From Pontibacter deserti (GTDB lineage: Bacteria; Bacteroidota; Bacteroidia; Cytophagales; Hymenobacteraceae), in contig NZ_JALPRS010000001.1 in NCBI RefSeq assembly GCF_023630255.1, positions 2,356,001 to 2,420,000 on the forward strand: DNA of 64,000 nucleotides, in the 5' to 3' direction. A program made the position numbers and the translations under genes. Every line of letters begins with the position of its first letter. Position 1 is the first letter of the stretch. The notes under the pieces are model-generated. The model had not been told where the DNA came from. It ran no database searches and saw only the letters and a list, made by a program, of their open reading frames with translations. Below, in pieces: positions 1 to 64,000 of the stretch.

Positions 1-201
1 AAACAAACGCAGCATGTGCTCACGCTCTTCATCAGACTGCTCTTTAAAGTAGCCAGCGCTAAAATCAAAGCCGTTACGGTCGCACCACGCACTCATGGCC
101 AGGTACATGGCCGATGCGTCTGCTTCCATTTTTATCTGCTCGTTCAGCACTTTCTCAATTTCTTCTGTAAGGGATGTTCTTAGTCTCAGTAGGTCCTTCA
201 T
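1..201 (-). CDS. ferritin (partial, 5' end only)
   Basis: Iron-storage ferritin of the bacterial non-haem FtnA type, which oxidises Fe(II) at a di-iron centre and stores the mineral in a 24-subunit cytosolic shell. I translated the 67 codons present. They begin MKDLLRLRTS and include EQIKMEADASAMYLAMSAWC, matching helix A of FtnA, and EEREHM, the ferroxidase Glu/His of helix B. The gene runs off the left edge of the window, so about 60% of the usual 165-175 residues is missing here. The ATG at 199-201 is the first possible start. Family assignment is confident from the helix A/B pattern. Confidence 0.9.
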   Translation of the reverse strand, partial: MKDLLRLRTSLTEEIEKVLNEQIKMEADASAMYLAMSAWCDRNGFDFSAGYFKEQSDEEREHMLRLF

Positions 202-330
202 AAAGTATAGGCTTGGTTATAATGTTGGATGTTTTCAGGTATAAAACATCTTTTATTCATACTTAATTTAAAGGATTATGTTCTGATTTAGAAGCCCCTG
301 CGGCAAATATGGAAGCAGTCTAAATAAAAA

Positions 331-353
331 AAGCACAGGTACTGCCTGTGCTT
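331..353 (-). terminator. intrinsic terminator
   Basis: A 9-bp stem AAGCACAGG / CCTGTGCTT with a 5-nt loop, followed on the minus strand by a run of T residues. It lies just past the stop codon of the minus-strand gene at 378-761. Confidence 0.8.
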
Positions 354-377
354 ATAAGTATATGTGTTTAACTTATG

Positions 378-761
378 TTATGCTACCTGCGCCTTCAGGC
401 ATTCGTGGAGCATACTGTTCAGTTCAAGGGCAAATTTAGCGCCTCCCAACAGCTCTTTAAAAGTATAGATCTCAGGTAAGGTCAGTACATATAGTTTGTC
501 ACATCCACAGACCGTTACCAGTTCATAATCGGAGCAGCGCTGAGTATTAACAGCCATATTACTAAGATCAATACTGTCTACTGCTTTTTTCAGACGAAGA
601 AAAGTCTCTACTCTTAGCTCAGTTACTGATCCTGCAAAATCAATTATTAAGCGGTTGCGCTTGTTGCACTGGTATACAACACCTGCTTCAGTTGTAAAAA
701 CTTCGTGCATGGCAGCGGAAATCTGCGTCTTCTCTCCTAACTTCACTTGCGGCTGATTCAT
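378..761 (-). CDS. small conserved protein, possibly DUF6686-like
   Basis: A 127-residue protein without signal peptide or membrane segment, so probably cytosolic. The middle part has a short Cys-containing strand (VVYQCNKRNRLIIDFAG) followed by a helix-rich region. This recalls the small Bacteroidetes family DUF6686, whose function is unknown, but the match is from memory and weak. Cysteines occur at about residues 32, 76, 85 and 87 (the last two as CGC) and near the C-terminus. It is a single-gene unit with its own promoter (769-800) and terminator (331-353). The -7 box lies only 7 nt before the ATG, so the mRNA may be leaderless. Confidence 0.6.
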   Translation of the reverse strand: MNQPQVKLGEKTQISAAMHEVFTTEAGVVYQCNKRNRLIIDFAGSVTELRVETFLRLKKAVDSIDLSNMAVNTQRCSDYELVTVCGCDKLYVLTLPEIYTFKELLGGAKFALELNSMLHECLKAQVA

Positions 762-768
762 ATTGATA

Positions 769-800
769 CAAATGTAAAGCCTATTTAGAATAAGTCCAAA
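769..800 (-). promoter_or_regulatory. Bacteroidetes-type promoter
   Basis: On the minus strand TTTG (797-800) is followed after 20 bp by TACATTTG (769-776), which fits the phylum's primary sigma factor consensus TTTG-N19-TAnnTTTG. It points at the gene starting at 761. The start codon is so close that the transcript would have almost no leader. Confidence 0.6.
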
Positions 801-831
801 TAAATTTAACTGATCTTTATCACCATATTAT

Positions 832-1203
832 ATGCAGACAATAGAGAAGATTAACCTTGCCGATAAGTTTAAGCAGATAGCTGATTTCTGGAACCCGCGT
901 ATTGCAGGTGAGTTAAACGGACAGCAGGTAAAGCTGGCAAAATTTAAAGGTGAGTTCGATTGGCACCACCACGAGCACGAGGATGAATTTTTTCTGGTAG
1001 TTAGCGGCAGTTTTGAAATGCACCTGCGGGATAAAGTCATTACCCTGAATCCGGGCGAATTTATTGTTGTACCTCGTGGCGTTGAGCATAAACCTGTTGC
1101 ACCCGTTGAGGCAGAAGTACTTTTGTTTGAGCCTGCCACAACTATAAACACCGGCAACCTGCAAAACAGCGACCGCACCCGGCTTAATTTGGAGAGGTTG
1201 TAG
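832..1203 (+). CDS. cupin-domain protein
   Basis: A 123-residue single-domain cupin, a small beta-barrel that usually binds one metal ion. Motif 1 is visible as WHHHEHEDEFFLVVSG at about residues 44-59, with the His/Glu ligands. Motif 2 is PGEFIVVPRGVEHKP at about 75-89, with the last His ligand. There is no signal peptide, so it is cytosolic. Similar stand-alone cupins are often annotated as mannose-6-phosphate isomerase-like, but the substrate cannot be told from sequence. It is divergent from the gene at 378-761, sharing a roughly 70-bp gap, and is followed by the mosaic repeat block. The ATG at 832 gives a normal N-terminus for the family. Confidence 0.85.
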   Translation: MQTIEKINLADKFKQIADFWNPRIAGELNGQQVKLAKFKGEFDWHHHEHEDEFFLVVSGSFEMHLRDKVITLNPGEFIVVPRGVEHKPVAPVEAEVLLFEPATTINTGNLQNSDRTRLNLERL

Positions 1204-1214
1204 TTTTAATGTTG

Positions 1215-1860
1215 GCGTTTACCTCACCCCTCTCCTTTTAAAGAGGGCTCCTAGCCCCAAAACAGGAGAGGGAGTTTAATCCCATCCAAGGAAACTCCCT
1301 CCTTGAGGAGGGTAGGGAGGTGTTTTTATAGTAGCCGTTGTCCAACCCCTCCTTATCTAAGGCGGGGAGCTTTTCTGCTACAGCTATAGTTATGCGGCCA
1401 TAGTTTTATAGCTGCTGTTTTGACACCCCTATAGTCCCCTCAAGGGGACAATAATGTTTTTGCTATACTTTCACCTATAGTTTTATAGGTACAGTACATG
1501 AGCGGACAGGTCGCGACCTGTCCCTACGGAACTATGATCACGAGCAAAGCTATGCAACTATAACTTCCCCTCTAACTATAGTTAACTATCAAACTGATAT
1601 CAGTCTTCGGGTTGAGCGCCTTGTAGATTTCCGGTGCCGGCAAGGCATTGCGAGGAAACGAGCAAAGGGAATGTACACCGCGCGATGCCCGAAGACGAGG
1701 CTCCGCGGCCGTGAGCGCACCAAAGCCAACTATAAAACTGTAGGCAAGTAAAGCTCCCAGAAATAGAGGCAGCTATGGAGGGATAGCTTATTACAAGATG
1801 CTAGTAACGTCAACTATAGGATACATAAGATCCCTCGGCTAACGCTCGGGGTGACAAATA
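1215..1860. repeat. mosaic dispersed repeat block A
   Basis: A noncoding stretch of about 650 bp made of short modules that recur at 50200-50990 (inverted) and 57150-57545. Directly seen: 1476-1498 is identical to the reverse complement of 50614-50636, and 1423-1450 (28 bp) is identical to 57424-57451. Around these, colinear similarity runs from about 1340 to 1735 against the reverse complement of about 50380-50690. It includes a perfect 20-bp palindrome at 1504-1523 (GGACAGGTCGCGACCTGTCC) and the AACTATAGTT palindrome at 1574-1583. The end (about 1830-1856) resembles an intergenic snippet with CTCGGCTAACGCTCGGGGTG. No open frame here looks coding. Confidence 0.75.
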
Positions 1861-1870
1861 AGACTTATGC

Positions 1871-2914
1871 TTAACCAACAGCAACATTAGGAGCTTTTAC
1901 AAGAATAGTTTTCAAATTTAGCCTTACCAGATCCCCCATGCATTTACACTTCAGGAACTCGTCTGATTTATGATGTTCTGCCAATTCCTTTTTTAGCTGT
2001 TCTACTTTTTCCGGAGTAGAGATCGTGTCTTTGCGCATGCAGTCGATCAGGTCTTTGAGGCGGTAACGCGCGGATTTGAGGCGGCGGAACATGAGGGTAC
2101 GTTCCTCGTTCTGGTACTGCTTTACGGTTTCGGGCTTCAGCAACTTAAGCACCAGGTCCACAATCACGTTATTGTCTTTAAAGAACTGTGGCAGGTACAT
2201 GGTCTTTTTGCCTTCATAGCTCTGCTGGTCGAAGTCGATGGGGCGCACGCGGTATTGCTCGTCTTCAAAATCAGGAGTAATATCTACCACATAGTTGTAT
2301 GAACGCATATCGCCGAGCAGACGCACAAAGCAGCGTTCGTTAAACTTTACAAACTCTTTGGCAATACGCACCTTATTACTGCCGGGCCTGTCCACAAATT
2401 CTTTAATAAAAATATCACCAGGTATACCGGCAATGTGTTCTTCAATTAAAGTATCACCATCAACTAAATAATTAATGCGGCTTGGAGATAAAATGTGCTC
2501 TAACTCCAGACCATAGATACGCGATGCATCGGCGCGCTTTACATAAAAATAGTCGTAGTTGTCGTTCAGCTGGTTCATGATCTGCACCCTGAAAGGATTG
2601 GAATTACCAAAGGTGCAGTAATCAATCCTGGACACATACAAATGCTCCATCACCGACATATCTCCGTCTGTTTTAAGTAAGGCGTAGATCATGGTCAGGC
2701 CATGGTTCAGCTCGTCCTGCGACTGTTGCTCATACATCACCGTTTCCCAAAGCGTATCAACTCCTTTTTTATCGAAGTATGGGAAAGAATCAGAATAATG
2801 CAGCAGGTCCTCGTACTTTACAGGCAGTTTAGTGTCGCGGCCATAATGGTGCAGGTACTTGCGCAGCCCATCCGATATAGGGTAAAAAAACTTCTTTTTG
2901 GAGATGGTATTCAC
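1871..2914 (-). CDS. conserved protein of unknown function, kinase-like motif
   Basis: A 347-residue soluble protein I cannot assign to a named family. At about residues 199-235 it reads RLLGDMRSYNYVVD, then, after an acidic insertion, RPIDFDQQ. This spacing of Asp...Asn...DFD recalls the catalytic loop and metal-binding motif of the protein-kinase-like fold (aminoglycoside phosphotransferase and HipA relatives). Upstream, LIEEHIAGIPGDIFIKEF could be the hinge/lobe region. The C-terminus is helical and charged, with a CKC pair near residue 324. It stands alone: repeat block A lies downstream and an AT-rich inverted-repeat gap upstream. Kinase activity is inference only; it may be a degenerate or unrelated fold. 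Confidence 0.6.
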   Translation of the reverse strand: MNTISKKKFFYPISDGLRKYLHHYGRDTKLPVKYEDLLHYSDSFPYFDKKGVDTLWETVMYEQQSQDELNHGLTMIYALLKTDGDMSVMEHLYVSRIDYCTFGNSNPFRVQIMNQLNDNYDYFYVKRADASRIYGLELEHILSPSRINYLVDGDTLIEEHIAGIPGDIFIKEFVDRPGSNKVRIAKEFVKFNERCFVRLLGDMRSYNYVVDITPDFEDEQYRVRPIDFDQQSYEGKKTMYLPQFFKDNNVIVDLVLKLLKPETVKQYQNEERTLMFRRLKSARYRLKDLIDCMRKDTISTPEKVEQLKKELAEHHKSDEFLKCKCMGDLVRLNLKTILVKAPNVAVG

Positions 2915-2918
2915 GGGT

Positions 2919-3079
2919 GAATTATGAATTAAGAATTACGAATTATGAATGAGAACTTGTGCAGGAAACTATACTTTAGAACACCAGCTAAAGTTTTATA
3001 CTTAATGTACTAAGCCCTTCTAGACCTAAACCGTTGTTTACCCTAATTTCTAATTTTTAATTTCTAATTCATAATTATA
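2919..3079. repeat. AT-rich inverted repeat pair
   Basis: Short tandem units of the type GAATTA(T/C)GAATTA at 2919-2953 face inverted copies at 3042-3079 (TAATTTCTAATTTTTAATTT). Together they span the whole gap between two minus-strand genes. Similar pairs occur at 22754-22836, 25752-25972 and 31041-31141. Confidence 0.55.
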
Positions 3080-3083
3080 GAAG

Positions 3084-3809
3084 CTATGCTTCCAGCAGGT
3101 TGTTCTTGCCTAGTATCTGCAGCACTTCATTTTTATAAAGCCGGCCAATAGGAATTTCGTTTTTACCAAGGTCTACAGCGGTGGCCGAGAAAGCCTGTAC
3201 TTTATCTAAAGCGATGATGAAAGAACGGTGGATGCGCAGGAATTTATCGGCAGGTAACTTCTCTTCCAGAAAACTGATCTTCTGATACGAGATGATCTCT
3301 TTTGTTTCTGTCTTTACCCGGATGTAGTCTTTCAGGCTTTCGATGTACAGAATATCTGCCAGCATCACCTTCACCATTTTTTTATCGGATTTCAGGTAAA
3401 TGAAGGCTTCTTTATAATCTGGCTCAAAGGCATTTATACTTGCAGGCGACTTTGTTTCCTGTGGTGTTACTTTAGCAATTGCTTTCAGGAAGCGGTCGAA
3501 GGAAATGGGCTTCAGAAGATAATCTACAGCGTTCAGTTCGTAGCCTTCTACAGCGTAATCGCGGTAGGCGGTGGTAAAAATTACTTTAGGAGGGTTTGCC
3601 AGCGACTTCAGAAAATCTATACCTGTAAGCTTCGGCATCTGGATATCTAGGAACATGACATCTACCTGTTCGGTTTGCAGGCAGTTATAGGCTTCCACTG
3701 CATTGTTGCAGCGACACACCAGTTCCAGGTTATCTACCCTGCTAATGTATGTTTCCAGTACGTCCAGTGCCAGTGGCTCATCGTCTACTATCAGGCATCT
3801 AATCTTCAT
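3084..3809 (-). CDS. LytTR-family response regulator
   Basis: A 241-residue DNA-binding response regulator. The N-terminal receiver domain (about 1-120) has the acidic pair D9/D10, the phospho-acceptor D55 in FLDIQMPK, Thr79/80 and Lys100 in DYLLKP. The C-terminal LytTR domain (about 138-235) contains the typical YIESLKDYIRV and FLRIHRSFI segments, which contact DNA through beta-strand loops. It overlaps the sensor kinase gene by 11 bp and follows it in the same direction, so the two are co-transcribed and form a LytS/LytR-type pair. In Bacteroidetes such pairs lie beside many kinds of genes, and the target cannot be told from here. Confidence 0.95.
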   Translation of the reverse strand: MKIRCLIVDDEPLALDVLETYISRVDNLELVCRCNNAVEAYNCLQTEQVDVMFLDIQMPKLTGIDFLKSLANPPKVIFTTAYRDYAVEGYELNAVDYLLKPISFDRFLKAIAKVTPQETKSPASINAFEPDYKEAFIYLKSDKKMVKVMLADILYIESLKDYIRVKTETKEIISYQKISFLEEKLPADKFLRIHRSFIIALDKVQAFSATAVDLGKNEIPIGRLYKNEVLQILGKNNLLEA

Positions 3810-4920
3810 GGGTTCTATCGCTAAGGTCTAACTCCAGGTGCACAGCGTATACATCCGGCTCGTCTTCAATCTCTAAACTATAAGCATCTTTGTACAGTAG
3901 CTCCAGGCGGCGTCGCACATTTTTAAGACCAATTCCGGAAGCCATTTCGCGGTCAGAGCGGTCTTGTTTCTCGCCACACTTACAGTTTTCTACGCGCAGG
4001 CTCAGGTTTCTGTCCTGTACTTTTATATCTATGCGCACCCATGCATTTTCTGTTTCGGTGCTCACACCATGTTTAAAGGCATTCTCTACGAACGGTAACA
4101 GCATCATGGGCGCAATGGTTTTTCCAAGTATAGTTCCGGCCTCGGTAAAGCTAATGTCTACCCGGTTACCGTACCGGATGCGTTCCAGGTCTATATAGTT
4201 GCGGATATAGTTTAATTCTTTCTCCAGGGGCACTTTGGCAGCATTAGCATCATATAGCATATAGTCCATCAGACCAGAAAGCTTTAGTACCATCTCAGGG
4301 GCATTATCTGACTTTTTGAGTGTGAGGGAATAAAGACTGTTGAGCGTGTTGAACAGGAAGTGCGGGTGAATCTGGCCTTTCAGAAATTTAAGCTCTGCCT
4401 CAAGTTTATCCTGCGACAGCGTGCGTGCCGACTGCTGGTGCTGGTACCAGTTACGGAGCAAAACTATAGTTGCTGAAATAGCTACCAGGTAATTTATGTT
4501 CACAATGTTCTTCACAAAGCGGTATAGCGTCAGGTTATCCTGGGTGCAGGTGGTTGGGCATATCAGCGGATGAATAAGCAAAGGCAGCAGTACGTACTGC
4601 ATCAGTCCGGCAATGGCGCCGGTAAGTAGCAGCAGGTAAACAAAGAACTCAAGATAACGCCTGGTGAGCAAAAACTTCGGCATCAGGTAATACATGTTAA
4701 AGTATACCAGCGCCATTTTAAACGGAAGCTCCACCAGCTCCACCATAAAGGCATTGTAATAATCATCGATGTAGCTACCGTACAGTAACCCGAAAAATAC
4801 CACGTAGCACACCCAGAAGGACAGGTGCTGCAGCATCCGGTTCCGGATTATACTTCGCGGGTCAGGCAGGCTCCACGACCGGGCATCAGCTATACTTTCC
4901 GCACTTAACTTTACTTCCAT
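3799..4920 (-). CDS. LytS-type sensor histidine kinase
   Basis: Membrane sensor kinase of the His_kinase (PF06580) group. From the ATG at 4918-4920 it is 373 residues; a GTG at 4962 would add 14, but I prefer the ATG. Four hydrophobic segments fill about residues 30-155. The phospho-accepting His lies in QIHPHFLFNTLNSL, and the ATP-binding N-box is LLPFVENAFKHG. This is the four-helix architecture usual in Bacteroidetes, without a separate periplasmic sensor domain. It is the first gene of a two-gene operon with the LytTR regulator. A TATCTTTG box sits 4 nt before the ATG, but I find no matching -33 element. Confidence 0.93.
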   Translation of the reverse strand: MEVKLSAESIADARSWSLPDPRSIIRNRMLQHLSFWVCYVVFFGLLYGSYIDDYYNAFMVELVELPFKMALVYFNMYYLMPKFLLTRRYLEFFVYLLLLTGAIAGLMQYVLLPLLIHPLICPTTCTQDNLTLYRFVKNIVNINYLVAISATIVLLRNWYQHQQSARTLSQDKLEAELKFLKGQIHPHFLFNTLNSLYSLTLKKSDNAPEMVLKLSGLMDYMLYDANAAKVPLEKELNYIRNYIDLERIRYGNRVDISFTEAGTILGKTIAPMMLLPFVENAFKHGVSTETENAWVRIDIKVQDRNLSLRVENCKCGEKQDRSDREMASGIGLKNVRRRLELLYKDAYSLEIEDEPDVYAVHLELDLSDRTHED

Positions 4921-5188
4921 TTTACAAAGATATATTTTATCGGGCACGTCTGTACCTGGCACTCAATGCTTTTAGACGACCGGCTATACTTGTGTTACAA
5001 GCAGCCAACTATACTTGCCCAACAGCTTTTACTGTAAAAAGATTTAATCCACGATAATGAGCAGAGCAGCGTTTTGTATTTAAAATGAGCAGGTACCTAA
5101 AGTAACTCCGGCATCGTAAAGCAGTGCTGTAAGCTGTTTTAGTAGCAATATATCTGATTCCCTGCCCCGACTGTTAAAACTATAAGCT

Positions 5189-6367
5189 TTGAAGTACATC
5201 ACCAAAGCCATCTGGATCTTATCTGTTGTTAGCCTGCTAACCGATACGGCCAGCGAAATGCTGTACCCTGTTATGCCTATCTACCTTAAAAAAATTGGTT
5301 TTTCGGTGCTGCTGATAGGTGTGTTGGAAGGTATAGCAGAAGCAACTGCCGGCCTCAGCAAAGGCTACTTCGGAAAGCTTTCGGACGTTACCGGAAGGCG
5401 GGTACCTTTTGTGCAGTTGGGCTATACTTTAAGTGCTGTTTCCAAACCCATGCTGGCCCTGCTTACTTACCCGCTCTGGATCTTTTTTGCCCGCACCCTC
5501 GACCGCTTTGGCAAGGGCATACGCACCGGTGCCCGTGATGCTATACTTTCTGATGAAGCCACACCAGCTACCAAAGGCAAAGTATTCGGATTTCATAGAG
5601 GCATGGATACGTTGGGTGCAGTTTTAGGACCCGGTTTGGCGCTGCTCTACCTCTATTTCTATCCTGAAGATTATACAACATTATTCTACATCGCATTTAT
5701 TCCCGGTTTACTCGCTATACTGGCTTCGCTGTTATTAAAGGAGAAAGTTGCAAGCAGATCCACGTCCCAGGCCAGGCCTTCTTTCTTTTCCTTTCTTGGC
5801 TACTGGAAAGAAAGCCCACCGGAATACCGAAGGCTTGTTGCCGGACTCCTGGCATTTACCTTATTCAACAGCTCCGATGTGTTTTTGCTGCTTAAAATGA
5901 AACAGACAGGCATCTCCGACACAGCCGTTATCGGTATCTATATCTTTTATAACCTGGTGTATGCCTTATTTGCTTTTCCGGCAGGTATAGTGGCCGACAA
6001 GATCGGGCTGAAGAAGATGTTTATACTTGGCCTGGTACTTTTTGCAGGGGTATACTTTGGGGTGGCAGCACAAAATAGTTTGTATGTTTACCTGCTCCTT
6101 TTCCTGCTTTACGGCATGTATGCCGCCGCTACCGAGGGTATCTCGAAGGCCTGGATCAGCAACATTACCAGCAAACAGGATACTGCTACTGCTATCGGCA
6201 CTTATTCCGGTTTCCAGAGCATTTGCACCATGCTGGCAAGCTCACTGGCGGGTTTAATCTGGTACAACTATGGCGCTCCGGCAACTTTTATACTTACCGG
6301 CACAGCAACAGTACTAGTCATTTTATACTTGCTGTTGATTGTTAGGCCTGCGCCAGCAACAGTATAG
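5189..6367 (+). CDS. MFS transporter
   Basis: A 392-residue major facilitator superfamily permease with about 12 hydrophobic segments. The loop 2-3 signature appears as GKLSDVTGRR near residues 62-71. The stretch RTLDRFGKGIRTGARDA is shared with a bacterial MFS branch often labelled drug-resistance transporter, but the substrate is unknown. The start is a TTG at 5189; no better ATG exists before the first membrane helix. The gene contains six copies of the word TATACTT (5423, 5542, 6022, 6051, 6289, 6324) in all three reading frames. It converges on rlmH with only 14 bp between them. Confidence 0.9.
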   Translation: MKYITKAIWILSVVSLLTDTASEMLYPVMPIYLKKIGFSVLLIGVLEGIAEATAGLSKGYFGKLSDVTGRRVPFVQLGYTLSAVSKPMLALLTYPLWIFFARTLDRFGKGIRTGARDAILSDEATPATKGKVFGFHRGMDTLGAVLGPGLALLYLYFYPEDYTTLFYIAFIPGLLAILASLLLKEKVASRSTSQARPSFFSFLGYWKESPPEYRRLVAGLLAFTLFNSSDVFLLLKMKQTGISDTAVIGIYIFYNLVYALFAFPAGIVADKIGLKKMFILGLVLFAGVYFGVAAQNSLYVYLLLFLLYGMYAAATEGISKAWISNITSKQDTATAIGTYSGFQSICTMLASSLAGLIWYNYGAPATFILTGTATVLVILYLLLIVRPAPATV

Positions 6368-6381
6368 CAGTAAGTATAGCT

Positions 6382-6855
6382 TTAATCGTTGTGGTACTTT
6401 TCGCCGCGCAGAATGGTGAAGCCGCGGTAAAGTTGCTCGGTAAAGAACATCCGGATCATCTGGTGCGTGAATGTCATTTTAGACAACGCCATTTTATCAT
6501 TTGCCCGCTCATACACAGCCGGCGAAAATCCGAAAGCCCCTCCTATTACAAATATCAGGTTGGTGGTAACGCTGTTCAGTTTCTTTTGCAGAAAGGTGGC
6601 AAACTCACCGGACGTAAACATCTTGCCTTTTTCATCCAGCAGAATCAGGAAATCGCCTTCCTGCACTTTCTGAAGTATAAGTTTGCCTTCTTCTTCCTTC
6701 AGTTTATCGGGGCTATACTTGCCGCCCTGCTTTATATCAGGTATAACTATAAACTCGAACGGGTGGTAATGCTTCAGTCGTTTCAGGTACTTGTCTATCC
6801 CCTCTTCCAGAAACTTTTCGTCGGTTTTGCCTATCGCTATTAACTTGATCTTCAT
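6382..6855 (-). CDS. rlmH: 23S rRNA (pseudouridine1915-N3)-methyltransferase RlmH
   Basis: SPOUT-class methyltransferase that adds a methyl group to N3 of pseudouridine 1915 in helix 69 of 23S rRNA, acting on assembled ribosomes and using S-adenosylmethionine. At 157 residues it matches the family length. The SAM-binding trefoil knot is visible as FVIGGAFGF around residues 102-110, followed by LSKMTFTHQMIRMFFTEQLYR and the conserved C-terminus ending KYHND. It starts MKIKLIAIGK, typical for the family. It is a monocistronic housekeeping gene convergent with the MFS gene. Confidence 0.97.
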   Translation of the reverse strand: MKIKLIAIGKTDEKFLEEGIDKYLKRLKHYHPFEFIVIPDIKQGGKYSPDKLKEEEGKLILQKVQEGDFLILLDEKGKMFTSGEFATFLQKKLNSVTTNLIFVIGGAFGFSPAVYERANDKMALSKMTFTHQMIRMFFTEQLYRGFTILRGEKYHND

Positions 6856-7050
6856 TGGTTGCGGCTGTTTCTGCGAAGGTCGTTCTAAAACAAGTTTTTT
6901 GCAATTATACTTGAGATGGTGACCGGGTAAAATGTATTAGTAATTTCTTATATTTGATAAGTAGGTACTCATGCTAGCCATTGTATTTGGCAAATAACAG
7001 GAGTAGGAATACTGCTATACTTTAGTTACCGCAAATATGAAATAATAAGA

Positions 7051-8151
7051 ATGAAATTAATTCTTTCAATTGTTGTGTTATTCTCCGTTTGTTTCTACTG
7101 CAAAGCCCAAACAAGTGACTTTGATTCTTTGGTTGTATCTTTTGGGACTAGAGTGGGGCCATTCTTTGAAGATAGCATTAGTGTACCTTCAATTTATAAG
7201 GGAAAAGACTTTAATATTAGTCTAGCTGATTCTTCCATTGGCTTCAAAACTAAAACAATAGTAATAAACAGTCCAAATCCAAACAGTTTGTTCCCTTTGT
7301 CCTATTCTGTTATCTATAAAGGGCATGTTATATCCTTGTTCGAGCCAGGTCATTATGCTTGCTTCAGATTATCTGACTTTTCAAGAAATAAGAACTTAGA
7401 AGCTGCATTAAACAAGCGAAAGTTTAAAGCTCATTGGTTAATTGACAATAAACTGTATGGCCTGTCTAAAGGCCGATTCTGGTATCTCAATTCATCAAAT
7501 AACTGGATTAAAACACAAAAGCTTCCACTTAAAGTCAACTCTAAATCCCATCTATATGAAAACAAGGATTACATTGTGTTTAGTGACTGTAATGGAGAAT
7601 GGGGCGGAACAGTTTATTTCTACAATCGAGAAACGAAAGAAACCTATTTTACCGAGGCAACCTGTGCTAATACTGTTACAAAAGATGAGGAAGGGTTTAA
7701 GATTCTTTCACATTTGGGTCATGAAGGGGGAAGTGCTGATCTAAAACTTGTCCCTGACCCAACTAAACTCACGAATCTGAAGAACTTAAAAACAAAAAGA
7801 ATTAACATTGAAACCAATGAATTTTCTAACTCTACAAAACATGTAGCCGAGCTCTTTGACTTCTATTGGATTCAGTTGTTTTCAAGTTTTGAGTGGGAAG
7901 ATAAAATCTTATATGTTGTTCATTGGCAGAATAGGACTTTTTTAGCTGAGATTAATGGGAATAAAGTTCTAATAGTAGACCCTCTCTTTAACAGTGATTT
8001 GTATACTCATGAGCCCATAACTAAAAAATACGCATCTGGAGAGATATTTATTAACTTAGATGATTATGGGACTGCAGTTGAAAGAGAAATCTCAATGATA
8101 CTGATTAGAGATAAAGAAATTATAAAAATCGATTGGAACAAAAAACACTAG
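7051..8151 (+). CDS. secreted protein of unknown function, AT-rich
   Basis: A 366-residue protein with a clear signal peptide (hydrophobic core LSIVVLFSVCFYC, cleavage probably after CKA), so periplasmic or secreted. I do not recognise the family. The body is rich in Tyr, Trp, Lys and Asn with short beta-type segments (YSVIYKGHVISLF, RFWYLNSSNNW, YFYNRETKETYF), which might form a beta-propeller-like fold; this is a guess. The base composition is clearly more AT-rich than its neighbours, and the gene contains none of the TATACTT/AAGTATA words that fill surrounding genes, which suggests recent acquisition. The next gene, a GNAT enzyme, shares this character. Confidence 0.7.
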   Translation: MKLILSIVVLFSVCFYCKAQTSDFDSLVVSFGTRVGPFFEDSISVPSIYKGKDFNISLADSSIGFKTKTIVINSPNPNSLFPLSYSVIYKGHVISLFEPGHYACFRLSDFSRNKNLEAALNKRKFKAHWLIDNKLYGLSKGRFWYLNSSNNWIKTQKLPLKVNSKSHLYENKDYIVFSDCNGEWGGTVYFYNRETKETYFTEATCANTVTKDEEGFKILSHLGHEGGSADLKLVPDPTKLTNLKNLKTKRINIETNEFSNSTKHVAELFDFYWIQLFSSFEWEDKILYVVHWQNRTFLAEINGNKVLIVDPLFNSDLYTHEPITKKYASGEIFINLDDYGTAVEREISMILIRDKEIIKIDWNKKH

Positions 8152-8232
8152 CGGAAACAAGACCACTTGTGCATGTGAGTACACCATATCAAGGATGTTA
8201 ATAACAATTCCTCAATTTCCCACTCTAAAAGC

Positions 8233-8760
8233 ATGGAAAACATTAACATAAAAAGAGTAACGCTAAACGACATTATCCAATTGCAAGAAATTGGCAGACA
8301 GACGTTTTCCGAGACTTTTTCAGCAGGGAACTCGGAGGAGAATATGGCAGCATATTTAGAAGAAGGATTCTCTAAAGAAAAATTAACTGCTGAACTGAAT
8401 AACCCAGACTCAGAATTTTATTTTGCTCTACTCAACAATAAGGTGATCGGCTATCTGAAACTGAACTTCGGACAATCACAGACAGAACTACAAGACGACA
8501 AAGCACTTGAGATTGAACGGATTTATGTGCTGAAAGAATTTCACGGACAAAATGTAGGACAACTGCTTTATGAGAAGGCAATGCAAATTGCAAAGCAGAA
8601 AAATGCAGCCTATGTTTGGTTAGGTGTCTGGGAAGAAAACCCAAGAGCAATAAACTTTTATAAGAAGAATGGCTTCGTTGCCTTTGACAAACACATTTTC
8701 AGGTTAGGCAACGACGAGCAGACGGACATAATGATGAAACTGCAATTGAAAGACAGATAG
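8233..8760 (+). CDS. GNAT family N-acetyltransferase, PaiA-like
   Basis: A 175-residue acetyltransferase of the GCN5-related fold that would transfer acetyl from acetyl-CoA to an amine. The pyrophosphate-binding motif A is IYVLKEFHGQNVGQLLYEKA at about residues 97-116. The B region VWLGVWEENPRAINFYKKNG follows. This pattern and the end DEQTDIMMKL are typical of PaiA-type enzymes, known in Bacillus as spermidine/spermine acetyltransferases; the substrate here is inferred only by family. The gene is AT-rich and free of the local signature words, like its upstream neighbour. Together they form an island of probable foreign origin. Confidence 0.88.
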   Translation: MENINIKRVTLNDIIQLQEIGRQTFSETFSAGNSEENMAAYLEEGFSKEKLTAELNNPDSEFYFALLNNKVIGYLKLNFGQSQTELQDDKALEIERIYVLKEFHGQNVGQLLYEKAMQIAKQKNAAYVWLGVWEENPRAINFYKKNGFVAFDKHIFRLGNDEQTDIMMKLQLKDR

Positions 8761-8798
8761 AAAATAACCTATAGATAAAACCTTTAAAACATAGAAGG

Positions 8799-9239
8799 AT
8801 GAACCCGATCATTAGAAACATTCTGGCAATTATAGCTGGTATTGTAATTGGCAGTTTAGTGAATATGAGCCTTATCGCGGTTAGCGGTTCCATCATTCCT
8901 CCCCCAGACGGCGCAGATGTTACTACCACAGAAGGTTTAAAAGCATCCATGCATTTGTTCCAGCCTAAGCATTTTATTTTTCCGTTTCTGGCACATGCGC
9001 TGGGCACTTTTGCAGGCGCATTTATAGCTGCGTTAATTGCCGCTAACCACAAAATAAAACTTGCGCTGGGTATTGGTATCTTTTTCTTAGCCGGAGGTAT
9101 AGCCAGTGTTTTCATGCTTCCTTCCCCAACCTGGTATACTATAGTTGACTTAGTTGGAGCATATATTCCGATGGCATACATAGCAGGAAGGTTAGCAACC
9201 AAAAGAAACAAATTCGCACATCAGGAAAACTTAGCTTAA
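8799..9239 (+). CDS. small integral membrane protein
   Basis: A 146-residue protein with four hydrophobic segments (about residues 5-30, 62-83, 88-106 and 113-132), so an inner-membrane protein. The first loop contains a PPPDGAD stretch and a predicted amphipathic piece. Comparable four-helix proteins are common as hypothetical proteins in Bacteroidetes; no function is known to me. Composition and signature words are normal again here, which marks the right edge of the AT-rich island at about 8765-8795. It lies 38 bp downstream of the GNAT gene. Confidence 0.75.
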   Translation: MNPIIRNILAIIAGIVIGSLVNMSLIAVSGSIIPPPDGADVTTTEGLKASMHLFQPKHFIFPFLAHALGTFAGAFIAALIAANHKIKLALGIGIFFLAGGIASVFMLPSPTWYTIVDLVGAYIPMAYIAGRLATKRNKFAHQENLA

Positions 9240-9275
9240 AACCGATTTGTTATTGAGATTCAGCAAATCATTCCT

Positions 9276-9896
9276 ATGCATAAACTGGTCTTTATACTTA
9301 CCTTATGTCTCTTAGGTCAGGCGGCCTTAGCCCAGGATTCCACTTTTATAAAAGTGCACTTCCTGTACGGCTCTAAGCCGCATCCAAAGTATAAAAACGT
9401 GGAAGAGAAATGGTTTGGTGGTGTATTGGGCGGGCATGTAGGTATAGAAGCCGGTAGCAGCAACCAGATCCTGAACTTTGTGCGAAAGGGTAAATTCCAT
9501 TGGTTCCCGAATAAGCGGAACCCGCACAGCACCTACATTCACTTATCTGAAGAAATGTTTTATGACCTTTATAAAACCAGCAGTGATAGTATAAAGAGGG
9601 CTATAGTTTATATTCCGATTACAACGCAGCAAAAGCAACAACTAGCTAATATCTCCACAGCTTACCTGAACCAGACACCCTACGATTACGCCCTTACAGG
9701 CATGCGATGTGCTGCAGCAACCTACGAAATACTGGCTCATTTAAATATAGTACCGGCTTACACACAGCCAAAGACCGCTACTAAAATACTATATCCTAAA
9801 AAGCTGCGCACTAAACTGTTTGCATTAGCCAGCACCAACAACTGGAAAGTGGAAAAACACGAAGGCTCGGTAAAGAGAATCTGGGATCGGGATTAG
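9276..9896 (+). CDS. secreted protein, possible permuted papain-like fold
   Basis: A 206-residue protein with a signal peptide (HKLVFILTLCLLGQAALAQ, cleavage after ALA). The mature part has GGVLGGHVGIEAG near residue 50 and PYDYALTGMRCAAATYEIL near residue 135. A His placed before a Cys at the start of a helix, in this order, is what circularly permuted NlpC/P60-type cysteine hydrolases show, so an amidase or peptidase role in the periplasm is possible. I rate that as inference. It is followed by the convergent alkyltransferase-like gene after 8 bp, and is 36 bp downstream of the small membrane protein gene. Confidence 0.7.
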   Translation: MHKLVFILTLCLLGQAALAQDSTFIKVHFLYGSKPHPKYKNVEEKWFGGVLGGHVGIEAGSSNQILNFVRKGKFHWFPNKRNPHSTYIHLSEEMFYDLYKTSSDSIKRAIVYIPITTQQKQQLANISTAYLNQTPYDYALTGMRCAAATYEILAHLNIVPAYTQPKTATKILYPKKLRTKLFALASTNNWKVEKHEGSVKRIWDRD

Positions 9897-9904
9897 CCCC
9901 TACC

Positions 9905-10240
9905 CTACAGCAGTTCTTTACTAGGGTCCCAGAACAGTTTATCGAAGTTTACAACCTGGTCGTTCTCAACTTTTACACCTTCCTGTTCCAGGCGCTCCCT
10001 CATGGCGTTTGGCTCATCAAAATGCTGTTTACCTGTTAACATACCAACCCTGTTTACTACCCGGTGTGCTGGTATTTTGGTTAGCGGATGTGATGCGATT
10101 AAGGCCCAGCCAACCATACGCGCCGAGCCCTTAGAGCCTAAATAACTGGCAATAGCCCCATAAGACGTAACCCGGCCTGTTGGTATCAGCTTTACCACTT
10201 CATATACATTTTCAAAGAAGTTTTCTTTTTTGTCGCTCAT
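9905..10240 (-). CDS. alkyltransferase-like protein (ATL), Cys replaced by Ala
   Basis: A 111-residue protein homologous to the DNA-binding domain of O6-alkylguanine-DNA alkyltransferase. It has the helix-turn-helix with the Arg finger region GSARMVGWAL and the active-site region IPAHRVVNR, where transferases have PCHRVV. Replacement of the acceptor Cys by Ala means it cannot remove alkyl groups. Such ATL proteins bind alkylated guanine, flip the base and hand the lesion to nucleotide excision repair (known for fission yeast Atl1 and bacterial relatives). The length and the absence of the N-terminal domain fit ATL, not Ogt. Confidence 0.92.
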   Translation of the reverse strand: MSDKKENFFENVYEVVKLIPTGRVTSYGAIASYLGSKGSARMVGWALIASHPLTKIPAHRVVNRVGMLTGKQHFDEPNAMRERLEQEGVKVENDQVVNFDKLFWDPSKELL

Positions 10241-10599
10241 AATTGTATTGCTATCACAAACGGTTTAACCTGATAAAGTTGCTGTTTAGCTATTCAATTT
10301 ATACTTACGCAGATTTACCCCCCGGCTGGTTTCTGATTTATACTTTAACGTTATAACTTTAAATCTCAGAGAACACAGTAAAACCATAAAATGGAAGTAC
10401 TGCCATCACCTGATTAAACCATTTGCTTACCTGGTAGTCCAAGAGTTCGGCTTGGGCCGAAACTGCAAAATTACCGCAGTTGCTGGCAAAACAAGTAGCA
10501 GGTAGCCCGGTTATACTTTTTGCAAAACTAAATTTATACTTTAATAGCTAAACTAACATCCTCTGCCCGAGGAAACCTATCAAAATCACCTAACATTTT
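10241..10599. other. intergenic region upstream of RND operon
   Basis: About 360 bp between the divergent ATL gene and the efflux operon. It holds several TATACTT words and a small hairpin near 10440-10465 (GTTCGGCTTGGGCCGAAC-like). I find no clear TTTG-N19-TAnnTTTG promoter, no regulator-binding palindrome and no open frame worth reporting. Confidence 0.5.
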
Positions 10600-11700
10600 A
10601 TGAAGATCAAATACATCGTTTACACCCTGCTTATACTCGGATTTGGAGCACTGGTAGCTTACCGCATCACGCAAAATAAAAGCGAAGGAGCCGGTGGTCC
10701 GGGTGGCGGTGGCGGCAGAGGTCCAGGTGGTCCAGGCGGCCCGGGTGGTATGCCAGCTATGCGTGTAGACGGCGTGGTAATTCAGCCACAGAATTTTGCT
10801 AACACTTTGTCTGTTACTGGCTCTATAGAAGCTGATGAGCAGGTACAGATCAGGTCTCAGGTATCTGGTTTAGTAAAATCCATCTCTTTTCAGGAGGGAA
10901 ATAAGGTTAGCAAAGGCCAGGTATTGGTAAAGATTGATGACTCGGAACTGCGTGCACAGTTGGCTCAAGCCCGTACGCGCCAGAGCCTGGCCGCTGAAAA
11001 TGAGCGCCGTGCAGGATTGCTGCTAAACAAAGAAGCCATCAGCCGTGAAGAATACGATGTTGCCCGCGCCGACCTGAAATCAGCACAGGCACAGACACAA
11101 CTGATACAGGCCCAGCTGGCTAAAACAACCATACGCGCCCCGTTCTCTGGCCGCATTGGTCTGCGCAATATCTCTGAAGGCAGCTTCATTTCGCCAGAAA
11201 CTGTTATAGCCAACCTGGTAAGTACAGACCCGCTGAAGATCACGTTCTCAGTTCCTGAAAAATATGCCAGCCAGGTAAAGCAAAACACTGCCCTTACTTT
11301 CACGGTTGCCGGTTCATCCGAAAAACATACAGCCACCGTTTATGCTATTGAGCCAGGTATAGAAGCCAGCAGCCGTACATTACAACTTCGTGCACGCGCT
11401 GCCAACGCTGATGGCACCTTAATGCCAGGTTCTTTTGCGAATATCGAACTGCCGTTAGCTGTTATCGAGGATGCGCTGCTAGTACCTAGCGAAGCCATTA
11501 TACCTGTACAGAACGGTAAAAAGCTGTTTGTAGCAAAAGATGGTAAAGCCAAGGAAGTGATGGTAGAAACATCAACAAGAACCGAAAAGGATGTACTGAT
11601 CACGACGGGCCTGCAAGCTGGTGATACTGTACTGACAACCGGTATCATGACGTTAAAAGAAGGTACTCCTGTGAAAGTAGCAGTTGGAAAGAAACAGTAA
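10600..11700 (+). CDS. RND efflux periplasmic adaptor (membrane fusion protein)
   Basis: A 366-residue adaptor that bridges the inner-membrane RND pump and the outer-membrane channel. One N-terminal membrane anchor (about residues 5-22) is followed by a Gly/Pro-rich linker (about 31-52, repeats of GGPGG). Then come a lipoyl half-motif (IRSQVSGLVKSISFQEGNKV), a helical hairpin with AQARTRQSLAAEN, the second lipoyl half (TTIRAPFSGRIGLRNISEGS) and the beta-barrel and membrane-proximal domains. It is the first gene of an operon with the pump (12-bp gap) and the TolC-type channel. The substrate is not predictable from this alone. Confidence 0.95.
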   Translation: MKIKYIVYTLLILGFGALVAYRITQNKSEGAGGPGGGGGRGPGGPGGPGGMPAMRVDGVVIQPQNFANTLSVTGSIEADEQVQIRSQVSGLVKSISFQEGNKVSKGQVLVKIDDSELRAQLAQARTRQSLAAENERRAGLLLNKEAISREEYDVARADLKSAQAQTQLIQAQLAKTTIRAPFSGRIGLRNISEGSFISPETVIANLVSTDPLKITFSVPEKYASQVKQNTALTFTVAGSSEKHTATVYAIEPGIEASSRTLQLRARAANADGTLMPGSFANIELPLAVIEDALLVPSEAIIPVQNGKKLFVAKDGKAKEVMVETSTRTEKDVLITTGLQAGDTVLTTGIMTLKEGTPVKVAVGKKQ

Positions 11701-11712
11701 AGATCGAGAAGT

Positions 11713-14700
11713 ATGAGTTTATCAACCACAAGTATAAAGCGTCCCGTTTTCACGATCGTTATAAACCTGATGCTGATCTTATTTGGCTTTATCGGGTATA
11801 GCTTTCTGGGGGTGCGCGAGTATCCGTCTATCGACCCGGCCATTGTATCGGTTAGTACCAGTTACTCGGGTGCCAACGCCGATATTATTGAGTCACAGAT
11901 AACGGAGCCACTCGAAAAAGCCATTAACTCTATCGATGGTATCCGTAACATTTCTTCATCGAGTAACCAGGGTCGAAGCAACATCAACATTGAGTTTAAC
12001 CTGGATAAAGACCTGGAAGAAGCTACCAATGATGTTCGCGACAAAGTATCGCAGGCCGTAAGAAACCTGCCGCAGGATATTGATGCACCGCCGGTAGTTG
12101 CCAAAGCCGATGCAGACTCTGAACCGATCATTACCATGACGGTGCAAAGCGAGAGCCGCGACCAGTTGCAGCTGAGCGATTATGCCGAAAACGTAATATC
12201 ACAGCGTCTGCAAACTATACCAGGTGTAAGTAGCGTGCAGATCTGGGGACAAAAACGCTATGCCATGCGCCTGTGGCTCGACCCGATGAAGCTTGCCTCT
12301 TACGGACTAACTGTTGGCGACGTACGCACTGCCCTTAACCGTGAGAACGTAGAATTGCCTTCTGGTAAAATCAGTGGCGAAAACACTGAACTGGTTGTTA
12401 AAACGTTAGGGAACCTCTCTACTGCCGAGCAATTTAACAACCTGATCGTTAAGTCAGACAACAATAAGATCATCCGTTTCAGCGATCTGGGCACAGCAGA
12501 GCTTGGCCCTGAGAACTATGAGACGAAGATGAGTGAGTCGGGTAAGCCAATGGTAGGTATGGCCATTATACCGCAGCCTGGTACAAACTACCTCGATATA
12601 TCCGACAAATTTTACGAGCAGTTCGAGAAGCTGAAAAAAGACCTTCCGGAAGACATAAAACTGGACATTGCGATGGATAATACCATATTCATTAAGCAGT
12701 CAGTTACAGAAGTGGCCGAAACTATACTTATCGCGCTGGTACTGGTTATACTTATTATTTACCTGTTCTTCCGCGACTGGAGTATTGCTTTCCGTCCGCT
12801 TATCGATATTCCGGTATCCCTGATCGCTACATTTTTTATCATGTACCTGTGTGGTTTCTCTGTAAACGTATTGACGCTATTGGCAGTGGTACTCGCAACA
12901 GGTCTTGTGGTGGATGACGGTATTGTGGTAACAGAGAACATCTTTAAGAAAGTAGAAGAAGGCATGTCGCCGATAGAAGCTGCCATTAAAGGATCTAACG
13001 AGATCTTCCTGGCTGTAATTTCCATCTCGATTACGTTGGCTGCGGTGTTCTTACCGGTTATTTTCCTGGAAGGCTTTGTGGGGCGCCTGTTCCGGGAATT
13101 TGGTGTGGTGATTGGTGCGGCTGTTCTTATTTCAGCTTTTGTATCGCTGACCCTGACCCCGATGCTGAACGCTTACCTGATGAAAGGTGGCGCACATAAG
13201 AAAACGAAGTTCTACAACTTTACAGAGCCATACTTCGAGAAAATGAACGCAAGCTATGCCAGTGCGCTGAGCAGCTTTATGAAACGCAAATGGCTTAGCT
13301 TCCCGATCATCCTCGTTTGTATCGGTTTAATTGGTCTGTTCTTTACTATACTTCAGAAAGAGACTGCCCCTTACGATGACAGAAGTATGCTGCGCGTAAT
13401 GGCTACTGCCCCTGAAGGCGCTTCATACGAGTACATGGATCGTTTTATGCAGGAGCTGAATCAACTGGTAAACGACTCTATACCTGAGAAAGATGTAAAC
13501 CTTGTGATCACTTCGCCTGGTTTTGGCGGTGGATCTGTGAACAGCGGTATGATGCGTATTGCCCTGAAGCAGCCAAACGAACGCGAACGCTCTCAGAAAG
13601 AAGTGGCTGATTACCTGACCGGCCTTACACGCCGTTACCCGGAAGCGCGTACAATGGTTACCCAGCAGCCAACCATCTCTGTAAACCGCCGTGGTGGCCA
13701 GCCGATACAGTACATTATCCAAGCACCAAACTTTCAGAAGCTCGAAGAAAAAATTCCTGAGTTTATGGATGAAGCCAGCAAAGATCCTACTTTCTCGAAC
13801 GTAGACGTTAACCTGAAATTTAATAAACCGGAAATCAACATTTCTATTGATCGTGAAAAAGCACAAAGCTTAGGAGTATCGGTAATTGATGTGGCTCAAA
13901 CACTGCAGCTGTCGCTGAGTGGGCAGCGCTTCGGGTACTTTTTGATGAACGGTCGCCAGTACCAGGTAATGGGCCAGTTCGACCGACCAGACCGCGATGA
14001 TCCGCTTGACCTTACTTCGCTTTTCGTACGCAGCAAAGACGGTAAGTTGGTTCAACTGGATAACCTGGTAACCATGACCGAGCGCAGCAGCCCGCCACAG
14101 CTATACCACAACAACCGTTACATGTCGGCTACTATTTCGGCTGGCTTAGCACCGGGCAAAAGTATAGGCGATGGTATCGAAGCGATGGACCGTATCAAGG
14201 AAAAAGTACTGGATGACACCTTCTCAACTGACCTTGGCGGCGAGTCAAGAGACTTTGTAGAGAGTGGATCAAATACGACCTTTGCTTTCGGCTTAGCTTT
14301 ACTTTTGATCTATCTTATACTTGCTGCACAGTTCGAGAGCTTTGTTGACCCGCTGATAATTATACTTACCGTACCTATGGCGGTAGCTGGTGCCATGCTT
14401 TCGTTGTGGTTGTTTGGCCAGACATGGAACATCTTCAGCCAGATCGGTACAATTATGCTGATTGGGCTCGTGACGAAGAACGGTATATTAATAGTCGAAT
14501 TTGCGAACCAACTCCGGGAACAGGGCAAACCGAAACACGAGGCCATATTGGAAGCTGCTGAAGCCCGTCTTCGCCCGATCCTGATGACAAGTTTGGCGAT
14601 TGCTTTAGGTGCGTTGCCAATTGCACTGGCGCTGGGTGCTGCTGCACAAAGCCGTATGGGTATGGGTATTGTAATTGTGGGCGGTACTATGTTCTCGCTT

Positions 14701-14808
14701 ATACTTACCCTGTTCGTTATTCCGGCCATCTATGCTATGTGGTCCAGACCGCGCAAGCACCACCCGGAATTTGAGCAGATCGAGGCTTACGAAAAAGCAG
14801 TTGTTTAA
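11713..14808 (+). CDS. RND efflux pump permease (HAE1/AcrB type)
   Basis: A 1031-residue inner-membrane proton-driven drug exporter, close to the usual 1030-1050. Twelve membrane helices and two large periplasmic loops are visible. The proton-relay residues are present: the DD pair in GLVVDDGIVVTENI (helix 4) and the Lys in TKNGILIVEFANQ (helix 10). Those residues, the N-terminal SIKRPVFTIV and PSIDPAIVSVSTSYSGAN place it in the hydrophobe/amphiphile exporter family rather than the metal exporters. It is co-transcribed with the adaptor upstream and the outer-membrane factor downstream. Confidence 0.96.
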   Translation: MSLSTTSIKRPVFTIVINLMLILFGFIGYSFLGVREYPSIDPAIVSVSTSYSGANADIIESQITEPLEKAINSIDGIRNISSSSNQGRSNINIEFNLDKDLEEATNDVRDKVSQAVRNLPQDIDAPPVVAKADADSEPIITMTVQSESRDQLQLSDYAENVISQRLQTIPGVSSVQIWGQKRYAMRLWLDPMKLASYGLTVGDVRTALNRENVELPSGKISGENTELVVKTLGNLSTAEQFNNLIVKSDNNKIIRFSDLGTAELGPENYETKMSESGKPMVGMAIIPQPGTNYLDISDKFYEQFEKLKKDLPEDIKLDIAMDNTIFIKQSVTEVAETILIALVLVILIIYLFFRDWSIAFRPLIDIPVSLIATFFIMYLCGFSVNVLTLLAVVLATGLVVDDGIVVTENIFKKVEEGMSPIEAAIKGSNEIFLAVISISITLAAVFLPVIFLEGFVGRLFREFGVVIGAAVLISAFVSLTLTPMLNAYLMKGGAHKKTKFYNFTEPYFEKMNASYASALSSFMKRKWLSFPIILVCIGLIGLFFTILQKETAPYDDRSMLRVMATAPEGASYEYMDRFMQELNQLVNDSIPEKDVNLVITSPGFGGGSVNSGMMRIALKQPNERERSQKEVADYLTGLTRRYPEARTMVTQQPTISVNRRGGQPIQYIIQAPNFQKLEEKIPEFMDEASKDPTFSNVDVNLKFNKPEINISIDREKAQSLGVSVIDVAQTLQLSLSGQRFGYFLMNGRQYQVMGQFDRPDRDDPLDLTSLFVRSKDGKLVQLDNLVTMTERSSPPQLYHNNRYMSATISAGLAPGKSIGDGIEAMDRIKEKVLDDTFSTDLGGESRDFVESGSNTTFAFGLALLLIYLILAAQFESFVDPLIIILTVPMAVAGAMLSLWLFGQTWNIFSQIGTIMLIGLVTKNGILIVEFANQLREQGKPKHEAILEAAEARLRPILMTSLAIALGALPIALALGAAAQSRMGMGIVIVGGTMFSLILTLFVIPAIYAMWSRPRKHHPEFEQIEAYEKAVV

Positions 14809-14841
14809 TCTCTAACCTGACTTATCTTACTAAATACTTAT

Positions 14842-16155
14842 ATGAAGTATAAAATTGCTGTTCTTGTAGCATTTGCTTTGTCTATACTTTTTGCGGGCAG
14901 CGCAAATGCACAGGAAGTTCTGACGCTGGAAGATGCCATTAAAATTGCGTTGGAGCGAAACTATGACATCAAGCTTGTAGCAAATGATCTGGAAATAGAC
15001 AGGAACAATGCAAACCGTGCCAATGCCGGAATGCTGCCTGTTGTTACCGGTACCCTTAATCAGAACAACACTATACAAAATAGCTCGCAAACTCGCGAGA
15101 GTGGTGATAAGGTAGAACGTAACGGAGCCAGAGGCTCCACTTTAAATTATGGCGTTGGCCTTAACTGGACCATTTTTGATGGCCTTGGCATGTTTGCGCG
15201 CTACGAACAGTTGAAAGAGTTTCAGAAACTAGGCGAAGCCGACCTGCAGCAAACCATACTTACCAGAATTGGTGATGTAATGAGCACCTACTACGACCTG
15301 GTACAGCAGCAGCAGCAACTAAGAGCACTTGATACGGCTATGCTGATTTCGCGAGAGCGGGTGCAAATTGCAAAAAACCGTTTCGAGATTGGTAAAGTGT
15401 CTAAGTTGGAGGTACTGAATGCACAGGTTGATTACAATACCGATACGACCAGAATTATGCGCCAGCACGAACTCTACCAGAATACACAGACACAGCTGAA
15501 CGAACTTCTGGCACGAGACGTGAACCTGCGCTTCAGGGTAGTAGAAACCTTTACGATTGACGATCAGCTGGTACTACAACAACTGGCTGATAAAGCGGCA
15601 CAGCAGAACCCGGCCCTGCAGGCTGCCATCATTAACAAGCGTGTAGCTGAGCTAGACATGAAACAGGTAAAAGCCAACCGTATGCCAAGGGTTAGCTTAA
15701 ATACCGGCTATAACTTTAACCGGGCCGAATCAGCACTTGGATTTACTACCTTATCAACTGGTAATGGGTTAAACTACGGCGTATCAGCTTCTGTTAACAT
15801 ATTCAACGGATTTCTGCAGCGCCGCAGCGAGCAGAATGCCGCTATCTCTATGAAGAGTGCACAACTGGAGTATGAGCAGCTAAACCAAAATATAAACTCG
15901 CAGTTAACCTCTGCTTACCAAACATACTTAACGAGCCTGTCGCTGGTAGAACTGGAGGAAAACAACCAGAAAATTGCCAGACAGAACCTGGACATCACGC
16001 TGGAAAAGTTAAAGCTTGGCAGTATCACCCCTATCGAGGTACGAGAGGCACAGCTAAATTATGTAAATGCCACTGTTCGCTTTACTAATGCGCAATTTCA
16101 GGCTAAAATAGCTGAAGTATCCTTAAGAGAAATTGCAGGCACATTGACCTTTTAA
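14842..16155 (+). CDS. TolC family outer-membrane efflux channel
   Basis: A 437-residue outer-membrane factor with a signal peptide (AVLVAFALSILFAGSANA). The two internally repeated OEP halves each begin with long helices: LTLEDAIKIALERNYDIKL after the signal and NPALQAAIINKRVAELDMK in the second half. It forms the trimeric exit duct of the tripartite pump encoded by the two preceding genes, with a 33-bp gap to the permease. A strong hairpin terminator follows at 16195-16225, so it is the last gene of the operon. Confidence 0.95.
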   Translation: MKYKIAVLVAFALSILFAGSANAQEVLTLEDAIKIALERNYDIKLVANDLEIDRNNANRANAGMLPVVTGTLNQNNTIQNSSQTRESGDKVERNGARGSTLNYGVGLNWTIFDGLGMFARYEQLKEFQKLGEADLQQTILTRIGDVMSTYYDLVQQQQQLRALDTAMLISRERVQIAKNRFEIGKVSKLEVLNAQVDYNTDTTRIMRQHELYQNTQTQLNELLARDVNLRFRVVETFTIDDQLVLQQLADKAAQQNPALQAAIINKRVAELDMKQVKANRMPRVSLNTGYNFNRAESALGFTTLSTGNGLNYGVSASVNIFNGFLQRRSEQNAAISMKSAQLEYEQLNQNINSQLTSAYQTYLTSLSLVELEENNQKIARQNLDITLEKLKLGSITPIEVREAQLNYVNATVRFTNAQFQAKIAEVSLREIAGTLTF

Positions 16156-16194
16156 GTTTACGTATCAAGTATAACCTGCATGCTACATGCAAGT

Positions 16195-16225
16195 ATAAAA
16201 GTATAGCAAACAGCTATACTTTTAT
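16195..16225 (+). terminator. intrinsic terminator of RND operon
   Basis: A 13-bp stem ATAAAAGTATAGC / GCTATACTTTTAT with loop AAACA, followed by a T tract. The arms are built from the local signature word AAGTATA/TATACTT in opposite orientations. Confidence 0.8.
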
Positions 16226-16264
16226 TTTTTATACTTATACCTCCTTTCAAACAACCTACACACT

Positions 16265-17548
16265 ATGCCAGACATTGAGCTCTTCCAGACATTGGCAATT
16301 TCACTAGGCCTTGGTTTATTGGTGGGTTTGCAACGTCAGCATGAGAATGCGCGCATGGCCGGTGTCCGCACCTTTCCCCTCATTACTGTTTTTGGTACAG
16401 TATGCGCGTGGCTGGCTCAGGACTTTGGTGGTTGGATAATTGCTGCAGGTGCACTAGGTACTACAGCTCTAGTTGTAGTTGCTAACCTAATGCAGCGCGG
16501 AAAAGAACATGTAGATATTGGCCAGACCACAGAAGCTGCAGTGTTGCTTATGTTTGCAGTTGGTGCCTACCTGGTATCCGGAAAAACACCTGTAGCTATA
16601 GCCATTGGTGCCTCTGTTGCCGTTCTGCTGCACCTGAAGGAACCCCTGCACCAGGCTATTGCAAAACTGGGCGAAAAAGACCTGCGGGCCATTATGCAGT
16701 TTGTAGTTATTTCGCTGGTTATACTTCCCGTGCTTCCCAACAAAACGTATGGCCCATACCAAGTAATGAACCCCTATAATATCTGGCTGATGGTGGTGCT
16801 GATTGTAGGAATTGGCTTAGCCGGCTATTTTGCCTATAAAGTCTTAGGGAATAAAGCCGGCACCTTGCTTGGCGGAATGCTAGGAGGTCTAATTTCGAGT
16901 ACGGCTACCACGGTTAGTTACGCCAAGCGCTCCAAGTCTGCAGGCAACACTAAAAGTACAAACTATAACCTGGTGGCGTTGGTCATTTTTATTGCTACTG
17001 CGGTGTCTTTGCTCAGAATTATAATAGAGATATCGGTGGTAGCCCCTACTACTTTAAGTCGGGTTGCCCCGCCCCTTTTAAGCTTGCTGCTATTGATGGC
17101 TATACTTGTAAGCTTCGGGTTTTTTATGAAAAAGGAAGATTCGGGACAAATGCCTGAGCAGGAAAACCCAGCCCACCTTAAAACGGCATTGGTGTTTGGG
17201 GTTGTTTATGCTTTGGTTATACTTGCCACAGCCGCCGCCAAAGACCATTTCGGGAAAAGCGGACTATACATTGTAGCTATCATCTCTGGCTTAACAGATG
17301 TAGATGCCATTACCCTTTCTACCTCGCGGCTGATGAACAACAAAACCATAGAACTGGAAACCGGCTGGAAACTGATACTAGTAGCAGCGCTTTCTAACAT
17401 TGCTTTTAAAGGAGCCCTTGTAGCTATACTTGGTAACAAAGCTTTATTTGCCAGAGTGGCTTTATTGTTTGGGATATCGCTGATTGCAGGGGCGCTTATA
17501 ATCTGGTTATGGCCGCAGGAGTTTGTGCTGGATTGGTTTGGAAAGTAA
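16265..17548 (+). CDS. MgtC/SapB family membrane protein with DUF4010
   Basis: A 427-residue inner-membrane protein with about 12 hydrophobic segments. The N-terminal part matches MgtC/SapB (LGLGLLVGLQRQ, AGVRTFPLITVFG). The C-terminal part matches DUF4010 (GGLISSTATTVSYAKRS, SGLTDVDAITLSTSRL). MgtC proteins affect ATP synthase or magnesium stress in other bacteria; the long DUF4010 form is not characterised to my knowledge. It is monocistronic or loosely linked to the GH15 gene 69 bp downstream. A degraded copy of the last roughly 20 codons occurs at 19987-20045. Confidence 0.92.
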   Translation: MPDIELFQTLAISLGLGLLVGLQRQHENARMAGVRTFPLITVFGTVCAWLAQDFGGWIIAAGALGTTALVVVANLMQRGKEHVDIGQTTEAAVLLMFAVGAYLVSGKTPVAIAIGASVAVLLHLKEPLHQAIAKLGEKDLRAIMQFVVISLVILPVLPNKTYGPYQVMNPYNIWLMVVLIVGIGLAGYFAYKVLGNKAGTLLGGMLGGLISSTATTVSYAKRSKSAGNTKSTNYNLVALVIFIATAVSLLRIIIEISVVAPTTLSRVAPPLLSLLLLMAILVSFGFFMKKEDSGQMPEQENPAHLKTALVFGVVYALVILATAAAKDHFGKSGLYIVAIISGLTDVDAITLSTSRLMNNKTIELETGWKLILVAALSNIAFKGALVAILGNKALFARVALLFGISLIAGALIIWLWPQEFVLDWFGK

Positions 17549-17617
17549 GTTAGGTAAACAGGAAAATGTAACTAACCCGCCGGATGCGTATCTAACTATA
17601 GGACTTACGCATCAACT

Positions 17618-19459
17618 ATGGCAACAAGGCTCACAGACTATACCCTGATCGGGAATTCACGTGCTGCCGCCCTGGTAAGCAATACAGGGTTTATAGATTG
17701 GTGTTGCCTTCCTGAATTTGACTCTCCAGCAGTTTTTGCAGCTATTTTAGATAAAGAGCGCGGTGGTTACTTTTCCATAACCCCTGTTGGCAACTATAGT
17801 TCGGAGCAGCGCTATGTGCCAGATTCCAACGTAGTGGAAACCATATTTGAAACTGCAACAGGTAAAGCCCGCCTTCTGGATGCCTTTACAGCCCATACAG
17901 AAGAAGACAAAAAACGTACGCTTTTCCCCGATCATGAAGTGCTTAGGATTGTGGAAGGCATCTCCGGAAAAATTAGTTTTAAGCTGGAATACGCTCCCGG
18001 AATTTACTATGGTAAAAGCACACCTCACCTGCACGACCGGAAAAAGTTTGGCATCCATTTCAACTGGAAAGAACACATTTATACCTTACTCAGCACCCTA
18101 CCACCTGGCCAGTTAACTCTTGCTGAAAACGAGCCGGGTAAAGCAACTGCTGAATTTGATGTCGGCCCAGGTGAACAGGTTATTTTTTCGTTTAGCTACT
18201 CCAACCAAAGCCCGGCTATACTTCCTGAGCTTAAACAAACAGGCCTGGAACGTATGCAGCAAACTATAAGCTTCTGGAAAAACTGGATCGGGAAATGTAG
18301 GTATGATGGCCTATATAAAGAAGAAGTAAAGCGGAGCGCATTGGCACTTAAACTATTGACCTACGCTCCTTCGGGTGCCATTATTGCTGCCCCTACCACC
18401 TCTTTACCCGAAAACCCCGGCGGCGAAAGAAACTGGGATTACCGTTACTGCTGGCTACGCGATGCCTCTTTTACCATCAGGGCTTTACTAAAGCTCGGGT
18501 ACGAAGAGGAAGCACACGCCTACATGAACTGGATCCTGCATGCTACCCGTCTGACACGCCCCAAACTACAGGTTGTATATTCTGTGTTCGGCCATGCCTC
18601 GTTGCCTGAACAAATACTTAACTGGTTGAAAGGCTACGCAGACTCCAAACCAGTGCGGGTTGGCAATGGGGCGGATAAGCAGTTCCAGCTAGATGTGTAT
18701 GGCGAAGTGCTGGATGCTGTTTTCACCTACTCTCCGCTGGTTAAAGAGTTTGACCGCGACTCCAGAAGGTTTGTGATCGGGCTGGGCAAGATCATCTGCG
18801 AAAACTGGAATAAGCCCGATAATGGCATCTGGGAAATACGATCTTCCAGCCTGCATCATACGCACTCCAAAGTAATGGCGTGGGCAGGCCTGGACAGGCT
18901 AATAAAGCTTATTGAAAAGTATAACTGGCCCTATGCACCGCTTGAAAAGTTTAGAGAAACGGCAGCAAGTATAAAAAACGCAATAGAGGATTCTGGTTAT
19001 AATAGAGAACTCAACTCCTATACCCACGAACTGAACGGTGATAAACTGGATGCCAGTCTGCTTGTTTTTCCGCTTGTGGGGTATTGCGAGGCCTCATCTC
19101 CCAGAATGATTTCTACTATAAAGCTGATAGAGGAGCGCCTAGCAGAAAACAGCCTGCTTTACCGCTACCTGAACCTGGAAGACGGGCTCTGTGGAAAGGA
19201 AGGCGCATTTGGCATCTGCAACTTTTGGCTGGTCGAAAATCTGGCAAGGATCGGGGAAATTGAAAAAGCCATGACCCTGTTTGATACTATAGTTAAGTGT
19301 GCTGGCCTTAATGGGCTTTTATCAGAAGAAATAGATCCTGCCACCTATGCGCTTTGGGGAAACTATCCGCAAGGCTTTACCCATATCGGGTTAATAAACG
19401 CTGCCTACGCTATAAACGAAGTATACCACAAAGCTCCTGTAAATCATGCATATCACTAA
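17618..19459 (+). CDS. glycoside hydrolase family 15 protein (glucoamylase/trehalase type)
   Basis: A 613-residue enzyme without signal peptide, thus probably cytosolic. The N-terminal beta domain starts RLTDYTLIGNSRAAALV and GFIDWCCLPEFDSPAVFA, a standard GH15 opening. The catalytic (alpha/alpha)6 barrel shows GGERNWDYRYCWLRDASF, and near the C-terminus LSEEIDPATYALWGNYPQG carries the general base Glu. The family cleaves terminal glucose from alpha-glucans or alpha,alpha-trehalose by inversion; which one applies here cannot be told. Its end overlaps the next gene by 14 bp, so the two are translationally linked. Confidence 0.93.
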   Translation: MATRLTDYTLIGNSRAAALVSNTGFIDWCCLPEFDSPAVFAAILDKERGGYFSITPVGNYSSEQRYVPDSNVVETIFETATGKARLLDAFTAHTEEDKKRTLFPDHEVLRIVEGISGKISFKLEYAPGIYYGKSTPHLHDRKKFGIHFNWKEHIYTLLSTLPPGQLTLAENEPGKATAEFDVGPGEQVIFSFSYSNQSPAILPELKQTGLERMQQTISFWKNWIGKCRYDGLYKEEVKRSALALKLLTYAPSGAIIAAPTTSLPENPGGERNWDYRYCWLRDASFTIRALLKLGYEEEAHAYMNWILHATRLTRPKLQVVYSVFGHASLPEQILNWLKGYADSKPVRVGNGADKQFQLDVYGEVLDAVFTYSPLVKEFDRDSRRFVIGLGKIICENWNKPDNGIWEIRSSSLHHTHSKVMAWAGLDRLIKLIEKYNWPYAPLEKFRETAASIKNAIEDSGYNRELNSYTHELNGDKLDASLLVFPLVGYCEASSPRMISTIKLIEERLAENSLLYRYLNLEDGLCGKEGAFGICNFWLVENLARIGEIEKAMTLFDTIVKCAGLNGLLSEEIDPATYALWGNYPQGFTHIGLINAAYAINEVYHKAPVNHAYH

Positions 19460-19916
19460 TTTACTTCTCTGGGGTTTTGCCGCCACACTTATACTTACTG
19501 TTCTGTTGTCAGTATCCCGGCCACTTGGCTTAACCCGCATGGACCTGCCTTTTATGCTGGGCACCCTTTTTACCTCCAATCGGGATAATGCTCCCTGGCT
19601 TGGCTTTCTAGCTCACCTGGCAATGGGTTGGCTATTCGCTTCGATCTATGTCGCAGCTTTTGAAAGTACCGGCCTGCAAACCTGGTGGTTCGGCGCAGCA
19701 ATTGGGCTGGTACATGCGGCATTTGTACTCACCGTCGGGCTTCAGATCATGAACTACATACACCCCCGAATGGCACGGCCTTACCAGGGGCCAACTCCGA
19801 CACGGCAACTGGAGCCACCTGGTTTTCTGGCATTAAACTATGGCAGTGGCACACCGCTTATAACCCTAATCGGGCATTTGGTTTATGGTGGTGTGCTGGG
19901 TGGTTTCTATAGTTAA
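19446..19916 (+). CDS. integral membrane protein of unknown function
   Basis: A 156-residue inner-membrane protein with four hydrophobic stretches (about residues 5-22, 54-70, 79-99 and 137-153). A conserved-looking segment, LDLPFMLGTLFTS-like (read as MDLPFMLGTLFTSNRD), follows the first helix. A polar loop with YQGPTPTRQLEPPGFLALN precedes the last. I recall similar proteins as hypothetical proteins in several phyla but know no function. The start ATG lies inside the GH15 gene (14-bp overlap), which argues for a common operon and possible co-function in the same stress or storage pathway. Confidence 0.72.
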   Translation: MHITNLLLWGFAATLILTVLLSVSRPLGLTRMDLPFMLGTLFTSNRDNAPWLGFLAHLAMGWLFASIYVAAFESTGLQTWWFGAAIGLVHAAFVLTVGLQIMNYIHPRMARPYQGPTPTRQLEPPGFLALNYGSGTPLITLIGHLVYGGVLGGFYS

Positions 19917-19986
19917 TTTGGCCAAACTACTTGGTTTAAGATCTTATACTTAATGAGCATCGATTGCCTGCTTTGATAGTTGTTTG

Positions 19987-20057
19987 GCAGGTGCACTTAT
20001 AGTATGGCTTTGGCGGAGAGTTATGAGCTTGAATGGTTTGGTAAGTTTACTCAGCAA
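19987..20057 (+). pseudogene. remnant of a MgtC/DUF4010-like gene end
   Basis: Nucleotides 19987-20045 align with the last 60 bp of the intact MgtC/DUF4010 gene (17486-17545) with one single-base gap. Both encode AGALI-W-W and then a ...LxWFGK ending. In the remnant the frame AGALIVWLW must shift to continue as ESYELEWFGKFTQQL before a stop at 20055-20057. No convincing upstream part remains, so this is a decayed fragment of a former paralogue or a partial duplication. Confidence 0.55.
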
Positions 20058-20096
20058 TTATGAGCTTTAATAAAGGATTTATGATGACTCAGTTTT

Positions 20097-20161
20097 TATA
20101 ACTTTACTTCCCGGCCGGTTGGTAAAACTTATTTTATACCGGACCGGGAAGTAAAGTTATA
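20097..20161. terminator. long hairpin between convergent genes
   Basis: A perfect 18-bp inverted repeat: TATAACTTTACTTCCCGG at 20097-20114 and its exact complement at 20144-20161, enclosing 29 nt that contain a second CCGGT/ACCGG pair. It lies 9 bp past the stop of the minus-strand barrel gene and 180 bp past the plus-strand membrane gene. It probably terminates the former and blocks read-through from the latter. Confidence 0.65.
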
Positions 20162-20170
20162 CCTAAAGTC

Positions 20171-20890
20171 TTACAGAATATAAGAAAGCTTAACTGCTGC
20201 GTTGAAGGTGTTCAAGCCCTGTTCTATAGTGCGGGTATAGGTCTTTGGCTGGTTATATTCGTCCTTGGAGTGAGTAACACGTTCAAACTCAGCAGAAGCA
20301 GAAAGAAGATTAGCTTCAAATCCGAGACCAAAGTGGCCAGATGTAAACTCTAACCCGGCACCAAAACCGTAGGCAAAGGTTTTGTCCTTCATGGCATCAT
20401 AGGTTTGTCTATCAAAAGCAGTTTCCAGATTGTAACTAGGTGAAGTATGAAAAGCCATACCTGCTGAAGCCTTTGCATACAAGAGCAGATTTACTGTACC
20501 TGACGAATGTAAGGGCGCTTTTAAATACACATCACCCAGTGCAAAGCTTGATTTCCAAGCGTCGCCAGATGCTTTGGTATAACTATAGTTTGTGTCTTTT
20601 CTATACTTCAGGTACTGGCTGCTGTTAAAATCGTTGCTGCGTCTGGCCCAGGTTGCACCAAGCCCAAAATGTTTACCCAAACCTTTGGTGTAGGAAAGTG
20701 ACAAGAGTGAGCCGTTCTTAGCAAAAGGTGGATTGGGTTCATCCCAGTCATCATTACCAAAATCACCGGCAGGATTAGCCAGACCATAGCTGATGCTGAA
20801 CTGGGAGCGTTTGTAATCTGTGGGCTGCTCCTGTGCAGTAGCAGTTAAAAACAGGCAGCTTAGGGCAAGTGTAAGTAAAGGTTTAATCAT
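20171..20890 (-). CDS. outer-membrane beta-barrel protein
   Basis: A 239-residue protein with a signal peptide (LLTLALSCLFLTATAQ, cleaved before EQP). The mature chain is an alternation of amphipathic beta strands with turns rich in Gly/Asn (FSISYGLANPAGDF, KGLGKHFGLGATWARR, FGLGFEANLLSASAEFERV) and ends FNAAVKLSYIL. The last hydrophobic strand is the usual signal for outer-membrane assembly. It resembles the porin-like OmpW/OmpA-barrel group with 8-10 strands; no function can be named. It is monocistronic, with the tRNA-Ser gene upstream on the same strand. Confidence 0.82.
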   Translation of the reverse strand: MIKPLLTLALSCLFLTATAQEQPTDYKRSQFSISYGLANPAGDFGNDDWDEPNPPFAKNGSLLSLSYTKGLGKHFGLGATWARRSNDFNSSQYLKYRKDTNYSYTKASGDAWKSSFALGDVYLKAPLHSSGTVNLLLYAKASAGMAFHTSPSYNLETAFDRQTYDAMKDKTFAYGFGAGLEFTSGHFGLGFEANLLSASAEFERVTHSKDEYNQPKTYTRTIEQGLNTFNAAVKLSYIL

Positions 20891-21123
20891 GTTATAATAG
20901 TTAAGTATGTTTTCAGAGCTATTAGAGTAAAGGCATACTAGAAAAGTAGCACTCTAATTGGCAGCAAAGAGATCCTGAGGAAGGAATACCTTAGCCAAGG
21001 TTGGGAAGCTGGCATACTTCATACACCAGACATCAATGTTTTGGATCTAAGTTTAACCTGCATTAAATATAGCAGAAAAAATATTTATGAAAGCAATAGA
21101 AATATGATAGGCCCTAAAACAAA

Positions 21124-21151
21124 AAAGCCTGAGCTTCACAGCTCAGGCTTT
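21124..21151 (-). terminator. terminator of tRNA-Ser
   Basis: An 11-bp stem AAAGCCTGAGC / GCTCAGGCTTT with a 6-nt loop and, on the minus strand, a following T-rich tract. It begins 1 nt after the tRNA 3' end. Confidence 0.8.
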
Positions 21152-21152
21152 G

Positions 21153-21237
21153 CAGAGAGTGAGGGATTCGAACCCCCGGACCTGTTACAGTCAACGGTTT
21201 TCAAGACCGCCGCGTTCGACCACTCCGCCAACTCTCT
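21153..21237 (-). tRNA. tRNA-Ser (anticodon TGA)
   Basis: An 85-nt class II tRNA read on the minus strand. The acceptor stem AGAGAGT pairs with ACTCTCT, with discriminator G. The D-arm has GGCGGAGTGGTCGAACG. The anticodon loop CTTGAAA carries TGA (complement of 21201-21203). A long variable arm follows, as in serine tRNAs, and the T-arm has GGGGGTTCGAATCCCTC. CCA is not encoded. The anticodon reads UCN codons, chiefly UCA. Confidence 0.96.
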
Positions 21238-21341
21238 GTAATTAATCGTGCAGCAAAAGTATAGCACTGCGCCGAATTTTCAAAACTATACGGCAATATT
21301 TTTTACTGGTTTTGGCGCTTAAAGTATAAACTCCTGATTCA

Positions 21342-21363
21342 GAAGTATAAAATTTTATACTTC
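21342..21363. repeat. 22-bp perfect palindrome of signature words
   Basis: GAAGTATAAAA followed directly by TTTTATACTTC. It lies 14 bp past the stop codon of the YihY gene and may act as a weak terminator. It is the clearest case of two opposing AAGTATA words. Confidence 0.6.
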
Positions 21364-21376
21364 ATGGCATTCTCTT

Positions 21377-22339
21377 CTACACTGCTGGTTCAGCAATTTT
21401 AGTTTTGCGACGAACCAAACGCTTGGTCACAGAATCTATACTTACATTTATCTCAAAACCTAGTATCAGAATCATCGAGATAAAGTCCAGCCAGATCATC
21501 AAACCTATCAGAGCCCCGATAGACCCGTAGAATTTGTTATAGGTATCGAAAGCGCTGATGTACATCGAAAAGATCATCGACACCAGGAAGATGAGCCCCG
21601 TTGCTACCACAGCCCCCGCCGAGAAGAAAGGCCATTTATCTTCAATAGCCGGCACATAATAGTAAATAAGCGAAGTAGCCAGCAAAAACAGCAACACAAT
21701 GGCCACATACTTCAGGATCACGATCAAAGTATAGGTATAGCTCTCGGTTACTACTTCATAGAATACCAGCGCATCCAGAATCCATTGCCCGAAGAAGATA
21801 GCTGCTACCGCCGTAAAAAGTATAAGTGATAAGGCTACTGTAAGCAGCGTGGCGATAAGGCGCTTTTTGAAGTAGGTGCGTTTATAAAAGGTATGGTACT
21901 TCTTATCAAAAGCATCCATCAGCGACATTATACCATTTGTAGAAAGTATAAGCGCAAACAAAAAACCGAAGGATAAAAGACCACCTCGTGGTTTGTTCAC
22001 AATATCTTCTATAGTTCCGTAAGCCACCGTATACATTTCGGCAGGCAGGAAATCCGAAATAAAATTGAGGATGCTCTCGCTCAGGTCCAGCGACAATACA
22101 CTCGGGATGTATGGGATGAGCGTGAAAAGGAAAATTATACTTGGGAAAATAGCCAGGGTAAAGTTAAACGCCATATAAGAAGCGCGCTTGGTAATGGAGT
22201 CTAAGCGGAGCTCGCCCAGCAGCACATCAGCCACCTCGTACACCGACGACTGCCCATTATTAAACCGCCACCTTTTCAGGAAAACGATAAACTTACGGTA
22301 GGCCCTGCGGCGCTTCAGGTATTGGTGGTTTAACTTCAT
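21377..22339 (-). CDS. YihY/virulence factor BrkB family membrane protein
   Basis: A 320-residue inner-membrane protein with six hydrophobic segments. The family signature is visible in the first half (TKRASYMAFNFTLAIFPSII, then PRGGLLSFGFLFALILSTNG) and in the second (GSIGALIGLMIWLDFISMIL). The family was once called ribonuclease BN because of E. coli Yihy, but that activity belongs to another gene; a transport role is suspected. The start overlaps the stop of the thioesterase gene by 4 bp (ATGA), so the two are translationally coupled. Confidence 0.93.
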   Translation of the reverse strand: MKLNHQYLKRRRAYRKFIVFLKRWRFNNGQSSVYEVADVLLGELRLDSITKRASYMAFNFTLAIFPSIIFLFTLIPYIPSVLSLDLSESILNFISDFLPAEMYTVAYGTIEDIVNKPRGGLLSFGFLFALILSTNGIMSLMDAFDKKYHTFYKRTYFKKRLIATLLTVALSLILFTAVAAIFFGQWILDALVFYEVVTESYTYTLIVILKYVAIVLLFLLATSLIYYYVPAIEDKWPFFSAGAVVATGLIFLVSMIFSMYISAFDTYNKFYGSIGALIGLMIWLDFISMILILGFEINVSIDSVTKRLVRRKTKIAEPAV

Positions 22340-22749
22340 TCGCTAAAATACGAGTCCATTTTCTGGTGTATCAGTTCCGGCACTGCGGTTGGGCGGCCGG
22401 TCTGCATATCCACAAACACCATGGTAGTTTCGCCTACATTCAGCAGCGTTTGTTCCTCGTTGTATACTTCGTATTCAAACTTTATACGAGTACCATGCGG
22501 CTTATGCTTTAGCAGCAGCTTTATTGTCAGCAGGTCATCGTATTTAGCCGGACGGATATATTTGCATTTCAGTTCCAGTACAGGCATCATGGTTCCGGTA
22601 GCTTCCATCTCCTTATAATGGATGCCCAGCCGGCGAAACACCTCGGTACGTGCTACCTCATAATAAGCCGCATAATTGCCATAGTATACATAGCCCATCT
22701 GGTCGGTTTCGGCATAGCGCACCCGTATCTGTACTTCGGATTCAAACAT
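22336..22749 (-). CDS. acyl-CoA thioesterase, YbgC/4HBT hot-dog fold
   Basis: A 137-residue single hot-dog-domain thioesterase that hydrolyses acyl-CoA or acyl-ACP thioesters. The active-site motif is ETDQMGYVYYGNYAAYYEVA at about residues 14-33, with the catalytic Asp16. The central strand carries LELKCKYIRPAKYDDLL. The length fits the YbgC group. It precedes and overlaps the YihY gene. In Proteobacteria YbgC sits with the Tol-Pal genes; here no tol gene is near, so the physiological substrate is open. Confidence 0.92.
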   Translation of the reverse strand: MFESEVQIRVRYAETDQMGYVYYGNYAAYYEVARTEVFRRLGIHYKEMEATGTMMPVLELKCKYIRPAKYDDLLTIKLLLKHKPHGTRIKFEYEVYNEEQTLLNVGETTMVFVDMQTGRPTAVPELIHQKMDSYFSE

Positions 22750-22753
22750 ATTG

Positions 22754-22836
22754 ATTACCAGTTGTTGATTGTTGATTGCTATCTGCTATAGTTGATTTTA
22801 TACTTTCAACAACCAGCAATTAACAATCAACAATCA
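22754..22836. repeat. AT-rich inverted repeat pair
   Basis: Units GTTGATTGTTGATTG at about 22760-22776 face ATTAACAATCAACAATCAA at about 22816-22835. The architecture matches the GAATTA-type pairs elsewhere in the window although the unit differs. It fills the whole gap between mltG and the thioesterase gene. Confidence 0.5.
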
Positions 22837-22839
22837 ATG

Positions 22840-23910
22840 TTATTTCATGATCTTTCGCTCGTTCAGCGCTTTCTGGTAGCGGCGGGCGTTGGCCTGGTGT
22901 TCCGCTACATTTGTAGCAAAACTATGATACCCTGAGAAATCCTCTTTCGCACAGAAGTAGATGTAGTCGTGTACTTCAGGGTTCAGCACCGCATCTATAC
23001 TTGAGATGTTTGGTACATTAATTGGTCCCGGAGGCAAACCTTTATACCTGTAAGTGTTATAAGGAGAATCGTGGCGCAAGTGCACGTTCAGTACACGGCG
23101 GATGGTAAAATCGCCAACGGCAAACACCACGGTCGGGTCGGCCTGTAATAGCATCCCTTTTTCCAGTCGGTTCAGGTAAACGCCGGCCACGCGTGGCTTT
23201 TCATCGTTTTTTATAGTTTCAGCCTGCACAATTGAGGCAAGCGTAGATACTTCCTGCTGCGATAAGCCAAGTGCTTCCGCTTTGTCCAAACGTTCAGGAG
23301 TCCAGAACTTATCATACTCTGTTTTCATACGCTCCATCAGCTCTTTAGCTGTAATGGTCCAGTATACTTCGTATGTATTCGGGATAAACAAGCTTACTAC
23401 ATTGTTCGTGTCGAAGTCCAGCGTTTCGAGATACTCCGGGTCATTAAGCAGTGCGTTTATCTCTTCTTCGGATGGCTCAATTTCGGCAGCCAGCTTTTCG
23501 GCCAACTGGCTACGCAGGCGCACGTTGGTAAAAGTTAATTTTACAGGTGTTTGCTGCCCCAGGCGCAGCACCCCAACTAACTGGCGGTTACCCCAGCCAT
23601 CTTCCAGTTTATAACGTCCCGGTTTTACCAGTTTGTCATAATCCATCAGTTTCGCCATAAAACGCAGCGACAGCGGATCGATAATGACACCACTTGCTTC
23701 AATGGAATCCATTGCCTGCTCGTAGGTTGCCCCGGTCGGGATATACACATAGGTATCCTGATCTTTGGTATCCACATTATCGGTATACACGATCTGGTAC
23801 GCGTAATAAGAGAAGGATACAAACAGCAGCACAAACAGCACCGACAAAGCAGGTATTACCTTACTCTTCTCTTTTTTCTTTCTTTTGGGTGTAGCCACTT
23901 TTTTAGCCAT
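22840..23910 (-). CDS. mltG: endolytic murein transglycosylase MltG
   Basis: An inner-membrane lytic transglycosylase that cuts nascent glycan strands and so sets their length. From the ATG at 23908-23910 it has 356 residues. A GTG at 23928 would add 6 and is less likely. A very basic N-terminus (KKVATPKRKKKEKSK) precedes one membrane anchor (about 21-42). The YceG/MltG catalytic domain shows TLASIVQAETIKNDEKPRVA, NRLEKGMLLQADPTV, YNTYRYKGLPPGPI and, near the end, GYHSFATNVAEHQ. All are standard positions. A TATTTTTG -7 box lies at 23969-23976 upstream. Confidence 0.95.
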   Translation of the reverse strand: MAKKVATPKRKKKEKSKVIPALSVLFVLLFVSFSYYAYQIVYTDNVDTKDQDTYVYIPTGATYEQAMDSIEASGVIIDPLSLRFMAKLMDYDKLVKPGRYKLEDGWGNRQLVGVLRLGQQTPVKLTFTNVRLRSQLAEKLAAEIEPSEEEINALLNDPEYLETLDFDTNNVVSLFIPNTYEVYWTITAKELMERMKTEYDKFWTPERLDKAEALGLSQQEVSTLASIVQAETIKNDEKPRVAGVYLNRLEKGMLLQADPTVVFAVGDFTIRRVLNVHLRHDSPYNTYRYKGLPPGPINVPNISSIDAVLNPEVHDYIYFCAKEDFSGYHSFATNVAEHQANARRYQKALNERKIMK

Positions 23911-24149
23911 AGTAATGTGTAAAGGCACTGGTGTAAGTATAGGTTCCGGCCCTTTTTAATTCAACCGACAAAAATAACACTTATGTTCCTAATTGCGAAT
24001 GGGTGGATGTGTGATTGAGAGAATTATCTTTGCAAAACTGCCTTAGCAGCACCAAAGCCAGGTATAACCGCTGTTACTGACAAGCATAACGATTGAGGCC
24101 TTATTTGAGTATGCTTACTTTATACTTACAAAACAACCAGAAATAAACT

Positions 24150-24776
24150 ATGAGCAACGCCATCTTTTTACAGATCCACCCGGACAACCCACAGGACAAA
24201 AAAATACGTGAAGCGGTGGAAGTGCTGCGCAATGGCGGCGTGATCATCTACCCGACGGACACTATTTACGGCATGGGCTGCGACATACACAATGCGCGTG
24301 CCATAGAGCGTGTGTGCCAGATTAAAGGCGTAAAACCTGATAAAGTAAATCTGTCTTTCATCTGCTCGGACCTTACCCACATCTCAGACTACGCGAAGAT
24401 TGACACCCCTACTTATAAAGTAATGAAAAAGGCGTTGCCTGGGCCGTTCACGTTTGTATTAGATGCGACCAGCAATGTACCTAAGTATGCCAGTGCCAAA
24501 AAGAAAACGGTAGGTATTCGGGTACCAGACAACAACATTGCCCTGGCGCTGGTGCGTGAATTAGGAAACCCTATACTTTCTACCTCCATCCGCGATGAAG
24601 ACGAAGTACTGGAATACAGCACAGACCCTGAACTGATTTATGAGAAGTATAGAAACCTGGTTGATGTTGTAATAGATGGCGGACCGGGCAACAACGTAGC
24701 CTCGACAGTGGTAGATGCATCCAACAACTTTGAAGTACTAAGACAGGGAGCAGGCGATATTGAAGACTATCTTTAA
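24150..24776 (+). CDS. yciO: Sua5/YciO/YrdC-family protein, YciO type
   Basis: A 208-residue protein of the YrdC-like dsRNA-binding fold. TsaC/Sua5 members make threonylcarbamoyl-AMP for t6A in tRNA. The opening FLQIHPDNPQDKKIREAVEV, then IIYPTDTIYGMGCD, and later GIRVPDNN with NPILSTSI, align with E. coli YciO along the whole length. YciO is the paralogue whose role is less certain. Without knowing whether a separate tsaC exists in the genome I cannot say which job it does. An imperfect 11-bp hairpin (24777-24818) follows, between it and the convergent acyltransferase gene. Confidence 0.88.
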   Translation: MSNAIFLQIHPDNPQDKKIREAVEVLRNGGVIIYPTDTIYGMGCDIHNARAIERVCQIKGVKPDKVNLSFICSDLTHISDYAKIDTPTYKVMKKALPGPFTFVLDATSNVPKYASAKKKTVGIRVPDNNIALALVRELGNPILSTSIRDEDEVLEYSTDPELIYEKYRNLVDVVIDGGPGNNVASTVVDASNNFEVLRQGAGDIEDYL

Positions 24777-24825
24777 GAGTACTGAGTTAGTTATTTTAGA
24801 AAATGAGACTCAGCACTCGTGCCTC

Positions 24826-25716
24826 TTAACTAGCGACCTCCGGTCGCTTATGTTTCCAGCGCTTGTGGGTCCAGAGGTAATCGGCAGGAGCCCGTCGAAT
24901 GGCAGCTTCAAGCTTTCGGGCAAAAATCTCTGTAATCGGAACAGCATCTGATGTACCATCAGATATAACTTCAAAAGTTAAAGTATAATATCCGCGGTTG
25001 GTTCGTTTTATATCCAGGAACAGGACCGGGTACTTAAATTTTTTAGCCAGCTTTTCGGCCCCTTCATAAAAAGGCGTATCCTGGTTCAGGAAAGTTGTCC
25101 AGAAAGTGATCTCGCTTTTAAGAGGAGTTTGGTCGGAGAGCATGGCAATAACGCGGGGCACTTTCCGGTTAGCAGCAAAATCGCGTAGCGTGTCTTTCAT
25201 TTTAATGAGCCTGGCGCCCAACCGGCTCCGCGTTCTAAGCATAAAATCCTCAAAAAACGGGTTATTTAAAGGTTTATAAACCCCCTCAGCCGGAAAATCA
25301 AACTGTACTGCCCCAGCCGAAAGTACCCACTCCCAGTTACAGGAATGTGAACCCATAGTGATTACAGGCGTACCTCTTTTCACAAAATCATCCAGCACCT
25401 CCTGGTTTGCAAAAACTATACGCCGCTCCATTTCCTCCCTGTTCATAGAGCGCAACTTCAGTATTTCTACTACTATATCAGCAAATTGCTGGTAAAAGGC
25501 TTTGGCTATACTTTGTATTTCTTCTTCGGATTTCTTGGGAAAAGAATTACGCAGGTTAGTTAAAACTACTTTTTTACGATACCCTACAACATGATAAACT
25601 ATAAAGTATAGCAGATCTGACAGCAAGTATAAAACCGGCAACGGCAACAACGATAAACCTTTGAGCACTAGCCCAAGCGGATAATAATAAAAAGGTATTT
25701 GCTGATCTTTGGCCAT
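24826..25716 (-). CDS. lysophospholipid/lipid A acyltransferase (LpxL/HtrB family)
   Basis: A 296-residue membrane-bound acyltransferase from the ATG at 25714-25716; a GTG-type extension of 9 residues upstream is less likely. One or two hydrophobic segments lie near the N-terminus (PLGLVLKGLSLLPLPVLYLL). The catalytic HX4E motif is GSHSCNWEW. A second block, VIAMLSDQTPLKS, corresponds to the substrate-binding region. The C-terminus contains YLWTHKRWKHKRP, a hallmark of LpxL/LpxM enzymes that add secondary acyl chains to lipid A at the inner membrane. Acyl chain length is not predictable. Confidence 0.92.
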   Translation of the reverse strand: MAKDQQIPFYYYPLGLVLKGLSLLPLPVLYLLSDLLYFIVYHVVGYRKKVVLTNLRNSFPKKSEEEIQSIAKAFYQQFADIVVEILKLRSMNREEMERRIVFANQEVLDDFVKRGTPVITMGSHSCNWEWVLSAGAVQFDFPAEGVYKPLNNPFFEDFMLRTRSRLGARLIKMKDTLRDFAANRKVPRVIAMLSDQTPLKSEITFWTTFLNQDTPFYEGAEKLAKKFKYPVLFLDIKRTNRGYYTLTFEVISDGTSDAVPITEIFARKLEAAIRRAPADYLWTHKRWKHKRPEVAS

Positions 25717-25751
25717 AGTGCTTAACTGCCCGTAAAGGTACAACCTAAGTT

Positions 25752-25972
25752 TAATTACGAATTAAGAATTACGAATTAAGAATTAGAAATTGCTTATGGG
25801 TAATGAAATTAAACAGCGGAAAGAGAAACAACCATATCAATAAAGTATAAGCAAAGCTTTCGTCTTAAAACTATTTCAGTTTTATTAGCAAAATAATCAA
25901 CTTTAGCTATGGCTCTGTTTTCTGGCTACCGCCATTCTTAATTTCTAATTTTTAATTCCTAATTCATAATTT
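25752..25972. repeat. AT-rich inverted repeat pair
   Basis: Tandem units ATTACGAATTAAGA at 25752-25791 face inverted copies at 25937-25972 (CTTAATTTCTAATTTTTAAT). The right arm touches the TTG start codon of the WbqC gene. About 145 bp of ordinary AT-rich sequence with one AAGTATA word lies between. Confidence 0.55.
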
Positions 25973-26576
25973 GATTCTCCTTACCGAACTAATGTATAAC
26001 CCGCCGGTGCAGTATTTCCGGCACGCACTTCAGTCTGATGCCTTGCTTATTGAGCAGCATGAGAATTATGTGAAGCAGAGCTACCGCAACCGTTGCCATG
26101 TGCTAACAGCGCAAGGCGTTGTACCTCTCAGCATACCAGTCCTAAAAGGCAACAGCAAGGATAAAACTGTAATAACAGATATTGAGATAGACTATAGCCA
26201 GAAATGGCATAACGTACATTGGCGAACCATACAGGCAGCTTATGGCCGTGCACCCTATTTTGAATTTTATAGTGACTATATCAAGCAGGTATATGACCGG
26301 CAACCAAAATATTTATTTGAGCTGAACGTTGAACTGTTAAAGCTTTATATTAAATTACTTAAGCTGGATAAATCCTTAAACTACACGGAAACTTACCAGC
26401 CTGATGCGCCGGAAAATGTACTGGATCTGCGAAACAGGATACATCCTAAAATCATTCCTGACAATTTGCACGTAAAACCCTATACGCAAGTATTTGGCAA
26501 ACAATTTGTACCAGAACTTAGTATAATTGACTTGTTGTTTACACAGGGGCCGGCATCACTTTTATTCCTTAAATAA
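25971..26576 (+). CDS. WbqC family protein
   Basis: A 201-residue cytosolic protein of the WbqC family, first named from an O-antigen cluster; its exact reaction is not established. Conserved parts are TELMYNPPVQYFRHAL at the N-terminus, YVKQSYRNRCHVLTAQG, and WHNVHWRTIQAAYGRAPYFE in the middle, including the pair of Trp/His typical for the family. The start is a TTG at 25971; the ATG at 25992 would remove the first beta strand that other members have. It is divergent from the acyltransferase gene, consistent with a cell-envelope neighbourhood. Confidence 0.88.
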   Translation: MILLTELMYNPPVQYFRHALQSDALLIEQHENYVKQSYRNRCHVLTAQGVVPLSIPVLKGNSKDKTVITDIEIDYSQKWHNVHWRTIQAAYGRAPYFEFYSDYIKQVYDRQPKYLFELNVELLKLYIKLLKLDKSLNYTETYQPDAPENVLDLRNRIHPKIIPDNLHVKPYTQVFGKQFVPELSIIDLLFTQGPASLLFLK

Positions 26577-26690
26577 AGCCTGAAAGAGTAGCTGAACAAT
26601 TCAGCTGCCGGGCGTGTTTAAATGTAAGGCTCTTTCTGTTAGCCTCAATCAATTATCAATTTTAGACTTTTTTTAGATTAATATTTATAC

Positions 26691-29297
26691 ATGGAAGCTA
26701 AATTCTCAAACCGAGTGAAAGAGGTTATCTCACTCAGCCGTGAGGAAGCTATCCGTCTCGGACACGATTACATCGGCACTGAACACCTGGTGCTGGGTAT
26801 GATCCGGGAAGGAGAAGGTACTGCCATCGCCCTGCTGAAGAAGTTGGGTGTTTCGATAGATGAACTGAAGTATGCTTTAGAACAGGCTACACGAAATACT
26901 GCTTCGCAAAACAGCAACATTACCGGCAGCATCCCGCTTACAAAACAAACTGAGAAGGTACTCAAGATCACTTACCTGGAGGCCAAGATCTTCAAAAGTG
27001 ATATCATAGGAACCGAGCACCTCCTACTGTCCATCCTGCGGGACGAGGACAATATTTCTTCACAAATCTTAGCGAAATTTAACGTGAACTACGAAGCAAT
27101 AAGAGACTCCCTGGATTATCATAGCAATAACCCACTAGCGTCGTCTGACACAGACGATTCTGATGACTCAGATAAATTATTTGGCAGCTCATCATCTTCC
27201 CGTGCCGGCAGTGCCAGCAAAAAACCGGGTGAAAAATCACGTACGCCAGTACTCGATAACTTTGGCCGCGACTTAACAAAGTTAGCTGAAGACGACAAAC
27301 TGGACCCGATTGTGGGCCGTGAGAAAGAGATTGAGCGTGTGGCCCAGGTACTGAGCCGTCGTAAAAAGAACAACCCTATACTTATAGGTGAGCCTGGTGT
27401 TGGTAAAACTGCCATCGCTGAAGGTCTGGCCCTGCGTATTATTCAGAAAAAAGTTAGCCGCGTGCTGTTTAACAAGCGTGTAGTTACCCTTGATCTGGCA
27501 TCGCTGGTGGCTGGTACCAAGTATAGAGGTCAGTTTGAAGAGCGTATGAAAGCTGTGATGAATGAGCTGGAAAAATCTCCGGATGTGATCCTGTTCATTG
27601 ACGAGCTGCATACTATAGTTGGTGCCGGTGGCGCTTCTGGTTCCCTGGATGCCTCTAACATGTTTAAGCCTGCGCTTGCCCGTGGCGAGATTCAATGCAT
27701 CGGTGCTACTACCCTGGATGAGTACCGCCAGTACATCGAGAAAGATGGTGCGCTTGCCCGTCGTTTCCAGATCGTGATGGTAGACCCAACTACGCCTGAA
27801 GAAACTGTTGAGATATTGAATAATATCAAGGACAAGTACCAGGATCACCACCACGTAAACTATACTGATAAGGCCATCGAAGCCTGCGTGAAGTTATCAG
27901 ACCGTTACATGAGCGACCGCTTCCTTCCGGATAAAGCGATCGACGTGCTGGATGAGGCTGGTGCGCGCGTGCACATCAACAACATTGTAGTACCTGAGGA
28001 TATCCTGAAGCTTGAAGAGCAGATTGAGAACATTAAGGTAGAGAAAAACCGTGTAGTGAAGAGCCAGAAGTATGAAGAGGCTGCGCAGCTACGCGATAAA
28101 GAGAAAAAACTTATTGACCAGTTAGATACTGCGAAAAAGAACTGGGAAGAAGAGACCAAGAAAAAGCGCTACACAGTAAAAGAGGAAAATGTGGCAGAAG
28201 TTATTGCCATGATGACAGGTATACCTGTGAAGCGTATTGCGCAGAACGAAGGCCAGAAGCTATTGAATATGGCCGATGAACTAAGCGGTAAAGTAATTGG
28301 TCAGGAAAAAGCCATTAAGCAATTAGTTAAAGCGATTCAGCGTACCCGCGTAGGTCTGAAAGATCCGAAGAAGCCGATTGGTTCGTTCGTATTCTTAGGT
28401 CCGACAGGTGTTGGTAAAACTGAGCTTGCTAAAGTATTGGCTACTTACCTGTTTGATAAAGAAGACTCTTTGGTAAGAATAGACATGAGTGAGTACATGG
28501 AGAAATTCAGTGTATCTCGCTTAGTGGGAGCGCCTCCGGGCTACGTTGGTTACGAAGAAGGTGGCCAGTTAACTGAGAAGATCCGCCGTAAGCCATACTC
28601 TGTAGTATTGCTGGATGAGATTGAGAAAGCGCACCCGGATGTTTACAACCTGTTGCTGCAGGTGCTGGATGATGGTATACTTACAGATGGACTTGGCCGC
28701 AAGGTGGACTTCCGTAACACGATCATCATCATGACATCTAACATCGGTGCCCGTGACCTACAGGACTTTGGAGCTGGTATCGGTTTCATGTCTAAAACCA
28801 AGCAGGACAACGTGGATGAGATCATGAAAGGAACTATAGCCAGTGCGCTGAAGAAAACCTTCTCGCCTGAGTTCCTGAACCGTCTGGATGATGTGATCGT
28901 GTTCAACTCGCTTAACCGTGAGGATATGCACAAGATCATCGATATCTCGCTTGGCAAACTGTTCAAGCGCATCGAAACACTTGGATATAAGATCGAGCTT
29001 ACCGATAAAGCGAAGGATTATGTTGCTGAGAAAGGATATGATCCGAAGTATGGTGCCCGTCCGTTGAACCGTGCTATTCAGAAATACATCGAAGATCCGA
29101 TTGCGGAAGAGATACTGAAAGCAGAAGTAGCACAAGGCGACACCTTATTGGTAGACCACGAAGAAGGCAAAGACCAACTTACTTTTACATCGAAGAAGGC
29201 AGGCAAAAAAGCTAAAAGCAACTTAGCCTCCGATGAGATAGATGATGATAAGGAGCCGACCAAGTCTACAGATAGCGATAAGACCACAAAAGAATAA
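26691..29297 (+). CDS. clpC: ATP-dependent Clp protease ATP-binding subunit ClpC
   Basis: An 868-residue Hsp100 unfoldase that feeds substrates to ClpP. Two Clp N-terminal repeats lie at about 1-145. A Ser/Asp-rich linker (about 150-185) is followed by the first AAA domain with Walker [10 protein letters not shown] and [16 protein letters not shown]-type coiled segment with [14 protein letters not shown] sits between the domains, which marks ClpC rather than ClpA/B. The second AAA domain has GPTGVGKTE and [14 protein letters not shown]. The charged C-terminal tail is slightly longer than usual. It is monocistronic with a strong terminator. Confidence 0.97.
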
Positions 29298-29315
29298 TTA
29301 ATTTTAAAGTATAAG

Positions 29316-29346
29316 AAAAGGGCCATCCGTTTTGGATGGCCCTTTT
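29316..29346 (+). terminator. intrinsic terminator of clpC
   Basis: A 13-bp stem AAAAGGGCCATCC / GGATGGCCCTTTT with a 5-nt loop, followed by further T residues. Confidence 0.88.
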
Positions 29347-29480
29347 TTATTGCCATCACTTTTATGCCTATGACTTTATATAGCCAAAAAAGTATAGAAC
29401 TATACCTGAAATCGGAGTATAGTTTTTAAATTTGGGGAATATATAGATTGTACATTATAAATTAGTTATACCTCATTTAC

Positions 29481-31040
29481 ATGGCTGGAGAAATCAGAGA
29501 AGCCCAACTGGCAACACTAGAGCGTAAAAACGCTGAAGCATTGCTTGGGGGCGGACAAGACCGAATAGATGCACAACATAAAAAAGGAAAGCTAACAGCG
29601 CGTGAGCGCATTCACTTACTACTCGACGAAGGCTCTTTTGAAGAGATCGGCAAGTTTGTAATGCACCGCTCCAAAGACTTCGGCCTGGACAAGCAGTATT
29701 ATTTAGGTGATGGCGTGGTTACCGGTTATGGTACAGTGCATGGTCGTCTGGTTTATGTTTTCTCTCAGGATTTTACCGTACTTGGCGGTTCGCTTTCTGA
29801 AACGCATGCCGAAAAGATTGTGAAGATAATGGAGTTGGCTATGAAGAATGGCGCGCCGGTTATAGGTCTGAATGACTCTGGTGGTGCGCGTATTCAGGAA
29901 GGTGTGGTATCGTTGGGTGGTTATGCGGACATCTTCTACCGCAATACACTGGCTTCCGGGGTTATTCCACAGATTTCAGCTATCATGGGTCCATGTGCGG
30001 GTGGTGCGGTTTACTCGCCTGCCATTACCGACTTTATCATGATGGTGGAAGACACGTCATATATGTTCGTGACCGGACCAAACGTAGTAAAAACAGTAAC
30101 GCACGAGAATGTAACTTCAGAAGAACTGGGCGGTGCTAGCACACACAGCACCAAAAGTGGCGTAACGCACTTCTCCTGTGCCAACGAAGTAGAGTGTATC
30201 AACTACATCAAAAAACTATTAAGCTATATACCGCAGAACTGCGAAGAGTTACCTCCAGCCCTGCCTTATGAAACGCAGGCCGATGAAACCCGCTCTGTAC
30301 TGGACACTATAGTTCCTGAAAACCCGAACCAGCCATACGACATCCGTGAAGTAATTGAAGGCATTATTGATGCGGATTCTTTCTTCGAGGTACACAAGAA
30401 TTTTGGTGAAAACATTGTAGTAGGTTTTGCCCGTTTAGGTGGCAGAAGTATAGGTATAGTTGGTAACCAGCCTGCTGTATTGGCGGGGGTACTGGATATT
30501 AACGCCAGTACAAAAGCTGCCCGTTTCGTTCGATTCTGCGACTGCTTTAATGTTCCGCTTTTGGTGCTGGAAGATGTTCCGGGCTTCCTGCCGGGTACTG
30601 ATCAGGAGTGGCGCGGCATTATTACAAACGGCGCAAAATTGCTTTATGCTTTCTGCGAAGCTACTGTTCCGCGCATTACGGTTATTACCCGCAAAGCTTA
30701 TGGTGGCGCTTACGACGTAATGAACTCCAAGCATATTGGTGCCGATATGAACTATGCCTGGCCAACTGCTGAGATTGCCGTAATGGGTGCACAAGGGGCT
30801 GCCGAAATTATCTTTAAGCGTGAAATTGCCGAAGCCGAAGACCCTGCTGCCAAGCTTGCCGAAAAAGTACAGGAGTATAAAGATAAGTTTGCAACACCTT
30901 ATCGCGCAGCGCACCGTGGCTTTATAGATGAAGTTATACTTCCATCTGAAACCAGAGCTAAATTGATTAAAGCCTTTAAGATGCTGGAAAACAAAGCTGT
31001 AACTTTACCACGCAAAAAGCACGGCAATATTCCGCTTTAA
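29481..31040 (+). CDS. acyl-CoA carboxylase beta (carboxyltransferase) subunit
   Basis: A 519-residue carboxyltransferase that moves carboxyl from biotin to an acyl-CoA, probably propionyl-CoA or, as part of a decarboxylase, methylmalonyl-CoA. N-terminal [18 protein letters not shown] and [20 protein letters not shown] are typical of PccB/MmdA. The first oxyanion-hole region is [16 protein letters not shown]; the second is [18 protein letters not shown] with the [11 protein letters not shown] stretch. No biotin carrier or alpha subunit is adjacent, so its partners are encoded elsewhere. It is probably transcribed alone. Confidence 0.94.
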
Positions 31041-31141
31041 TAATTATGAATGGAGAATTAGGAATTATGAATGATACGTATGTATATTTTATACTTTCTA
31101 AAACTGGTAATTCATAACTCATAATTTAGAATTCGTAATTA
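31041..31141. repeat. AT-rich inverted repeat pair
   Basis: TAATTATGAATGGAGAATTA-type units at about 31041-31073 face TAATTCATAACTCATAATTT-type units at about 31108-31141. The pair fills the gap between the carboxylase gene and the M42 peptidase gene. Confidence 0.55.
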
Positions 31142-31149
31142 ACCCAAGC

Positions 31150-32220
31150 ATGAGACAAGAATCTTTTGACTTCCTGCAGAAATACCTGAACAACTCCTCT
31201 CCTACCGGATTTGAGTCGGAAGGGCAGAAACTGTGGCTGGAATATATAAAACCATACATTGACGATTACTTTGTAGATACTTATGGCACTGTTGTAGGCG
31301 TTATTAACCCTGAAGCAGACTATAAAGTGGTGATTGAAGCACATGCCGATGAGATCAGTTGGTTTGTGAACTACATCACCCCGGAAGGCTATATTTACCT
31401 GAAGCGTAACGGCGGCTCTGATGCCCTGATTGCGCCATCAAAAAGAGTAAATATTTATACTTCGAAAGGTATTGTAAAAGCGGTTTTTGGCTGGCCGGCC
31501 ATACATGTTCGTAAGGTAGAGCAGGACAAAGCGCCAACTATAGAAACTGTGTTTTTAGACTGCGGCGCTGCCAACCGTGAGGAAGTCGAAAAGATGGGCA
31601 TCCATGTGGGTTGTGTGGCTACTTTCGAGGATGAGTTTACTGTTATGAACGACCGCTATTATGTTGGCCGTGCGCTGGATAACCGTATTGGTGGTTTTAT
31701 GATAGCTGAAGTTGCCCGCCTGATACGTGAGCGCAAGCACAACCTGCCATTTGGTTTATACATTGTAAATGCTGTGCAGGAAGAAATTGGCTTGCGTGGC
31801 GCAGAAATGATCGCGCACCGCATTAAGCCGGACGTAGCTATAGTTACCGACGTTACCCACGATACCCAGTCGCCGATGTATGAGAAGAAAACCAGCGGCG
31901 ATATACATTGCGGTAAAGGTCCGGTGATAGCGTATGGCCCGGCTGTGCAGAACAATCTACGTGACCTGATCATCAATACAGCCCAGGAGAAAGAAATACC
32001 ATTCCAGCGTTCGGCGGTTTCACGTGCAACAGGTACTGACACGGATGCCTTTGCTTATTCTAACGCCGGTGTAGCTTCTGCCCTGATCTCACTTCCGCTG
32101 AAGTACATGCACACTACTGTAGAAACCGTGCACAAAGACGATGTGGAGAACGTAATAAAGATGATCTACGAAACTATTCTTAAAATAGAAGACAAGCAGG
32201 ATTTCCGTTACCTGAAGTAA
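31150..32220 (+). CDS. M42 family metallopeptidase (aminopeptidase)
   Basis: A 356-residue cytosolic di-metal aminopeptidase of family M42, which forms large tetrahedral particles that trim peptides. Metal ligands and catalytic acids are visible: EAHADEISWFV (His65, Asp67), RALDNRIGG, QEEIGLRGAEMI with the Glu pair, and TDVTHDTQSP. Towards the C-terminus ATGTDTDAFAYSN and the final His in LKYMHTTVE complete the set. The start MRQESFDFLQ matches the family. A terminator follows at 32245-32279. Confidence 0.94.
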   Translation: MRQESFDFLQKYLNNSSPTGFESEGQKLWLEYIKPYIDDYFVDTYGTVVGVINPEADYKVVIEAHADEISWFVNYITPEGYIYLKRNGGSDALIAPSKRVNIYTSKGIVKAVFGWPAIHVRKVEQDKAPTIETVFLDCGAANREEVEKMGIHVGCVATFEDEFTVMNDRYYVGRALDNRIGGFMIAEVARLIRERKHNLPFGLYIVNAVQEEIGLRGAEMIAHRIKPDVAIVTDVTHDTQSPMYEKKTSGDIHCGKGPVIAYGPAVQNNLRDLIINTAQEKEIPFQRSAVSRATGTDTDAFAYSNAGVASALISLPLKYMHTTVETVHKDDVENVIKMIYETILKIEDKQDFRYLK

Positions 32221-32244
32221 GAATTTATACTTTTAGCCAAGTAT

Positions 32245-32279
32245 AAAACCCCAGGGCATCCGATGATCTCTGGGGTTTT
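32245..32279 (+). terminator. intrinsic terminator
   Basis: A 10-bp stem AAAACCCCAG / CTGGGGTTTT with a 15-nt loop and a following T-rich tract. It closes the M42 gene and shows that an ATG at 32263 cannot be the start of the next gene. Confidence 0.85.
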
Positions 32280-32325
32280 GTTTTTCGGTGGAATGATGTA
32301 TCTTAAAGGTATAAACACCACTACT

Positions 32326-32568
32326 ATGAAGCGCTATCAATTCTGGTTCCTGTTCTGGCTTCCCTGGCTGGCACTTATTGTTACTGTTATAGTTCGTAAA
32401 GATGCTCCCTTCCCCTGGATATTTGTCATCAATACGGTTATACTGAATCTGATAGCTATCAACATCCGCCGCAAGCAGGTTGGCCTTAACCGTACCTCGG
32501 CTTTAAAAGCCATGGTTCCGGGTGTTGGCTATCACGAATGGAAACGTTTATACTTTGCCAAGCCATAA
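32326..32568 (+). CDS. small membrane protein, tandem paralogue 1
   Basis: An 80-residue protein beginning MKRYQFWFLFWLPW, with two hydrophobic segments separated by a short RKDAPFPW loop. Its end reads ALKAMVPGVGYHEWKRLYFA, which resembles the end of the next protein (ALLAYIPFVGRHHLSRLYLA). The upstream in-frame ATG at 32263 lies inside the preceding terminator and is rejected. No function is known to me. It forms a short operon with its paralogue, 10 bp apart. Confidence 0.7.
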   Translation: MKRYQFWFLFWLPWLALIVTVIVRKDAPFPWIFVINTVILNLIAINIRRKQVGLNRTSALKAMVPGVGYHEWKRLYFAKP

Positions 32569-32578
32569 ACTATAGACT

Positions 32579-32815
32579 ATGAGACGTAATACATTTTGGC
32601 TGGTAACGCTCTTTACAGTTGCAGCGCTTTTAATTTTTGTTCTATCACCTGAGCCTATCCGACTTTTGATAGTTGTGTTTCCACTGATTATTTTCTTTCC
32701 TGTTGCATTGAACAAACGTCGTAAGACTATAAACATAAATATTAAAGATGCTTTGCTAGCTTATATTCCGTTTGTTGGCAGGCATCATTTAAGTCGTTTG
32801 TACCTAGCTGTCTAA
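32579..32815 (+). CDS. small membrane protein, tandem paralogue 2
   Basis: A 78-residue protein with two hydrophobic segments (about 6-22 and 28-43), a basic linker NKRRKT and a C-terminal amphipathic tail. The tail shares the pattern AL-A--P-VG-H---RLY-A with the preceding gene product, indicating an old tandem duplication. The tail might lie on the membrane surface. The next gene, a metal-receptor-like protein, begins 15 bp downstream and may be co-transcribed. Confidence 0.7.
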   Translation: MRRNTFWLVTLFTVAALLIFVLSPEPIRLLIVVFPLIIFFPVALNKRRKTININIKDALLAYIPFVGRHHLSRLYLAV

Positions 32816-32830
32816 CTTAATTATTATCAT

Positions 32831-33625
32831 TTGACTTTCACTGACCAGATGGGCCGCCAGATTGAGTTGCAGCAGTTGCCGCAGCGCATTATTTCGTTGG
32901 TGCCCTCACAAACAGAATTGCTTTTTGATTTAGGACTAGGCGACCGTATAGTTGGGGTTACCAAATTCTGCATCCACCCCAAAGAGCAGGTAAAGTATAA
33001 AACTATAGTTGGCGGCACCAAGAACTTCAAGTTTGATATAATCGACCAGCTACAGCCCGACCTGATCATAGGTAATAAAGAAGAGAACTATAAAGAAGGT
33101 ATAGAGCAACTGCAGGAGAAGTATAGAGTATGGATGAGCGACATATATACTTTAGCTGACGCCTTACAAATGATGCTGCAGGTTGGCAGAATGACCGGTA
33201 CAGAAACTCAAGCAGCAGCGTTAGAACAAAGTATAAGATCAGGATTTCAGCGGCTGCAGCCGGTACAGCCACCTATAAAAACAGCTTACTTTATCTGGCG
33301 CCAGCCTTACATGGCTGTTGGCGGCAACAACTTTATAAACCATTTATTGCAACAGAGTGGTTTTGAAAATGCTTTCGCTGATTTAGAACGCTACCCGGAG
33401 ATCACACCTGAACGCCTGCAGCAAGTCGATCCACAGCTTATACTTCTCTCCTCAGAACCTTACCCGTTTAAAGAAAAACACATTTCAGAATTTCAGGAGC
33501 TTTGCCCGCAGGCAACTATAAAAGTAGTAGATGGCGAAATGTTTAGCTGGTACGGCAGCCGATTAGCAAAAGCTCCGGCTTACCTGCAGCAGGTTGTTAA
33601 CGAAGTGCAAACTCAACGTGTATAA
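32831..33625 (+). CDS. helical-backbone metal receptor, BtuF-like, without signal peptide
   Basis: A 264-residue protein with the fold of ABC transporter substrate-binding proteins for cobalamin or iron chelates. The start FTDQMGRQIELQQLPQRIIS and SLVPSQTELLFDLGLGDRIV match the mature N-terminus of BtuF. EIKPDLIIG-like (QLQPDLIIGNKEE) and the second lobe follow. The start is a TTG at 32831; there is no room for a signal peptide upstream. The protein therefore seems cytosolic unless exported otherwise, which is odd for a binding protein. No permease or ATPase gene is adjacent. Confidence 0.85.
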   Translation: MTFTDQMGRQIELQQLPQRIISLVPSQTELLFDLGLGDRIVGVTKFCIHPKEQVKYKTIVGGTKNFKFDIIDQLQPDLIIGNKEENYKEGIEQLQEKYRVWMSDIYTLADALQMMLQVGRMTGTETQAAALEQSIRSGFQRLQPVQPPIKTAYFIWRQPYMAVGGNNFINHLLQQSGFENAFADLERYPEITPERLQQVDPQLILLSSEPYPFKEKHISEFQELCPQATIKVVDGEMFSWYGSRLAKAPAYLQQVVNEVQTQRV

Positions 33626-33657
33626 TTGATTTATACTTCAGCTGTAAGTTTAAACTC

Positions 33658-34896
33658 TTATACTTCTGTAGTATTTATACTTAGTTCAAATCCTACCTTT
33701 TCCAGATCTTCCCAGAAACGCGGGTAAGATTTTCGCACCACATCAGGTTCCTGTATCTGTACTGTTTCGAGCAAAGCTATCGGCGCGAAGGCCATGGCCA
33801 TACGGTGGTCCTGGTATGTTCTGAAAAAGAGCTGGCGCTTTGTAAGTATAGCAGGCTCCATCCGAAAAACTCCTGGTGTTATCTCATTTAATGATGTCCC
33901 CATCGTTAACACTTCTATCTGCAAGGCATGTACCCGATCTGTTTCTTTGATCCGCAGGCTTTCTACACCGGTCATTTCAAGCGTTACACCCAGCGCGGCA
34001 CACAAGGCAACTATCGTTTGGGCAAGGTCAGGGCAGTTGGTAAAATCAAAAGCTACTCTCTTTTCGCGGTGTTTTTTAGTAAGCCGTACTCCTGCTTCGG
34101 TAAACTCAGTATGCACGCCAAGGCGTCTCATTATGTCGGCAATAGCCCTGTCGCCCTGAAAAGAATCCTCCCTCAGGCCAAGTAAAGTAATATCGGCCTC
34201 CCGTGCCAGCGCCACCATACTATACCAGTAGCTCGCTGCCGACCAATCCGACTCTACCGAAAAAGCAGCTGCTTTGTATTGCTGATGCGGTACTATAATA
34301 GTGTTGCCCTCAAATGTAGCCTCTGCGCCAAAGTGTTTCATCAGCGAAAGCGTCATTTCGATGTAAGGTCTTGAGCTGATCTTCCCTTCCAGTTCCAGCA
34401 CCAGGCCATCCGGCAGCACAGGTGCTACCATCAGCAAAGCAGAAATATATTGGCTGCTGATATCGCTGCGTACTTTTAACTTATTGTTTCCGTTGCCCTT
34501 AAACCCATTGATCTTCAGCGGCGGGTAGCCTTCTTCTCCCAGGTAATCTATACTTGCACCAAGTTCGCGTAGCGCCTCTACCAAAACTTTTATAGGTCGC
34601 TGGCACATGCGTTCTGTACCAACAAGTGTCTTCTGCTGGCCTGTAACGGCATAAAAAGCCGTGAGAAAACGCATAACGGTACCTGCATCTTCGGCATCTA
34701 TAGTTTCAGCTTCGCTGTTAAGCAGGCGCTGCAGCAGTTGGGTATCGTTGGCTTCGGATAAATTATCTATAGTTGAGTTGCCGTCGGCTAAGGCTGCTAT
34801 GATCAAAGCACGGTTTGCCTCACTTTTAGAAGCAGGCAGTTTTATACTTCCGTTCAGGATTCCTGTCGGGTGGCTGAGGGTAACGGATTTTGTCAT
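33658..34896 (-). CDS. aroA: 3-phosphoshikimate 1-carboxyvinyltransferase (EPSP synthase)
   Basis: A 412-residue enzyme that joins phosphoenolpyruvate to shikimate-3-phosphate in aromatic amino acid synthesis. It shows the substrate loop KLPASKSEANRALIIAALAD, the PEP-binding region EDAGTVMRFLTAF (Asp in place of the usual Asn of NAGTxxR), and CQRPIKVLVEALRELGA. Later SDISSQYISALLM, then DYQDHRMAMA-type YQDHRMAMAFAP near the C-terminus. The variant residues fit the divergent AroA seen in Bacteroidetes. It overlaps aroB by 4 bp (ATGA) and is the second gene of that operon. Confidence 0.96.
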   Translation of the reverse strand: MTKSVTLSHPTGILNGSIKLPASKSEANRALIIAALADGNSTIDNLSEANDTQLLQRLLNSEAETIDAEDAGTVMRFLTAFYAVTGQQKTLVGTERMCQRPIKVLVEALRELGASIDYLGEEGYPPLKINGFKGNGNNKLKVRSDISSQYISALLMVAPVLPDGLVLELEGKISSRPYIEMTLSLMKHFGAEATFEGNTIIVPHQQYKAAAFSVESDWSAASYWYSMVALAREADITLLGLREDSFQGDRAIADIMRRLGVHTEFTEAGVRLTKKHREKRVAFDFTNCPDLAQTIVALCAALGVTLEMTGVESLRIKETDRVHALQIEVLTMGTSLNEITPGVFRMEPAILTKRQLFFRTYQDHRMAMAFAPIALLETVQIQEPDVVRKSYPRFWEDLEKVGFELSINTTEV

Positions 34897-35927
34897 AGTA
34901 ACTGGTAGTAGCGAAGTGATTCCTGAATTTCCTGTAATGTAATTGGTTGGTCGTACACGGCCTGCCCGATGCTGCTTAGTAACGTGCAGTTTATAGCCGA
35001 GCGGGTATTTTTTTTATCCTGTAAAGCAAGTTGTGCAATGGTTCTGATATCGTCTTCGCTGAGCAGCACTTTCTCGTAAACCGATACAAGAAAGGTTTCA
35101 ATCTTATCCAGTGCCTCTTTTTGCAACAGCTCGTGCTTTACCGATAAATATGCTTCGCACAGCATACCAACAGCAATAGCCTCACCGTGTAAAAGCTCAC
35201 GCCCCGGCTTCTCCAGCAGGTAACTTTCTACCGCATGACCTACGGTATGGCCAAAGTTCAGCACCTTGCGGTAGCCGCCTTCCAAGGGGTCAGCCTCCAC
35301 CACTCCGGATTTTATACTTACCGAGTGCCGTATCAGCTCTTCCCAATCTTCTGTAAATAAGCCTACATGGCGCTGCTCCTGGAAAGCGTTGGCATCGGCA
35401 ATAAGCCAGTGTTTAATAATCTCGGCATAGCCCGACTTTACCTGTCGGGGAGAAAGGGTTTGCAAAAACGGAGGATAAATAAACACTGCTTGTGGCTCCT
35501 GGTAAACACCGATATGGTTCTTCAGTCCATGGAAATCCACGCCGGTTTTGCCTCCTACGCTGGCATCAACCTGGGCAAGCAGCGTTGTAGGCACCTGCAC
35601 AAAGTATAAACCACGCTTGAAAAGGGCTGCACAAAAACCACCCATATCGCCTATTACGCCGCCGCCCAGATTTACCAGCACCGACCAACGGTCCAGGTTC
35701 AGTTCGGTCATGCGCTGCCAGATGTACTCGCAGGTTTGCAGATTCTTATGCTCCTCTCCGCTCTGTATCTGGATCAGGTGATGCTCCGGCAAGTATGGTT
35801 TTACCAGCGGGTAGCAATGGTGCAGCGTGTTCTCATCAACCAGCACGGCTACTTTGCTGAACGCACGGTTCTGCAAGTTTTCAGCCAGCATGGTGAGGGC
35901 ATCAGCGCCAATATGTACGGTGTTCAT
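34893..35927 (-). CDS. aroB: 3-dehydroquinate synthase
   Basis: Second enzyme of the shikimate pathway, converting DAHP to 3-dehydroquinate with NAD and a divalent metal. From the ATG at 35925-35927 it has 344 residues. Upstream in-frame codons to 35966 do not resemble the family. NAD site: NLGGGVIGDMGGFCAALFKRG. Then VPTTLLAQVDASVGGKTGVD, KSGYAEIIKHWLI with the metal-binding Glu, and the His ligands in VLNFGHTVGHAVE and LLHGEAIAVGM. It is followed by aroA. A TAnnTTTG promoter lies at 36027-36058. Confidence 0.97.
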   Translation of the reverse strand: MNTVHIGADALTMLAENLQNRAFSKVAVLVDENTLHHCYPLVKPYLPEHHLIQIQSGEEHKNLQTCEYIWQRMTELNLDRWSVLVNLGGGVIGDMGGFCAALFKRGLYFVQVPTTLLAQVDASVGGKTGVDFHGLKNHIGVYQEPQAVFIYPPFLQTLSPRQVKSGYAEIIKHWLIADANAFQEQRHVGLFTEDWEELIRHSVSIKSGVVEADPLEGGYRKVLNFGHTVGHAVESYLLEKPGRELLHGEAIAVGMLCEAYLSVKHELLQKEALDKIETFLVSVYEKVLLSEDDIRTIAQLALQDKKNTRSAINCTLLSSIGQAVYDQPITLQEIQESLRYYQLL

Positions 35928-36026
35928 GTTCTGTGTTTGTTTTGTTCGTGCCCGCAGGCAGAGCAAGTATAAAACTACCTGCCGGAAAGCTTTCCGGATT
36001 TCTCCTTCTTAGCCAGCAGCTATGTA

Positions 36027-36058
36027 CAAAGATACGCGTTGTGAGAGGCAGAAAACAA
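36027..36058 (-). promoter_or_regulatory. Bacteroidetes-type promoter for aroB-aroA
   Basis: On the minus strand TTG (36056-36058) is followed after 21 bp by TATCTTTG (36027-36034). The spacing is 2 bp longer than optimal. It would give an untranslated leader of about 95 nt before the aroB ATG. Confidence 0.5.
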
Positions 36059-36211
36059 TGAATTTCCTGCAGCCCGGGCTCTGTATACTCAACTTCTTAA
36101 AACATAAACGAAACAATAAAGTTATTTACATGCTATATGCCTATAAGCCAATACATTAACGGGTAAACGAAAATATCAACACACAAAGTATAGTCCCAAA
36201 CTTGATACAGC

Positions 36212-38890
36212 ATGAGCACCTGGCACACACAATATACGGATGAGGTTCTTAAAGACCTTGGTACATCAATTAATGGACTGAGCAGGTCCGAAGCCAGTGA
36301 AAGGCTGAAAAAATATGGCTATAACGAGCTGCAGGAAAGAGCCGGTAAAAGCCCGCTGCGGATGCTGTGGGAGCAGTTCACGCAAACCATGGTGCTTATC
36401 CTAATCGTGGCCGCTATTATCTCTGCTTTTCTGGGTAAAAATATTGAAACGATAGCTATACTTGCCATTGTGGTGCTGTTTGGTGTATTGGGCTTTGTGC
36501 AGGAATACCGCGCCGAAAAAGCGATGGCCGCCTTAAAACGGATGGTAGTACCAACAATTAGAGCCCGTCGTGACGGCAAGGTACAGGAGCTTTCGGCAAG
36601 GGAGTTGGTGCCCGGCGATGTAGTGCTGCTGGAAGCCGGCAACGTGGTACCTGCCGATATGCGCGTACTGGAGAGTGCAAACCTGCGGGTGCAGGAAGCA
36701 GCGCTTACCGGCGAATCGGAAGCTGTAGAAAAAGAAACTGAAAGGTTCGAAAGTGAAGATCTGCCGCTCGGCGACCGCAAAAACATGGTTTACCTGGGTA
36801 CCAACGTGGCGTATGGCCGTGGCACGGCAGTGGTAACAGGCACCGGCATGCAGACCGAACTAGGCAAGATTGCAGATCTGTTACAGGAGGTAGAAGCCAA
36901 GCAAACGCCGCTGCAAAAGAAGCTGGACCAATTGGGCAAATTACTGGCTATACTTGGTTTTGTGGCCGCTGCGCTTATGCTGGTTATCGGGGTGCTGATA
37001 GGTGAACCCCTGGAAGATATGTTCCTGACTGCCGTGAGCTTAGCGGTTGCCGTGGTACCCGAAGGACTTCCGGCTGTAGTTACTATTACACTTGCCATTG
37101 GCGCTCAACGCATGCTCAAGCGGCAAGCCCTGATGCGTAAACTTCCGGCCGTTGAAACACTGGGCTCTGTTACCACCATCTGTTCCGATAAAACCGGCAC
37201 GCTTACTGAAAACAGAATGACAGTAACTTCTATAAGTTTACCGGATGAGCAGATCGAATTTACAGGCAACGGAAGTATAAAAGTACCTGAAAAAGCTGCG
37301 CTGGCTCTAACTATAGGCATGCTCTGCAACGACAGCATTATAAAATCGGAAAACGGAAACGAACCACAGGTGGTCGGTGACCCTACAGAAGGAGCACTGT
37401 TGCTAGCTGCAAACCGGGCCGGATTTGAAAAAGATATCCTGGAGCAACACCTGCCACGCGTGCACGAAGAACCTTTCGACTCTACCCGCAAGCGCATGAC
37501 CACGGTGCATCGGTTACTATCCGGTGGTTCTGAATTTCCGGGACTTAAACATCTTTCCCAAGCCTCCTACCTTGCCTGCACCAAAGGCGCCGTAGACAGC
37601 CTGCTTAAAATTACGGATCAGGTATGGGTAAACGGCCGGGCAGAGCAAATGACTACCAATTGGCACGAACGGTTGCTGGAAGTAAACAACCAACTTGCCC
37701 AGAACGGGATGCGAGTGCTGGGCATTGCTTTCCGAGAACTGCCGGAGCCCTATAACCACGGCAAACCGCTGGAGGAGAAGCTGACTTTTGTGGGCATGAT
37801 GGGCATTATTGACCCGCCCCGGGGTGCTGTTAAATCAGCGGTAGCAACATGTCGTAGTGCAGGAATACGACCAATCATGATTACCGGTGACCACCCACTC
37901 ACAGCCGCGGCCATTGCCAAAGAGCTACGCATTACCGAAAGTCCCGATGCCATAACAGGAGAAATGCTGAATAATATGTCGGAGGCTGAGCTGGAGGAGG
38001 CTGTATCAAAAGTATCAATCTATGCGCGGGTATCACCGGAAGATAAACTACGGATCGTGGAAATGCTGCAGAAAAATGGCGAAGTGGTGGCCATGACCGG
38101 TGATGGCGTGAACGACTCCCCTGCCCTGAAGACAGCGAATATTGGTGTGGCTATGGGTATAACCGGTACTGATGTGGCAAAAGAAGCATCTGACATGGTG
38201 CTGCTCGATGATAACTTTGCAACTATAGTTGCTGCCGTAGAAGAAGGCCGTGTGATCTATGATAACCTGATCCGGTTTGTAAAGTTCTCGCTGGGCGGTA
38301 ACCTGGGTAAAGTGCTGGTAATGCTGTGCGCACCGCTGATAGGTATAAACGTAGCCTTAAGCCCTCTTCAACTGCTCTGGCTAAACCTGCTGACTGACGG
38401 ATTGATGGGACTTGGCCTCGGAACAGAACCTGCTGAAGCCGATACCATGAAACGTCCGCCACGTGCGCCGGAACAGTCTGTACTTACAAGGAAGGATGTA
38501 ACACACGTTACGTGGTCTGGTATTCTGATCGCAGCTATAACGCTGGGTATGGGAGCTTTGTACTTCAACCCAACCAACCTACAGGACACCCGCTGGCAAA
38601 CCATGATTTTCGCTACCCTTGGCTTTACGCAGATAGGGCACGCACTCGGCCTTCGGGCTTACGGCCATTCCATCTTCTCACTCAGGTCAAACCCTTTAAT
38701 TATATTAATGGCTACACTCACTTTCCTGCTGCAGATAGCTGCGATTTATATACCATTTTTGGATACGTTCTTTGGGTTAACACCATTAAGTTTGCAGGAG
38801 CTAGGTCTTGCCATTGGTGCAGGTTTTGTTACACTGACAGCAGTACTGATTGAAACTTATCTGAGCAAGAAAAGGAGTACCAGCTTTTAG
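36212..38890 (+). CDS. P-type Ca2+-ATPase (P2A-like cation pump)
   Basis: An 892-residue ion-motive ATPase. The actuator domain has AALTGESEAV (TGES at 166-169). Helix 4 carries VVPEGLPAVV (PEGLP at 283-287), the calcium/manganese-binding motif of SERCA-type pumps. The phosphorylated Asp326 lies in CSDKTGTLTENRM. Nucleotide-binding residues follow, then the hinge MTGDGVNDSPALK. Helix 6 has LWLNLLTDGLMGLGLGTEP with the Asn/Asp ligands. About ten membrane helices are present. Function as a Ca2+ exporter is inferred from these motifs. It lies between the two shikimate-pathway loci, divergent from aroB. Confidence 0.93.
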   Translation: MSTWHTQYTDEVLKDLGTSINGLSRSEASERLKKYGYNELQERAGKSPLRMLWEQFTQTMVLILIVAAIISAFLGKNIETIAILAIVVLFGVLGFVQEYRAEKAMAALKRMVVPTIRARRDGKVQELSARELVPGDVVLLEAGNVVPADMRVLESANLRVQEAALTGESEAVEKETERFESEDLPLGDRKNMVYLGTNVAYGRGTAVVTGTGMQTELGKIADLLQEVEAKQTPLQKKLDQLGKLLAILGFVAAALMLVIGVLIGEPLEDMFLTAVSLAVAVVPEGLPAVVTITLAIGAQRMLKRQALMRKLPAVETLGSVTTICSDKTGTLTENRMTVTSISLPDEQIEFTGNGSIKVPEKAALALTIGMLCNDSIIKSENGNEPQVVGDPTEGALLLAANRAGFEKDILEQHLPRVHEEPFDSTRKRMTTVHRLLSGGSEFPGLKHLSQASYLACTKGAVDSLLKITDQVWVNGRAEQMTTNWHERLLEVNNQLAQNGMRVLGIAFRELPEPYNHGKPLEEKLTFVGMMGIIDPPRGAVKSAVATCRSAGIRPIMITGDHPLTAAAIAKELRITESPDAITGEMLNNMSEAELEEAVSKVSIYARVSPEDKLRIVEMLQKNGEVVAMTGDGVNDSPALKTANIGVAMGITGTDVAKEASDMVLLDDNFATIVAAVEEGRVIYDNLIRFVKFSLGGNLGKVLVMLCAPLIGINVALSPLQLLWLNLLTDGLMGLGLGTEPAEADTMKRPPRAPEQSVLTRKDVTHVTWSGILIAAITLGMGALYFNPTNLQDTRWQTMIFATLGFTQIGHALGLRAYGHSIFSLRSNPLIILMATLTFLLQIAAIYIPFLDTFFGLTPLSLQELGLAIGAGFVTLTAVLIETYLSKKRSTSF

Positions 38891-38903
38891 CAGGTATAAG
38901 CTA

Positions 38904-38942
38904 AAACTAAAAGAGAAGCCTTTAGGGCTTCTCTTTTAGTTT
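38904..38942. terminator. bidirectional terminator
   Basis: A perfect 17-bp stem (AAACTAAAAGAGAAGCC and complement) with a 5-nt loop, A-rich on one side and T-rich on the other. It serves the convergent P-type ATPase and DAHP synthase genes. The last stem base is also the first base of the latter's stop codon. Confidence 0.88.
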
Positions 38943-40033
38943 TATACTTCTTTTTTCATCACTTCTGTCTGCATCCGGATCGATTCTACGTGGATCAGCT
39001 TGTACAGCTCAGCTACAAATTTAGGGTTCATCCCGAGCTCTTCTGCCCACGCTGGCCGGCTTCTGAAAATTTCTTTCCAGCGGCTGATCTGTAGCACCTG
39101 CACGTTATTCTGTTTTTTATAGTGGCCAATCTGTTCCACCAGCTCCATCCTACGTGCTAATGCTCTTAATATCTGCTGGTCGGCTTCATCTATCTGCAAA
39201 CGCAGTTTTTCCGCACGGTTTACCAGCTCCTGATCGTCGTAAGTGGTTTTGCGTACCTGCAGCTTTTCCAGAATTTCCTGTAAACCGGCTGGAGTTACCT
39301 GTTGCTCTGCATCACTTAATGCATTGGCCGGGTCTGGGTGCGTTTCTATCATTACGCCATCATAGCCTAGGTCCAGCGCTTTTTGAGCTACCGGCAAAAG
39401 TAGCTCACGGTTACCGGCAATATGGCTGGGGTCAACTATAATCGGCAAGCTCCTGAACTTCGATTTCAATTCGATTGGTATTTGCCAGAACGGCACATTT
39501 CTGTACTTCGACTTTTCATAACTTGAGAAGCCACGGTGTATAGCTGCCACATCCGTAATTCCTGCATTATACACGCGCTCTAGTGCTCCAATCCACAAAG
39601 CCAGATCCGGGTTTACAGGGTTCTTAACCATAACAGGCACATTAGCCCCTTGTAAAGCATCAGCAATTTCCTGCACGGCAAAAGGGTTTACCGTAGTACG
39701 GGCACCAATCCACAGTACATCAATCTCCTGTTTCAGAGCCTCTTCTACGTGGCGGGCGGTGGCCACTTCAGTACTTACACGCATCCCCAGTTCGCGCTTC
39801 ACACGGCCCAGCCACTGCAGACCCTGTAATCCTATTCCTTCAAAAGTGTTTGGTCGTGAGCGTGGTTTCCAGATGCCGGCCCGAAACATATCTACCTGCT
39901 GTTCGCGTAAGGCTAAAGCCGTTTGCATTACCTGTTCTTCACTTTCAGCACTGCAAGGCCCGGCAATGATAATAGGCCGAGGTTCAGCACCGGTCAGTTG
40001 CCTGAAAAAATTATCTTCTTCCTTAAACTTCAT
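38942..40033 (-). CDS. bifunctional DAHP synthase / chorismate mutase
   Basis: A 363-residue fusion enzyme of the shikimate pathway. Residues 1-260 are a type I-beta DAHP synthase that condenses phosphoenolpyruvate and erythrose-4-phosphate: IIIAGPCSAESEEQVMQTAL, FRAGIWKPRSRPNTFEG, DVLWIGARTTVNPFAVQE and IVDPSHIAGNRELL are all standard. Residues about 270-360 are an AroQ-class chorismate mutase (LRLQIDEADQQILRALARRM and the helix ending HVESIRMQTEV). The fused mutase usually gives allosteric control by chorismate or prephenate. A TACCTTTG box at 40052-40059 may be its -7 element. Confidence 0.95.
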   Translation of the reverse strand: MKFKEEDNFFRQLTGAEPRPIIIAGPCSAESEEQVMQTALALREQQVDMFRAGIWKPRSRPNTFEGIGLQGLQWLGRVKRELGMRVSTEVATARHVEEALKQEIDVLWIGARTTVNPFAVQEIADALQGANVPVMVKNPVNPDLALWIGALERVYNAGITDVAAIHRGFSSYEKSKYRNVPFWQIPIELKSKFRSLPIIVDPSHIAGNRELLLPVAQKALDLGYDGVMIETHPDPANALSDAEQQVTPAGLQEILEKLQVRKTTYDDQELVNRAEKLRLQIDEADQQILRALARRMELVEQIGHYKKQNNVQVLQISRWKEIFRSRPAWAEELGMNPKFVAELYKLIHVESIRMQTEVMKKEV

Positions 40034-40144
40034 CTATTAAAACTCTTATTGCAAAGGTAGTGCAAATAGAACAGCAAAGTATAAAACTAGTTTAAAAGCC
40101 CGCTGCTGTGCAGGTTATACCTGTAAATCTTACATAAAAACAAG

Positions 40145-40174
40145 TTGATAACTGTGCCTGATGCACTATCTTTG
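40145..40174 (+). promoter_or_regulatory. Bacteroidetes-type promoter for proline dehydrogenase
   Basis: TTG at 40145-40147, exactly 19 bp, then TATCTTTG at 40167-40174. This is the consensus of the phylum's primary sigma factor. It shows that the in-frame TTG at 40145 is the -33 box and that translation starts at the ATG at 40196. Confidence 0.75.
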
Positions 40175-40195
40175 TGCTGTATTACAAAACAACAC

Positions 40196-41383
40196 ATGAA
40201 CCCTGTTTCAAACGTATCATTCGACGACACCGCCGTCGCTTTTTCATCCAAGTCTGATGCCGAGCTGTACAAAATGTACCTGTTGTTCAAGACGATGAAC
40301 AACAATACGCTGGTAAAAGTTGGCGGTAAGCTTTTAAATACAGCCATTAACCTGCACCTGCCAGTTAAGCTTATTATAAAGCCAACGGTGTTCAGCCATT
40401 TTTGCGGTGGCGAAACCATAGAAGAATCAGAGCGTGCCATTAAGCAGTTAAGCGCCTATAACATCGGAACTATACTGGATTACTCGGTAGAAGGCGAAGG
40501 AAACGAAAAAAGCTTTGACGCAACTTTGACTGAGCTTTTGAGAACGGTAGAGAAAGCCCGTGGCAATAAAGCTATTCCTTTTTCAGTATTTAAAGTTACA
40601 GGCCTGATAGATATAAAACTGCTGGAAAAAGTACAGAGCGGCGCCCAACTTACTGCTGCCGAACAAACTGCTTTTGCCCGCGGCCGTGAACGCGTAAACA
40701 CTATCTGCAAAAGATGCTTTGAAGCCGATGTACGCGTGTTTGTGGATGCCGAAGAAAGCTGGATACAGGATACGATAGATAACCTGACCTATGAGATGAT
40801 GGAGCTCTATAATAAAGAGAAAGCCATTGTTTACAATACCTACCAACTATACCGCCACGACAGATTGGATGTGCTGAAGCGCGACTATGAAAATGCCGTA
40901 GCTAAAAATTATTACCTGGGTGGTAAACTGGTACGTGGTGCTTATATGGAGAAAGAGCGCAAGCGCGCTTCCGAAGCTGGATACCAAAGCCCTATCAATC
41001 CAACAAAGAATGCATCAGATGAGTTGTTTGATAATGCCGTTCGTTTCTGTGTAGAGCATATAGACAGAATTGCATTATGCGCCGGCACCCACAACGAGCA
41101 AAGCTGTTACCTGCTAATGGAGCTGATGAATAAGTATAACATTGCCCGTAACGATGAGCGGATATACTTTGCCCAGCTGTTCGGCATGAGCGATAACCTA
41201 TCTTATAACCTGGCAAATGCAGGTTACAATGTAGCCAAGTATGTACCTTATGGCCCGGTAAGAGAAGTAATGCCATACCTGCTGCGCCGTGCCAACGAAA
41301 ACACTGCCATTGCCGGCCAGAGCAGCCGCGAGTTTACGCTCATCAACAAAGAGATGCAGCGTCGCAAAAAATTCAAAAGCTAA
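40196..41383 (+). CDS. proline dehydrogenase
   Basis: A 395-residue FAD enzyme oxidising L-proline to pyrroline-5-carboxylate, the first step of proline use; in Bacteroidetes it is a separate protein from the P5C dehydrogenase. Characteristic regions of the (beta/alpha)8 barrel are seen: ILDYSVEGEG, VFVDAEESWIQD, YNTYQLYRHDRLDVL, KLVRGAYMEKER, and near the end YVPYGPVREVMPYLLRRANE, which holds the substrate-binding Arg pair. The ATG start at 40196 is fixed by the promoter immediately upstream. It is monocistronic. Confidence 0.94.
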   Translation: MNPVSNVSFDDTAVAFSSKSDAELYKMYLLFKTMNNNTLVKVGGKLLNTAINLHLPVKLIIKPTVFSHFCGGETIEESERAIKQLSAYNIGTILDYSVEGEGNEKSFDATLTELLRTVEKARGNKAIPFSVFKVTGLIDIKLLEKVQSGAQLTAAEQTAFARGRERVNTICKRCFEADVRVFVDAEESWIQDTIDNLTYEMMELYNKEKAIVYNTYQLYRHDRLDVLKRDYENAVAKNYYLGGKLVRGAYMEKERKRASEAGYQSPINPTKNASDELFDNAVRFCVEHIDRIALCAGTHNEQSCYLLMELMNKYNIARNDERIYFAQLFGMSDNLSYNLANAGYNVAKYVPYGPVREVMPYLLRRANENTAIAGQSSREFTLINKEMQRRKKFKS

Positions 41384-41432
41384 TTTCTTATTCCGGAAGG
41401 CCAGGTTTAATTTTTGAGTAGGCCTGAAAAAA

Positions 41433-41470
41433 TAAGAAGTCCCCCGCACCGTAGTACAGGGGACTTCTTA
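41433..41470. terminator. bidirectional terminator
   Basis: A 12-bp stem TAAGAAGTCCCC / GGGGACTTCTTA with a 14-nt loop. It lies between the convergent proline dehydrogenase and Thr/Glu-rich lipoprotein genes. Confidence 0.75.
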
Positions 41471-41515
41471 TGTGTTTTTAGAACTATAAATGTTAACCTA
41501 AAGTTCTGAGGTCAA

Positions 41516-41716
41516 TTACTGAACAGTAGTAGTAGTGTCAGTAGTAGTAGCAGTAGTATCTACTGTAGTTGCAGCAGTATCAACTGTAGTTTCTTCAATT
41601 GTAGTCTCTTCAGTAGTCTCAGTAGTAGTTTCTTCAGTAGTTGCTTCTTTGTTTTCGCAAGCAGAGAAAGTAACAAGAGCGAAAGCTACAACAGCGAATT
41701 TGAATAAATTTTTCAT
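41516..41716 (-). CDS. Thr/Glu-rich small lipoprotein
   Basis: A 66-residue protein from the ATG at 41714-41716. It has a lipoprotein signal (KNLFKFAVVAFALVTFSAC) with lipid-carrying Cys in TFSAC. The mature chain of about 47 residues is almost only Thr, Glu, Asp, Val and Ala (ETTTETTEETTIEETT and similar), so it should be disordered and acidic. An upstream in-frame codon at 41761 lies within the -10 element of a candidate ECF promoter (41757-41786) and is rejected. The gene is divergent from the ECF sigma factor gene, and both have the same promoter motif. Function unknown. Confidence 0.75.
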   Translation of the reverse strand: MKNLFKFAVVAFALVTFSACENKEATTEETTTETTEETTIEETTVDTAATTVDTTATTTDTTTTVQ

Positions 41717-41756
41717 TTTGTGTTTGTAATTAAGTGTTTTGGTTTCGATTTTGAAC

Positions 41757-41786
41757 TTCATACCAGAAATGCACAGAGGTAACCCA
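41757..41786 (-). promoter_or_regulatory. candidate ECF-sigma promoter, lipoprotein side
   Basis: On the minus strand TGGGTTAC (41779-41786), 15 bp, then GTATGAA (41757-41763). It matches the plus-strand element at 41819-41848 at all 14 positions of TGGGTTAC-N15-GTATnAA while the spacers differ. Transcription would start about 35 nt before the lipoprotein ATG. Confidence 0.6.
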
Positions 41787-41818
41787 CTTCAGAAAAAAAA
41801 TTTTAAAATATTTTTTGA

Positions 41819-41848
41819 TGGGTTACTATAACCACAAAAGCGTATTAA
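41819..41848 (+). promoter_or_regulatory. candidate ECF-sigma promoter, sigma operon side
   Basis: TGGGTTAC (41819-41826), 15 bp, then GTATTAA (41842-41848), directly upstream of the sigma factor ATG at 41861. It is the mirror partner of the element at 41757-41786 and suggests autoregulation. The 32 bp between the two -35 boxes are nearly pure A/T. Confidence 0.6.
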
Positions 41849-41860
41849 AACCAGAGCGGA

Positions 41861-42433
41861 ATGAAGAAAGGTTTGTATGAGACGGATGAGGCGATAATAG
41901 CAGGTATCCGATCCGGAGACGATCGGGCTTTGACTTATCTGTACAAACTCCACTTCCCGATGATTTCTCATTTTATACTTAGCAATAGCGGAACCGACGA
42001 CGAGGCTAAAGATATTTATCAGGAAGGCGTAATTGTTTTTTACGAAAAGATAAAGTCTGATAGCCTGGAGCTTACCTGCCAGATAAAGACATACTTATAC
42101 TCTGTATGCCGCAGGCTCTGGCTTAAAAGGTTAGCTGAAAAAGGCCGCTTCGCCACTAAAGTGGATGATGCCGAGAACTACCTGATGCTGGAAGAAGATG
42201 CCCCGCAGCAGGAAGAAAATGAACGAAGATTCGGGGTGATGGAAGATGCCATGAACCAATTAGGGGAACCTTGCAAAACACTTCTGGAAGATTATTACAT
42301 CCGGATGCAGAACATGCAGGACATTACCGACAGGTTTGGCTACACCAATACCGACACCGCCAAAAACCAGAAGTATAAATGCCTGCAGCGGCTTAAGAAA
42401 TTATTTTTTGCTGCTTACCAGGCAGAAGTATAG
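41861..42433 (+). CDS. ECF-type RNA polymerase sigma factor
   Basis: A 190-residue sigma-70 family factor with only regions 2 and 4. Region 2 covers about residues 8-85 (IAGIRSGDDRALTYLYKLHF, DEAKDIYQEGVIVFYEKI, IKTYLYSVCRRLWLKRL). Region 4 covers about 125-185 with the helix-turn-helix MQDITDRFGYTNTDTAKNQ followed by KYKCLQRLKKLFF. It is the first gene of a two-gene operon with a membrane anti-sigma/protease fusion 53 bp downstream, closed by the terminator at 43593-43634. Its own promoter carries the same motif as the divergent lipoprotein gene, which fits autoregulation. Confidence 0.92.
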   Translation: MKKGLYETDEAIIAGIRSGDDRALTYLYKLHFPMISHFILSNSGTDDEAKDIYQEGVIVFYEKIKSDSLELTCQIKTYLYSVCRRLWLKRLAEKGRFATKVDDAENYLMLEEDAPQQEENERRFGVMEDAMNQLGEPCKTLLEDYYIRMQNMQDITDRFGYTNTDTAKNQKYKCLQRLKKLFFAAYQAEV

Positions 42434-42486
42434 GCTGGCAAAGTAAGAATTAGTACGCCTGTGACAGGCAAAAGTATAGAGCAGAG

Positions 42487-43569
42487 ATGGAATACCTGAT
42501 GTACGAACAAATAGAGCGGTACCTTTCCGGCAAAATGGTTGATGATGAAAAAGCAGCTTTCGAAGCGCTGATTCAGACAGACCTGCGGCTGGCTGAGCAA
42601 GTGAAAGAGCACCGAACTTTGCTGCAGGCCATGCAGCAATATGGTCAGCGCCAGGAGCTACGCAGCAAATTGAACTCCATTCACTCTAAGATGGAAGCCG
42701 AAGCTACTCACGTAGAACTTCCGATGTGGCGCGTATTCTGGAACCGCCATGCACAAACTATGGCTGTAGCTGCCAGCATTTCTTTATTATCTGTGTTTGG
42801 CACACTTTGGACCGTAGAGCAATTAAAAGCACCCGCACAGCAGCAAACTGCCCGTTACGTAGAGCTTCGCCGTGAAGTTGATAAGCTGAAAAAAGCACAG
42901 ACGGCTATTATTAAAGATATTAACAATACTACCAAGCCTGCTCCACGCCCTGCCCGTTTTAGCGGTACTGGTTTTGCCCTTAGCGCGAATGGTTACCTGG
43001 TTACCAGTTCGCACGTAGTGGAGGGCGCCGACTCCATCATGATCGAAAACACATCAGGAGCAAAGTATAAAGTAAGCGAAGTATACCGCGACCAGACCCA
43101 CGATTTGTCTATACTTAAAATAGAAGATCCGACCTTTGAAGGCTTTGGTAAATTACCTTATACTTTCAAAACTGCTGAATCTGATCTGGGCGAGATGGTT
43201 TATACCTTAGGCTATCCGCGCGAAGATGTAGTTTTTGGAGAAGGCTCACTTAGCTCTACTTCCGGTTTTGAAGGAGATACTACAGCTTACCAGATATCTA
43301 TACCGCTTAACCCTGGAAACAGCGGCGGCCCTTTACTGGATGACAAAGGTAATCTGATCGGTGTGATCAGCGGAAAGCAGGCAGGTCAGGAAGGTGCAGC
43401 CTTTGCTATTAAATCGGCTTACCTGTTACAGCTGATGAGCGAGTTACCGTTAGCCACTACCCTTTCGCCTTTATCGTTACCGAAACACAACACACTGGCC
43501 GGCAACAGCAGACCACAGCAACTCAAAAAACTTAAAGACTTTGTGTTTGTAGTGAAAGTATATAATTAG
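42487..43569 (+). CDS. membrane protein fusing anti-sigma-like domain to HtrA-type serine protease
   Basis: A 360-residue single-pass membrane protein. Residues 1-85 (YEQIERYLSGKMVDDEKAAF, EALIQTDLRLAEQV) look like the zinc-free anti-sigma domain common in Bacteroidetes and would be cytosolic. A membrane helix spans about 90-109. A coiled coil (about 118-147) leads into a trypsin-like S1C protease domain (about 157-335) with the triad His176 (VTSSHVVEG), Asp206 (THDLSILKI) and Ser279 (NPGNSGGPL). There is no PDZ domain. It is encoded directly after an ECF sigma factor. The likely role is to hold the sigma factor and release it by regulated proteolysis; this is inference. Confidence 0.85.
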   Translation: MEYLMYEQIERYLSGKMVDDEKAAFEALIQTDLRLAEQVKEHRTLLQAMQQYGQRQELRSKLNSIHSKMEAEATHVELPMWRVFWNRHAQTMAVAASISLLSVFGTLWTVEQLKAPAQQQTARYVELRREVDKLKKAQTAIIKDINNTTKPAPRPARFSGTGFALSANGYLVTSSHVVEGADSIMIENTSGAKYKVSEVYRDQTHDLSILKIEDPTFEGFGKLPYTFKTAESDLGEMVYTLGYPREDVVFGEGSLSSTSGFEGDTTAYQISIPLNPGNSGGPLLDDKGNLIGVISGKQAGQEGAAFAIKSAYLLQLMSELPLATTLSPLSLPKHNTLAGNSRPQQLKKLKDFVFVVKVYN

Positions 43570-43592
43570 GAAGCTGATCGACATAAATATTT

Positions 43593-43634
43593 AGTATAAG
43601 GCCTGTGTAGCAAAAACTACACAGGCCTTATACT
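43593..43634 (+). terminator. intrinsic terminator of ECF sigma operon
   Basis: A perfect 18-bp stem AGTATAAGGCCTGTGTAG and complement, loop CAAAAA, followed by a T-rich stretch. It lies 24 bp after the protease stop codon. Confidence 0.9.
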
Positions 43635-43721
43635 TTATAAACCTAACATTTTCAGATGCAGGCAGTTAAATAATAGTTAAGATGATCTTTGTGATCAGGG
43701 TGTGAACTAAATTTTAAAGCT

Positions 43722-44384
43722 ATGAGAGAGAGAATGTTAAATCCGATTGCTGCTTTGGCGGTAACATCTTGCATAATGTTGTTTGGCTGCGCTGGCTCCG
43801 ATACTACAGATAGCAGCACAACAGACACAACCATGAGCGAAACCCAGACAATGGAAGGCGATGTGGCAGCAGAGGATGCAGGAATGGAAGCTGAAGCCGA
43901 GATCAACTACGATGACATGTTTGAGACAATGGGCAATACAAAGCAATATGATGTTGTTGCCTTAGCCAACTCTAATCAAAACCTATCTACTTTCGTGTCG
44001 CTTCTGGAAAAAGCTGAGATTGAAGATGTATTGAAATCCGGAGGTCCTTTTACTGTTTTTATACCTACCAATAATGCATTTAATAAGTTAAGTAAAGAAC
44101 AGCTGAATACATTAACAGACCCTAAAAATAAGGTACAGCTCGTACAGGTATTGCAAGCTCACATTATACCGTCTAAAGTATATGCGGCCGACTTTAAAGA
44201 TGCCCAAACTATAAAAACGGCAGAAGGCAACATAATTAACGTGCTGGTAGAGCCAAACAATAATGTAACTATAGGCGGTGCCAGAATTGTTAAGCCCAAT
44301 GTAGAGGTATCGAATGGTGTGGTACACATTGTAGATAATGTAGTAACAGCCAGCAACGCTGATGGTGGCTTGATTGACAGATAG
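43722..44384 (+). CDS. fasciclin-domain lipoprotein
   Basis: A 220-residue lipoprotein. The signal ends in the lipobox LFGC (Cys23). A Ser/Thr/Asp/Glu-rich linker follows (about 24-70), then one fasciclin (FAS1) domain (about 75-215) with the H1 region ALANSNQNLSTFVSLLEKA and GPFTVFIPTNNAFNKL, and the H2-like region NVEVSNGVVHIVDNVV. FAS1 domains mediate adhesion or protein contact. It is a monocistronic gene between two terminators. Small FAS1 proteins are frequent in Bacteroidetes; a stress link is suggested only by its neighbours. Confidence 0.93.
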   Translation: MRERMLNPIAALAVTSCIMLFGCAGSDTTDSSTTDTTMSETQTMEGDVAAEDAGMEAEAEINYDDMFETMGNTKQYDVVALANSNQNLSTFVSLLEKAEIEDVLKSGGPFTVFIPTNNAFNKLSKEQLNTLTDPKNKVQLVQVLQAHIIPSKVYAADFKDAQTIKTAEGNIINVLVEPNNNVTIGGARIVKPNVEVSNGVVHIVDNVVTASNADGGLIDR

Positions 44385-44404
44385 TTCTTGATACAAAGGC
44401 TGAG

Positions 44405-44449
44405 AAGGCAGGAAACTACTTGTATTTTAAGTGATCAGTTTCCTGCCTT
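44405..44449 (+). terminator. intrinsic terminator
   Basis: A 13-bp stem AAGGCAGGAAACT / AGTTTCCTGCCTT with a 19-nt loop that can pair further (ACTT/AAGT), then a T-rich tract. Confidence 0.85.
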
Positions 44450-44655
44450 TCTTTATTAAATTCCCTCAATAATATTTACTTTCTTCAGTTCAAAATAAAG
44501 CTTTAAACTATTACATAACAGTTGTAGTTGTGCATCTTTTGTTATGTATGCCTATAGGTAACATCTGTAACCATAAACTTTGAACAGCCGTTATTACCAA
44601 TCTACTGGTTTAGGAGTTAAGCCAGTTTTGACTTTACAATAACAATAATAAAGCT

Positions 44656-45192
44656 ATGATGAACAGAACAGATAAAGCGGGCATGATGACAGCCATGTTC
44701 CGTGACAGAGAAAGTGCAGAACGTGCATTTAACGAGCTTCGCGCACGTGGTTATGATAAAGATGATATCAACGTTGTGATGTCAGATGATGCCAGAAAAA
44801 GACACTTCAGAGGAGAGCATGCCGACGATACTACAGAGCTTGGCAATAAATCTCTGGAAGGTGCCGGTGCTGGTTCTGCCATTGGTGGTACTTTAGGTGC
44901 TATAGTTGGTGCAATTGCTGCTATTGGTACATCTGTAGCCATTCCTGGTTTAGGTTTAGTAGTAGCTGGTCCGTTGGCGGCTGGTCTGGCTGGTGCCGGA
45001 GCTGGTGGCTTAACAGGTGGTTTATTAGGTGCCCTTGTTGGTGCTGGTATACCTGAAGAACGTGCTAAAGTATATGAATCAGGTATAAAAGAAGGTAATA
45101 TAGTACTTGGCTTTAAACCACACAGCGTTGAAGATGCCCGCTATTTCGAGGAGCATTTCCAGAAGCATCGTGGAGAACATATCTATTATTAA
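44656..45192 (+). CDS. general stress protein 17M-like protein with glycine-rich membrane segment
   Basis: A 178-residue protein. The N-terminal part (MMTAMFRDRESAERAFNELR, ARGYDKDDINVVMSD) and the C-terminal part (GIPEERAKVYESGIKEGNIV) form the two halves of a GSP17M/YflT-type alpha-beta domain. Between them a long Gly/Ala-rich hydrophobic segment (about 75-135, many GxxxG steps such as GAGAGSAIGGTLGAIVGAI) could form a glycine-zipper hairpin in the membrane. In Bacillus YflT is a general stress protein; the role here is by analogy. Terminator at 45221-45246. Confidence 0.82.
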   Translation: MMNRTDKAGMMTAMFRDRESAERAFNELRARGYDKDDINVVMSDDARKRHFRGEHADDTTELGNKSLEGAGAGSAIGGTLGAIVGAIAAIGTSVAIPGLGLVVAGPLAAGLAGAGAGGLTGGLLGALVGAGIPEERAKVYESGIKEGNIVLGFKPHSVEDARYFEEHFQKHRGEHIYY

Positions 45193-45220
45193 CAGCTGGC
45201 TTTACGCTATTGTTAATTCA

Positions 45221-45246
45221 AAATGCCTGGCAGTTGCCAGGCATTT
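45221..45246 (+). terminator. intrinsic terminator
   Basis: A perfect 12-bp stem AAATGCCTGGCA / TGCCAGGCATTT with a 2-nt gap, followed by T residues. Confidence 0.85.
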
Positions 45247-45432
45247 TTATTTTATACCTGTAGTATACTAAAAACAGGCAGTTTGTTGTTATATCAAGGC
45301 TGAAGTATAGCATAAGGTAAATAATTACATATAAAAGTTAGGTTTACCATATCTTAGCTTGGCAGTGAAAATTTTCTGCTCTATATTGCAATACCAGTAA
45401 AATCACTTGCATTCTCCTGCTTCTTTACAACC

Positions 45433-45837
45433 ATGTATAAACTCCAGCACATTCTGATAGTAGACGATGACCAGATCAATAATTTGTTCTCGCAGATCAT
45501 ACTGGAAGATGCAAATGCCTGTAATATGGTATCGGTGTGCCAGAGTACAGTAGAGGCTCTGGAGCTGCTCCGAAGTATGAGCAGTAATGCCGAAGCTCCC
45601 TTTCCGGACCTTATTCTGTTGGATATAAACATGCCGGAACTTGATGGCTTTGATTTTCTGGAAAGGTACCATATGCTAGGGTATAACGAGCAATATAATA
45701 CCGCTATTTCTATGTTCAGCACGTCAGATGACCCTGATCATATAGAGCGGGTAAAGCAGTTTAATTCCGTTATCGGTTTTATCCAAAAGCCTTTGTCTAT
45801 GGCTACTCTCCACAACATACTAACCCACTCCAATTAA
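45433..45837 (+). CDS. orphan single-domain response regulator
   Basis: A 134-residue CheY-like receiver without output domain. The acidic pocket is VDDDQ (Asp11-13), the phospho-acceptor Asp64 lies in LILLDINMPEL, and the conserved Lys is in IQKPLSM near residue 121. No kinase gene is adjacent, so the phosphodonor lies elsewhere. Receivers of this type (long loop before the phosphorylated Asp) are common in Cytophagales. The gene is monocistronic. Confidence 0.92.
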   Translation: MYKLQHILIVDDDQINNLFSQIILEDANACNMVSVCQSTVEALELLRSMSSNAEAPFPDLILLDINMPELDGFDFLERYHMLGYNEQYNTAISMFSTSDDPDHIERVKQFNSVIGFIQKPLSMATLHNILTHSN

Positions 45838-45910
45838 CCCTTCAGAAAACAATTTGCCATAGTTTCGTATGCAAGTAGGTAAACAATAAACTATACCTAA
45901 ATCATACACT

Positions 45911-46513
45911 ATGAAAAGAATGTTTTATGCTGCACTCTTGGTTGCAGCTACTACCGTTGCAGCCTGCACTCCGGATAAAAAAACAGAAGACACTGAAGTT
46001 GTGGAAGCTGCAGAGGCTGCAGAAGAAGAAACTGGCTCTGAGACCGCAGCCGATACTACCCTTACAGACGACAAGAAAGAATTTATGAAGCAACTGGCGC
46101 AGCATAACCTGCTACAGATTGCCATTGGCAGGCTGGCATCCACAAAAAGCACCAATAACGAAGTAAAACAGAATGGCCAGCAGATGGTGCAACTCTATAC
46201 TAATAGCCAGACCAAACTACAGGACTTAGCCCAATCATATGGTATGCCGCTTGACACAGTGCTGCAGGAGGATTATCGTAAACATATAGAAGACCTTACA
46301 AAATTAAAGGCAGCTGATTTTGACAAGAAATACCTGGAGAAAGTAACAGATGTGCAAAAAGACGCTTTAGACTCATTTGACGGCGTACTGAAAGACAATG
46401 CTGAAGCAGATGCAACTGCATTTGGCTTATGGGCAAGAACATCAGAAAAAGAACTACGGGCACAATATGAGCAGGCACTTACCAGACAACAACAGCTGAA
46501 AAACGATCAGTAA
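45911..46513 (+). CDS. DUF4142 lipoprotein
   Basis: A 200-residue protein with a lipoprotein signal (AALLVAATTVAAC, Cys19) and an acidic linker (about 24-58). It carries one DUF4142 domain, a ferritin-like four-helix bundle of unknown function: DKKEFMKQLAQHNLLQIAIG, NNEVKQNGQQMVQLYTNSQT, DFDKKYLEKVTDVQKDALD. It is likely anchored in the outer or inner membrane facing the periplasm. The gene is convergent with the SGNH esterase gene, 17 bp apart. Similar genes are often found among envelope-stress genes. Confidence 0.92.
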   Translation: MKRMFYAALLVAATTVAACTPDKKTEDTEVVEAAEAAEEETGSETAADTTLTDDKKEFMKQLAQHNLLQIAIGRLASTKSTNNEVKQNGQQMVQLYTNSQTKLQDLAQSYGMPLDTVLQEDYRKHIEDLTKLKAADFDKKYLEKVTDVQKDALDSFDGVLKDNAEADATAFGLWARTSEKELRAQYEQALTRQQQLKNDQ

Positions 46514-46530
46514 ATCGGAGGAAATTATAC

Positions 46531-47082
46531 TTAGAGTATGTCTTTAAGTATAGACCAGGTATGTTTTGCCAGCAGCTTCTGCCCCTCTGCATTAGGGTGT
46601 ACGCCATCTGGCAGGTTTAAATGCCGCATACCTGCTACTCCTTCCAGCAAAAACGGAACAAAAGACACATTGTTCTTAACCGCCAGTTCCCGGAACAGAA
46701 CCCTGAACTCAGCGGCATAACGCCCCGGTACAATGTCCGGTATCTCCATCCCAGAAAGTATAATCTTCACTTCCGGCCACTTACGCTTTGCCTTGTCCAG
46801 CATTTCCTGAAGATTTATAGTTGTTTCGCGGGTAGGTATGCCCCGTAAGCCATCATTAGCACCCAAAGCCAGCACAAAAATATGCACCTCCTGGTTTAGC
46901 CACTTATCCAACCGGTGTACGCCACTTGCTGTTGTATCACCACTCAAACCAGCATTAATAACGTGGTAATCTGTATACCCTTCCTGCTGCAACTGTTGCT
47001 GTATAAGCGACGGGTACGCCTGCGATTGCGGCAAACCATAGCCTGCTGTTAGACTATCTCCAAAAAAAAGAATGTTCTTCAT
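46531..47082 (-). CDS. SGNH-family esterase/lysophospholipase, TesA-like
   Basis: A 183-residue hydrolase. Block I is FFGDSLTAGYG with the catalytic Ser; block II has INAGLSGDTTASG; block III is LALGANDGLRG; block V is LPDGVHPNAEG with Asp and His. These define the SGNH fold, closest to E. coli TesA and bacterial arylesterases. Unlike TesA no signal peptide is visible, so this copy would be cytosolic. The ATG at 47080-47082 is chosen over the GTG one codon upstream. The substrate (acyl-CoA, lysophospholipid or aryl ester) is not predictable. Confidence 0.93.
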   Translation of the reverse strand: MKNILFFGDSLTAGYGLPQSQAYPSLIQQQLQQEGYTDYHVINAGLSGDTTASGVHRLDKWLNQEVHIFVLALGANDGLRGIPTRETTINLQEMLDKAKRKWPEVKIILSGMEIPDIVPGRYAAEFRVLFRELAVKNNVSFVPFLLEGVAGMRHLNLPDGVHPNAEGQKLLAKHTWSILKDIL

Positions 47083-47120
47083 CACCTGTTCATCTATACT
47101 TATGATGCGCTTTACTTTAT

Positions 47121-47162
47121 AAACAGCAAAGGGTTACCAGTTGCGGTAACCCTTTGCTGTTT
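47121..47162 (-). terminator. intrinsic terminator of DUF2383 gene
   Basis: A perfect 18-bp stem AAACAGCAAAGGGTTACC and complement with a 6-nt loop, lying 18 bp past the stop codon on the minus strand. Confidence 0.85.
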
Positions 47163-47180
47163 ATAGTTCAGATTATTTTA

Positions 47181-47636
47181 CTAATCAACAGTGGTTTTCA
47201 TCTGCTTCAGGTGCTCACAGGTAGCAATAGATGCCTGTTTCTGCTTTTCAACCATCTGTACTACTTCCTGAGGCAGCTCAGCTCTGTGTTCTAATGCATC
47301 GTTGTATGCCTTCTGAGCCCATTCTTCACCATACAGGTTCGATTCTATAATCGCTTTTTCGTCTTTGCCTGTAATACCGGACTTAACATCCATCCAGCCT
47401 CTGTAGAGCTTTCCTTTCATAGTAGTATCGCGCTGTGTTTCGCCACCAATGCGGCTCAGGGTGCTGTTCAGCTCATTAGAGAATTGCTGGCTTTGTTGTA
47501 CCAGTTCGTTATAGTAAGCTTTATGCGCAGGGTCTCTGGTATCCTGTGCAGCTGTTTTATAACCTTCTATTCTGTCGTTAACGAACTGCGTTAGCTCGTT
47601 CAGCACATCGGCAGCTCTTTCATTCATGTTTTGCAT
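47181..47636 (-). CDS. PA2169/DUF2383 four-helix-bundle protein
   Basis: A 151-residue protein, all helical. It has the PA2169-type ferritin-like fold (DUF2383): ADVLNELTQFVNDRIEGYKT, HKAYYNELVQQSQQFSNEL, GWMDVKSGITGKDEKAIIES and GEEWAQKAYNDALEHRAELP. No signal peptide is present. The conserved E..Y and E...A..Y positions could bind metal, but no ferroxidase set is evident to me. Such genes tend to be stress- or stationary-phase induced in Bacteroidetes (inference from general context). Its neighbours include DUF4142 and GSP17M-type proteins. Confidence 0.92.
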   Translation of the reverse strand: MQNMNERAADVLNELTQFVNDRIEGYKTAAQDTRDPAHKAYYNELVQQSQQFSNELNSTLSRIGGETQRDTTMKGKLYRGWMDVKSGITGKDEKAIIESNLYGEEWAQKAYNDALEHRAELPQEVVQMVEKQKQASIATCEHLKQMKTTVD

Positions 47637-47890
47637 AGCTTTATCGTTTTATTTGTGGTAGTTATTTAGTTTATATGTAAATCAGAACGAAAAAAAGTCG
47701 ACACAGTTATAAGAAACATTCACAAATTACGTATGTTACCTATTAAGCCGCGGCAACTTTACAGCTATACAGGAACTGTTTTGTGAAAAGATAACTTTTT
47801 ATAGTACATTACATTCTGTAGTTGTAACGCTGACACACAACAAGCGGCACTACTTTTGTTATTGACTTGAAGTACAACAAATTAAACTAA

Positions 47891-49999
47891 ATGCTATCCT
47901 TGACAACCAGACTTAAAATAATGTTATCTGTACTGGCAGTTATACTGCTTACAGCTTCTTTCATTTTTTACCAGTCCAATTCTACACCGGAAGGTAAAAA
48001 TGAGATTTTGCTGAAAGTACTGATGCAGGGCCTTAACCAGGGCCATTTTCAGCCTGAGAAATTAGATGATGATTTCTCTAAAAAGGCTTTTAAATTATAC
48101 CTGGAGCGCCTGGACTATAATAAAAAATTCCTGATGAGCTCTGATGTGGCAAAGCTTCGCAAATACGAAACCGCCATAGATGACCAATTGCGCCAGGGGA
48201 GCTACGAGTTCTTCGACCTGTCTGCCGACATGATTGAGCAGCGTCTGAAAGAATCGCAGGCTTACTACAAAGAGATACTGACCAAACCATTTGATTTCTC
48301 TAAAGATGAAACCATAGAGCTTGATGGCGAGAAGCTTGCTTTTGCTAAAGATAAAAACGAGCTGAAAGAAGCATGGCGCAAGCAGCTAAAGTACCAGACA
48401 TTGGTGCGCTTAGCCGATATGCAGAAAGAACAGGAAAAAGCAGCAGTCAAAGGTGAGAAAAAAGAGACTAAAACAGCTGAGCAAATGGAAGCTGAGTCTC
48501 GCAAGAAGATTCTGGAACTGTACGATGACCTGTACGAGCGTATGAACCGCATCTCCCGCGACGACAGACGAGCTACGTATATCAATGCCATTACCAACGT
48601 GTTTGATCCACACAGCGGCTACTTCCCTCCAAAGGCTAAGTCAGATTTCGATATCGAATTTACAGGTCGCTTAGAAGGTATAGGTGCTTCGCTGCAGGAG
48701 AAAGATGGCCAGATAAAAGTAGCTGAAATTGTACCGGGTAGCCCATCTTATTTGCAAGGTGATCTGAAGCCAGGTGATGCTATACAAAAAGTAGCTCAAG
48801 GCAATAAGGAGCCTGTTATTGTGGAAGGTATGCGTCTTGATGATGCCATCCAGCTGATCCGTGGTAAGAAAGGTACTGAAGTACGCCTTACAGTTAAAAA
48901 GCCGGATGGTTCTATAAAAGTTATCCCTATCGTTCGCGATGTGATCGTGTTTGAAGAAACCTATGCACAATCTGCCATGATAGAAGGTGGCCAGAAAATA
49001 GGTTACATTAAGTTACCTGGTTTCTATGCTGACTTTGAAGGCAACGGTGGCCCAAGCAGTGCCGAAGATGTGAAGCGCGAAGTTGAAAAGCTGAAAACAG
49101 CCGGTATGAAAGGTCTGGTTCTTGACCTTCGTAATAATGGTGGTGGCTCATTAGGTGATGCCGTTGAAATGGCAGGCTTATTTATAAAACAAGGTCCGAT
49201 TGTGCAGGTGAAAGATGCACGTGGTAAATCTGTAGTGCTTGATGACCGCGACCCACAGGTACAATACGATGGTCCGTTGGTTATACTTGTGAACGCTAAC
49301 AGTGCATCCGCTTCTGAAATTCTGGCAGCTGCCATGCAGGACTATAAACGTGCTGTAATTGTAGGTAGCCCAACTTATGGTAAAGGAACTGTGCAGCAGT
49401 TTTTTGAACTAGACCAGGCGCTGCCTTCTCAGTTCGACTCTTATAAACCGTTTGGTGCTTTAAAGCTTACAACACAGAAGTTTTACCGCGTAAATGGTGG
49501 TACAACCCAGCTGCGTGGCGTTACACCTGATGTGATCTTACCGGATGTATATGCTTACCTGGAGTTTGGTGAGAAAGAGCAGGATTTCCCGCTTCCTTTC
49601 GATGAAATTAAACCGGCTAACTACACACCTTGGTCAAATGCAAAGCTTAACATTAACCAGATACAGGCACACAGCCGTGAGCGAATCAACACGAACAAGA
49701 GCTTTGCTCTGATCAAAGAAAGTGCTGAACGTCTTAAAAAGCAATCAGACATTACGGTTCGTTCGCTGGAATTGAAAAAGTATATGGAAGAAGAGAAAAG
49801 AGCTGAAGCTGAAACAAAACGTTACGAAGCAGCTCAGAAAGAAGTACCAGTACTAACTGTAAGCAGATTACCAGAAGACCTGAAAGCGTTAGGTACTGAT
49901 ACTGCTAAGGTTGCCCGTAACAAGGAATTCCTTAAAAGCTTAAAACAGGATATTTACCTGGAAGAAGCAGTGGAAGTAATTAACAAGGATCTGAAGTAA
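47891..49999 (+). CDS. prc: carboxy-terminal processing peptidase (tail-specific protease, S41)
   Basis: A 702-residue periplasmic S41 protease, anchored by one N-terminal membrane segment (about 8-27). A helical N-terminal domain (about 35-240) is followed by a PDZ domain (GRLEGIGASLQEKDGQIKVA, PGSPSYLQGDLKPGDAI). The protease core has LVLDLRNNGGGSLGDAVEMA, the catalytic Ser in ANSASASEILAAAMQD and the Lys in GSPTYGKGTVQQ. A C-terminal DUF3340-type helical domain completes the Prc/Tsp architecture. Prc degrades or trims periplasmic and outer-membrane proteins. It is monocistronic, with a palindromic terminator. Confidence 0.95.
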   Translation: MLSLTTRLKIMLSVLAVILLTASFIFYQSNSTPEGKNEILLKVLMQGLNQGHFQPEKLDDDFSKKAFKLYLERLDYNKKFLMSSDVAKLRKYETAIDDQLRQGSYEFFDLSADMIEQRLKESQAYYKEILTKPFDFSKDETIELDGEKLAFAKDKNELKEAWRKQLKYQTLVRLADMQKEQEKAAVKGEKKETKTAEQMEAESRKKILELYDDLYERMNRISRDDRRATYINAITNVFDPHSGYFPPKAKSDFDIEFTGRLEGIGASLQEKDGQIKVAEIVPGSPSYLQGDLKPGDAIQKVAQGNKEPVIVEGMRLDDAIQLIRGKKGTEVRLTVKKPDGSIKVIPIVRDVIVFEETYAQSAMIEGGQKIGYIKLPGFYADFEGNGGPSSAEDVKREVEKLKTAGMKGLVLDLRNNGGGSLGDAVEMAGLFIKQGPIVQVKDARGKSVVLDDRDPQVQYDGPLVILVNANSASASEILAAAMQDYKRAVIVGSPTYGKGTVQQFFELDQALPSQFDSYKPFGALKLTTQKFYRVNGGTTQLRGVTPDVILPDVYAYLEFGEKEQDFPLPFDEIKPANYTPWSNAKLNINQIQAHSRERINTNKSFALIKESAERLKKQSDITVRSLELKKYMEEEKRAEAETKRYEAAQKEVPVLTVSRLPEDLKALGTDTAKVARNKEFLKSLKQDIYLEEAVEVINKDLK

Positions 50000-50023
50000 G
50001 CTTAGATTGCAAAACAAAAACAG

Positions 50024-50051
50024 AAAAGCCGGCTACATGTAGCCGGCTTTT
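50024..50051 (+). terminator. palindromic terminator of prc
   Basis: A perfect 28-bp palindrome, AAAAGCCGGCTACA and its complement, followed by T residues. Confidence 0.85.
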
Positions 50052-50199
50052 GTTGTTTATACCGCTTATCCATATTTTACTTCTATTCTAAAAGTGCTAT
50101 TCTTAATTCAAAATGTGAGTATAGAATAACTTTATACTTTGGATTAAGTCTTCTCTTTCTATCATTCTGAAAGATTAGCTAAGGTAACTTAAGATGTAT

Positions 50200-50990
50200 T
50201 TTTAGTATTTGTCATTTCGAGTGTAGCGAGAAATCTATCTCAAGTTATACTATATAGACCTCGTAGCGTGCACAACTCCCCGAACGTATAACTACTATAG
50301 CTGAGGCTTTCTCCAACTAGAACCAAGCTATACTTTCATAGTGCTTTTCATCCTAGGAGCTTTATTTATCTATTGTTTCATCTTCGGCTATGGTGCCCTC
50401 ACGGCCGGGAGGCCCCGCCTTTGGGCATCGCGCTGCTGATTTGAAGCTCCCCTCGCAGGCTCGGGTTGGCTGCGCCACCGCAACAAATCAATGGCGCTCC
50501 ACCCAAAGACTGAGATCTTCCGATAGCTATAGTTCTTGCTGCTTGAGAAGCTATAGTTGCATAGCTTTTCTCGTGGTAATATTTCCGTAGGGACAGGTAA
50601 ACCTGTCTGCTCGTGTACTGTACCTATAAAACTATAACTGCAACTATAGCAACGGCAGAGAAGCTCCCCTCCTTAGACAAGGAGGGGTTGGGGGTGGTTG
50701 GGCCACAGCAACTATAGAACAATAAACTCTAGCTATAGCAAGGGCCGTTTATCAAAAGACCTCCGAGCGTGCTTGTCACCTCGGAGCGTCTATAGTTTAG
50801 CAGTCGCTATGTAGCAAGTGAGACGCTCGCAGGACCTCCGAACGCTGCGAGGTCAGAAAGACTCCCTCTCCTGTTTTTAGGAGAGGGCTGGGGTGAGGTA
50901 AAGCTCCCGTCTTAGATAAATAAGTCTTAGATCCCGGGCTTGTTTTTGGGAGAGGGGCTGGAGTGGTAGAAACACAACAACTATATACCT
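50200..50990. repeat. mosaic dispersed repeat block B
   Basis: A noncoding block of roughly 800 bp made of modules also found at 1215-1860 (inverted) and 57150-57545. It begins with GTCATTTCGAGTGTAGCGAG (50212-50231), which I recognise as a widespread intergenic sequence type in Bacteroidetes. It contains the hairpin GACAGGT-AA-ACCTGTC (50592-50607), corresponding to the palindrome in block A. Modules of the form ACCTCCGA(A/G)CG recur at about 50759, 50778 and 50833. The small open frame at 50390-50590 lies wholly within the repeat and is not called a gene. Confidence 0.75.
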
Positions 50991-51021
50991 CTTTCTACTA
51001 AGTCAATAACCCAATAAAACA

Positions 51022-51054
51022 AAACGGCCTGCTGGAAATACCAGCAGGCCGTTT
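51022..51054 (-). terminator. intrinsic terminator of secreted nuclease gene
   Basis: A perfect 14-bp stem AAACGGCCTGCTGG / CCAGCAGGCCGTTT with loop AAATA; on the minus strand it is followed by TTTTGTTTTA. Confidence 0.9.
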
Positions 51055-51073
51055 ACCTGTAAAATCGGGTTTA

Positions 51074-54000
51074 TTAGTTCTTAACCATTTTAGTCTGGAA
51101 GAACTCTTTACCTGTTTCGATCAGGATCATATAGATACCAGCAGGAAGGTTTGCAACGCGGCTGCTTAATTGCGCTTGAACAGCATCCTGGGTACCTGCA
51201 ATATTCATTACTTTTCTGCCTTCTGCAGAATATACAATCATTTTAACTTTAGCTGTTGCAGCTACACGCTCCGGTAACAGGAATCTAACATCGCTGTTAA
51301 CAGGGTTCGGATAAATGCTGAATTGACCTTTTGTACCATCAGCTATACCGGTTGGAGCATCATTTCCTTCAATTGTTAAAGTGAAGGTTTTGGCTGTACC
51401 GATCTCTAAACCATTGCTGGCACCAGTAATGTTAAACACTACCTGCTCTGCATCTTCAGTCTCAGTATCATCAGTAATGTTAACCTCAAAAGTAGCAGTT
51501 GTGGAATTAGCAGGTATAGTTACGGTAACGGCACCATTATTAGCACCAGTTAAAGTATAATCTGCTACAGTAGCAGTGCTGCTTGTTGCCGGAGTTATAG
51601 TTACAGTTTGCTCAGTTCCCACTCCTTCTGATAGCGTAACCGACACTGTAAACGAGCCTGCGTCTTCGGCTTTGCTTATACTTGGTGAAGTAAACGTTAC
51701 AGATGCCGGAGTTGCAGTAGCTGTAAGTATAAATCGTGCAGATACCGGTAAGTGATCTGAAGTTGTATTTCTGAAATTCGTGATGCTGTTCAGCAACTGT
51801 TCTTCAATGGCGATAGAGCCTGGCACATATTCATCTTCAAATTCTTTTGATATGATAAGATGATCCAGGAAGCTTTTGAAAGAACCTGATTCATATGTAT
51901 TCTTACCAGCAAGGCTCAGGTCATAAGTAAGTGTTTTGTAATCTTCAGTATCTGTAACAAAAACTTCAAAAGAAGATGGATTTGTACCAACTACAGATAC
52001 ATCCACATCATCATTATAGTCACCTAGAAGTACCAGGTTAGCATTTGGGTATTGTACATCTAAAGAGTCTTTCAGCACCTTAACATCATACTTACGTCTG
52101 TTGTAAGGGAAGATATCGGTATCTTCGTTTGCTTTGGCGTGGATGTTAACCACATGTACTCTTTGTTTTTTACCGTCAATATTGGCCTCAAACTCTACCA
52201 TGTACGGCAATCTGCCACTCGACCAGAACAGGTCAGATCTGTTGTTAGGATAGTCCTGCAGCGTTACACCGTTGTTTTTGATATCTGAGAACAATTTAGC
52301 AAGCAATACTTTCTCTTTTTTAACAGTAACTGTTGATAGCTTATAAAGGAACCCGACTTTCTGCTCGTTAGATGCCTGCCAGCTCATTGTCTCACTTACG
52401 TAAGCATAACCAATTTCCTGGGCTAGCTGTGCTATTTTAGCTTCATCTACTACTTCCTGAACACCTATAATATCAGCATTCAGTTCTGTAATTACTTTCT
52501 TAACGTTTTCGTATTGTAAGGCGTCATCCGATGGGCCACTGCCAGTTGAGCCAAACCATTCCATGTTCCAGGTAACAACTTCAAGGGTGTTGGCTTTCAG
52601 CATAGAAGAACCTGTCAGCATTCCGCGTGTAATCGGAGCTTCGGAACCACTGGTAAAGGTTATGGGGCCAGAGCTGATGAAAGATGTAGTAGCTGGCGCA
52701 AAACGTACATATACTTTATTAGATGCCGCAGCTTCTGCAGAAGTATAAGTCAAAGAAGAAGTATATTCAGTACCATCTTTTGAAAGCTCGAAATTAGCTG
52801 GAGCAGTTACTATTACATCTGCTGCAAAACCTACTGCACTAAACGTAAATTCCTGCGCTGCAGAAGTGCTACCTTGTGCAGTTTCAGCAAAGTTCAGGTT
52901 CAGGTTAGATGTATTCAGGTAATTACTGGCATCTTTTACTTCAAAGTTATCCAGTGTCCAGCGGGCTGCACTACCTGCACTAGCTGGACTATCTGCTGTT
53001 GAAGTATAAACAAAAGCAATGTATGTATTTGCTGATTTATAGCTATTCAGATCCAGGTTTTCAAGTAGTTTCCAGATATCAGCATTATCAGCTGGCAGGG
53101 TAATTAAATTTGTCCATGTTGCAATTGCAGGGTTGCCTGTACCGCTATAGTTTGTCGAAACCATAACAGATAGTGCATCGCCGGCATACTTGGTTCTATA
53201 GTTAACACTCACCAGCGGGAAAGCATAAGCTGTCAGATCCAGTTTCGGAGAGATTAACCAATCTTCGTTAGCATTATTCACGTTATTAGCGAAACCGCTC
53301 ATCTGCACACCATTACCTTGCTGGCCAAATGTTGTACAAGCCCAGGTTTGTGCGCCTGTTACACTAAACTGTACCCAACCGCCGGTAAGGCTTTCATTAC
53401 CTGTACAGTTGGTGAAATTTTGAACATAAGGGCTATATACATCAGCTGACGCTGTAACACTTACATCCGCAATACCTTCTGCTGAATGCACAATACTGTT
53501 AGCGAAAGTACCTGCAGTAGTTGTAGAAACTTTTACATAAACTTTTTGCGGAGTAACTAATTCTGCTGCTGTAAAAGTAATTTCTTGTGTGAATGTTTCA
53601 TTTTCAACTTTAGAAATACTGAATGGTCCTCCAGTTACAATTTTTAAATCTGAACTTAGCTGGTTCGCAGTTAACACATAAGACAAAACACTGCCTTGTG
53701 CATTTTGCGCTAATGAACCGAAGTTTAAAGCGGACACGCTGGCAGTTAATGGTGGTTGAGAAGCTTCACCATCTTTAATCACAATATTATCTAGGGCGAT
53801 ACCATCACGTGACCCACCTGCACCTTCAACTACATATTCATATGTAGCCCAACGAATTTGAACAATTGGCTGATTTTCAACCTCGGCCGGTAATGAGGCA
53901 GTAATTGATTGCACATCACCTGCCGGTCTATTAACGGTAGTATAATCTGCACTATTTATCGTTGTCCAGTTTCCCGATTCCCCAATACGATATTGAAGTA

Positions 54001-54445
54001 TAACACCAACAGATCTTGTTTGGTTATTGATAAGTTCTATATCGTAAGCTATACTTATACCAGTTTTTCCAGTAGTGTTTATAGCAGCAGCAATCTGATT
54101 ATTTCCAGATGTTGTATTAGCAGTTGGCTGTATATAGATTCTATTGTTGCCATCTTTGTTATAGTTGTAAGCATTGCTGCTGCTCGTTTGAACAGTAGAT
54201 ACCACTTTAATTATAGCATCACCTGACGGTATAGAAGCTTCAGCATCTGCTTTAGTAGCTTTTGCAGCAACTGTCCACACAGAAATACCATTAGGTAGTA
54301 CAATTGTACTCTGCATGCTGCTAAAGTCTGTACTAAAAGGCAGGTTTTGTGCAGCTGGATTTGTTTGCCCCCACGCATTGCTACTACCTAAAAAGGCACA
54401 GCAAATAAGCACAAGAGCGAATAGCTTTTGTAAATGTTTACTCAT
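51074..54445 (-). CDS. secreted endonuclease/exonuclease/phosphatase-family protein with T9SS sorting domain
   Basis: A 1123-residue multidomain secreted protein from the ATG at 54443-54445 (signal peptide LFALVLICCAFLGSSNAWGQ). Beta-sandwich regions, one with the choice-of-anchor J pattern (NEDWLISPKLDL), fill about 20-600. The nuclease domain (about 618-905) shows the EEP set: TWNMEWFG, IGVQEV, NIHAKA, LLGDYNDD, FLDHLIIS and SDHLPV. A Calx-beta domain (about 905-1030) follows. The C-terminal type IX sorting domain (about 1045-1123) starts FSIYPNPV and ends FFQTKMVKN. It probably degrades extracellular DNA for phosphate or nutrients. A TAGCTTTG box is at 54552-54559. Confidence 0.93.
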   Translation of the reverse strand: MSKHLQKLFALVLICCAFLGSSNAWGQTNPAAQNLPFSTDFSSMQSTIVLPNGISVWTVAAKATKADAEASIPSGDAIIKVVSTVQTSSSNAYNYNKDGNNRIYIQPTANTTSGNNQIAAAINTTGKTGISIAYDIELINNQTRSVGVILQYRIGESGNWTTINSADYTTVNRPAGDVQSITASLPAEVENQPIVQIRWATYEYVVEGAGGSRDGIALDNIVIKDGEASQPPLTASVSALNFGSLAQNAQGSVLSYVLTANQLSSDLKIVTGGPFSISKVENETFTQEITFTAAELVTPQKVYVKVSTTTAGTFANSIVHSAEGIADVSVTASADVYSPYVQNFTNCTGNESLTGGWVQFSVTGAQTWACTTFGQQGNGVQMSGFANNVNNANEDWLISPKLDLTAYAFPLVSVNYRTKYAGDALSVMVSTNYSGTGNPAIATWTNLITLPADNADIWKLLENLDLNSYKSANTYIAFVYTSTADSPASAGSAARWTLDNFEVKDASNYLNTSNLNLNFAETAQGSTSAAQEFTFSAVGFAADVIVTAPANFELSKDGTEYTSSLTYTSAEAAASNKVYVRFAPATTSFISSGPITFTSGSEAPITRGMLTGSSMLKANTLEVVTWNMEWFGSTGSGPSDDALQYENVKKVITELNADIIGVQEVVDEAKIAQLAQEIGYAYVSETMSWQASNEQKVGFLYKLSTVTVKKEKVLLAKLFSDIKNNGVTLQDYPNNRSDLFWSSGRLPYMVEFEANIDGKKQRVHVVNIHAKANEDTDIFPYNRRKYDVKVLKDSLDVQYPNANLVLLGDYNDDVDVSVVGTNPSSFEVFVTDTEDYKTLTYDLSLAGKNTYESGSFKSFLDHLIISKEFEDEYVPGSIAIEEQLLNSITNFRNTTSDHLPVSARFILTATATPASVTFTSPSISKAEDAGSFTVSVTLSEGVGTEQTVTITPATSSTATVADYTLTGANNGAVTVTIPANSTTATFEVNITDDTETEDAEQVVFNITGASNGLEIGTAKTFTLTIEGNDAPTGIADGTKGQFSIYPNPVNSDVRFLLPERVAATAKVKMIVYSAEGRKVMNIAGTQDAVQAQLSSRVANLPAGIYMILIETGKEFFQTKMVKN

Positions 54446-54672
54446 AAAAAAGGTTTTGGATTGATTGGTTACCTGATTAGATGCAAGCGACCTACACCCG
54501 TTACCAGAGCAAGAGCAAAAGTGAAGACTTGTGTAGAGCTGCCGCATAACACAAAGCTAATAATTAAGCAGTTACTATATATTATGGTTATGTGAGATTA
54601 TTATAGCAATATTTAAATTTCTTAATAAAGTACAGGAATCTTAAAAAAACTACAAACCTACCTATAGCATAT

Positions 54673-55830
54673 TTATACTTTCTCCAGTGCCTGCTCCAGG
54701 TCTTTAATAAGGTAATCAGCATCTTCCAGACCTATATAAAAGCGAACCAATGTAAAAGGCAGACTGGATTTATAGTTAGCTGAATTGTAAGCAGCAGCCA
54801 TTGGGTAAATAAGTGACTCGTGCCCACCCCACGATGCTGCCATCAGGAAGTGTTTGAGGCTATCGCAGAACAAATCTACTTTCTCAATCTCGTTAGTGCG
54901 AAGCCTTATGGTAAACTGGCCTGTATTGTTGCGCAGTTGCTTTTTTGCCAGTTCGTATTGTGGGTTAGTCTCTAAAAACGGATAAAGGATTTCTTCTACT
55001 TTAGGGTGCTGCTGCAGGTAAGCTACTACTTTGCGTGTGGTTGCAGCAATGCGCTCCATACGTACGGGCAATGTTCTTAAACCTCGCAGCAGCAACCATG
55101 CATCGTGTGGTGCAAGTATAGCTCCGAGTGTCATAAACTCACCTTCAAAAATACGGTTTATGGTGTCGCGTTTGCCGCAGATCACGCCACCCATTGCATC
55201 TGAGTGCCCTCCTATATATTTGGTACAAGAGTGCACGACCAGGTCCACACCCATAGCAATCGGGTTCTGGTAAAGCGGTGTTGCAAAGCTGTTATCTATA
55301 ATAGTGCTGCAATTGTGTGTTTTGGCAATCTGAACTACGGCTGCAATATCCTGTAATTCAAATGTAAAAGAATTGGGGCTTTCTAAGTATAATAGTGTTG
55401 TGTTGGGCCGCAGGGCATTCTTAAAGTTATTTGCATCCGTGCCATCTACCATTGTTACATCTACCCCAAACCGTGGCAGAAACTTCTTCATCAGGGCATT
55501 GGTCCAGGAATATGGCTTTTTTATACAAACCACATGGTCGCCTGCTTTTACCTGCGATAGCACCGCCGCCGATACTGCCGCAATACCGCTACCGAAGGCA
55601 ATGGCATGCTCCGCTCCTTCCAGGGCTGCTAACTTTTTTTCGAGTATAGTTACCGTTGGGTTATTGCCCCGCGTGTAGAAGTATACTTCAGGTTCGTGGC
55701 GCAGCATTTCGCGCATTTCTGCAACCGTTTTGCAGGCAAAGTTGCTGGTCTGTACTATGGGTGGAGCCACAGCATTATAGTATAGTTCACGGTCTTCGCC
55801 AAGCTCATTCAGGATGTAAGAAAGCTCCAT
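54673..55830 (-). CDS. PLP-dependent transsulfuration enzyme (cystathionine gamma-synthase/lyase or methionine gamma-lyase family)
   Basis: A 385-residue Cys/Met metabolism enzyme of fold type I. The PLP-binding Lys lies in VVHSCTKYIGGHSDAMGG. Other family marks are FYTRGNNPTVTILEKKLAAL, AIAFGSGIAAVSAAVL, PNTTLLYLESPNSFTFE and IIDNSFATPLYQNP. Substitutions such as RGNNPT for the usual RxxNPT and the late SWGGHESLIYP are seen in several subfamilies, so the exact reaction (synthase, beta-lyase or gamma-lyase) cannot be fixed. It is monocistronic, with no visible SAM or other riboswitch upstream. Confidence 0.92.
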   Translation of the reverse strand: MELSYILNELGEDRELYYNAVAPPIVQTSNFACKTVAEMREMLRHEPEVYFYTRGNNPTVTILEKKLAALEGAEHAIAFGSGIAAVSAAVLSQVKAGDHVVCIKKPYSWTNALMKKFLPRFGVDVTMVDGTDANNFKNALRPNTTLLYLESPNSFTFELQDIAAVVQIAKTHNCSTIIDNSFATPLYQNPIAMGVDLVVHSCTKYIGGHSDAMGGVICGKRDTINRIFEGEFMTLGAILAPHDAWLLLRGLRTLPVRMERIAATTRKVVAYLQQHPKVEEILYPFLETNPQYELAKKQLRNNTGQFTIRLRTNEIEKVDLFCDSLKHFLMAASWGGHESLIYPMAAAYNSANYKSSLPFTLVRFYIGLEDADYLIKDLEQALEKV

Positions 55831-56037
55831 TGTGTATCATCTTTTATACTTGTCTCTAATACTCTCAGCATGATTTTATAGTTGCTTCCGTCTTGGTTCT
55901 CAGTGCTTTAAACTTCAGCTCAATTTATTTTTAACAACATACACAACCTATTAATAATCAGCTCGTTACCTATTGTATTTCATATTTAAAATCTGTGTTT
56001 TTTGCAACTGTTAAGCACTCCAAAATGTTAAGAATAC

Positions 56038-57069
56038 ATGAAAGAGAGAGAAGAAGAAAACGTTGTAGCACTATACGCTGGAGAGCAGCAACCTGAAGGT
56101 CAGGAGTGGCAGAAATCCATACCTGCGCAGGTATTTCTGAACTACTTTTTTGCGATAAACTACCACATTAAGAACACAAATGGTAATGGTCTGGAGCAGC
56201 TCGCTTTTTTCAGAGAAGCTAAACCAGAACTTACCGAAAAAGATACTGAGGCTGTAAAGCGCTTGTTGCTGAACAGTTGGAGCACCGAGTATGCCTTGCG
56301 AGCAACTGCTGAATTAGGTGACGAAGCTTACATGCGCAATGCACTGCACTGGACTTTCCCGCAGGCATATTATACTGTGTTTGCAGGCTTGCAGGCATTT
56401 CTGCGCACACGTGGCATCAACACCAATAGCGATGCATTGGTATTGCGCGAGGCCGGACGTTTGGTGGTAAAAAATGCGTACCCACATGCTATCAGCTTCT
56501 ATGCATCAGGGCACTATGATGACTTTAACATACACCGCCTGCCGCTGGCCCACTATAAGCCAGGCTTACAGATTGCAGGTAAAGAGCTGGAAGCGCAGGC
56601 CCAGATCGGTCAGTTTTTACGTACTACACGCCGTATGAAAGCCAAAGCAATTCGCCAGACGGTGCAGAGCAACCCAACTACTGCTATCCGTAGCAGCAAG
56701 ACCGGCGAGATTCTGCAGAAGTTTGGTCCGCAGCATTGGCAGCAATTAACGTGGCGTATTGGCTATACTACTTTGTTTGATCTGATGGCAAGGCTGCGAA
56801 TATCCAGTTCGCACCGCGAAATTGAGCGCTTTGTGCAAGCTGAGATCGACTTTAAGTTGTTCCATGAGTCGTTGCTGGAAATAGTGAGTTACCTGAATGG
56901 TGTGCACGAAAGCTATGTAGCGCAGGCTATGGGTATTGAGCAGTACGAAGCCTTTGTGAAGGAGCTACCAAAGCACCTGCAGAATTCTTTTGTAGCAGCC
57001 AGGTTACAGCAGCAAATTAAACCACTGTTCCACACGGGCGAAGACTACCAGTTGGGAGCAGCAGCTTAA
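56038..57069 (+). CDS. protein of unknown function
   Basis: A 343-residue soluble, mainly helical protein I do not recognise. The segment HWTFPQAYYTVFAGLQAFLRTRGI (here cited as AYYTVFAGLQAFLRTRG) at about residues 108-124 resembles the core helix of HEPN-type domains, in which an R-x4-6-H motif would be needed for RNase activity; I do not see that motif clearly. A basic stretch TTRRMKAKAIRQT lies near 200, and two helical segments follow (WRIGYTTLFDLMARLRISSS, FHESLLEIVSYLNGVHESYV). It is monocistronic with a terminator; its role is open. Confidence 0.6.
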   Translation: MKEREEENVVALYAGEQQPEGQEWQKSIPAQVFLNYFFAINYHIKNTNGNGLEQLAFFREAKPELTEKDTEAVKRLLLNSWSTEYALRATAELGDEAYMRNALHWTFPQAYYTVFAGLQAFLRTRGINTNSDALVLREAGRLVVKNAYPHAISFYASGHYDDFNIHRLPLAHYKPGLQIAGKELEAQAQIGQFLRTTRRMKAKAIRQTVQSNPTTAIRSSKTGEILQKFGPQHWQQLTWRIGYTTLFDLMARLRISSSHREIERFVQAEIDFKLFHESLLEIVSYLNGVHESYVAQAMGIEQYEAFVKELPKHLQNSFVAARLQQQIKPLFHTGEDYQLGAAA

Positions 57070-57098
57070 GCTTTTCCATTTTACTTATACTTTTCCGG

Positions 57099-57130
57099 AA
57101 ACTCCTGCAGGTCTGTACTTGCAGGAGTTT
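57099..57130 (+). terminator. intrinsic terminator
   Basis: An 11-bp stem AAACTCCTGCA / TGCAGGAGTTT with a 10-nt loop and a following T tract, after the gene ending at 57069. Confidence 0.88.
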
Positions 57131-57149
57131 TTTTATGCCCAGTGATTTA

Positions 57150-57545
57150 GGGAGTAACCCACCCCTACCTCTCCCGAGAGGGGATTTCACGTTATAACTT
57201 ATAGTTGAGGCTATAGTTTTATAGTTCTGGCGCGAGTCTCCAGACTCGTGTCTAAGTATGAAGTTGAGTCTCCTGACTCAACTGGCCCGGCAGGGGCAGG
57301 CATGGCAAAGGCTGATGCTATAGCTCTATAGTTGTCTAACCACCCCAACCCTCCTTGTCTAAGGCGGGGAGATTTTTCTGCTACTGCTATAGTTTTTGCT
57401 GTTGTTCTATAGTTGCTGCATCAACACCCCTATAGTCCCCTCAAGGGGACACTACTTTTATAGGTGAAGTTAAAAGTTATAGTTCTATAGCTTGCTTCCA
57501 AATCCTGTCAATCCTTTAATCCTGAGGATCCTGATTCGGACAAAT
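57150..57545. repeat. mosaic dispersed repeat block C
   Basis: About 400 bp of repeat modules shared with block A: 57424-57451 is identical (28 bp) to 1423-1450, and 57336-57420 is similar to 1335-1420 (CTAAGGCGGGGAG, CTGCTA(C/A)..CTATAGTT). Two inner hairpins of the form GAGTCTCCAGACTC and GAGTCTCCTGACTC occur at 57234-57247 and 57266-57279. The end (57497-57540, AATCCTGTCAATCCTTTAAT onward) resembles another intergenic repeat common in Bacteroidetes genomes. No coding frame is visible; lysS begins about 90 bp further. Confidence 0.72.
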
Positions 57546-57633
57546 AACAATCAACAATTAACTTTTTAAAGCTGCCGATTATTTAGCAATTTTGCAGCTT
57601 GATTTTTAGACATCACTTTTAGTACAGAATCGC

Positions 57634-59160
57634 ATGCAACTAAGCGAACAGGAACTGCGCCGCCGCCATGAGCGCGAAGAGCTGGAGAAAATGGGCATCA
57701 ACCCATATCCATCTGAGACATTTGAAGTTACGGCTACTGCCAAAGAGATAAAGGAGAATTTCGATAAGGAAAAGAACAACTACCAGGAAGTAACGCTGGC
57801 TGGCAGACTGATGAGCCGCCGCATTATGGGTAAAGCTTCTTTTGCTGAGCTGATGGACAGCACCGGCCGTATCCAGATATATGTTTCCAGAGATGATATT
57901 GCACCGGGCGAGAACAAGGACATGTATAACACCGTGTTCAAGAAAATGCTCGACATCGGTGACTTTATCGGTATCAAAGGCTATGCGTTCGTAACGCAGG
58001 TGGGTGAGATATCTGTCCATGTTACCGAGCTTACTGTACTTACAAAATCACTGCGCCCGCTGCCAATTGTTAAGCGTGAGGTGGACGAGAACGGTGTGGA
58101 GCACGTGTACGATGCTTTCAGCGACCCTGAGCTTCGTTACCGCCAGCGCTACGTAGACCTGATCGTGAACCCGCACGTGCGCGATACATTTAAGAAGCGT
58201 ACACAGTTGGTGAGCACCATGCGTAATTTCCTTTCTGAAAAAGGTTACCTTGAAGTAGAAACTCCGATTCTGCAGCCTATACATGGTGGCGCGGCAGCCC
58301 GTCCGTTTAAAACGCACCACAATACCTTGGACATGACGCTATACCTGCGTATTGCCAACGAATTATACCTGAAACGTCTTATAGTTGGTGGTTTTGATGG
58401 TGTGTTCGAGTTTGCAAAAGACTTCCGTAACGAAGGTATGAGCCGTTTCCATAACCCGGAGTTTACGGTAATGGAGCTTTACGTTACCTACAAAGACTAC
58501 AACTGGATGATGGACCTTGTGGAGGAAATGGTTGAAAAAGTTGCCCTTGCCCTGCACGGTAAAACAGAAGTTCAGGTTGGTGAGAACGTGATCAACTTTG
58601 CCCGCCCTTGGAAGCGCTATACTATGTATGAAGCTATCGAGCACTTCACAAAGATTGACATCTCGAACATGGAAGAGCCGGAACTACGTCAGGCAGCTCA
58701 GAAGTTGGGCATTCACGTAGATCCAACTATGGGTAAAGCTAAGATCATTGATGAGATATTTGGTGAAACAGCAGAGCCATATTTAATACAGCCAACCTTT
58801 ATTACAGATTATCCTGTAGAGATGAGTCCGCTGGCCAAGAAGCACCGCAGCAAGCCAGGTTTAGTGGAACGTTTTGAAGCAATCTGTAATGGTAAAGAGA
58901 TATGTAACGCTTTCTCTGAACTGAACGACCCTGTTGATCAGCGTGCCCGTTTTGAGGAACAGCTGGAACTGGCAAAACGTGGCGACGTGGAAGCCATGGC
59001 ACTGGACGAAGACTTCCTGCGTGCTTTAGAGTATGGTATGCCGCCAACTGCAGGTTTAGGGGTAGGTATAGATCGTTTAACGATGATCATGACCAACTCA
59101 AACTCGATACAGGATGTGCTGTTCTTCCCGCAGATGAAGCCGGAAAAGAAAGACGAGTAG
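57634..59160 (+). CDS. lysS: lysyl-tRNA synthetase, class II
   Basis: A 508-residue class II aminoacyl-tRNA synthetase that charges tRNA-Lys. The N-terminal OB-fold anticodon-binding domain (about 50-160) contains [20 protein letters not shown] and QIYVSRDD. Catalytic motif 1 lies around [17 protein letters not shown]; motif 2 is [20 protein letters not shown]; motif 3 is [15 protein letters not shown] near the C-terminus. Length and order are standard. It is preceded by repeat block C and closed by a bidirectional terminator shared with the YtxH gene. Confidence 0.97.
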
Positions 59161-59181
59161 TTTATACTTGAACTATAAAAT

Positions 59182-59218
59182 AAAAAAGCCCCTGCTAAAC
59201 TATAGCAGGGGCTTTTTT
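59182..59218. terminator. bidirectional terminator
   Basis: A perfect 16-bp stem AAAAAAGCCCCTGCTA and complement with loop AACTA, between convergent lysS and the first YtxH gene. Confidence 0.9.
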
Positions 59219-59233
59219 ATAGTTTAGTATCAA

Positions 59234-59800
59234 TTACAGGCAACGCTGCATGTTAGTACCACCGGTTGGTCCTAAAGCAGGATCGTTGTACATGGTATTA
59301 ACTTCTGAGCTGCTCTGATTTGTCAGGTTTGAGTAAGAACTACCTTGTTTATTGTTGTTCTTGTTTGTCCAGCCGGTCACTTTATCTTTTGTGCTGGTAA
59401 AGCTTTTAGTAACTTTATCACCAAGGCGCGAAGCAGAATTTGCAACTTGCTTGCGCAGATCTTTTCCTTTTTCAGGGGCCAGTAAAATGCCTGCCAGTAC
59501 ACCCACACTTGCTCCGGCAATTACACCTGCCGCAATTTTGCCGCCGCTTATACCTTTACCCTTCAATGCATAAGAAGTAGACTTACTGGTTTTACCAGAC
59601 TGGGTTCTGTAGCCTGACGCATCACGATTCCAATCATCATTATAAGACGAGCGGGCTATATGGCTACCGGTATCTGAGTAGCTGCCAGTGCTGCCAGCAA
59701 CTGATGAAGCCATCTCTGACTGCCGGATCTGTCTTACATTGGCATTTGTATAGTTTGTTTTGCTTTCTCCGAGTGACCTGCACTCCAATGTTGTTTTCAT
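59234..59800 (-). CDS. YtxH-domain protein (first of three)
   Basis: A 188-residue protein with a Ser/Thr/Tyr-rich polar N-terminal half (about 1-85) and a YtxH domain: one glycine-rich membrane helix (GGKIAAGVIAGASVGVLAGI) ending in LLAPEKGKDLRKQV, then an amphipathic helix. The tail is Asn/Ser/Thr-rich and disordered. YtxH is a Bacillus sigma-B general stress protein; the biochemical function is unknown. It is the longest of three YtxH proteins in a row, all on the minus strand but each with its own spacing of about 180-220 bp. Confidence 0.88.
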   Translation of the reverse strand: MKTTLECRSLGESKTNYTNANVRQIRQSEMASSVAGSTGSYSDTGSHIARSSYNDDWNRDASGYRTQSGKTSKSTSYALKGKGISGGKIAAGVIAGASVGVLAGILLAPEKGKDLRKQVANSASRLGDKVTKSFTSTKDKVTGWTNKNNNKQGSSYSNLTNQSSSEVNTMYNDPALGPTGGTNMQRCL

Positions 59801-59900
59801 AGATGTAGATTTAATAGTTATGGTAAAACAAATAAACGCAGATGTTTACAGTATTAGTATTAACGATCCATTTTTGCCGAAAGTTGGCAGGTATAAAAAC

Positions 59901-59936
59901 ATAAAGCGCTACTCCCAAACGGAGTAAGCGCTTTAT
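59901..59936 (-). terminator. intrinsic terminator
   Basis: Stem ATAAAGCGCT-ACTCC / GGAGT-A-AGCGCTTTAT with one bulged A and loop CAAAC, downstream of the second YtxH gene. Confidence 0.8.
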
Positions 59937-60020
59937 ACTTGGTTTAAAGTACACTGTAGCCGCCTCAGCGAGTTTGTAAACTCCGGCAACCTTATACTAT
60001 AAACTAATATTTAAATGTTA

Positions 60021-60377
60021 TTAAGCGTTGCTGCCGCCAGTAGTACCACCTGATGTGCTACCACCTGAAGTGCTACCGCCAGTTGAACTACCACCACCAG
60101 TAGAACCTGATCTCTGAGATCCACCTGTTGAGCCAGCGCCAGAAGTACCAGAAGTTGCACCTCCGAATTTATCCATAGCACCTGCGCTCATGTTTTTGAT
60201 CTCATCTAAGCCAGCCTGAAGGTTTTTCTCCAGATCTTTGCTCATTTTAGAAGCCCATTTTTTAACACTTGTTCTTGTGGCTTCACCTGTATCCGGAGCC
60301 ATCATTAAACCAGCAATAACACCAGCGCTGGCACCAGCCAAAAGAGCTAACATTATTTTACCGCTATTGTCCTTCAT
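60021..60377 (-). CDS. YtxH-domain protein (second of three)
   Basis: A 118-residue protein. A YtxH domain lies at about 7-60 (GKIMLALLAGASAGVIAGLM, MAPDTGEATRTSVKKWASKM). The last 45 residues are almost only Gly, Ser and Thr (SGAGSTGGSQRSGSTGGGS and similar). That Ser/Gly-rich tail is a low-complexity repeat at DNA level too (60030-60150, units of ACCACCTGATGTGC type). Probably inner-membrane anchored by the single helix. Its function is unknown. Confidence 0.85.
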   Translation of the reverse strand: MKDNSGKIMLALLAGASAGVIAGLMMAPDTGEATRTSVKKWASKMSKDLEKNLQAGLDEIKNMSAGAMDKFGGATSGTSGAGSTGGSQRSGSTGGGSSTGGSTSGGSTSGGTTGGSNA

Positions 60378-60565
60378 AGTCGTATTTTTATTTATGATTG
60401 ATAGAGTTTTTCACAAAATGTGTGTGCTTGATAACGTTTAAATATAGTATTTAGTTATATCTATACTAAATAATAGCGTTATTATTTTAACGGAGCCATT
60501 TCGGGCATTTACTTAAGCACCACTTACTTGTGAATACAACTTAATACTTACCGATATTCAGAGGA

Positions 60566-60883
60566 TTACACAGTACCTTTATCGCCTGTATTACCTTCGA
60601 TATTCTCAGTTATTTCGTCGTAGTTTCTACGCATCTGCCCTTTTACATCCTCCCAGGAGCCATGCATTACCAGTTCATCATCCTGAGCAGCAGTACTGGT
60701 TCCTTTCATTTTGCTCATCCATGTGCGCATAGTTTTGTCCATGTCTTCGCCAGCTTTTGTAAGGCTGCGTTTTACACTGTCGCGTGTAGTTTTACCGTTA
60801 TCCGGGGCTAGCATTATGCCAGCTACAATACCAGCACCTATCCCTGATAGGGTCGCTAATAGTATCTTTCCGTTCTTATCCAT
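60566..60883 (-). CDS. YtxH-domain protein with CsbD-like tail (third of three)
   Basis: A 105-residue protein from the ATG at 60881-60883; upstream in-frame codons to 60928 are less likely because the two sister proteins begin right before the GKI helix. YtxH part: GKILLATLSGIGAGIVAGIM, LAPDNGKTTRDSVKRSL. The C-terminal part HGSWEDVKGQMRRNYDEITE resembles the CsbD repeat, another general stress family, so this may be a YtxH-CsbD fusion. That is a judgement by eye. Both families are stress-induced in Bacillus. Confidence 0.8.
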   Translation of the reverse strand: MDKNGKILLATLSGIGAGIVAGIMLAPDNGKTTRDSVKRSLTKAGEDMDKTMRTWMSKMKGTSTAAQDDELVMHGSWEDVKGQMRRNYDEITENIEGNTGDKGTV

Positions 60884-61086
60884 TTTTAATTTTTGTGAAG
60901 TTTGCTTTATAAGTGAGGTGCCAAACATACTGACAATCTCGTACTTGAATTTAAAGGCGTATACTCCTACAATAATTTGTAATTTCGCGCTTCAGTTTAC
61001 ATACGGTTGCCTTACTTGTTAGTTAACTTAAGTATAAATACCGGTGTTGCTGAACATAATTTATACTTACACTTATACCTTATACT

Positions 61087-61323
61087 ATGAAAAAATATGT
61101 AGCAACGCTTGCTATACTTTGCCTTGGCGGCTTCTATTCCTGCAAAACAACCGAAGAGCAAACCGCCTGCATCGATCCTACAAAAATTAACCCCGATGCG
61201 ATCTGTACCATGCAGTACGACCCTGTCTGTGGCTGCGACAACAAAACCTATGGCAACGCCTGCGTTGCTAACAATGCCGGAGTTACTTCCTTCGTTAAAG
61301 GCGAATGCCCGACCCAGAACTAA
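61087..61323 (+). CDS. Kazal-type serine protease inhibitor lipoprotein
   Basis: A 78-residue lipoprotein (signal to Cys19 in GGFYSC) with one Kazal domain. Six Cys at 28, 40, 48, 50, 59 and 74 and the core [20 protein letters not shown] match bacterial Kazal-like domains. By alignment with ovomucoid domain 3 (C-T-L-E-Y), the reactive-site P1 residue is Met42 in CTMQYDPVC, which would favour chymotrypsin-, elastase- or subtilisin-like proteases. The protein would sit on a membrane facing the periplasm or outside. A cupin gene follows after 24 bp and may be co-transcribed. Confidence 0.92.
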
Positions 61324-61347
61324 GTTTATACTTCAGCTAAAATAAAG

Positions 61348-61719
61348 ATGAGCGAGAAAAGATACATTAAGCAGACAAAGCCATTCCGTGTGCCCACTAC
61401 CGATGGCAAACTAATAGAAGAACATTTCGGGCATGCATCTACGCGTACCGGTGAGTTTAGTGTTGCCCACATGGTAGCACCGCCACACTGGAGCGAACCA
61501 CACCAGACCCCCGATTTTGATGAAATAACGATTGTTACCCGAGGCCGGAAATTAATTGAGATAGATGGTGAAGAAGTGGAAGTAAAAGCCGGGGAAACTA
61601 TACTTATAAAGGCAGGCACCCGCATCCGTTACGCCAACCCTTTCGACGAAGAAACGGAATACTGGTCTGTCTGCATTCCGGCTTTCGATATTAACTCCGT
61701 ACACCGGGAGGACAGCTGA
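61348..61719 (+). CDS. cupin-domain protein
   Basis: A 123-residue cytosolic cupin. Motif 1 reads PPHWSEPHQTPDFDEITIV at about residues 45-63, with an unusual spacing of the His ligands. Motif 2 is VKAGETILIKAGTRIRYAN at about 78-96, where the final His is replaced, so metal binding may be altered. No substrate can be named. It lies 24 bp after the Kazal inhibitor gene and is convergent with fabI; the gap holds an imperfect hairpin (61764-61800) and a strong one (61827-61858). Confidence 0.82.
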   Translation: MSEKRYIKQTKPFRVPTTDGKLIEEHFGHASTRTGEFSVAHMVAPPHWSEPHQTPDFDEITIVTRGRKLIEIDGEEVEVKAGETILIKAGTRIRYANPFDEETEYWSVCIPAFDINSVHREDS

Positions 61720-61721
61720 TT

Positions 61722-61913
61722 TGAAGATTTGTAAATTTGAAGATGGGAAGTTCTAACTATAAAAAAGTTGCTGCTATACTTTAGCAGTGGCTTTTTTATA
61801 AATCTCCCTGTCTTAACTATAAAACGAAAATGCCCGGCTAACTATAGCCGGGCATTTTTTATACTTCAGAATGTAAAGATGATTTTCAAATCTTCACATC
61901 TCCAATTTTTCTA
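61722..61913. repeat. AT-rich inverted repeat pair around terminators
   Basis: GATTTGAAGATTTGTAAATTTGAAG-type units at about 61719-61744 face TTTTCAAATCTTCACATCT at about 61880-61898, spanning the gap between the convergent cupin and fabI genes. The architecture resembles the GAATTA pairs elsewhere but with another unit. Confidence 0.5.
61827..61858. terminator. bidirectional terminator
   Basis: A 13-bp stem AAAATGCCCGGCT / AGCCGGGCATTTT with a 6-nt loop, between the cupin gene and fabI. Confidence 0.88.
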
Positions 61914-61914
61914 A

Positions 61915-62727
61915 TTACTTAGAGATCATCTCCACGATATCTTCAGAGATACCCATTGTTGAGAAACCGCCGTCGTGCATCAAGTTCTGCATTGTCACGT
62001 AACGGGTCAGATCCGAGAACAGCGTGATGCAGTAGTCAGCGCAAGCTTCGGCTGGTGCATTACCCAGTGGCGACATTTTATCGGCGTACTCGAAGAACGC
62101 ATCGAAACCACCTACACCAGTACCGGCTGTAGTTTTAGTTGGCGACTGCGACACGGTATTTACACGGATTTTTTTGCTGCGGCCTAAACGGTAGCCATAG
62201 TTACGCGCAATTGACTCCAGCACCGCTTTCGCCTGCGACATATCAGTATAGTCAGGGAATACGCGCTGTGCTGCAATGTAAGAAAGTGCAACTATAGAAC
62301 CCCATTCGCTCATGGCATCCTGCTTTTCAGCAACGTGCATTACTTTATGGAATGATAAAGCAGAAATGTCAAGCGTTTTCAGGAACCACTCATAGTTCAG
62401 GTCGCCGTAAGACTTGCCTTTACGGATGTTAGGGCTCATGCCAATAGAATGCAGCACGAAGTCGATCTTACCACCCAGTATTTCCTGCGCTTTTGCAAAC
62501 AGGTTCTCCAGGTCCTCTACTGAAGTTGCATCAGCAGGTATAATCTGTGCGTTGCAGGTTTCAGCCAGTTTGTTGATCTCGCCCATACGCATAGCAAGTG
62601 GTGCGTTGGTTAATATAAACTCAGCTCCTTCTTCCTTGGCACGCAATGCTACTTTCCACGCAATAGATTTTTCATCCAGTGCTCCGAATATGATTCCTTT
62701 TTTTCCTTTTAAAAGATTGTAAGACAT
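61915..62727 (-). CDS. fabI: enoyl-[acyl-carrier-protein] reductase (NADH) FabI
   Basis: A 270-residue short-chain dehydrogenase that performs the last reduction of each fatty acid elongation cycle. The cofactor site is GKKGIIFGALDEKSIAWKVA. DFVLHSIGMSP follows. The catalytic Tyr-X6-Lys is YTDMSQAK, and LSYIAAQRVFPDY carries the first Tyr. RVNTVSQSPTKTTAGTGV corresponds to the flexible substrate loop. Residues and length agree with triclosan-sensitive FabI. It is monocistronic, between a terminator downstream and recN upstream on the same strand. Confidence 0.97.
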   Translation of the reverse strand: MSYNLLKGKKGIIFGALDEKSIAWKVALRAKEEGAEFILTNAPLAMRMGEINKLAETCNAQIIPADATSVEDLENLFAKAQEILGGKIDFVLHSIGMSPNIRKGKSYGDLNYEWFLKTLDISALSFHKVMHVAEKQDAMSEWGSIVALSYIAAQRVFPDYTDMSQAKAVLESIARNYGYRLGRSKKIRVNTVSQSPTKTTAGTGVGGFDAFFEYADKMSPLGNAPAEACADYCITLFSDLTRYVTMQNLMHDGGFSTMGISEDIVEMISK

Positions 62728-62898
62728 GTCTTTATCAAGTTAATTTTTGTTCCTTTTCCAGAAATCCAGGCGCAACGTATAAACTGCGCTGAATTGGGCG
62801 GCAATATAGCAATAACTAAGTATAACTCAAGTTACAAAACTGGGTGGCTGTTATAGTTAACGTGCATTTTATACTTTGGCCAAGCCACTTAAAATAAA

Positions 62899-62927
62899 AA
62901 ACCCTTCTCTGTTTTAGAGAAGGGTTT
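62899..62927 (-). terminator. intrinsic terminator of recN
   Basis: A 12-bp stem AAACCCTTCTCT / AGAGAAGGGTTT with loop GTTTT, followed on the minus strand by a T-rich stretch. Confidence 0.88.
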
Positions 62928-62936
62928 AATTTTAAC

Positions 62937-64000
62937 TTATAATGAGAGCAACTCTTTAGCACTCTGATAAGCATTGGCACTTGGATTGGCACCGGCTATC
63001 ATATGGGCAATCTCGTTCACGCGCTCTTCTTCGTTCAGTTGCTTAATGCGGCTGATCGTTCTGTCTTCGCGATCTTCCTTATACACAAAGTAATGATAGT
63101 CGCCTTGGGCGGCTATTTGTGGCAAATGCGAGATTGCAATGATCTGGTGTTTCTGCGCCATTTGCTGCATCATACGGCCCACTTTTACGGCCACTTCACC
63201 GGATATACCAGTATCGATCTCGTCGAAAACTATAGTTGGCAGTGCAGTTTTATCGGCCAGCATGTACTTCACACTCAGCATCAAACGCGAGAACTCACCA
63301 CCTGAGGCTGCTTTTACCAGTGTTTGTGGCTGCGCTCCTTTGTTGGCACTGAAAAGTATACTTATCTCGTCGGTACCGGTGGCGGTTGGCTGTGCTTCTT
63401 TGTGTTGGATAACGATGCGCGCATTCGGCATACCAAGGTCGGCCACTAGGTCGTGCAGCTCCTGCTCAAATTTGCTAAACGATGCCTGTCTCCTATCTGA
63501 TAACTCTTTGGCTTTCTTTAGCACTTCCTGGTACGCTGCATCCATTTCTTTTTTGGTTTTGGCAATAGCATTATCCAGATTCAGAACATTACCAACTTTC
63601 TGCGACAGCTCTTCCTGAATAGCCAATAGCTCAGCTATAGTTTGTACCTGGTGCTTGCGCTGCAACGTATAGATCATGTTCAGGCGCTCCTGTACTTCCA
63701 GGGTGCGCTGCGGATCAGCTTCGGTTTTACGCTCGGCATCTTCCAGTTCACCGGCAATATCGTTCAGCTCAATCAGGGTGCTATCTACACGTGATTTCAG
63801 CTCTTCATATTTAGCTGAGAACTGGGCAAGTTGGCCTATCAGGTAAGATGTATCTTTTAAAGCCGATGTAATGTTAAAGTCAGACTCCGTCAGGCTTTGT
63901 ACCGCCTGCGTTAGTTTCAGTTTAATGTCTTCGGCATTTTCCAGTTGCTTCAGTTCTTCTTCTAACACTTCCTGCTCGTCAGCTTCCAGTTTTGCCTCTT
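62937..64000 (-). CDS. recN: DNA repair protein RecN (partial, 3' part)
   Basis: SMC-like ATPase for double-strand break repair. The window holds about 354 C-terminal codons; the frame is open to the right edge, so a GTG at 63968 is not the true start and roughly 200 N-terminal residues with Walker A lie outside. Visible are the end of the coiled coil (LEEELKQLENAEDIKLKLTQ), the signature ASGGEFSRLMLSVKYML, Walker B TIVFDEIDTGISGE, and the D-loop/H-loop AISHLPQIAAQGDYHY. The end matches full-length RecN. The AACTATAGTT palindrome at 63228-63237 falls inside the Walker B codons. Confidence 0.95.
   Translation of the reverse strand, partial: EAKLEADEQEVLEEELKQLENAEDIKLKLTQAVQSLTESDFNITSALKDTSYLIGQLAQFSAKYEELKSRVDSTLIELNDIAGELEDAERKTEADPQRTLEVQERLNMIYTLQRKHQVQTIAELLAIQEELSQKVGNVLNLDNAIAKTKKEMDAAYQEVLKKAKELSDRRQASFSKFEQELHDLVADLGMPNARIVIQHKEAQPTATGTDEISILFSANKGAQPQTLVKAASGGEFSRLMLSVKYMLADKTALPTIVFDEIDTGISGEVAVKVGRMMQQMAQKHQIIAISHLPQIAAQGDYHYFVYKEDREDRTISRIKQLNEEERVNEIAHMIAGANPSANAYQSAKELLSL

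Follow-up and report, generated by a model that had tools for sequence, protein, structure and literature searches.

The gap at 41717-41860 of the window, the whole stretch of 64,000 nucleotides from Pontibacter deserti that was analyzed, lies between two divergent genes: a lipoprotein gene on the minus strand, which most likely starts with the ATG at 41716, and an ECF sigma factor gene on the plus strand with its ATG at 41861. Two matching pairs of boxes in this gap point outward, one on each strand, and raise the question of whether they are promoters, which sigma factor reads them, and which other genes carry them. Most of the ECF sigma factors in Bacteroidota are uncharacterized. We regard it as highly probable that the sigma factor encoded at 41861 reads the boxes as promoters and that they belong to an autoregulated envelope switch that contains its own site-1-type protease and has lipoproteins as its output. 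The identity of the promoters and the composition of the regulon are well supported by sequence comparison. The two-box promoter upstream of the sigma gene itself is present by sequence conservation; the sigma factor would be the protein that binds the boxes and would activate its own gene.

Two divergent pairs of boxes in the gap

The gap and its flanking genes contain the following features.

41516..41716, minus strand: small lipoprotein 1, 66 aa, beginning MKNLFKF, with lipobox FSAC and a Thr/Glu-rich tail with D(S/T)x motifs
41757..41763, minus strand: -10-type box GTATGAA of the lipoprotein promoter (sequence and comparison)
41779..41786, minus strand: -35-type box TGGGTTAC of the lipoprotein promoter, core GGGTTAC at 41785-41779 (sequence and comparison)
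41819..41826, plus strand: -35-type box TGGGTTAC of the sigma-operon promoter, conserved core GGGTTAC at 41820-41826 (sequence and comparison)
41842..41848, plus strand: -10-type box GTATTAA of the sigma-operon promoter, 12 nt 5' of the ATG (sequence and comparison)
41861..42433, plus strand: ECF-type sigma factor, 190 aa; TIGR02937 (sigma70-ECF) at 57.9 bits, above the cut-off of 42.9, over residues 23-180; PF04542 (region 2) at 24.5 bits, cut-off 24

The coordinates, letters, and 15-nt spacers that the earlier note had given for TGGGTTAC-N15-GTATnAA on each strand were all exact, and no primary-sigma TAnnTTTG box was identified within 41717-41860, as it had also claimed. We scanned the genome with pattern and profile searches. 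Across the whole genome (4,149,358 bases), this 14-position pattern had 2 exact matches, both in the gap, and its reversed control had none. By a rough estimate from composition, about 0.0002 inverted pairs of the observed layout would be expected in the gap, and 0.002 if any spacer of 10-20 were accepted. With up to 2 mismatches allowed, 60 matches were identified in the genome vs 30 for the control, and loose matches are therefore mostly noise. Six matches had 1 mismatch: 3 inside genes were rejected as promoters (L033, L035, and L037), as were 1 located 106 nt before an unrelated ORF (L034) and 1 in the window at 57132, immediately 3' of a gene; the sixth is the promoter of a second lipoprotein gene. 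An Rfam search of 2 loci returned rRNA only.

One part of the described motif did not hold. The leading T, which had been counted among its fixed positions, was present in 82% of sigma promoters and 26% of lipoprotein promoters between species; it is not conserved, and the core is therefore GGGTTAC-N15-GTATnAA.

The sigma factor and its relatives

No Pfam model of region 4 matched the sigma factor, though the TIGR02937 match extends across most of the protein, and we counted this against our preferred reading. The genome carries 15 sigma70-family genes above the cut-off, and the box lies upstream of this one only, with 0 mismatches of 13 here and at least 2 in the best upstream site of each of the other 14. 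Together with the conservation of the boxes, this agrees with the proposal that they mark a sigma factor with its own promoter specificity. The 14 further sigma70-family genes, and the cross-talk between ECF factors that is common in other bacteria, speak for promoters read by another ECF sigma factor, with this sigma gene as a mere cascade target. We consider this improbable, as the box is upstream of none of those 14 genes, no second close relative of this sigma factor was identified in the genome, and the box tracks this sigma lineage across the order, sister clade included.

Among order-level relatives of the sigma factor, GGTTAC-N14..17-GTATnAA was identified upstream with at most 1 mismatch in 16 of 20, compared with 0.3% of shuffles. 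The protease fusion described below accompanied all six relatives at 48-59% identity, whose spacers measured 15-16. At 33-43% identity, most relatives had 16- or 17-nt spacers and were paired with a membrane protein that lacks the protease, so this type of promoter probably predates the fusion. Other families of the order contain a sister clade of the sigma factor (L110-L121) that carries GGTTAC-N16/17-GTATnAA upstream of its own genes and is paired with a non-protease membrane partner.

Conservation in Pontibacter and the family

We located 30 congeneric gaps via the sigma protein, which is 72-93% identical in named Pontibacter relatives, and both promoters were kept in all 30 gaps aligned. 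Across 50 genomes of the genus, GGGTTAC-N15-GTATNAA had 147 matches vs 4 for the reversed control; both local promoters were exact in 49, and the remaining genome (G019) has a lipoprotein promoter with a 16-nt spacer. In pairwise comparison, the two spacers were 52% and 62% identical, third codon positions of the sigma gene 56%, and the boxes 100%, a value that follows from pattern-based selection, yet no locus failed the pattern. The comparison with related species that the earlier note had proposed as a check thus found both boxes conserved in orthologous gaps and the spacers not.

The same held in other genera of the family, including Hymenobacter, Adhaeribacter, and Rufibacter, where the spacers diverge while the boxes stay and the orthologous gaps have a divergent lipoprotein of the same type. 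The sigma promoter had 0 mismatches in 52 and 1 mismatch in 4 of 56 loci from these genera and other named relatives, and the lipoprotein promoter had 0 mismatches in 30 and 1 in 23 of 53 loci. Of 1060 shuffled controls, only 1 reached this level, with no more than a single mismatch across the two boxes. The presumed 5' leader of the lipoprotein (41717-41750), 3' of the -10 box, has 76% identity in the genus, above that of the promoter spacer, and is perhaps conserved as a translation signal.

Promoters beyond the gap

The genome-wide motif search, suggested earlier as a further check, identified additional promoters before a second lipoprotein gene of the same type and before a DUF2062 gene; these regulon members, like the protease-bearing anti-sigma candidate, were absent from the earlier note. 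A profile built from 65 promoters and run against this genome ranked lipoprotein 2 first (E 0.0015), followed by lipoprotein 1 (0.0043), the sigma gene (0.0073), and site C1:1351977 (0.16).

The -35 box of the lipoprotein 2 promoter starts 51-67 nt before the start codon, and the promoter recurs in the genus. We found 30 lipoprotein 2 orthologues independently, via a neighboring RNase D-like gene: 19 had an exact promoter, 2 a relaxed one, 8 had GGGTTAC with GAATAAA 15 nt on, and 1 lacked the -35 box. The replacement of GTATnAA in 8 of 30 and the loss of the box in 1 were counted against the preferred reading. In one Pontibacter clade (L157, L162, L166-L168, L170, L171, and L173), the lipoprotein 2 promoter carries GAATAAA at the usual distance together with GTATAA close behind the -35 box, which makes it a natural -10 variant.

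Site C1:1351977 precedes a gene for a DUF2062 membrane protein (G000:C1:1351373-1351861; PF09835 at 43.3 bits, above the gathering cut-off of 27.4). These promoters were scored with GGTTAC and 15 or 16 nt, a GGG start and a fixed 15-nt spacer understating the match, and GGTTAC-N15/16-GTATnAA with at most 1 mismatch was present upstream in all 30 Pontibacter orthologues examined (22 exact), vs 0.2% of shuffles. The box before DUF2062 is absent in several genera, which also counts against our reading.

The boxes of the gap form an inverted pair around an AT-rich center, as expected if a DNA-binding regulator, either an activator or a repressor, used the GGGTTAC boxes as its operator and they were not parts of sigma-factor promoters. 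However, the distance from -35 box to -35 box varies from 33 to 44 nt among the 30 Pontibacter gaps, while each box retains its GTATnAA partner 15-16 nt on; lipoprotein 2 and DUF2062 are also each preceded by a lone box that points the way of transcription, and the box precedes sigma relatives without a divergent partner. An operator is accordingly very unlikely in our estimation. Chance resemblance of two AT-rich stretches, to which the abundance of matches with up to 2 mismatches and the near-match at 57132 might point, is refuted because both boxes are kept in orthologous gaps across the family and recur before alike genes, and we give it next to no credence. Under the preferred reading of ECF promoters, the sigma factor and its protease-bearing membrane partner seem to run a very small envelope program.

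The presumed membrane partner of the sigma factor

The second gene of the operon encodes a candidate anti-sigma factor with a predicted protease domain.

42487..43569, plus strand: anti-sigma candidate fused to a DegS-like protease, 360 aa (profiles, triad, structure model)
42487..42702, plus strand: cytoplasmic helical anti-sigma-like domain, residues 1-72 (profile match; three helices in the model)
42757..42816, plus strand: single hydrophobic segment, about residues 91-110, presumed membrane anchor
42961..43425, plus strand: periplasmic trypsin-like domain, residues 159-313, with His176/Asp206/Ser279 (PF13365 at 84.7 bits)

The N-terminal 64 columns matched the N-termini of sister anti-sigma candidates with a probability of 97.8% (E 9.8e-13), and the match to the anti-sigma model NF052375, at E 6.8e-5, was below its cut-off and was counted against the preferred reading. 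His176, Asp206, and Ser279 were invariant in 87 of 87 sequences. A structure model computed from 30 sequences had a mean pLDDT of 70, low in the membrane stalk, and its best match among solved structures was DegS without the PDZ domain; a sequence profile matched DegP, DegQ, AlgW, and DegS. No PDZ domain was identified in any of 30 members, and the partner is not classed as DegS for the reason that this domain was looked for and is missing; its score against TIGR02038 was 58.8 bits, with a cut-off of 422.95. The partner is predicted to inhibit the sigma factor, and the protease domain to be active and to act in this control.

The lipoproteins

Lipoprotein 1 scored 43.4 bits against NF050142 (PG1828-family), under the cut-off of 50; it is like these lipoproteins in leader and length and unlike them in that score. 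Lipoprotein 2 is also small, with a tail rich in Thr, Glu, and Asp, and these three residues make up 53-59% of the mature parts of the lipoproteins. The pattern D(S/T)(A/I/L/V/M/T) is the Bacteroides-type O-glycosylation motif. It was observed 63 times in lipoprotein 1 of Pontibacter vs 13 in shuffled tails, 71 vs 31 times in lipoprotein 2, and 88 vs 42 times in other genera, counts that were never reached in 2000 shuffles and that are not independent, because the lipoprotein sequences are related. The motif excess suggests that the lipoproteins are glycosylated.

Proposed mechanism

In the mechanism that we propose, the sigma factor would drive its own operon, comprising sigma factor and anti-sigma/protease fusion, and, divergently, lipoprotein 1, and would also drive lipoprotein 2 and the DUF2062 membrane-protein gene elsewhere in the genome. 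The N-terminal domain of the partner would most likely hold the sigma factor at the inner membrane. The signal is probably a fault of the envelope or of a lipoprotein; an envelope fault would trigger the periplasmic DegS-like protease domain, and the tether would be cut by the protein itself, by a neighboring copy, or by a follow-on protease. The freed sigma factor would then raise expression of its own operon, both lipoproteins, and DUF2062.

A more specific version is tentative and, in our view, rather doubtful: the partner may be an anti-sigma factor with its own site-1 protease that cleaves its own stalk, either within one molecule or from copy to copy, upon a fault of the envelope or of lipoprotein export, and the output may be unstructured, acidic, probably O-glycosylated surface lipoproteins plus DUF2062, forming a self-contained loop of lipoprotein homeostasis.

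Comparison with known systems

We compared the arrangement with the Sigma-E / RseA / DegS system of E. coli, whose way of working it would share. As in that system, and in AlgU / MucA / AlgW of Pseudomonas, an ECF sigma factor is encoded with a single-pass membrane anti-sigma candidate; also shared are a periplasm-facing HtrA-type serine protease, here a predicted domain, and an envelope output, here a proposed one. In contrast, the anti-sigma candidate and the protease are here one polypeptide without a PDZ domain, the promoter reads GGGTTAC-N15-GTATnAA, and very few regulon genes were identified.

Within Bacteroidota, a survey of ECF factors placed only 6% beside class I anti-sigma domains (PMC7406223). 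An ECF sigma factor is likewise coupled to an anti-sigma factor of unusual build in a Bacteroidales pair that BcpT induces, that is related to EcfO/Reo, and that responds to envelope damage, but that anti-sigma factor reaches the outer membrane with a C-terminal beta-barrel, whereas the partner described here ends in a trypsin-like protease (PMC9308784). The SM6 ECF promoters of Flavobacterium psychrophilum, defined by a CGT box within the -10 region and serving type IX secretion genes, are also ECF-type promoters of Bacteroidota, and one SM6 site lies before a sigma/anti-sigma pair; the promoters described here differ from them in having GGGTTAC-N15-GTATnAA and in preceding lipoprotein genes (PMC9723704). 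Our literature search identified no description of the motif, of such a protease-fused anti-sigma factor, of the regulon, or of DUF2062 regulation, and a catalogue entry for the ECF group and motif is possible.

Because the promoter, the small regulon, and the protease-fused anti-sigma candidate are conserved in the family and open to a joint reading, the system lends itself to direct tests. A 29-bp promoter is available as a reporter, along with a predicted catalytic residue, and the system gives a candidate role to lipoproteins and a DUF2062 protein that have so far had none.

Neighboring and lineage-specific genes

Genes for a fasciclin-domain protein (43722-44384) and a DUF4142 protein (45911-46513) lie 3' of the operon; both products are acidic and lipoprotein-like with a Thr-rich N-terminus, and neither gene had a match in the promoter profile scan of the genome. 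Extra copies of lipoprotein 1 in 3 genomes (G024, G025, and G064) are lineage-specific additions. Also lineage-specific is a polysaccharide-biosynthesis gene (PF02719) located 13-14 nt after a box in 7 Pontibacter genomes (L124-L130); its products resemble UDP-GlcNAc 4,6-dehydratases, and the boxes are constant while the spacers differ, possibly linking the sigma factor to surface glycans in this one clade.
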